The notes under the pieces: generated by a model
What the model was told of the DNA's origin: nothing
Seen by the model: only the letters and a program-made list of their open reading frames with translations
Databases searched by the model: none
Translations under genes and position numbers: made by a program
Shown: positions 1-34,990 of the stretch, piece by piece
How positions within the stretch are numbered: the first letter of the stretch is position 1
Layout of the letters: each line of letters opens with the position of its first letter
Origin: Alphaproteobacteria bacterium
GTDB lineage: Bacteria > Pseudomonadota > Alphaproteobacteria > Rhizobiales > Aestuariivirgaceae
Reading direction: 5' to 3'
Length of the DNA stretch: 34,990 nucleotides
Assembly (NCBI GenBank): GCA_024279095.1
Contig: JAJRRY010000034.1
Span: 1 to 34,990 of the forward strand

Positions 1-360
1 CTGAAAGTAGGCCGTGTTGTCGGCCGTGGTGAAAGCGTTGTCCTGCCCGCCGTGACGCTTGACGATCTTCGAAAACTCGCCCGGTGGCACCTTGCTCGTC
101 CCCTTGAACATCAGATGCTCGAGAAAGTGGGTGAGGCCCGATTTTCCCGCCGGTTCGTCGGCGGCACCCACCCGGTACCAGACCATGTGTGTCACCACCG
201 GGGCCCGGTGATCGGGAATGACGACCAGCTTCAGACCGTTTTTCAGCTCGTATTCCTTCGCCTTGAGGTCGAGGGCTCTTGCCGGCTCCTGCAGGCCGGC
301 AAAGACCGCAAGCACTGCGGCCAGCGCCAGAAGGCCGAGGGTCAGCGTCCTGTAATGCAT
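1..360 (-). CDS. M16 family (insulinase-like) zinc peptidase, N-terminal part, truncated by window edge
   Basis: Reverse-strand translation from ATG at 360: [90 protein letters not shown]...; HxxEH zinc motif (HFLEH), signal-peptide-like N-terminus. Absent from ORF track because it is open at the edge. Confidence 0.9.
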
Positions 361-585
361 GGAATCCTGCTTTCCTGTGGGACGGTATGTCTGTTGCGCG
401 CAGTGTGCCTGAGCATCCCGCGCGTTGCATCTGAAATTTTTGTAAAACCGCATTCCGGCAAATGGTTTCCGTATGTGGAAGATCCCCGCTCCATTCGGGG
501 CATCGCCGGTCGGGTTCACGAAAGAGTCGGATCTGCCGCATGCCGCATTGCATGCGCCTGACGTGGGGAGACGGTCCGGAACCGC

Positions 586-1353
586 TCAAGCAGCGGCCTG
601 GCGCCTCTTCTTCCTGTCGAATTCCGCCGGCCGCGAGGTGGCAAGCTGATCGGCGAGAGACAGCGAAGCGGACGAAATGAAGTGCCGGATGTCTTCCCGC
701 CCGGACCATACCATCCAGGCTTCGAGGAGCTCGTCATATCCCGGAATGGACCAGAAGAGATTGTTCTGTTCCATGTGCATGAAGCCGCTGCGGGGGGCGA
801 TGCCATTGCAGGCCACGAGCGAATGCATATAGGCATAGATGTAATCCGGATCCCATTTCATGAAGCAGATCGCCATGGCGAGCCGGGACGTGAGAACGTT
901 CATGCCGCGGCCGCGAAAACCGTCCGGGCCACCCTTGAGCCAGAAGTCGCCATGATAGCAGGCGAGGCCGCGAATGCTGTTGGAACCCGGGCCGGGGCGG
1001 TATTGCGCCATGTCACTGACCAGCGTCCACAGTGGTGGCGTATAGGCGGGGAACTCCTCCCGGATGTGTTCCGCCAGAGTGCCATTGCCAATGTCCATGA
1101 TCCGGATGGCCTGCGTGTGGACCACTTCTCCCTTGCCGTTCCGTCCCAGTATCCAGAATGCGTTGTCCTCGCCGAGTTGCTCGAGGCGCGGATCGAATTT
1201 CGGCGTCACGGGTCCCCTGGAGGCATGATTGTCTATGGCGTCGATGAACCGGTCGAAGTCGCTGCCGATCTCGAGGATGAGCCCTTCGGCCGTGATGCGT
1301 GCCATGCAGGTCGAAATGTAGTTGGCGCACTGCACGATATCTTCCGGGCACAT
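586..1353 (-). CDS. hypothetical protein, probably co-transcribed with the upstream LysR-type HTH regulator
   Basis: 255-aa ORF MCPEDIVQCANYISTCMARITAEGLILEIGSDFDRFIDAIDNH...; same strand, 54 bp after the regulator; no family recognised with certainty. Confidence 0.75.
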   Translation of the reverse strand: MCPEDIVQCANYISTCMARITAEGLILEIGSDFDRFIDAIDNHASRGPVTPKFDPRLEQLGEDNAFWILGRNGKGEVVHTQAIRIMDIGNGTLAEHIREEFPAYTPPLWTLVSDMAQYRPGPGSNSIRGLACYHGDFWLKGGPDGFRGRGMNVLTSRLAMAICFMKWDPDYIYAYMHSLVACNGIAPRSGFMHMEQNNLFWSIPGYDELLEAWMVWSGREDIRHFISSASLSLADQLATSRPAEFDRKKRRQAAA

Positions 1354-1407
1354 GGTCGAAACTCCTGTGATGCGAACCGAAACGAACTCGCTTCCTCAAA
1401 CCAGCAC

Positions 1408-2277
1408 TCACCCGATGTGGTTCGCCCTTTCCAGAGCATCCGGCTCCAGTCCGCTGATCTCGACCCTGCGCGTCAAGTCGACCACGGAAGCCAGAGCCAT
1501 GTCGCCATCTGGAAACCTGCAGGACAGAAGCAGCCGCTGATAGCTCATGGGCTCCAGCTCGCCGCCGATCCTTCTGGCGATGTTGCGGAACTGATGATCG
1601 AGTCGGGGTGTGCCAAACTTGCGGACTTCGTCATAGGCCTCGATGATGTACTCGCCATAGACCGCGCTGGCCGGTATCTCGTCGACCTGACGTCCCACGG
1701 AACTTTTTGCCCACTCCCATCCGTACCACAGGGCCAGGGCGGATTTCTCGCCGATCTCCGCGCACAGCCACTCGTTCCGGTAGCGTCTGAAGATCAGGAC
1801 ATAAGGTCTTATCGGAGCGAACTTCTCGCTCTCGATGGCTCCTTTCGCCTCGACCCAGCAGTGCAGAGCCTGTTGCAGAAGGTCGGTGCCATGATCCCAG
1901 ACTCTGGTCAGCCTGTGCTGACTGGAGAAGAAGACGGGCCGGCCTTCTTCGTCGCGCATGCGGATGGTCTGCAGGCCGTCGCGCAAGTCGTACTGACCCT
2001 TCAGCCAGGCGAGCCCCTTGGCAACGATGGCTTCCGCCCCGTCCAGCGCAGCCCGCCCGGCCTCCGTCAGAAAGTACTTCTTGTCCTTGAGCAGGAAGAG
2101 CTTCTCGCCGCGACTTTCCTCGATGATCTGGATGTGTCTGCGGATCGTCTGTCGCGTGAGGTCGAGCAGTTCCGCCGATCTGGAGAGATTCAGATGGCGG
2201 GCCATGACGCAGAAAGAGCGCATCATGTCCAGAGATGCCTTGCTGCCACCCCGTTTCTTCATCCCCGTCCCCGTCAC
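1408..2277 (-). CDS. LysR-type winged-HTH regulator with non-canonical C-terminal domain
   Basis: N-terminal HTH: MMRSFCVMARHLNLSRSAELLDLTRQTIRRHIQIIEESRGEKLFLLKDKKYFLTEAGRAAL matches LysR HTH organisation; C-terminus does not read as a LysR substrate-binding domain. Confidence 0.8.
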   Translation of the reverse strand: MTGTGMKKRGGSKASLDMMRSFCVMARHLNLSRSAELLDLTRQTIRRHIQIIEESRGEKLFLLKDKKYFLTEAGRAALDGAEAIVAKGLAWLKGQYDLRDGLQTIRMRDEEGRPVFFSSQHRLTRVWDHGTDLLQQALHCWVEAKGAIESEKFAPIRPYVLIFRRYRNEWLCAEIGEKSALALWYGWEWAKSSVGRQVDEIPASAVYGEYIIEAYDEVRKFGTPRLDHQFRNIARRIGGELEPMSYQRLLLSCRFPDGDMALASVVDLTRRVEISGLEPDALERANHIG

Positions 2278-2603
2278 GGCAAACGCCCGTTCCCGCTGAT
2301 CGTCATCCGCCCGTAATGCATGCGGGAATGCGACCGTTCAGTGAATGTACACGTAATGATAAACGAATCATACGTTACGGTATCAAAAATTACAGCTTGT
2401 AGGAAATTTATTTGGAATTGAAACGGGTATCGATTCTTGCTTGCAATGGCGTGGGGAAGAGACGGAACGTCATGTTCCTGAACGGGAATCTCGTCGGGGC
2501 GGAAGCGTTTCAAGGCAGCACTCCTGTTACCGGCTGCCGCGAGGTGGCCGAGATACGGAAGGCGCGAAGGCCGCGGCCACAGCATGAAGGGGGCAGGGAA
2601 GAC

Positions 2604-2900
2604 ATGCGCAAGCCGAAGGAAAGCGCCTCTCGTGCCGGAATGCAGAACAGAAAGAAGAGGGACGAAGAGGCAATGGAAAAGGAACTCTGTGAGATCGGCG
2701 TTCTCCCTTCGATGCCGCAGGCACGGCTCGGGACGGATTTCGGCCGGATCGTCGATTGCACCCCCCGCAACATCGGCGAGCTGCACGACAAGGCGGAAAT
2801 CATCGTCACGACGATCCTGCGCGAGAATGCCATCCCGCCATGTCATGGCAAGGCATTGATGCGCATACTGTTCGATCTGCGGAAGCTGTCGGAACAGTAG
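2604..2900 (+). CDS. small hypothetical protein
   Basis: 98 aa from ATG 2604 (MRKPKESASRAGMQNRKKRDEEAMEKELCEIGVLPSMPQARLGTDFGRIVDCTPRNIGELHDKAEII...); followed by a good intrinsic terminator. The supplied ORF begins at 2412; the true start is uncertain. Confidence 0.5.
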   Translation: MRKPKESASRAGMQNRKKRDEEAMEKELCEIGVLPSMPQARLGTDFGRIVDCTPRNIGELHDKAEIIVTTILRENAIPPCHGKALMRILFDLRKLSEQ

Positions 2901-2946
2901 ATTCCCGAAGGACACCGGCCCTCAGGCCATGAAGAGAGCATGTAGA

Positions 2947-2976
2947 AGCCCGCATGAAGGCATGCGGGCTTTTCTC
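2947..2976 (+). terminator. Rho-independent terminator
   Basis: AGCCCGCATG-AAGG-CATGCGGGCT followed by TTTCT; perfect 10-bp stem. Confidence 0.85.
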
Positions 2977-2999
2977 TGCCGTGATGACAAGGGAATCGT

Positions 3000-3332
3000 T
3001 CAGTAGGGCAGCAGACGCCAGAAGATCTTGGGCGTCTCATCGAGGAATTCCGCCCCGACATGCTCCTCGAACTGCCAGACGAGCCGGGCCGGCCGTTCCA
3101 GTCCCACGGACGGGAAGGCGATCGTGAAGCTTTTCGGCAGAGCGAAGGACTGATGGAGCTTCAGTCTGCATCCACTGCTCGAGATGTCGCGCACCGCCGC
3201 ATTGACAGTGGAGAAGCGGTTGTTGAAGATGATGCGGGCTTCCTTGAGTACCCGCCTGCGCGGCTCGCGCCGCCGTTCGTGTCCGTTCGCGGTCTCTGAT
3301 GCGGACGGATGGGAAAGGATGTTCTGCTTCAT
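3000..3332 (-). CDS. PilZ domain protein (putative c-di-GMP binding)
   Basis: ERRREPRRRVLKEARIIFNNRFSTVNAAVRDISSSGCRLKL matches the PilZ RxxxR ... D/NxSxxG signature. Confidence 0.85.
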   Translation of the reverse strand: MKQNILSHPSASETANGHERRREPRRRVLKEARIIFNNRFSTVNAAVRDISSSGCRLKLHQSFALPKSFTIAFPSVGLERPARLVWQFEEHVGAEFLDETPKIFWRLLPY

Positions 3333-3680
3333 TGTTCTGCGCTGACCTCACCAGGAAAGCGCCCCCATACCCCGGATGCTAGTGAGCGCATCTTTCCAAG
3401 GGGTTAAGCCTCTCTCCGTTTTTGCCGCGATGGGATTCCGCCTGTCCCTGTCTGCCGCACGGCACTGCCATGTGCCTGTGGGTTTTCTGGAATGCGTGCA
3501 TGCCAATTCATGATTCAACCATATTGAGGGCGCATATGTGCGGATGATAAACCCAAGGTTGAAATGCGTGGTGGTTTCCGGATGCGAGGCGGGAGGCTGC
3601 GGTCGGGCGGCGCAGTGATCCGCGCAAGACGGTGACCTGTACGCAATGGTTGACATCTTTCCTGTTGCGGGGGCAGTCAC

Positions 3681-5024
3681 ATGGGCTATGCATCGAATGG
3701 TTTCGTGGAAGTCGGGATCGTCGAAAAGGAAGAGGCAGCCCGGATGCAGGACCGGAAAATATGGGAGGCCTTGCGGGGGGTAGGCGCTGACGAACTGAAG
3801 GGGGTGGATGACGACGCTCTTCATCGGGTCATGTCGGGTGTGTTCTCGGATCTCCGCGGAGAGAGAGACGGCCCGCTGCGGGCACGGGTCCGGTCCCGGG
3901 GGGAAGGCTCGGAGGCGGTCTTTCATGTCGATGTGCTGAGTGGACGGCCCGATGCATCCGCAGACGTGCAGGTTCTGCCGGCCGGCGTGCAGATGGACAT
4001 GGCGCTGCTTGATGGTGGCGGAGGGCAGGGGCGTGCCGTGGTGAGTCTGTCCGGCGACGGACGGGTCGAGCCGGGCAGCATACTCTGTGATGCGCGGTTT
4101 CCTGCCGCCCAGTCGGACATGTTCTCCCTGAATGTACTGTGGCTTGGCGCGGAGCCCATGTATGCCGGACGCACGTACCGGATCTCGACGGTGTCGGGGG
4201 AGTTCTCGGCGCTTGTCGGCAAGCTGAAAAACCGCATCGACCCGCAGACCTTTCTGCCCCTGGCCACGAAGCAGCTCGAACGGGCGGCCGTGGGACAGGT
4301 CGAGATCGAGCTGGACGGAACACTGATATTCGATACGCATGATGTTCTTTCCCCCTTGGCGCACGTCCTGTTCAAGGATGACGAAGGAAAGCGGGTTCTG
4401 GGTTTCGGTGTCGTCAGGTTCGCTCTGCGCAGGGCCAGCAACATCCGGTGGCAGGAGCTCGAGCTTGACAAGACGCAGCGGGCCGCAGGGCTGGGGCAGA
4501 AACCGCTGGTGCTCTGGTTCACGGGGCTTTCCGGATGCGGCAAGTCCACCGTCGCCAGTCTGCTGGAGAAGAAGCTCCATGCAATGGGCAAGCACACCTA
4601 CATCCTGGATGGCGACAATGTCCGCCATGGGCTTTGCAAGGACCTGGGCTTCACCAAGGCCGACCGGGTGGAGAACATGCGCCGGGTGACGGAGGTGGCG
4701 AAGCTCATGACCGATGCCGGCCTGATCGTTCTCGTGACTTTCATTTCGCCTTTCCGGGACGAACGCAGCAGGGCTCGCAAATCTTTCGAAGATGGCGAAT
4801 TCATCGAGATTTTCGTGGATACGCCGCTGGAGGTCTGTGAAGCACGTGACATCAAGGGGCTGTATGCCAAGGCGCGGGCCGGGCTGATCCGGAATTTCAC
4901 AGGGATCGATTCCCCTTACGAACCGCCGGAAAATCCTGAAATCCGCCTGCCGGGCTCCCAGCTTACCGTGGAACAGATGACGAACAGGATCATTGCCTGG
5001 CTTCAGGACAGAAGGCTGATCTGA
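3681..5024 (+). CDS. cysC: adenylylsulfate (APS) kinase fused to CysN-like C-terminal beta-barrel domains, no GTPase domain
   Basis: C-terminal APS kinase: [16 protein letters not shown]-loop, [42 protein letters not shown]-terminal half [24 protein letters not shown]...[11 protein letters not shown]...[21 protein letters not shown] resembles the CysN domain II/III and linker of CysNC proteins; no GHVDHGKS or DTPGHEQY motif present. Confidence 0.9.
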
Positions 5025-5025
5025 A

Positions 5026-5046
5026 GAAGAGCCGGGCTGGCTCTTC
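5026..5046. terminator. inverted repeat between convergent genes, candidate bidirectional terminator
   Basis: GAAGAGCC-GGGCT-GGCTCTTC, perfect 8-bp arms in the 29-bp gap between convergent stops; no long T-tract. Confidence 0.5.
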
Positions 5047-5053
5047 CCGGCCT

Positions 5054-8000
5054 TTACAGGAGCGGGAAGTTGCGCATCAGGGCAAAGAGGGGGGGCCTGT
5101 CCTTTTCCAGCTTTCTGACGAATTTTCCATTTTCCATGATGAAGCGTTTCCGGAACACTTCGTTGAGTGACGTGCCGACTTTCCTGTGCCGGGAAATGAA
5201 ACGTCTTTCCTCGGGAAGTGTTTCGATCCCGGCATGATCGAAGAACGCGTCGAGAAGAACCCTCCCGTCTTCCAAGGAGAACATCTGCTCGTAGCTCATG
5301 ATGCGAGCGTTCAGGCGTTTTTCTTTCACGAGCCGGAGAATTCCTTCTTCCTGTTTCCTGATATGATTGATCCAGTACTTGATCTTGATACTGTCGTATT
5401 TCAGGATGTTGTCGATGGCTTCCGGATTTCTGGTGTCATCCTTTGTCAGGTGGAACACGCCGCTTTCCACTGCCTTGTAAAGTGAAATGCCCTGCATGAC
5501 GATATCTTCCCGGAACAGCACGAAAAACGGTATTTCCGGTGGAAAGTGCACGAAGAAATCCGTGCAGTCCTGAATCATGGAATAATGAAAGAAGCTCAGT
5601 TCGGCTCCGAAGACTCCATTGAGCGTTTTCTTGTGCCTCTTCAGCATCTCCATGTAACGGTCCACGCTGTCGGCATTGAGGCGGGCGGCCACCTTGGTGA
5701 TCCAGTTCGGATTGAACCATTCCTCGGGGAAACCCGCGCATCTGGTGGATGACAGCAGGCCTGTGAGATAGGTGCTGCCCGACCTTGGCGTGAAAAGGAT
5801 GATGTAATTCCGTGTAGCTGGAGCGATGCGGCGCAAGTCATGCTCGAACTTTTCTTCGTCCACTGCATTCCTGGAAAGCAGGTCGTCCAGTGTTCTGTCC
5901 CGAAAGGGCTCCCTGAATCTGCGGACGAAGGAAAGGATTCGTTCCATGATCCTTGCCGGGGATTTGTGCATCTCCAGCGGCATCAGCAACGCATGCGGCA
6001 GATCGCGCAGGCGTTCCTGCATGGCTCCGATCTCGAAAGCGGCCAGCGGGAGCCCCGATTTCAGGGCCACGGACAAGGTGTAGCAATAGGTTTCCGGCCA
6101 GGTGGCGGGAAAAAAGAGGATGTCGAGGTCATTGTTCCTGATGATCTCCTGAACGTGCTCGTTTCTGTAGGGGCCGGTGATGTGGATGCCATAGCGCCGG
6201 GCAAGCATGTTGTTTTTCGTGTAGCCGATGACCACGAATTCGACGGGCAGCTTGTTGCGCCGGGCATGATCGGCACAATTGAGCAGAACCTCGAAGCCCT
6301 TGATATGACTGATCGCTCCCAGGATGCCGATGCGTACCGGTCCCGATGCCGAACGGTGTGACAGGTCGCGCAGTGGAGCCGGGCGGACACCGTCATGTGG
6401 CAACACGACGATGTTTATGTCCGGAAAGTACCTTTTCATGCGATTGGCCGCATCATGACTGGGAGCAATCACGTGATCGGCATCGCGAAGAAGAATTTCG
6501 TAGGATTTGCGCCACCGTGTAATGTCGTGGATGTTGAACTCGGATCCTGCCGTCGTCAGGCAGGTGCGGCAGCCATCCTTGTCCGGCTCGCCACAGTAGA
6601 GCCCCTTGCGGTCTGCAAGATTGATACGGGGGCACAGGGCCAGAAAGTCATGCACAATGAAATCATAGGGGATGCCTGCCTGCGTCAGAAGTTCATGCAT
6701 GATCCGGGGGCCGTCGGAGGAAAATTCGAAAAGGTGGTGGATCTGCACCCGGCTGATTCCAAGCTCCCGGAGATGGGCCAGCAGGTCTTTCCGGCCCGTT
6801 TCGCTTCCGAGATCCATGCCTGACAGGTTGGGCACCTCTGGCGCGTCCATGTGTGTCAGGCGGACGGTGTCGCTGTGGTCGCGTTCCGCAAAGAGGCGGA
6901 AAACACCATGTCCGTTCCGTTCCAGCCGCTCCGCCTCCTCGAGGACGTGCTGCTCCGTACCACCCCCTCGCTGGTGGGAGATGATGAGTATGTTGTTTTC
7001 CTTCTTCAGAAGCTTGAGACGTTCCAGATCCAGCGTCATGCGCATCCGGTGCAGGGGGTCCAGGGCCATGAACCGCTCCACGGCCGCACGATACGACGGA
7101 TGGCGGCGGTCGAGGATCGCGAGCGCCTTGTGGATCCGGTCGGTTTTCTCCTCTCCGAAGGAGATGCCGCCCAGATGCCGGACAAAGACGTCCGCAGCGG
7201 CAACGTCCACCCAGCCGCGGGCCTGTGCGCGTTGACAGAAGTCATTTTCCTCTCCGTAACCCCTGCCGAAGGCATCTTCGTCGAACAGGCCGACATCCTT
7301 CAGAGCATCGCGGCGGATGTACATGCAGAAGCCTACCGCTGTGGGAATGGGTATGGTCTTGCCGGCATTCCTTTCGGCAGCGATCTGGTCCAGCTGACGA
7401 TAGCTGATTTCCAGGGGATACGGATTGTCACGGTTGAAATGCGGATAGCTGCAAATGGTGCCGTTGTTGGTCAGGGGAGTTACGCTGGAAGCGTTCTTCA
7501 GACGGTATGCGGCACGTCTGAGCCTGTCCACCCAGCCGGGATACACTTCGGTGTCCGAATTGAGCAGAATGACGTCCCGTTCGTCATGCAGCGACATGCC
7601 TTCGTTGACACTGCGCACGAAGCCCATGTTCCGGGAATGCTCGATCAGCTTGAAGAAGTTGCGTTCGGCCAGTTTCCGCAAATCCTGCGCCAGTTCCGCT
7701 TCAGGCGAACAGTCATTGATCACGACGACCCTGAAAGGCGTATCGCATGGGGAAGTCAGAACGGCATGCAGGCAGCGCAGGGTGATCTCCCGGTTCCGGT
7801 ATACCGGGATGATGACGTCAACGAGAGCATCAGAGGCATGGACGCCGGCTGCCGGAGCATCGATCCGGTCGAGAGCCTCCGCGACATTCCCGATGAGGTC
7901 CTCGCTGTTGAGGCCATGTCGACGCTGGTAGGGCAGAGCCGGCGGGGTTCTCCGACTCTGCTCCTGACATTCCGGATTGTCGAGAAAGTGGATGAGGGCA

Positions 8001-8602
8001 GGCAGTCCGGATTCCGCAGCTTCCGGAAAGGCCTGCAAATAGAGCTCGGGATCGAACCAGGGCGATCCGCACCGGTTTTCGTTGCAGCCGAAACGCAGAA
8101 AATGAACGTAGGGGTCGATCTTCGACTGGGCGACGTCGCGGTTCTCCCGGCGGTAGAAATGGTAATCGAACCATGGGGTTGGCGAGATGTCGCGTGTGCT
8201 TCCGCAAAGAAGAAAGTGGGACAGGGCGTTGAGGGGAAAGTCCTTTCCTATGCCGGCCTGTCGTCTGTAATATTCCACGTCGAAGAGAGGGGAAGGATTG
8301 AAGTTCTTTCGATGACCTGTTCTGATGAAATGAGAAAGAAGGTCCGTTCCTGCCGGAATGTTTTCTCCATATTTTTTAAAGTAATAATCTTCATCAAATA
8401 TATTGTTCTTGTCATTTCTTATGATCATCCTGTCAATTGCACGACATGCAATCTCAATAATGCGCGTACCATTTATGTATTTGTGCACCCACCTGTTGCG
8501 TATGATGAAATTTCCAATGTACCTCGGTATGTAATATCCGATGGCCAGATAAAACCTTCTTCTGATCATGTTGCCCCCGAGCCAGATTTTCTTTTCACCC
8601 AA
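5054..8602 (-). CDS. multidomain glycosyltransferase-sulfotransferase: N-terminal repeat region, GT2, GT4, C-terminal Stf0-like sulfotransferase
   Basis: 1182 aa. Repeats FDEDYYFKKYG...LLSHFIRTGHRKNFNPSPLFDVEYYRR...; GT2: VDVIIPVYRNREITLRCLHAVLTS, VILLNSDTEVYPGWVDRL; GT4: VRIGILGAISHIKGFEVLLNCA, ILFFPATWPETYCYTLSVAL; sulfotransferase: NYIILFTPRSGSTYLTGLLSSTRCAGFPEEWF. Confidence 0.9.
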   Translation of the reverse strand: MGEKKIWLGGNMIRRRFYLAIGYYIPRYIGNFIIRNRWVHKYINGTRIIEIACRAIDRMIIRNDKNNIFDEDYYFKKYGENIPAGTDLLSHFIRTGHRKNFNPSPLFDVEYYRRQAGIGKDFPLNALSHFLLCGSTRDISPTPWFDYHFYRRENRDVAQSKIDPYVHFLRFGCNENRCGSPWFDPELYLQAFPEAAESGLPALIHFLDNPECQEQSRRTPPALPYQRRHGLNSEDLIGNVAEALDRIDAPAAGVHASDALVDVIIPVYRNREITLRCLHAVLTSPCDTPFRVVVINDCSPEAELAQDLRKLAERNFFKLIEHSRNMGFVRSVNEGMSLHDERDVILLNSDTEVYPGWVDRLRRAAYRLKNASSVTPLTNNGTICSYPHFNRDNPYPLEISYRQLDQIAAERNAGKTIPIPTAVGFCMYIRRDALKDVGLFDEDAFGRGYGEENDFCQRAQARGWVDVAAADVFVRHLGGISFGEEKTDRIHKALAILDRRHPSYRAAVERFMALDPLHRMRMTLDLERLKLLKKENNILIISHQRGGGTEQHVLEEAERLERNGHGVFRLFAERDHSDTVRLTHMDAPEVPNLSGMDLGSETGRKDLLAHLRELGISRVQIHHLFEFSSDGPRIMHELLTQAGIPYDFIVHDFLALCPRINLADRKGLYCGEPDKDGCRTCLTTAGSEFNIHDITRWRKSYEILLRDADHVIAPSHDAANRMKRYFPDINIVVLPHDGVRPAPLRDLSHRSASGPVRIGILGAISHIKGFEVLLNCADHARRNKLPVEFVVIGYTKNNMLARRYGIHITGPYRNEHVQEIIRNNDLDILFFPATWPETYCYTLSVALKSGLPLAAFEIGAMQERLRDLPHALLMPLEMHKSPARIMERILSFVRRFREPFRDRTLDDLLSRNAVDEEKFEHDLRRIAPATRNYIILFTPRSGSTYLTGLLSSTRCAGFPEEWFNPNWITKVAARLNADSVDRYMEMLKRHKKTLNGVFGAELSFFHYSMIQDCTDFFVHFPPEIPFFVLFREDIVMQGISLYKAVESGVFHLTKDDTRNPEAIDNILKYDSIKIKYWINHIRKQEEGILRLVKEKRLNARIMSYEQMFSLEDGRVLLDAFFDHAGIETLPEERRFISRHRKVGTSLNEVFRKRFIMENGKFVRKLEKDRPPLFALMRNFPLL

Positions 8603-8980
8603 TCATGTCCGCTGGACGGACGTTCTGCCGGCTCAGGAAGTGCCATAGCGGTCGTTCATGGCCGGGTTTCTTGATATTTGGATCGCTGCGTCTGCACGTG
8701 CTCCGATGCCGGTCGTGTTTCCGCATGTGCTGAAAAAGGGCTGCTCCCTTCCGCTGGTGGTGGATGCGCGATGGAGCCTGCACCTGCGATGGCGGAGCTG
8801 GTTCATTTTTTCACAACCTGCAAAATTTCCATGAACTTTCGACTAACTTCAGGTAGAGTAGTTTGTCGGATGAGGGGAAGTCAATCGCAATGCATGCACT
8901 GGGTTGCAGGCGCGTGGGGCGGGCAGGCCTGACCGCTTCGCCCTTCGCTCGCATGATGTGTCCGGCTGCGGGATGATTTC

Positions 8981-9568
8981 ATGGACGTGCAGAGGTTCGA
9001 TATCGAAGGTCCGCTCCTGATCATCCCGGAGAGGATTGCCGATGACCGGGGCTTGTTTTCGGAGACGTTCCGGCGTGACGTTCTGGCCTGCCACGGCTTC
9101 GATCGTGAATTCGTGCAGGAGAACCATTCCCTGAGCCGACGGATCGGTACCGTGCGGGGACTGCATTTCCAGATTGCGCCAAGGGCGCAGGACAAGCTGG
9201 TGCGCGTGGTCCGCGGTGCGATACTGGATGTCGTGGTGGACATCCGGCATGGCTCGCCCACCCATGGCCGTCATCTGGCAGTTGAACTCTCGGCGGAAAA
9301 CTGGCGGCAGCTTCTGGTGCCGGCGGGTTTTGCGCACGGGTTCTGCACCCTCCAGCCGAATACGGAAGTTGTCTACAAGCTCACGGATCATTATGCGCCG
9401 GAATATGAGCGGGGGCTGGCCTGGAATGATCCGGCGCTGGCCATCGACTGGCCCGTGGATCCGTCGAATGCGGTTCTGTCGGAAAGGGACCGGCGGCATC
9501 CGTTCCTGTCCGCGCTGCCGGAATATTTCACTTTTGTGGATCGGCATGGCGGGAAGCGGGAGGTGTGA
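8981..9568 (+). CDS. rmlC: dTDP-4-dehydrorhamnose 3,5-epimerase
   Basis: LLIIPERIADDRGLFSETFRRD...FVQENHSLSRRIGTVRGLHFQIAPRAQDKLVRVVRGAILDVVVDIR...VPAGFAHGFCTL: typical RmlC/RfbC. Confidence 0.95.
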   Translation: MDVQRFDIEGPLLIIPERIADDRGLFSETFRRDVLACHGFDREFVQENHSLSRRIGTVRGLHFQIAPRAQDKLVRVVRGAILDVVVDIRHGSPTHGRHLAVELSAENWRQLLVPAGFAHGFCTLQPNTEVVYKLTDHYAPEYERGLAWNDPALAIDWPVDPSNAVLSERDRRHPFLSALPEYFTFVDRHGGKREV

Positions 9569-9570
9569 CG

Positions 9571-10467
9571 ATGCGGATTCTCGTGACCGGGCGTTCCGGG
9601 CAGCTGGCCCGTGCCCTTGTGGAGGTTCCCCTTCCGTCCGGTTGGCGCATGGTGGCTCTGGGGCGGCGCGAGATGGATGTCACCATGCCCGACAGGATTC
9701 GCGGCGGAATGGAAAGGATCGGGCCGGATATTGTGGTGAATACGGCAGCCTGGACGGATGTGGAACGGGCGGAGGAGGAAAGGGAGGAGGCCCTGGCGCT
9801 GAACCGTGATGGTGCGGCGTATCTGGCGGAGGCTTGCAAACGAAGGGGAATCCCGCTCATCCACATTTCCACCGACTATGTTTTCGATGGCCGGAAGGGG
9901 GCGGCTTATGTCGAGGATGATCGCCCTCATCCACTCAATGTCTACGGACATTCGAAACTGGCTGGCGAGCAGGCTGTCATGGCCATCTGGGAGCGCAGCA
10001 TCGTGCTGCGGACGGCCTGGCTTTTCGGGCCCTATGGCCGCAATTTCTTGCGGCGCATCCTCAAGCTGGCGCAGGAGCGCAAGATGCTGCCGGTGGTGGC
10101 GGATCAGAGGGGCTCGCCGACCTGCGCTCTTCATCTTGCGGAAGTCATCGTCGAGATGATCCGCAGGATGGCGGAAGAGCGTGCGGCGAGCCGCAGGTTC
10201 CAGGGAATATTTCACGCCGCAGGGGGCGGGGATGCCTCTTGGCATGATCTTGCAGTGGAGGTGCTGCGTGTGGCGCGGCGGTTGGGCATGTCCGTGACGG
10301 CGCAGGTCGTGCCGGTGCGGACGGAGGAGCGGTCCGCAAGGGCCGTACGTCCCGCGGACAGCCGTCTTGACAGCTCGCGGCTGCAGGAAGTCTTCGGCCT
10401 GCGACTTCCTTGCTGGCGGGAAGGGGTGTCCATCAGCGTACAGCGGGTGTCACGGCCGGAAAAATGA
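9571..10467 (+). CDS. rmlD: dTDP-4-dehydrorhamnose reductase
   Basis: MRILVTGRSGQLARAL, VNTAAWTDVERAEEE, HISTDYVFDGRKGAAYVEDDRPHPLNVYGHSKLAGEQAV: RmlD SDR signatures; ORF track begins at 9565. Confidence 0.95.
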   Translation: MRILVTGRSGQLARALVEVPLPSGWRMVALGRREMDVTMPDRIRGGMERIGPDIVVNTAAWTDVERAEEEREEALALNRDGAAYLAEACKRRGIPLIHISTDYVFDGRKGAAYVEDDRPHPLNVYGHSKLAGEQAVMAIWERSIVLRTAWLFGPYGRNFLRRILKLAQERKMLPVVADQRGSPTCALHLAEVIVEMIRRMAEERAASRRFQGIFHAAGGGDASWHDLAVEVLRVARRLGMSVTAQVVPVRTEERSARAVRPADSRLDSSRLQEVFGLRLPCWREGVSISVQRVSRPEK

Positions 10468-10470
10468 AGG

Positions 10471-10498
10471 AACCGGAAGGCCCGGAGGCCGTCCGGTT
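10471..10498. terminator. hairpin between convergent rmlD and DUF2147-like gene
   Basis: AACCGGA-AGGCC-CGGA-GGCC-G-TCCGGTT stem; lacks a T-tract. Confidence 0.35.
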
Positions 10499-10527
10499 CG
10501 TCCGCATCAAGCAGATCGTGCAGGCAT

Positions 10528-10887
10528 CTACTTGATCTTTACCCAGGTTTCGGCGTCGCACATGGACTGGCCGATGGCGCAGCCCTGCACCTTGATCTTG
10601 CCGCTGCCCATGGGCGTGATGGTGCCGTTGAAGGTCATGAAGCCCGGCATGTCGGGGTGTTTCATGTCGCCTTTCCACACCTTGCCGGCCTTCTTGATGC
10701 CGTTGAACATGACCGTGCCGCTGCCCTTGCCCTTCACGACCTTGCCGCACAGCCCGCCACCGCACATCCATACCTTGGCGATGGAGCCGTTGGGGCGCTT
10801 GTAGTTGCCGGCAATGCCGGCATGTGCCGCAGTGGCGACGAAAACGGTGGCGGCCGCCGTGGCCAAGGCAATGGTAAGTTTTCTCAT
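10528..10887 (-). CDS. DUF2147-like small secreted protein
   Basis: From ATG 10887: MRKLTIALATAAATVFVATAAHAGIAGNYKRPNGSIAKVWMCGGGLCGKVVKGKGSGTVMFNGIKKAGKVWKGDMKHPDM...; clear signal peptide. Confidence 0.75.
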   Translation of the reverse strand: MRKLTIALATAAATVFVATAAHAGIAGNYKRPNGSIAKVWMCGGGLCGKVVKGKGSGTVMFNGIKKAGKVWKGDMKHPDMPGFMTFNGTITPMGSGKIKVQGCAIGQSMCDAETWVKIK

Positions 10888-11049
10888 GAATTCCCTCTCC
10901 TCAACAGAATGATGAACCTGCGGCACGGCCGGTTTTCCGATCGACCTGGTGCATTGCAATGCAGAATGTGCCGCTTCCTTCCTCCGAACATTCAGGATTT
11001 TGCATGTATCGGCGCAAGAGTCAAAAACGGGTGCGCGGAAGGTGGCTCT

Positions 11050-11235
11050 AGGTGCTCCACGCTCCGCCCATGCATGCCGCCTTGGACTGCCGGGACTGAG
11101 CCCGGCAGTGAGCTGGGGAGAGGGTGAGGACGTGCCCATATTCGACTCATGCCCGGGTTTGACCCGGGCATCCAGACGGAGGTGCCCCATGTTCCACAGA
11201 TGCATGCCGCTCTGGACTGCCAGGAGAAGTGAGCC
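11050..11235. repeat. two diverged direct copies of a roughly 53-bp extragenic repeat, period 130 bp
   Basis: AGGTGCTCCACGCTCCGCCCATGCATGCCGCCTTGGACTGCCGGGACTGAGCC (11050-11102) versus AGGTGCCCCATGTTCCACAGATGCATGCCGCTCTGGACTGCCAGGAGAAGTGAGCC (11180-11235). Confidence 0.75.
11149..11171. repeat. extragenic palindrome
   Basis: ATGCCCGGGTTTGACCCGGGCAT. Confidence 0.8.
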
Positions 11236-11303
11236 AGAGAGGAAGCGAGGCCGGGCGACAGGACCTCCCTCCCCCCTCACAGGGAGGGGGTACAAACCAG
11301 AGA

Positions 11304-11330
11304 GAATGCGCCCTTTAGGGCGCATGCATC
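11304..11330. repeat. dispersed extragenic palindromic repeat, copy A
   Basis: GAATGCGCCCTTTAGGGCGCATGCATC; related copy at 15271-15296; both preceded by a GGGAGGGGG/GGGAGGGG-TACA block. Confidence 0.7.
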
Positions 11331-11495
11331 ATTTCCCTTGCCCCCCATCCCGACCTTCCCTCACAAGGGGGAAGGGGCAGGGCCATTGCCCCTCTTGCCG
11401 CCATTCCACAGGGTGTGGAAAAGGCATTTCTCTCCCTTGACTTGAAACATGCCCCTGCGCCAGCGTGGAACAACATGTGAACAACCGGAACTGAC

Positions 11496-13203
11496 AATGG
11501 TACAAATCCGCATCAGGAACAGGGAAGAGCTTGTAGAGTGGCTGGAAGGCCAGCCACGCGAGGTGGCCGTGGCCATAGCCGCCCGTGCGGCGATGCGGGT
11601 TTTGCCGGTGCTGGAGACCTGGTTGGCGGAGGATGAGGAGGAAAAGGAAGCTGCTTTTGGTGTCTTGCTGCTTTTTCGGGCCTTGGCTGTGTCGCGAATG
11701 GCAGCTTTGGATTCAAACCAAAACTCAGAAATGCGGCAAATTATAGATCGCACCATAAAATCAATACTCTTTCATGCTGCCTCTTTTCCTGAATATTTTC
11801 GTGTAAAAAATAGCATTTTATCCGCTTTTGGTAGCCTTTTAACTTCCCTTGATGGGGCTTTGATTGCGCATGAAGCTGTAGATGTTTTGTCTCATGTATC
11901 TTTACTTATTTCTGATATGGCTTGGCAATCTACAGAGAGTGACGCGAATATTTGGGCGCAGAGAACAGACGGAAGCATTTCTGATTTCGTATGTGAGGCT
12001 CTGTGGCCAGATGGTATGCCGGAGGAACTGCGCAAGCGCTGGGATTCCATGAAAAAGCGCCTCTTGGCCCGCAAGGGGGAGCATTGGGAGGTCTGGACGA
12101 ACTGGTATGACGCTCGCCTCGACCCATCCCGCCGCATTCCCTGCTACAGCCCGCCCATCCCCGAACTGGAGCGCAAGCGCATCCTGCTGCCCGAAGAAGT
12201 GTGGGAAGCCGGCCCCGCCACGGCCAACGCCGAAATCCGCCGCCTGATCGACGAACACGACTGCGCCCGGCAATCGCTGCGGCAAGCCCCCGCCCCGTAT
12301 GTCTTCGAGGAGAGGGAAGGACGCATCATTGCCGAGCCGTATCGCGGCGAGATACACGACCCCGTCCTTGCCGAAGAGATGCGTGCGGCATTGTGCGAGC
12401 GTGCACGGGAAGTGGTGGAGTTGCTGCGTGGCAAACAGGTGCCGGGCCGGGTGGCCAATACCATCGAGCGGCTGGTGGAGGTGCTGGGGGACAGTCTTCA
12501 GGATGTGGAGCCAGGCCGCCTGCTGTTCGTCAGCCGGGCGTTGGAGGCCGATCTGGACGCTTATGACAGCGAGGACGGCAGGCAAAACCTTGGCGAAGAC
12601 GGGTTCGCCGCATTGCGCGAGCTGGCGCTTTTCACCACTGATCTGCGCGCGCAGTTTCAGGCCATTACGGACATGCTGGCCAGGGCCGATGCCCAGAAGA
12701 TTCTGGAAATGGGCATCGACAAGGCGGAGGAAGCGCGCCAGCAAATGATCGATGCTGTGCGGCAAGCGCCCGGGGAGGAAATCGACAAGGAGAGCGTGTT
12801 GCCGGCCCTGACCGCCGCCAATGCAGATATCGCCGAGGTGCGAGAAGAGCATGATGCCACCTTCGATGAAGAGCGGCAGGCCAATCTGAGGCTGAAATGG
12901 GCGCAGCTTCTCTCTGTTGATCTGTTGTCGCATCGCAATTTCATGTCCAGGCTGGTGCAGAAGGCACGAGCCTATGCCGAGGCCGCCCGAAAGGATGTGC
13001 AGGATGGAAAAGGGGGAGTACGCGTAGCTCTGGAAAAAGGAGCTTATGCGACATTGATCATCGGGGCGCTCAGCCCAATTGCCGGAGCGATGACTGGCCT
13101 CACTGTTGCCGGGTTGGCGGGCTGGTCAATCCTGAAAAGGGAGGCGGATGCTATTCTCGCCGAATGGGAGAAAGGGCAGGGTGATGATGACGAGCGGGCC
13201 TGA
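11496..13203 (+). CDS. hypothetical protein with C-terminal hydrophobic segment
   Basis: From ATG 11496 MVQIRIRNREELVEWLEGQPREVAVAIAARAAMRVLPVLE...; internal HWEVWTNWYDARLDP motif; hydrophobic YATLIIGALSPIAGAMTGLTVAGLAGWSIL near the C-terminus. ORF track begins at 11449. Confidence 0.8.
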
Positions 13204-13210
13204 ACTGTTC

Positions 13211-13235
13211 GGGAAGGGGTTGGAAACCCCTTCCC
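13211..13235 (+). terminator. strong hairpin after the 584-aa ORF, terminator-like
   Basis: GGGAAGGGGTT-GGA-AACCCCTTCCC, perfect 11-bp stem, no T-tract. Confidence 0.45.
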
Positions 13236-13272
13236 GCCGGGGTGGTTTCTGCTCTCTTTCCGCCATTCTTCC

Positions 13273-13402
13273 GTCATTCCCGCGGAAGCGGGAATCCATG
13301 CGGGGTTTCGGTTTTTTGCGGGGGTTGTGGGGGGCGGGGCTTTCATGGCTGCCTCCCGTCGGAAGGCGACTCGGCATGGTTCCCCGCTTTCGCGGGGATG
13401 AC
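13273..13402. repeat. composite inverted repeat (REP/BIME- or MITE-like), about 130 bp
   Basis: Left arm GTCATTCCCGCGGAAGCGGGAATCCATG (13273-13300), right arm CATGGTTCCCCGCTTTCGCGGGGATGAC (13375-13402); arms are inverted relative to each other and each is itself hairpin-forming. Confidence 0.8.
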
Positions 13403-13498
13403 GAGGGAGGGCGGGGAGAAGTGGGCGTGAGGGGCCAGGGGAGGTGTTTTTCAGGGGAGCTATCGAATCTTTCGGCCGTTGATGTATAAGCTCGGGGC

Positions 13499-15184
13499 AT
13501 GCTGACGGCTGTTTCCATACGCGACATCGTGCTCATCGAGCGGCTCGATCTGGAGCTTGCGCCGGGGCTTTCCGTGTTCACCGGCGAGACGGGAGCGGGA
13601 AAGTCCATCCTGCTGGATGCGCTGGGATTGGCGCTGGGGGCGCGCGGGGATGCGGCGCTGGTGCGCGCCGGGGCCGACCGGGGGCAGGTGACGGCGGTGT
13701 TCGAGCTGCCGGCGGATCATCCCGTCTTCGCCCTGCTGGAGGAGGAGGGCGTGGAGGTGGACGAGCCCGGGGAGCTGATCCTGCAGCGGGTGCAGCGCCG
13801 GGAAGGGGCCGCCAAGGCCCGCATCAACGGCCAGCCCGTGCCCGTCTCCCTGCTGCGCACCGTGGGGGCGCGGCTGGTGGAGATCCACGGCCAGCACGAT
13901 GCGCGGGCGCTGATCGATCCGGAACGGCATGGCGAGCTTCTGGACGCCTTCGGCGGGCTGGAGGCGCAGCGCGAGGCGGTGCGGGGGCTATGGGAGGCAT
14001 GGCGGACGGCGGCCCGAGCCCATGCCAGGGCGCAGGCCGAACTGGAAGAGGCCGAGCGGGAACGCGACTGGCTGGAGCATGTCTGCGCCGAACTGGAGGA
14101 GCTGGCGCCGGAGCCAGGAGAGGAGGAGCGGCTGGCCGAGCGCCGCGCCGTGATGATGCATGCGGAGCGCTTCGCCGAGGCGCTGGCGGAGATGCGCAAG
14201 GCGCTCTCCGCAGACGGTTCCGTGGCCGGACGGATCAACGGCGCCCTGCGCCGGCTGGAGCGCCAGCGGGAGGATGCCGGCGGCCTGCTGGACGACGTCT
14301 GCGAGGCCTTCGACCGGGTGCTCGTGGAGCTGGCGGAGGCAGAATCCCTGCTGGACGAGGCGGAAGGGCGCTTCGATTTCGATCCGCGTGAGCTGGAGGA
14401 GGTGGAAAGCCGCCTCTTCGCCCTCAGGGCAGCGGCGCGCAAGCACAAGGTGCAGGTGGACGAGCTGCCGGCGCTGGCCGCATCCCTGCGGGAGCGGCTG
14501 GATGCCATCGAGGGCGGCGGACTGCATCTGAAGAAACTGGCCGAGGAGGAGGCTGCGGCAAGGGTCACCTGGCTGGAGGCGGCGGAAGCGCTCTCGCAGG
14601 CCCGACGGGCGGCTGCTGCGGAGCTGGACCGGCGCGTGGCGGCGGAGCTGGCGCCGCTGAAGCTGGAGAAGGCCCGTTTCGTCACCCGGATCGAGACGGA
14701 CGAAAGCTTCGCCGGGCCTTCCGGAATGGACCGGGTGGAATTCATGGTCTCCACCAATCCCGGCAGTCCGGAGGGGCCACTGGGGAAGATCGCCTCCGGC
14801 GGCGAGCTGTCGCGCTTCATGCTGGCGCTGAAGGTGGCGCTGGCGGAGCGCGGCTCGGCGCCGGTGCTGATCTTCGACGAGATCGATACCGGCGTCGGCG
14901 GCGCGGTGGCCGCGGCCATGGGCGAGCGGCTGGCGCGGCTGGCGGCGGACGGGCTGCAGGTGCTGGCCGTGACCCATTCGCCGCAGGTTGCGGCGCGGGC
15001 GGCGCATCACAATGTCATATCCAAGAGCACGGACGTTTCCGGCGGTATGGAGGTCACGCGCACGCGGGTGCGAACTCTCGCGGCGGAGGAACGGCGTGAG
15101 GAGATTGCCCGCATGCTCTCCGCCCACGAGGTGACGGACGAGGCACGGGCACAGGCCGACAGGCTGTTGCAGCGAGAGGGATGA
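13499..15184 (+). CDS. recN: DNA repair protein RecN
   Basis: MLTAVSIRDIVLIERLDLELAPGLSVFTGETGAGKSILLDALGLALG, VEIHGQHDARALI, IASGGELSRFMLALK, VLIFDEIDTGVGG: SMC-like ATPase RecN. Confidence 0.97.
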   Translation: MLTAVSIRDIVLIERLDLELAPGLSVFTGETGAGKSILLDALGLALGARGDAALVRAGADRGQVTAVFELPADHPVFALLEEEGVEVDEPGELILQRVQRREGAAKARINGQPVPVSLLRTVGARLVEIHGQHDARALIDPERHGELLDAFGGLEAQREAVRGLWEAWRTAARAHARAQAELEEAERERDWLEHVCAELEELAPEPGEEERLAERRAVMMHAERFAEALAEMRKALSADGSVAGRINGALRRLERQREDAGGLLDDVCEAFDRVLVELAEAESLLDEAEGRFDFDPRELEEVESRLFALRAAARKHKVQVDELPALAASLRERLDAIEGGGLHLKKLAEEEAAARVTWLEAAEALSQARRAAAAELDRRVAAELAPLKLEKARFVTRIETDESFAGPSGMDRVEFMVSTNPGSPEGPLGKIASGGELSRFMLALKVALAERGSAPVLIFDEIDTGVGGAVAAAMGERLARLAADGLQVLAVTHSPQVAARAAHHNVISKSTDVSGGMEVTRTRVRTLAAEERREEIARMLSAHEVTDEARAQADRLLQREG

Positions 15185-15270
15185 GGTATGGCTTTTCCGA
15201 TTTCTCCGCCTCGTCGCACGTTTCCTTCCCCCCTTGTGGGGAGGGGTACAGGGAGGGGGCAGGCAAAAGG

Positions 15271-15296
15271 GAATGCGCGGTGAGGGCGCATGCATC
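15271..15296. repeat. dispersed extragenic palindromic repeat, copy B
   Basis: GAATGCGCGGTGAGGGCGCATGCATC; shares frame with copy A at 11304-11330. Confidence 0.6.
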
Positions 15297-15313
15297 TGGC
15301 GAAGGCGGCGTGA

Positions 15314-17534
<2,221 letters not shown>

Positions 17535-17539
17535 ATGCG

Positions 17540-17558
17540 ACCTATCATGATGATAGGT
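17540..17558. promoter_or_regulatory. perfect palindromic operator candidate
   Basis: ACCTATCAT-G-ATGATAGGT, perfect 9-bp arms, directly between the promoter candidate and start codon at 17564. Confidence 0.75.
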
Positions 17559-17563
17559 GAGAA

Positions 17564-17899
17564 ATGAAGCAGCCTTGGCCACCTGCGGTGGCTACCAGAC
17601 AGATCAATGCTCTGGCAAACCGTGATGAATGCCACATGGCATGGACAGGGCATGCAAGGGAGCGTCTGGCAGAAAGAAACCTTCTTTCTGGAGATATTTT
17701 TTATGTCCTCAGGTGGGGGACTGTTTACGTGCAGCCTGAAAAGAGCACGCGGGATGATCTGTTCAAGTATGCTATCGAAGCTACCTCGCCGAACTCTGAA
17801 GGACGGGCGATCAGGGTGGTGGTGATCCCTGACCCTGATGCTTACCACGGAGCGGGATGTCTAAAGATTATCACCGTCATGTGGCTGGATGAAACGTGA
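17564..17899 (+). CDS. DUF4258-like protein, candidate toxin
   Basis: MAWTGHARERLAERNLLSGDIFYVLRWGTVYVQPEK...IRVVVIPDPDA...LKIITVMWLDE: DUF4258-type H-A-x-x-R-x-x-x-R / I.V..G pattern; next to HTH protein. Confidence 0.75.
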   Translation: MKQPWPPAVATRQINALANRDECHMAWTGHARERLAERNLLSGDIFYVLRWGTVYVQPEKSTRDDLFKYAIEATSPNSEGRAIRVVVIPDPDAYHGAGCLKIITVMWLDET

Positions 17900-18359
17900 G
17901 GAATCCATGATGCAGCACTATCATTACACGGAATGTGGGCTGGACAATGTGGTTATTGTCGGTGCTGATTTTCTCTCTGCCGATGATGGGGAAGAAGTGA
18001 TCGTCATTCCGGCGGCAGGCAGGCTGCACAAGGCCATTGCCGAGGGCATTCTGAAGCGCGATTCATCCATGTCGGGCAGGGAACTGCGTTTCCTGCGCAC
18101 GGAGATGGGGATGACCCAGGCGGAGCTTGCAAGACTGCTGCACAGGGATGCCCAGACCATTGCCCGCTGGGAAAAGGAGGAAATCGAGATGGACGGCAAT
18201 GCCGAGACGGTCGTGCGTCTGCTGGCTGCCGAGAAACTGGGCATAGATCTCGGTTCTGACATCGAGACTATTGCCACATGGAGCACGCCTTCGGCGGGTT
18301 CGCGCGAAATCATGATCAAAGGTTCGCCGGATGGAGAATATCGCCCGGTTGCAGCGTGA
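17889..18359 (+). CDS. HTH XRE-type regulator, candidate antitoxin
   Basis: YHYTECGLDNVVIVGADF ... MSGRELRFLRTEMGMTQAELARLLHRDAQTIARWEKEEIEMDGNAETVVRLL: Xre/MqsA-C-like HTH; overlaps or abuts the previous ORF (true start could be 17907/17910). Confidence 0.85.
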   Translation: MKREESMMQHYHYTECGLDNVVIVGADFLSADDGEEVIVIPAAGRLHKAIAEGILKRDSSMSGRELRFLRTEMGMTQAELARLLHRDAQTIARWEKEEIEMDGNAETVVRLLAAEKLGIDLGSDIETIATWSTPSAGSREIMIKGSPDGEYRPVAA

Positions 18360-18400
18360 TGTTGCGGCAATCAATCCACGGATAATGGAAACCTTTGGAG

Positions 18401-21400
18401 CTATCTGCTGCTCGTGAAGTTCGTTTTTACGCGGGGGCGGGGAGCGTTTTGTGGTGGGGTTGGGACAATGCGCACCGGTTTGCCGGTGCTGGCGGTGTTG
18501 CCGTTTCCGTTGTGGAGCCGGGGGGCCGGACGGGGCAGGGGCGGGGGATTGTCCGTATCGGCGGCCGACGGTGTTCCGGCCGTGGCGGCATCCCCCGAGA
18601 GTGTGGCGAGGAGCCGATCCAGTTCATCCATCGTGACGGCCCGTTTCTTCCCGGAAGGGGTGGATGGCTCCTGCTTGCTCGTGCTTCCGGCCAATTCCCG
18701 CATGCGGCGCAAGCGTTCGTTCCTGCGGCGCTGTTCCGCCTCGGCCCTGAGGCGGGCGGCCTCACGCCGCCGGGCTTCGGCCGCAGCACGGCGGCGTTCC
18801 AGTTCCTGCCTGCGGCGGGCTTCTTCGGCGCGACGGCGCGCCTCCTCGGCCTTGCGTTTGGCTTCTTCTGCCCGGCGTCTGGCTTCTTCACGCCGTTTGC
18901 GCAATTCTTCGCGGCGGCGCATTTCCGCTTGCTGACGGGCCCAAGTGCGCATCATCCGCTCGCGTTTCAGCAGGAGCCGGTCGAGCTCGCGGCGGCGGGC
19001 AGCTTCCTCCTCGGCTTTCTTCCGCGCCCAATCCCGCCATTTGTCATACATCACCTGCCAGCGTTCAAAGGCCGATTCCTCTTCCAGAACACGACGGCGC
19101 TCCCGTTCGATGCGTTCCAGATTCTCCATGGAGCGACGCAGAGAGGTGACAGTCACCCAGTTCTTCAGCTCGGCCAGGTCATGGATGAACCCCAGTCGTG
19201 CCGGGTGTCCAACCACGGCGACGCCGAAAGACGGGATCTGCGCATTCTTGCGATCACGAAAACGCAGGGAGATGTCCAGCCTTGCGGTCGCCGGCTCGGC
19301 AAGCGGCGCGATCCTGATCCGGAAATCCTCGGCTTCATATTCCAGCGGGTCCAGAGACAGGACGCCAGCCTTCACGGACAAGGATCCCGCGCCACCCGGG
19401 AAGGGCAGCCTGCCTTCATGCAGCAGGGTTCCGGCCAGCTTCTCCACCTGTGCGGCACTTTCCGCCTTCAGGACAGCCGTCACGAAGGCCCTGGGCGAAA
19501 GGGCATTGAGGTATCCGGTGGAGAGACGGTATTTGCCAGTCCCTTGCAAGGCGGTCGCCACACCGGAAAGCGAACGGGAGAGGGCCCGCCATTCTCCTTG
19601 CGCTTCCAGAACCGTTTTCACGAACGGAGTTCCGTCTTCCATGCGCAGGTGACGGGCGAGATCCAGCTTCGTTTCCACCTTGCCGGAAAACTTCAGGCCG
19701 GCGCGAGCGGGCGTGACGGTTGCTTTCAGCGTGGCATGTTCCTCGCCATTGTTTCTTGCACCGGCGGAAACGGTAAGCCGCAATCCCTTGTCATCCTGGT
19801 TCCAGAGGAGCCGGGCATCGGGCAGGACAAGACCGGGAAGCAGGGCGATCCGATCGCCACGCAGTTCGATGTCGATGCGGGGGTCTCGCGAAAACAGCGT
19901 ATGGCGGAAGCGGTCCGCAGAGCCGTCACTCCCCGGGGTGGTGAGCCAGGATCGGGCCATGTCCGGCAGCGAGAGCCTTTGAAAGAGCAGGCGTCCGGTG
20001 GCCGCAATCGGCGTGTCTTGCCAGGTGAAGGCCAGTTCACCACTGAAGGTGTTGCTGCCGTGGACGCCCTTGATGTTGCGATAGCGGGCATGCCCTCGTG
20101 ACAGGGCAATCTTCCCCTCGACATGGGCGGAGGCGTCCGGCCCGGAGGGTGGGGAAAAACCGGCCAGGCGGAGCAGACGGCCCGTTCTTGCCGTGCGGAA
20201 AGCGAGCTGTCCCTGTACGGCAAGCCCGGTGTCGGGCGAAACATTCCGGGCCCAGCCCATGAAACGGCCTTGCAGCCCGAGAAGGGAAAGGGCCGCCGTG
20301 ACGTCCATGTCCTGCTCAAAACGGCCGGCAGCCTGCATCCTGATATTGGCGGGGACATCCTCACGATCTGCCGGGTTCAGGCCGAAGAGCGCCAGGAGAG
20401 CCCGCGAACTGCGGCTTTCCATTTCGAGGGAGGCCTCGATGGTCGCCTTGCGCCATTCCTTCGGCAGGCCGGTGAAGGCAATGCGGCCATCCACCTGCGC
20501 CGGGCCGGCCGTTCCTTTCGCGGTGGTGGTGATGTGCGCACCTTCTTCCACGGTTTTGGCTCGGGCGCGGATATCCAAATCCATGCGTCCGACATCCTCC
20601 AGCCATGCCGGATCGCTTCCCTTGCGGCCGTCGATGTCGGTCAGCAGACGCCAGAGGGGGCGGGCGTCGGGACTGACGATGCGCATGCGGGCATTGCCCT
20701 TGAGCCCCTTTTCGGGGAAGCTCAGCTGTGCCGAGGCTCCGATTCTCGCACCCTTTAGGGAGCCGATGTCGAATTTCCGGACCTCCAGCAGGTCGGGCGT
20801 GGCCACGGCGCGGAAAGTGGCCTCCTTCATGGGCAGCCCCAGCACGTGCAGCCGTCTTGCCGATACCGAGAGGGAGGTCTCGCCAAGACTCATGATCGTG
20901 GTCAGAAGATCGGTGAGCGCCTCCGTGGCCGTCTCGTTCGCACCGGCAGCAAGCCCGGCAGGAGCATAACGGTCGATGTTCAGGTTTTCGGTATCAAGAG
21001 ACAGATCCAGGCGGATCAGCCCCTTTCCGCCCTCATCACGGGTCAGGAAGGTTTCAAGCTTGCCATCGTCATTGTCGAGGACGAATCGCCCGTTCGTGAT
21101 GCGGAGACTGGAAGGTGTCAGATCCAGGTCGGCATCCAGTTTCAGGTTGCCGCGCGCTCCCGTCCAGATGCGGGAGATGGAGGGTGCCTGTTCGGGCAGG
21201 GCCCAGAGGAGGAACTCGCGCAGCGACCGCGAGGCGAATTCTATGGAGCCGGAAATCTGCGGCAGGTCGCGCGCCGGCAGCATCTGCCCCCGGAAAGCTA
21301 GGGTGGCGCTGCCCGGCAGGCTGACGCGCAGGGTGTTGAGGGCCAGCTGCTCTGCGGAGACGTCGGCCAGCAGGTGCAAGCTTTCCAGTGTCTGCTTCCC

Positions 21401-22510
21401 GGCTACAAGATTGGTGGCCGTCAGGTCGAGACGCAGCAGCATGTCGCGTGGAAGGCCGGACACGAGATCGGCGATCTGCGTCAGCCCGGAAGTTCCGAAA
21501 AGGCGGGAACGGACGTCTGTCCCGAAGGCATAATCGAGGTCGAAGCGGGAGGTCTTCAGAGCCGCTTCCGCTTCCAGCACGGAGCCGAGAACGATATGGG
21601 CGTTGCCGGTGATCGTGTTGGCGGTATGGGCGGCGGACAATGGTGTGGCTTCGATTTTCTTCAGCCAGATCTCGTTGAAATCGGCCAGGACCTCGGCGGA
21701 ATAGGAAAAGAGATATGGACCGGAGGGCGTGTCCTGCTTGCCCTTGGCCGGAACGGGACGGATGCGCAGGCGGCCGGAGATTTTGCCCGGTTCGGGGGCG
21801 TTCACCTTGCCATCGAAGGCATAGAGGAAACCGGCAGCGTCCACCGGAGCGAGCCGTGCGGAGAAGCTGACGGGCTCACCCCTGCGGATGCGGCCCGTGC
21901 TGATGTTCAGGGAAACGCGCGCGCCTTCCAGAGTGCCGGTGGCGGCGAGACGCCAGGGGCCGGACAGGCGGGGGGCGGAGATGCGGGCATCCATGGCCTC
22001 CATGCGTGCCGCCCCACCTCGCCGCGCATCGGCCAGCAACAGTGTCCCGTCCTCCATTGTCACGCCGGCAATGGCGATCCGGTCCGGAGAGAAGGGCAGA
22101 TGTACCCGGGCCTGCGGGTGCAGCGTCCACGTTCCCATGCCGTCCTTCAACCGTTCCAGGGCGATGACGGGGCGCAGGAAATGTACCTGTTCGATCTCCA
22201 GCCGGCCCGACAGCAGGGCGGCCAGGGAAAGGCGGGTGCGCAGTTCGTCGGCCTCCAGCAGCCAGGGTTGCCGGGCCCCCGGCGGGTTGGCCACGGCGAT
22301 GTCATGCAGGCTCAGGGTCGGCCAGGGAAACAGGGATACGCGGATGTCGCCATGGATGCGCACTTCGCGCCCGGTCAGGCGCGTGCCCCAGGCTTCCACC
22401 TGCGGACGGAAGCGGTTGAAATCCACGACGAAGGGTGCGGCCAGCGCCGCAGCCACCACCAGGATGATGGCGAAACCGAGATAGAGAAGTGGTGAGCGCC
22501 AGATGGCCAT
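18401..22510 (-). CDS. AsmA family protein with long charged C-terminal helix
   Basis: N-term single TM LLYLGFAIILVVAAALAAPFVVDFNRFRPQVEAWGTRLTGREVRIHGDIRVSLFPWPTLSLHDIAVANP: AsmA signature; C-term AsmA_2-like region followed by E/R/A-rich helix. Confidence 0.9.
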   Translation of the reverse strand: MAIWRSPLLYLGFAIILVVAAALAAPFVVDFNRFRPQVEAWGTRLTGREVRIHGDIRVSLFPWPTLSLHDIAVANPPGARQPWLLEADELRTRLSLAALLSGRLEIEQVHFLRPVIALERLKDGMGTWTLHPQARVHLPFSPDRIAIAGVTMEDGTLLLADARRGGAARMEAMDARISAPRLSGPWRLAATGTLEGARVSLNISTGRIRRGEPVSFSARLAPVDAAGFLYAFDGKVNAPEPGKISGRLRIRPVPAKGKQDTPSGPYLFSYSAEVLADFNEIWLKKIEATPLSAAHTANTITGNAHIVLGSVLEAEAALKTSRFDLDYAFGTDVRSRLFGTSGLTQIADLVSGLPRDMLLRLDLTATNLVAGKQTLESLHLLADVSAEQLALNTLRVSLPGSATLAFRGQMLPARDLPQISGSIEFASRSLREFLLWALPEQAPSISRIWTGARGNLKLDADLDLTPSSLRITNGRFVLDNDDGKLETFLTRDEGGKGLIRLDLSLDTENLNIDRYAPAGLAAGANETATEALTDLLTTIMSLGETSLSVSARRLHVLGLPMKEATFRAVATPDLLEVRKFDIGSLKGARIGASAQLSFPEKGLKGNARMRIVSPDARPLWRLLTDIDGRKGSDPAWLEDVGRMDLDIRARAKTVEEGAHITTTAKGTAGPAQVDGRIAFTGLPKEWRKATIEASLEMESRSSRALLALFGLNPADREDVPANIRMQAAGRFEQDMDVTAALSLLGLQGRFMGWARNVSPDTGLAVQGQLAFRTARTGRLLRLAGFSPPSGPDASAHVEGKIALSRGHARYRNIKGVHGSNTFSGELAFTWQDTPIAATGRLLFQRLSLPDMARSWLTTPGSDGSADRFRHTLFSRDPRIDIELRGDRIALLPGLVLPDARLLWNQDDKGLRLTVSAGARNNGEEHATLKATVTPARAGLKFSGKVETKLDLARHLRMEDGTPFVKTVLEAQGEWRALSRSLSGVATALQGTGKYRLSTGYLNALSPRAFVTAVLKAESAAQVEKLAGTLLHEGRLPFPGGAGSLSVKAGVLSLDPLEYEAEDFRIRIAPLAEPATARLDISLRFRDRKNAQIPSFGVAVVGHPARLGFIHDLAELKNWVTVTSLRRSMENLERIERERRRVLEEESAFERWQVMYDKWRDWARKKAEEEAARRRELDRLLLKRERMMRTWARQQAEMRRREELRKRREEARRRAEEAKRKAEEARRRAEEARRRQELERRRAAAEARRREAARLRAEAEQRRRNERLRRMRELAGSTSKQEPSTPSGKKRAVTMDELDRLLATLSGDAATAGTPSAADTDNPPPLPRPAPRLHNGNGNTASTGKPVRIVPTPPQNAPRPRVKTNFTSSR

Positions 22511-22634
22511 GTTTCCCGCGGCCTCGTTCGTCTGCCGTGATCTTATAGCAGACTTCCCGGGGCCTTGGTATGTCCGGAACGGGGCAGGACGTGCATCTTT
22601 GGTCGCGAGGTCGCGGTATCTCTGGGCGAAAATG

Positions 22635-24032
22635 TCATTCCGCAGGCGGAATCAACTTGCCGGGATTCATGATGCCGAGAGGGTCGATGGCCTGCTTGAT
22701 GGCCCGCATGACATCCAGTGCCGGACCATGCTGCATGGGCATGTACTTCAGCTTGCCCATGCCGATGCCATGCTCGCCGGTACACGTGCCGTCCATGGTG
22801 ATGGCACGCTCCGCGAGCCGTTTCGCAAAGGCCATGATGGCTTGCTTGCGTTCCTCGTCGTCCGGGGCGGCGAACAGGATCACGTGGAAATTGCCATCTC
22901 CGACATGACCGACTATAGGGCCTTCCAGCCCGTTGTGGCGCATGTCCTCCTGTGTCTCGGTCACGCATTCGGCGAGGCGCGAGATGGGCACGCAGACATC
23001 CGTCGTCATGGCAAGCATGCCGGGAAAGGCGGCCTTGGCGGCCCAGAAGGCGTCGTGTCGGGCTCGCCAGAGGTGCTGCCTGTCCTCTTCCTTCTCCGCC
23101 CACTCCTTCACTCTGCCGCCATGTCCGCCGGCAATTTCCGCGAAGGCATCGGCCTGCTCGCGGACATGAGACGGCGAGCCGTGGAATTCGATGAAGAGGG
23201 TTGGCAGTTCCTCCATGCCCAGATGGGAATATTCGTTGATGGTGGCCATGGTGAAGGCGTCGAGAAGTTCGATGCGGGCCACCGGAAGGGCGCACTGGAT
23301 GGTCTCGATGACCGCGTTGCAGGCGGCTTCCACATCTGGGAAAGTGCAGATGCCAGTCTTGATCGCCTCGGGAATGCCGGAAAGTTTCAGGACGAGTTCG
23401 GTCGTCACGCCGAGCGTGCCCTCCGAACCCACGAACAGCCGCGTCAGATCGTATCCGGCTGCCGACTTGCGGGCCCGTGTGCCGGTACGGATCACCTTGC
23501 CGCCGGGCAGGACGACGCGCATGCTCTTCACGTTGTCCGCCATGGTACCATAACGAACGGCATTGGTGCCCGAGGCCCGGGTCGCCGCCATGCCGCCGAG
23601 CGAGGCGTCAGCGCCCGGGTCTATGGGAAAGAAGAGGCCGGTATCACGCAGGTAGGAATTGAGCTGCCGGCGCGTTACGCCGGGCTGCACACGGCAGTCG
23701 AGATCCTCCGCATTGACCTCCAGTATCTCGTTCATGCGGGAAGTGTCGATGCAGATCCCGCCTTCCGGCGCGGAGATGTGTCCTTCCAGCGATGTTCCGG
23801 AACCGTAGGGGATCACCGGGATCCGGTGCCGTGTACAGATCTTCATGATCTCCACGACCTCTTCCTCGGTTTCCGGGAAGGTTACCGCATCGGCGGGCAG
23901 GACAGGGTTCCAGGTAGGATCGTCAGCATGCAGCGTGCGTGACGCTAGGGAAGTATCCAGACGCTTTCTTCCCAGAAGTTCACGAAGTTCCTCCAGAGCC
24001 TTGTCCAGGCTTTCCGCGTGCGCTTTTGCCAT
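22635..24032 (-). CDS. FAD-binding oxidoreductase, GlcD / D-lactate dehydrogenase (cytochrome) type
   Basis: VIPYGSGTSLEGHISAPEGGICIDTSRMNEI, LRDTGLFFPIDPGADASLGGMAATRASGTNAVRYG, GPIVGHVGDGNFHVILF, GTCTGEHGIGMGK: PCMH-type FAD domain. Confidence 0.93.
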   Translation of the reverse strand: MAKAHAESLDKALEELRELLGRKRLDTSLASRTLHADDPTWNPVLPADAVTFPETEEEVVEIMKICTRHRIPVIPYGSGTSLEGHISAPEGGICIDTSRMNEILEVNAEDLDCRVQPGVTRRQLNSYLRDTGLFFPIDPGADASLGGMAATRASGTNAVRYGTMADNVKSMRVVLPGGKVIRTGTRARKSAAGYDLTRLFVGSEGTLGVTTELVLKLSGIPEAIKTGICTFPDVEAACNAVIETIQCALPVARIELLDAFTMATINEYSHLGMEELPTLFIEFHGSPSHVREQADAFAEIAGGHGGRVKEWAEKEEDRQHLWRARHDAFWAAKAAFPGMLAMTTDVCVPISRLAECVTETQEDMRHNGLEGPIVGHVGDGNFHVILFAAPDDEERKQAIMAFAKRLAERAITMDGTCTGEHGIGMGKLKYMPMQHGPALDVMRAIKQAIDPLGIMNPGKLIPPAE

Positions 24033-24168
24033 GATCCTGTCCAGCTGATACTCGTGAGGAATACAGGACGTAAAAAAGAATGTCCATCAAGGTCAAAAAA
24101 ACTAACCTGTGCCTGACGGGTTGGCAATGCCGAAAAGCTCATGACTTTGGCGGAGACACTCTGGAGAA

Positions 24169-24693
24169 ATGACCATGAACACGCACGCTCCCCGTTTCAT
24201 GGGTACCCTGAAGCGGGTGGAGAAAGGATGGATAGATTACAACGGGCACTTCAACATGGCCTATTATGCGGTACCGTTCGACAGGACCGTGGCGGAGATT
24301 TTCGACGAAATCGGGGTCGGCGAAACCTACAGAAAACGGACGAATCATTCGTTTTTCACGCTTGCGGCGCAGCTCAACTATCTGCAGGAGCTGCACCAGG
24401 GGGATCCGCTGGGCATGACTTTCCGCATGATCGACATGGATGAAAAACGGGTACATTTCATCATGGAGATGTATCATGCGGAGAAGATGTTCCGTGCCGC
24501 CACGATGGAATCGCTGGTCATTCATATCGACATGCGGATCCGGAAGTCCGCGCCGATGTTACCGGAGGCGTACGAAGCCTTCAGAGTCCTGATGGAGCAG
24601 CAGAAGGGGTTGCCCGTACCGCCGGAAGCGGGAGGATGCATCGGCATCCGGCGGAAGGGGAGGGAGAGCACAACCGGCCATTCGCCATCGTGA
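24169..24693 (+). CDS. hotdog-fold acyl-CoA thioesterase family protein
   Basis: VEKGWIDYNGHFNMAYYAVPFDRTVAEIFDEIGVGETYRKRTNHSFFTLAAQLNYLQELHQGDPL: 4HBT pattern D-x-N-G-H-x-N. Confidence 0.85.
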   Translation: MTMNTHAPRFMGTLKRVEKGWIDYNGHFNMAYYAVPFDRTVAEIFDEIGVGETYRKRTNHSFFTLAAQLNYLQELHQGDPLGMTFRMIDMDEKRVHFIMEMYHAEKMFRAATMESLVIHIDMRIRKSAPMLPEAYEAFRVLMEQQKGLPVPPEAGGCIGIRRKGRESTTGHSPS

Positions 24694-24717
24694 CGGCGGC
24701 AGGGGGAGGTGAGGGGG

Positions 24718-26355
24718 ATGCAGGAAGAAAGCCCATTGCGTGCGCTAGCCCTGTGGGTCGAGGAGCGGATCAAGCCGTCTCTTGCCGCGATGTGGAAATC
24801 GCGCATGCCGCTGGTCTGGCTTCTGGCATTGCTCACGGGCATCGCCGGCGCTTACGCGATCCTGATGTTCCGATTTTCCATCGGCGCGGTGCAGTGGCTG
24901 TGGCTGGGGGCGGAGGCGGAAAACATCGTCGCCACGAAGGCCAGCTTCACGCATCCGCTGATCGTCTTCGCCGCTCCGGTGATCGGCGGCATCGCCGTGG
25001 GGCTTCTGCTGGTGTGGACGGCGCCGCGCCGACGTGCGGAAGGGGTTGCGGACGTGATCGAGGCGGAGCATCTGCATCGGGCCCGGATCGGCTGGCGCGA
25101 AGGACTTTCCAGCGCCTTCATCACCGTCGTGTCGCTGGGATCCGGGGCTTCCGCCGGACGCGAAGGGCCGGCGGTGCACATCGGCGCCACGCTGGCCTCG
25201 CTGTTCGGCCAGCCATTCCGCATGCCCATCGCCTCGCGGCGCATCCTTCTGGGGGCGGGGGCGGCAGCGGCGGTTTCGGCTTCCTTCAACGCGCCCATTG
25301 CCGGTGTCATCTTCGCCCATGAGGTGATTCTCGGCCACTATGCGCTGTCCGCCTTCGTGCCCACGGTGCTCGCCTCGGTGACGGCGACGGTCATCACCCG
25401 GGCGCATCTGGGCAACTTTCCGGCTTTCATCATTCCGCAATACCACATCGCCTCGAGCTGGGAGTTTCCCGCCTTTGCTCTTCTGGGACTGATATCCGGT
25501 CTCGTGGCTGTGCTCTTTCTGCTTTCCACTTCGACTTCGGACTGGCTGGCCAGAAAGATGCCCATGCCGTTGTGGTTGCGGCCTGCCGCGGGCGGTGCGG
25601 TGATCGGTCTCGTGGCGATCTTCGTGCCGCAGATTCTCGGAGTGGGGTACGAGGCCACGAACCTTGCCCTGAAAGGGCGCTACGATCTGGAAATGCTGCT
25701 CCTGCTGCTCGTTGCGAAGATGATTGCCACTTCCATCACCTTGGCCTCGCGTTTCGGCGGAGGAGTCTTCTCGCCGTCACTCTACCTTGGGGCCATGACG
25801 GGCGGAGCATTCGGCATTCTGGCGGCCACGGCCTTTCCGGAGCTGGCATCGGAACAGGGCGTCTATTCGCTCGTCGGCATGGGGGCGGTGGCCGGTGCCG
25901 TCCTGGGGGCGCCGCTGTCCACCACCCTGATCGTCTTCGAACTGACGGGGGACTATCACATCACCATTGCCCTGCTGCTTGCCACATCCATTTCCTCGGT
26001 GGTCATGCAGACGCTGGTCGGGCGCAGCTTCTTTCACTGGCAGCTGGCCACCCGTGGCCTGAATCTGGACGAGGGGCCCCATCGCGCCATCATGCGAACG
26101 GTGCGGGTGCGCGACTTCATGATCCCGCGTGAAAAGGGGGAGAAGGCGGTGGTTCCGGAAGAATATGCCGACCGTCCCGTCCTGCACAGGGACGATACTC
26201 TGGAGAAGGCCCTGCGCACATTCGGCAAGGGGTCGTATACCCGGCTGCCAGTGGTGGATCGAGGTGGCCGCCTTGCCGGCTGGGCCGATCATGCCCGGGC
26301 CATGGAAATCTTCAACGAGAAGCTCATTGCGGCATCGGTGGAGGAGCACAGATGA
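24718..26355 (+). CDS. CLC family chloride channel/transporter with C-terminal CBS-like domain
   Basis: GSGASAGREGPAVHIGATLA, ASFNAPIAGVIFAHEVILGHY, GGGVFSPSLYLGAMTGG; C-term VRDFMIPREKG...RLPVVDRGGRLAGWADHARA. ORF track starts at a GTG 9 nt upstream. Confidence 0.92.
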   Translation: MQEESPLRALALWVEERIKPSLAAMWKSRMPLVWLLALLTGIAGAYAILMFRFSIGAVQWLWLGAEAENIVATKASFTHPLIVFAAPVIGGIAVGLLLVWTAPRRRAEGVADVIEAEHLHRARIGWREGLSSAFITVVSLGSGASAGREGPAVHIGATLASLFGQPFRMPIASRRILLGAGAAAAVSASFNAPIAGVIFAHEVILGHYALSAFVPTVLASVTATVITRAHLGNFPAFIIPQYHIASSWEFPAFALLGLISGLVAVLFLLSTSTSDWLARKMPMPLWLRPAAGGAVIGLVAIFVPQILGVGYEATNLALKGRYDLEMLLLLLVAKMIATSITLASRFGGGVFSPSLYLGAMTGGAFGILAATAFPELASEQGVYSLVGMGAVAGAVLGAPLSTTLIVFELTGDYHITIALLLATSISSVVMQTLVGRSFFHWQLATRGLNLDEGPHRAIMRTVRVRDFMIPREKGEKAVVPEEYADRPVLHRDDTLEKALRTFGKGSYTRLPVVDRGGRLAGWADHARAMEIFNEKLIAASVEEHR

Positions 26356-26368
26356 GGGGCTTGCCGCC

Positions 26369-26755
26369 TCACATGATGCAGAGGCGGCTGCCGTCGACCA
26401 TCCTGCCGCCATGACGGCGGCAGTATTCGAAAGCCGCCCGCCAGTACTCATCACCCAGGATGTAGGCGCCCGGTTCTTCCCCTGCGGGTTCCGCTCCGCG
26501 GTTGCCGGCGGGGGCATCCGCCTTCTTTCGCACCGTGACCGGAGCGCCCGCAGGCGTTTTTGCAGACGACGGTGCCGAGGTGCGACTGCTTTCGTAGGGC
26601 TGACGGCTCTGGGGCGGGAAGTCCGTCACTTCCGCGCGCAGGCTGCCGGTGAGCAGCAGCATGGCGGCAGCCGTTGCGGCCGTCAGGAGCAGAAGGGTCT
26701 TCGGATGCAATGCTTCCATCATGCGGGACTCCCGGTTGTTCGGAAACCGCATCAT
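26369..26755 (-). CDS. small exported/membrane-anchored hypothetical protein
   Basis: Hydrophobic segment TLLLLTAATAAAMLLLTGSLRAEV, proline-rich linker, C-terminal GDEYWRAAFEYCRRHGGRMVDGSRLCIM. Confidence 0.6.
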   Translation of the reverse strand: MMRFPNNRESRMMEALHPKTLLLLTAATAAAMLLLTGSLRAEVTDFPPQSRQPYESSRTSAPSSAKTPAGAPVTVRKKADAPAGNRGAEPAGEEPGAYILGDEYWRAAFEYCRRHGGRMVDGSRLCIM

Positions 26756-26812
26756 CCCCGATCCGGATTAACCCGAGGTAAAACGGGATCCACCGCTTGC
26801 GGGCAAATCCAC

Positions 26813-26841
26813 TTGACCTGCGGCAGGGGCAGGCGTAACAA
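26813..26841 (+). promoter_or_regulatory. candidate sigma70 promoter of ilvB
   Basis: TTGACC-N17-TAACAA. Confidence 0.55.
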
Positions 26842-26849
26842 TGCCTGCC

Positions 26850-26909
26850 ATGATGAAGAAGCATGAGCTTATCGTAGTACTGCCGCGCACTGCCGTGGCC
26901 GGGGTGTAG
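26850..26909 (+). CDS. ilvB leader (attenuator) peptide MMKKHELIVVLPRTAVAGV
   Basis: ATG ATG AAG AAG CAT GAG CTT ATC GTA GTA CTG CCG CGC ACT GCC GTG GCC GGG GTG TAG; 7 of 19 residues are Leu/Ile/Val; immediately upstream of hairpins, a terminator and ilvB. Confidence 0.8.
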   Translation: MMKKHELIVVLPRTAVAGV

Positions 26910-26939
26910 CCCGGCCGGCGGAAGGCAGGCAGTGCGCGG
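26883..26939 (+). promoter_or_regulatory. attenuator stem-loop of the ilvB leader
   Basis: CCGCGCACTGCC (26883-26894) is perfectly complementary to GGCAGTGCGCGG (26928-26939), enclosing GGCCGGG-GTGTAG-CCCGGCC (26897-26916). Confidence 0.8.
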
Positions 26940-26970
26940 AAAAAGGGTCCCGATCGGGGCCTTTTTTGTT
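26940..26970 (+). terminator. ilvB attenuator terminator
   Basis: AAAAAGGGTCCCGATCGGGGCCTTTTTT: A-tract/GC stem/U-tract hairpin upstream of ilvB. Confidence 0.85.
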
Positions 26971-27035
26971 GCCTGAACGGCAAGGCGGAGCTACCAAACC
27001 TGCGCAAGACGAAAGGCGCGAAGCGAAGAGGGTGA

Positions 27036-28799
27036 ATGACCATGGCGGACGAGAGCGAGCATGCAGAGGAGATGACCGGCGCCGAGATCGTCCTGCGTGC
27101 GCTGAAGGATCAGGGCGTGAAGGACATCTTCGGCTATCCGGGCGGTGCGGTGCTGCCCATCTACGATGAACTGTTCCAGCAGGACGAGCTGAACCACATT
27201 CTCGTGCGGCACGAGCAGGGTGCGGTGCACGCCGCGGAAGGATACGCCCGCTCGACTGGCAAGGTGGGCGTGGTGCTCGTCACCTCCGGTCCCGGTGCCA
27301 CCAATACCGTGACCGGCCTGATGGATGCGCTGGCCGATTCCATTCCCGTCGTGGTCATTACCGGGCAGGTGCCCACGGGTCTCATCGGCTCCGACGCCTT
27401 CCAGGAATGCGACACGGTGGGCATTACCAGATCCTGCACCAAGCACAACTATCTGGTGCGCGACGTCAACGATCTGGCCCGCACCATTCACGAGGCGTTC
27501 TACGTGGCCACTCACGGGCGGCCCGGTCCGGTGGTGGTGGACATTCCGAAGGATGTGCAGTTTGCCACCGGCCGCTATACGCCACCGCAGAACGTGCAGC
27601 ACAAGACCTATCGCCCGCAGACGCAGGGTGACCATTCCGCCATAGAGGCGGCGGTGCGCCTGCTGGCATCCGCGAAACGGCCGATCTTCTACACCGGCGG
27701 CGGCGTCATCAACTCCGGCCCGCGGGCCGTTGTGGCCCTGCGTGAACTGGCGGAGCTGACCGGCGTGCCGGTCACCTCGACGCTGATGGGGCTTGGCGGC
27801 TTCCCGGCCTCGTCCGATCAGTGGCTGGGCATGCTGGGCATGCATGGTACCTACGAGGCCAATCTGGCGATGCACGACTGTGACGTGATGGTCTGCATCG
27901 GCGCGCGTTTCGATGATCGCATCACTGGCCGCCTCGATGCCTTTTCGCCCGGCTCGCGCAAGATCCACATCGACATTGATCCCTCCTCCATCAACAAGAA
28001 CGTCCGGGTGGACATCCCCGTGCTGGGCGATTGCGGTCTGGTGCTGGAAGAGATGGTGCGCGTCTGGAAGGACGGCGGTCTGTCCATGGACAGGGAGGCG
28101 CTGTCGCACTGGTGGGAACAGATCAACGTCTGGCGTGCCCGCGACTGTCTGAAATACCGCAGATCCGATGACGTCATCATGCCGCAGTACGCCATCGAAC
28201 GGCTGTATGAGGCGACGAAGGGGCGTGACACGTTCATCACCACGGAGGTGGGTCAGCACCAGATGTGGACGGCCCAGTTCTACCGTTTCGAACGGCCCAA
28301 CCGTCTGATGACCTCCGGCGGTCTGGGCACCATGGGCTACGGTCTGCCGGCGGCACTGGGCGTGCAGGCGGCCAATCCGGGTGCGCTGGTGATCGACATT
28401 GCCGGTGACGCCTCCATTCAGATGAACATTCAGGAACTGGCCACTGCCATCCAGCATCAGCTGCCGGTGAAGGTGTTCCTGCTCAACAACAATTACATGG
28501 GCATGGTGCGCCAGTGGCAGGAGCTGCTGCATGGCAACCGGCTTTCGGAATCCTACGTCGAGGCGCAGCCCGATTTCCTGGAACTGGCGCAGGCCTATGG
28601 CTGGCATGGTATCCGCTGCACGAAGCCGGCCGATCTGGATGAGGCCATCCGGGAGATGATCGAGATGGACAAACCGGTGTTCTTCGACTGCCGGGTGGCG
28701 AATCTCGCGAACTGCTTCCCGATGATCCCGGCCGGGCAGGCGCACAACGAGATGCTGCTCGGTGAAGACGAGAAGGACGCCGAGCAGGCGGGCGTGTAG
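27036..28799 (+). CDS. ilvB: acetolactate synthase large subunit
   Basis: GAEIVLRALKDQGVKDIFGYPGGAVLPIYDEL, HEQGAVHAAEGYARSTGKVGVVLVTSGPGATN, GDASIQMNIQELATAIQHQLPVKVFLLNNNYMGMVRQWQEL: ThDP-dependent AHAS. Confidence 0.98.
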   Translation: MTMADESEHAEEMTGAEIVLRALKDQGVKDIFGYPGGAVLPIYDELFQQDELNHILVRHEQGAVHAAEGYARSTGKVGVVLVTSGPGATNTVTGLMDALADSIPVVVITGQVPTGLIGSDAFQECDTVGITRSCTKHNYLVRDVNDLARTIHEAFYVATHGRPGPVVVDIPKDVQFATGRYTPPQNVQHKTYRPQTQGDHSAIEAAVRLLASAKRPIFYTGGGVINSGPRAVVALRELAELTGVPVTSTLMGLGGFPASSDQWLGMLGMHGTYEANLAMHDCDVMVCIGARFDDRITGRLDAFSPGSRKIHIDIDPSSINKNVRVDIPVLGDCGLVLEEMVRVWKDGGLSMDREALSHWWEQINVWRARDCLKYRRSDDVIMPQYAIERLYEATKGRDTFITTEVGQHQMWTAQFYRFERPNRLMTSGGLGTMGYGLPAALGVQAANPGALVIDIAGDASIQMNIQELATAIQHQLPVKVFLLNNNYMGMVRQWQELLHGNRLSESYVEAQPDFLELAQAYGWHGIRCTKPADLDEAIREMIEMDKPVFFDCRVANLANCFPMIPAGQAHNEMLLGEDEKDAEQAGV

Positions 28800-28811
28800 G
28801 AGGATACACTC

Positions 28812-29384
28812 ATGACGGCCAAGGAAGACCATCTTGCCATTCCGCCGGCCTCCACATACTTCATGGTGGAGGAGAAGGAGACCGAGGAACGCCACACGCT
28901 GTCCGTCGTGGTGGATAATGAACCGGGTGTTCTGGCCCGCGTGATCGGTCTCTTTACCGCGCGTGGCTACAATATCGAGCAGCTTACGGTCTCGGAGGTG
29001 CATCACGATCGCGGCGTATCGCGGATCACCATCGTGGCCAAGGGCACGCCGCATATCCTTGAGCAGATCCGCTCGCAGCTGCGGCGTCTGGTGCCGGTGC
29101 ATTCCGTCGCGGATCTCACTCTGGATGGGGATCCCATCGAGCGCGAGCTTGCTCTTGTCAAGGTGAAGGGCGAAGGCGAGAAGCGTGTCGAGGCCCTGCG
29201 GCTGGCCGATGCCTTCCGCGCCCGTGTGGTCGATGCGCATACCGGCTCTTTCGTCTTCGAGATTACCGGCAAGACCCGGAAGGTGGATCAGTTCATCCAG
29301 TTGATGAAGCCGCTCGGCCTGATCGAGGTGGTGCGCACCGGTGTTGCGGCCATTTCGCGCGGACCGGAGGCCATGAAGGTCTGA
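28812..29384 (+). CDS. ilvN: acetolactate synthase small (regulatory) subunit
   Basis: HTLSVVVDNEPGVLARVIGLFTARGYNIEQLTVSEVHHDRGVSRITIVAKG: ACT domain AHAS small subunit. Confidence 0.97.
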   Translation: MTAKEDHLAIPPASTYFMVEEKETEERHTLSVVVDNEPGVLARVIGLFTARGYNIEQLTVSEVHHDRGVSRITIVAKGTPHILEQIRSQLRRLVPVHSVADLTLDGDPIERELALVKVKGEGEKRVEALRLADAFRARVVDAHTGSFVFEITGKTRKVDQFIQLMKPLGLIEVVRTGVAAISRGPEAMKV

Positions 29385-29492
29385 TGTGATGCTGCTGATC
29401 CGGTCCGGCCCGCGGCATTGGTACTGGAATACGGTGACGCAGTCGGGCTATGACAGGGCGATCACGAATCCCCTGGTGCGAGGCAACAGGAC

Positions 29493-30239
29493 ATGACCGT
29501 CAACCTCTCCGTCAATTTGAACGCGGTGGCTCTGCTGCGCAATCGTCGGGATCTGCCCTGGCCGTCCCTGACCGATCTCGGACGCCTTGCCCTTGGTGCC
29601 GGAGCCGCCGGGCTGACGGTGCATCCGCGGCCCGACGAGCGGCATATCCGCCGTTCGGATGTCTACGATCTGATCGGCATGATCCGTAAGGAATATGTCG
29701 CCAAGGAGTTCAATATCGAGGGCTATCCCGACGAGCGCTGGATGGAGATCGTGCTCGACGTGAAGCCGGATCAGGCGACGCTCGTTCCGGATGATCCGGA
29801 GCAGTCCACCTCCGACCATGGCTGGGATTTCGCCGCTTCCGCAGAATTTCTCGCCCCGATCGTGGAGAAGCTGAAGGCGCGGGGTATTCGCGTCTCGCTG
29901 TTCGCGGATCCTTCTCCGGAGGGGCTGGACGTGGCGAAGGAGATCGGAGCCGATCGCGTGGAGCTCTACACCGGCCCTTATGGGGCCTGCTACGACGACA
30001 ACCGGCGTCAGATGGCGGAACTGCACAAGCTGGCTCTGGCTGCGCAGAAGGCCCAGGAGTTGCGTCTGGGCCTCAATGCCGGGCATGATCTCACGGTGCA
30101 GAATCTGACACCGCTGATCATGGCCCTGCCCAATCTGGACGAGGTCTCCATCGGACATGGGCTGATCGCCGATGCCCTGAAGTTCGGCATGGTGGAGACG
30201 GTGAAGAGATTTCGCAGGGCTCTCGGGGATCCGGCATGA
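29493..30239 (+). CDS. pdxJ: pyridoxine 5'-phosphate synthase
   Basis: [53 protein letters not shown]...[13 protein letters not shown]...[14 protein letters not shown]. Confidence 0.96.
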
Positions 30240-30298
30240 TGGTGGCCGGATGCCGCACATACCCAGGGTTGATCCAGAGTCAATGACGCACTAGAAGG

Positions 30299-30514
30299 TT
30301 GTCGGGGATGGGAGGGCTGATGATGGATGAACGGAAACGGACAGAGGCCATGCCCACGTTTCACGAGGCTCTGGAACGGGATCCGGCGGCCCGGGAATAC
30401 ATCTCACGTCCCTGGCTGGAACGATTGCCGCAATGGAACCGCAATTGCCTGCCGGAAACCGAGGATGCCACGGAAGAGGAAATCGCCGTTCTCCGGAACC
30501 TGGGCGTGAATTGA
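30299..30514 (+). CDS. small hypothetical protein, upstream member of coupled pair
   Basis: 71-aa ORF ...PTFHEALERDPAAREYISRPWLERLPQWNRNCLPETEDATEEEIAVLRNLGVN; stop overlaps next start (TGATG). Start may be internal. Confidence 0.6.
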   Translation: MSGMGGLMMDERKRTEAMPTFHEALERDPAAREYISRPWLERLPQWNRNCLPETEDATEEEIAVLRNLGVN

Positions 30515-31137
30515 TGGATGAATTTTCTCTTTATCAGAAGGGAATATTCGGCTTTCTCAAGAACGGCAGACCTCCGGACACATCCAGAGAGGAATTCTTC
30601 TATTACGCCATAGTGGATGAGGCGTGCCGGATAGGACAGAGTTTCTCCTGTTCTCTGGAGATCAATGCCAGGCGGTTGTTCGAGGCTCAGGACTACTGGG
30701 CCTGGGACATGCAGTCGATGACTGCCACGGACCGGATCGGGGGGCCTTCTCCGGTGGTGCCCTGCGAATTCAAGCATGCGGCATTCCTGACCTACTGGTT
30801 GCGTCGGCGCCTTTTCGTGGAGCGGGTGCGGAAGCATCCGCAGTCCACATGCGGACAGGCGAAAACTGATTTCTATTCCGATTACGCCACAGAGATGACG
30901 GCTTTTCTGATCGGCATCCGGCTCTGCGCGTATCACGTGGCCAAGAAGACGGCTCAGGAGGCCGGCAGGTGCAAGGTCGTTCATCTGCCGGGACTTCAGC
31001 AACGCATCCGTTTCGATATTGCCCGCGAGTACGCTATCCTTTTGCGGCACAAGAACGTCTCTCCGCATGCTCTCTATCTCGCTTTCCGATCCCTTTTGCA
31101 CGTCATGACCTTGCGAGGCATTCCTGCGGTTTCGTAG
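30514..31137 (+). CDS. hypothetical protein, downstream member of coupled pair
   Basis: ATG at 30514 overlapping upstream TGA; MDEFSLYQKGIFGFLKNGRPPDTSREEFFYYAIVDEACRIGQSFSCSLEINARRLFEAQDYWAWDMQSM...; ORF track extends to 30433. Confidence 0.7.
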   Translation: MDEFSLYQKGIFGFLKNGRPPDTSREEFFYYAIVDEACRIGQSFSCSLEINARRLFEAQDYWAWDMQSMTATDRIGGPSPVVPCEFKHAAFLTYWLRRRLFVERVRKHPQSTCGQAKTDFYSDYATEMTAFLIGIRLCAYHVAKKTAQEAGRCKVVHLPGLQQRIRFDIAREYAILLRHKNVSPHALYLAFRSLLHVMTLRGIPAVS

Positions 31138-31280
31138 TAGCCGACGTAATGAGCCATTGCGGTTCGTGGTCGTGAAAGCTAAAACGCAACTCTCCCGACC
31201 GAGATCCTTCCGGGTGGAGCGGATCCATTGAATTTCGGCGAGCTCGTCGGAGTATGAGTATGAGGCTGGCCGCGATTTGA

Positions 31281-32447
<1,167 letters not shown>

Positions 32448-32482
32448 TTTCGGCGTTTCAAACGTGACCGGACTGCATTGTG

Positions 32483-32516
32483 AACGGGTCGTCCCCTGAT
32501 GGGCGGCCCGTTTCCC
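32483..32516 (+). terminator. intrinsic terminator after ilvC
   Basis: AACGGGTCGTCCCCTGATGGGCGGCCCGTTTCCC; outer AACGGG/CCCGTT arms. Confidence 0.6.
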
Positions 32517-32574
32517 GTTTCTGCAATGCGAAGGGTGCATTGCGTACCTCGCCTGCATGGGGCAGACTTCCTTC

Positions 32575-33444
32575 ATGATCCGCATGAAAAGTCATTTCGT
32601 GGAAGGGCATGGCGGCGTCCGGCTGCATGTCCGGGAAGCAGGCAGGGAAGGTGGCCCGGCCATGCTCTTTCTGCACGGCTGGTCGCAAAGCTGGATGTCG
32701 TGGCTGAAACAGATGGAAGATGCGGCGCTTGCCTCCCGTTTCCGGCTTCTGGCCATGGATCTGCGCGGCCACGGCAGCTCGGGCCGGCCCGTGGAGGAGG
32801 CGGCATACCAGGAAAACCGTCCCTGGGCCGATGACGTAAAGGCGGTGCTCGATGCTCTGGGCGTGCGGCAGGTGGTGCCCGTAGGGTGGTCCTATGGCGG
32901 ATCGGTGGTTCTGGATTACCTGACGGTTCATGGCATGGAGCGGGTTGCCGGCATCGTGCTCGTGGCGCCAGCGGTGCTGTTCTCGAAGGAAGATTACGGC
33001 CGCTGGTATGGCCCGGGTCTTCTGGAGAACGCCGCAGGTGCCCGCAGCCCGGTTCTGGAGGAAAACATCTCCGCCATGCGCGGGCTGCTGGATGCATGTC
33101 TGGTGCGGCCGGTGGATCGTGACTGGTTCGAGGTCCAGCTGGCCGCGTCGATGGTGGTGCCACCGCATGTCCGTGGGGCGATGACCCGCAAGCGGCTGGA
33201 CCATGAGGCCCTGTTGCGGCGGATCGACATTCCCGTGTTGCTGGTGCATGGTCTGGATGACCGGGTGGTGCGGTCCTCGGTTTCCCGGGAGCTTGCCGGA
33301 TGGATATCCCGCGTCCGCATGGAACTGCGTCCCGGTACCGGGCATTGTCCGTTCACGGAAGAGGTGGACTGGTTCAATGCGGCACTAGCGGATTTCGTGA
33401 TGTCGATTTCGGCGGACGGCATGTCGGAGTCGGGGCAAGGATAG
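32575..33444 (+). CDS. alpha/beta hydrolase
   Basis: MLFLHGWSQSWMSWLKQM...LLAMDLRGHGSSGRP...VVPVGWSYGGSVVLDYL (GxSxG)...VLLVHGLDDRVV...GTGHCPFTEE; ORF track starts at 32557. Confidence 0.92.
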   Translation: MIRMKSHFVEGHGGVRLHVREAGREGGPAMLFLHGWSQSWMSWLKQMEDAALASRFRLLAMDLRGHGSSGRPVEEAAYQENRPWADDVKAVLDALGVRQVVPVGWSYGGSVVLDYLTVHGMERVAGIVLVAPAVLFSKEDYGRWYGPGLLENAAGARSPVLEENISAMRGLLDACLVRPVDRDWFEVQLAASMVVPPHVRGAMTRKRLDHEALLRRIDIPVLLVHGLDDRVVRSSVSRELAGWISRVRMELRPGTGHCPFTEEVDWFNAALADFVMSISADGMSESGQG

Positions 33445-33606
33445 AAAACATCTCCCGTTCGCCTATTTCCGGATGATCGGTTGACCTTCCCGGGAAACAC
33501 CGGACAGCTTTCAGGTACGCTTGCGGACGGAACGGCATCCTTGAAACGTCCTTGTCGCTCTGCTTGTCTGGCAGGCGGGGCGTCATCCAGTTTGCGGGAG
33601 GCTCGT

Positions 33607-34990
33607 GTGGAACACGGAAACTTGCCGGTCTTGCGGGAGCTGGTCGTCCTTCTCATTGCCATGGGGATCATAGTTCCACTAGTGCGCAGACTGAAGGCGT
33701 CCACGGTGCTGGGCTATCTGCTCGTGGGAGTATTCATAGGTCCCTGGGGACTGGGTGCGCTGGCCGAACATGTCCCTGCGCTGAAATGGTTTACCATTCA
33801 GAATACCGGGACCATCCGCACCCTGGCGGAGCTGGGAGTGGTGTTCCTGCTGTTCATGATAGGCCTGGACCTGTCCCTGGAGCGCCTCATGTCCATGGCC
33901 AGGCTGGTATTCGGCTTGGGTGTGGCGCAGGTCGTGGCAACGGCCGTCATCATGGCCTGGGTCCTGCATGCGACACTCGGACTGACGGCACAGCAGGCGG
34001 TCATCATCGGTGCGGGCCTTGCTCTTTCTTCTACCGCCATCGTCATGCATCTCCTGGTGGAGGAGCGCCGTCTCGCAACGCCCGTGGGACGTTCCGCATT
34101 TGCCATACTCCTGTTTCAGGATCTGGCGGTGGTTCCCATCCTGTTTCTGGTGGGAGCACTGGCCATCGACGGGAAGGAAGGGCTTTTTGCGTCCCTGCTG
34201 TTCAACGTCGGAAAGGCGGCTGTGGCCATTGCCGTCATTCTGGGCCTCGGGCGGCTGCTGGTGCGACCTCTTCTGCATTTCGTGGCAGCCACCCGTAATC
34301 GTGAAACCTTCATGGCAGCAGTGCTGCTGCTCGTGATCGGTACGGGTGTCTTCACCCACATGGCCGGCCTGTCCATGGTTCTGGGTGCCTTCATGGCAGG
34401 CTTGCTGCTGGCCGAAACGGAATATGCGCAGCAGGTGGAAGTGGATCTGGCGCCCTTCAAGGGATTGCTGATGGGCGTCTTCTTCACGTCCATCGGCATG
34501 AGCCTGGATCTCCCGGCCGCCTTCGCACTCTGGGATGTTCTACTGGTGGCGGTTGTGGTTCTTGCCGTGCTGAAGACAGCCGTTCTTCTGGTTCTGGGGC
34601 GGTTGTTCGGGCTGGGGTGGTCCACATCTCTGGAAACGGGTCTGTTGCTGGCTCACGGGGGGGAATTCGCCTTCGTGATTTACTCGCAGGCCATGGGTCT
34701 CAACGTTCTTTCCGAACCGCTCGGACAGTTTTTCATGGTGGTTGCCACCATCAGCATGTTCCTGCTGCCGTTCATGGCGCGACTGGCACGCCTTGCGGGG
34801 GAGCGCCTCACGCATGCGGAGATGCGCCGTTGCACACCCATGCCGACGGAAAGGGAGACGGGCGAACTGAAAAATCATGTCATCATCGCAGGTTATGGCC
34901 GGGTGGGGCGGCTGCTGGGTGAAATTCTCGGGGAGATGCGCATGCCTTTTGTAGCCATCGACAACGATCCGGTCATCGTGGCGACGGGTC
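33607..34990 (+). CDS. Kef-type (CPA2) potassium:proton antiporter with start of RCK/TrkA-N domain, truncated by window edge
   Basis: Frame from GTG 33607 stays open to the end: VEHGNLPVLRELVVLLIAMGIIVPLVRRLKASTVLGYLLVGVFIGPWGLG...LAELGVVFLLFMIGLDLSLERL...LALSSTAIVMHLL...FQDLAVVPILF...NHVIIAGYGRVGRLLGEILGEMRMPFVAIDNDP. Absent from the ORF track because it has no stop in the window. Confidence 0.93.
   Translation, partial: MEHGNLPVLRELVVLLIAMGIIVPLVRRLKASTVLGYLLVGVFIGPWGLGALAEHVPALKWFTIQNTGTIRTLAELGVVFLLFMIGLDLSLERLMSMARLVFGLGVAQVVATAVIMAWVLHATLGLTAQQAVIIGAGLALSSTAIVMHLLVEERRLATPVGRSAFAILLFQDLAVVPILFLVGALAIDGKEGLFASLLFNVGKAAVAIAVILGLGRLLVRPLLHFVAATRNRETFMAAVLLLVIGTGVFTHMAGLSMVLGAFMAGLLLAETEYAQQVEVDLAPFKGLLMGVFFTSIGMSLDLPAAFALWDVLLVAVVVLAVLKTAVLLVLGRLFGLGWSTSLETGLLLAHGGEFAFVIYSQAMGLNVLSEPLGQFFMVVATISMFLLPFMARLARLAGERLTHAEMRRCTPMPTERETGELKNHVIIAGYGRVGRLLGEILGEMRMPFVAIDNDPVIVATG

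Follow-up and report, generated by a model that had tools for sequence, protein, structure and literature searches.

Methyl, methyl-phosphate, or Kdo caps serve as terminators in the polymerase-terminator systems of Klebsiella and Escherichia coli, and the known terminators occupy the distal tip of a coiled-coil ruler. In ABC-transporter-dependent glycan assembly, polymerase glycosyltransferase (GT) modules and terminators are spread over single and multi-module proteins (PMC11231755). WbbB (Klebsiella pneumoniae O12), ORF6 (O7), and WbdA/WbdD each combine two GT modules with a modifier or terminator in one polypeptide or complex, with export by an ABC transporter (PMC11231755). Sulfation enters the picture in the capsule of Cobetia marina, which contains 2-O-sulfated rhamnose; the locus of strain KMM 1449 holds dTDP-Rha genes, PAPS genes, a sulfotransferase, and ABC capsule export genes (PMC11766843), the same set as is proposed here, although GT and sulfotransferase genes are listed there as separate. 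By analogy, this capsule would be the nearest characterised product to that of the protein described below, in which two GT domains and a sulfotransferase of the Stf0 family are fused. In mycobacteria, Stf0 transfers sulfate to the precursor of a glycolipid (PMC11625862).

The window (the whole stretch of DNA analysed, 34,990 nucleotides) is an entire contig of a 2.4 Mb genome, assembled in 236 contigs, from the same genus as Thermopetrobacter sp. TC1. The initial annotation had described a single 1182-aa protein joining N-terminal repeats, GT2, GT4, and a C-terminal Stf0-type domain with a PAPS-binding P-loop, and had proposed Pfam annotation as a check. Both the open reading frame and the Pfam scores agree with that architecture (Table 1). 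All three enzyme domains exceed the curated cut-offs: GT2 (PF00535, residues 263-437) scored 62.9 bits versus a cut-off of 23.3, GT4 scored 43.5 versus 28.5 (PF13439, residues 547-735) and 30.3 versus 27 (Glyco_trans_1_4, residues 757-890), and the C-terminus was placed in the Stf0 family (Sulphotransf PF09037, residues 933-1108) at 59.4 bits versus 22 (E 5e-16). The repeat units are about 37-45 residues long (n = 4). Codon 12 is an ATG (base 8569) that follows a GGGGG stretch; judged by eye, it is a likelier start than the TTG at 8602 and would give a protein of 1171 aa.

Table 1. Features of the fusion gene and its neighbours in the window.
Feature	Position	Strand	Remarks
APS kinase (CysC) after a CysN remnant without GTPase domain	3681..5024	+	Convergent with the fusion gene; 29 bp between the two stops
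Fusion gene (repeats, GT2, GT4, Stf0)	5054..8602	-	Uninterrupted over 1182 codons, counted from TTG
Stf0-type sulfotransferase domain, residues ~930-1174	5081..5815	-	Pfam, motifs, profile-to-PDB, fold
Stf0-domain motifs			P-loop TPRSGSTY; base-type Glu in GFPEEWF; 3'-phosphate region REDIVMQGISLYKA
GT4 domain (GT-B fold, two-lobed), residues ~545-900	5903..6970	-	Pfam, WPETYxYTLS motif, fold
GT2 domain (GT-A fold), residues ~263-480	7163..7816	-	Pfam, NSD and GYGEENDF motifs, fold
Four N-terminal repeat units, residues ~67-216	7955..8404	-	FDxxYY...HFxxxG
rmlC, dTDP-4-dehydrorhamnose 3,5-epimerase	8981..9568	+	
rmlD, dTDP-4-dehydrorhamnose reductase	9565..10467	+	

Beyond Pfam, the Stf0 assignment is upheld by remote homology and by fold. 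A profile built from 29 Stf0 domains matched 1TEX in the PDB (E 1.3e-42), and the structure predicted for the domain (mean pLDDT 90.2) has the four chains of 1TEX (Stf0) as its closest solved structures (E 1.2e-9, TM 0.60/0.66). The full-length prediction modelled the GT domains well and the Stf0 part poorly, the latter because only two aligned rows contain Stf0. The domain retains the R...QGISLYKA stretch and, in an alignment, a Glu at the position of Glu36 of Mycobacterium smegmatis Stf0, the proposed base. Fold, P-loop, and the aligned catalytic-type Glu are thus shared with the Stf0 trehalose 2-sulfotransferase (PDB 1TEX; PF09037), and PAPS is the expected donor. That enzyme, however, is a stand-alone glycolipid enzyme, whereas the window domain is fused; identity with trehalose 2-sulfotransferase (NF047724, NCBIfam) was rejected, and a different acceptor is expected since the score of 36.5 bits lies far below the equivalog cut-off of 400.

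As a module, the GT2-GT4 pair is found widely. Among 83 relatives, the NSD and GYGEENDF motifs of GT2 and the WPETYxYTLS motif of GT4 are near invariant, and all are kept in the window protein, where the GT part of the predicted structure matches GT-A and GT-B structures. The first Glu of the GT4 EX7E motif is likewise kept, and the second is replaced in the window protein and in nearly all 83 relatives; the idea of a degenerate GT4 peculiar to the fusion was discarded on this ground. Additions to the core vary: N-terminal repeats occur in 30 of the 83, a fused N-terminal methyltransferase in 26, and a long C-terminal extension in 8, which is Stf0 in two Thermopetrobacter proteins and gives glycosyltransferase-type matches in most of the remaining six. 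Many relatives have an ABC-transporter ATPase nearby (the single one examined carries Wzt_C), and many are found at O-antigen-like loci that encode long transporter ATPases. A modular GT2-GT4 core near ABC ATPases agrees with the published picture of ABC-dependent assembly (PMC11231755). The methyltransferase-GT2-GT4 proteins of Burkholderiales and others (L054, L020, L045) resemble the window protein in joining a modifier to a homologous core, but theirs is an N-terminal methyltransferase and that of the window protein a C-terminal Stf0. Proteins of this methyltransferase type at five loci (L020, L027, L045, L049, and L054), many of them beside ABC-transporter ATPases, are candidate polymerase-terminator proteins in their own right.

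Within the genus, the fusion is present in 2 of 11 genomes. The second copy is that of the isolate Thermopetrobacter sp. TC1, where a GT2-GT4-Stf0 protein with 44% identity and without the repeats is encoded on a 1.07 Mb scaffold. Its Stf0 domain scores 85.8 bits (E 4e-24, Pfam), and because this orthologue independently shows GT2, GT4, and Stf0, the domain assignment is not due to chance. The P-loop, Glu, and 3'-phosphate motifs are common to both fusions despite only about 41% identity. In samples of 386 class genomes, 399 phylum genomes, and 369 more from the class of genome G818, nearly all Stf0 proteins are short and stand alone; the other long open reading frames with Stf0 were a TPR-GT4-Stf0 protein and a 519-aa protein, and in a 764-aa frame the Stf0 match fell under the cut-off. 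As regards a mobile or viral origin, phage records gave no Stf0 match. No published description of the repeats-GT2-GT4-Stf0 architecture was found in the open-access literature searched, in agreement with the remark in the initial annotation that no characterised system of this kind was known to it.

Other proteins that unite a GT and a sulfotransferase in one polypeptide, as the window protein does, are of independent origin. The TPR-GT4-Stf0 fusion (1067 aa) belongs to another alphaproteobacterium, G346 (L145:2617-5817, + strand), and two Kordiimonas carry GT2-Sulfotransfer_3 fusions (L023:10295-13039 and L060:9138-12017, both - strand) beside separate GT2-GT4 and Stf0 genes; the GT partners in all three differ from those of the window protein, and the Kordiimonas sulfotransferase is of another family. 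Two further long proteins were observed. One, of 943 aa, is encoded in G583, a genome of the same genus (L152:3800-6628, - strand), with an APS kinase gene about 1-2 kb away; it has a sulfotransferase-like LVLGMHRSGTSALTR start and a weak GT4-like part, with no Pfam match at 0.001. The other, of 1127 aa, in Methylomonas (L012:16403-19783, + strand), has GT90 and GT61 with a P-loop-like HIGTGKTGTSTIQ start and adjoins an Stf0 gene.

In a phylogenetic tree of 60 Stf0 domains, those of the window and TC1 fusions are sisters (support 99/96), and a single fusion event lies behind both proteins. The Stf0 of genome G067 joins them at 99/84, and those of a Thioclava plasmid, a Tateyamaria plasmid, and genome G852 join this group at 100/96. 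The other members of the clade are unfused, each encoded by its own gene in the vicinity of a GT2-GT4 gene, and kps or rml genes are found at every clade locus. In G852 and G067 the Stf0 and GT2-GT4 genes adjoin, with rmlA/C/D beside them; the two plasmids carry an annotated separate Stf0 gene among capsule and ABC-transporter genes (kpsM/E/T loci). The Stf0 genes of the plasmids and of G852 were retrieved with Stf0 queries only, without reference to GTs, and a GT2-GT4 gene lay within about 10 kb in all three, compared with none of 38 other Stf0 loci; the Fisher p of 9e-5 is only indicative, since the sequences are related and the three unselected members are kin to one another. The Stf0 clade is specifically partnered with GT2-GT4 genes in capsule loci. 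More distant Stf0 genes in Kordiimonas and Methylomonas also adjoin GT2-GT4 genes, both having been retrieved through a GT query.

The window fusion gene is flanked by the APS kinase gene on one side and by rmlC and rmlD on the other. Elsewhere in the window, two proteins, of 255 aa (586-1353, - strand), adjoining a LysR-type HTH protein (1408-2277), and of 584 aa (11449-13203, + strand), match nothing in Pfam or NCBIfam. The TC1 fusion lies directly downstream of kpsE/kpsM, with kpsT opposite, in a locus that also holds NeuA/B/C-like genes (named by eye) and a Sulfotransfer_2 gene. No rml genes were found in about 20 kb around the TC1 fusion, which makes rhamnose in the product uncertain. No kps genes occur in the window; among the contigs of its genome sampled by search, C69 holds a kpsD-kpsT-kpsE-kpsM-kpsC locus (genes named from their resemblance to those of TC1 and by eye). 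A set for an ABC-transporter-dependent sulfated capsule (export genes, PAPS genes, sulfotransferase) is therefore present in one genome, with export genes adjoining the fusion in TC1 only.

With respect to sulfate donor supply, the APS kinase next door would provide PAPS. Its NCBIfam match (PRK05506) begins at position 274 of 632. Short APS kinases of this kind with a CysN remnant (frames of ~456-486 aa) recur in the genus (L138, L139, L140, and L141), with Sat in place of CysD, and are possibly a genus-wide remodelled PAPS enzyme. APS kinase was found in 7 of the 11 genus genomes, including members without the fusion, and is thus not dedicated to the fusion protein; it may serve other sulfotransferases too. 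A Sat-type ATP sulfurylase is present in 11 of 11, and PF01507 (CysD or PAPS reductase) in none of 11, the control genomes being positive in 14 of 14. APS is therefore available, and PAPS is without a detected reductive use. TC1 has been described with AprBA, rDsr, and Sox genes (PMC5099947).

Taken with gene context and phylogeny, the best-supported reading is that one polypeptide would both extend and sulfate a glycan. We consider it reasonably probable that the protein is a cytoplasmic dual-GT enzyme of an ABC-transporter-dependent capsule or similar surface polysaccharide and that its fused Stf0 domain sulfates the growing chain. The GT2 and GT4 modules would each form a different sugar linkage of the repeat unit, with rhamnose possibly among the sugars added; the C-terminal Stf0 would take PAPS from the APS kinase and esterify the nascent chain with sulfate before a Kps-type transporter exports it. 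We infer that the domains are catalytically active, that rhamnose may be part of the product, and that sulfate goes onto internal residues rather than the chain end. In favour of this reading, the TC1 fusion sits directly behind kpsE/kpsM, the window genome has kpsD/T/E/M/C, and the Stf0 clade partners GT2-GT4 with kps or rml at every locus. GT2-GT4 relatives in ABC-export loci carry other modifiers, a methyltransferase in 26 of 83. The domains exceed their cut-offs, the motifs are conserved, the Stf0 model and the 1TEX match agree, and APS kinase and Sat are accompanied by no PF01507. Counting against this reading are the export genes of the window genome, which lie on another contig rather than adjacent to the fusion, and the GT4 that lacks the second EX7E Glu, though this loss is family-wide.

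The same chemistry could instead yield a sulfated O-antigen, exopolysaccharide, or glycolipid headgroup, as the kps-free window, the many GT2-GT4 relatives at O-antigen-like loci where long transporter ATPases are encoded, and the action of mycobacterial Stf0 on a glycolipid precursor (PMC11625862) would allow. This is unlikely given that kpsM/E/T loci enclose both the fusion gene of TC1 and the Stf0 genes of the plasmids and that the window genome encodes its own kps genes. An inactive Stf0 domain, or one sulfating a small molecule unrelated to the GT product, would make the fusion functionally neutral; its restriction to 2 of the 11 genomes of the genus and a window Stf0 score under that of typical members point that way, but motifs kept in both fusions at only about 41% identity and a separate-gene Stf0/GT2-GT4 partnership conserved across the clade make it very improbable. 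That the long open reading frame is an assembly artefact or a sequencing frameshift joining two genes, as might be suspected in a 236-contig assembly, has negligible likelihood, being ruled out by the same fusion in the isolate TC1.

A further possibility is that sulfate is a chain terminator, with Stf0 capping the non-reducing end and thereby setting polymer length or licensing export. The many GT2-GT4 relatives with an N-terminal methyltransferase in ABC-ATPase loci, one checked ATPase having Wzt_C, and the single-protein polymerase and terminator known for WbbB (PMC11231755) would fit. When compared with WbbB and WbdD, the window protein likewise has two GT modules in one polypeptide, but its modifier is a C-terminal sulfotransferase, no long coiled-coil ruler is seen in the linker of only about 30 residues between GT4 and Stf0 (judged without a dedicated coiled-coil predictor), and no Wzt_C carbohydrate-binding domain was found on KpsT of the window genome or TC1 (about 240-290 aa in Thermopetrobacter). 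With too little space for a ruler and a KpsT devoid of Wzt_C, we judge termination by sulfate improbable. Little probability also attaches to a self-contained polymerase-sulfotransferase in which sulfation coupled to growth is a checkpoint that ends the chain or licenses its export. Such a checkpoint, if real, would be a sulfate-based analogue of methyl, phosphate, or Kdo termination, and the protein would then be, to the best of the authors' knowledge, the first enzyme to assemble a bacterial polysaccharide and sulfate it within one polypeptide.

Only a small number of sulfated polysaccharides are known from bacteria, and the sulfate is usually assumed to be added afterwards, in a step of its own, by stand-alone enzymes. 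The fusion, together with its clade of unfused partners, provides a concrete case in which a coupling of sulfation to chain assembly can be tested, and the fusion protein could be a single-enzyme tool for sulfated glycan synthesis. An Stf0 gene of this clade near a GT2-GT4 gene would be a marker by which sulfated-capsule loci could be found in Alphaproteobacteria and on the plasmids they carry.
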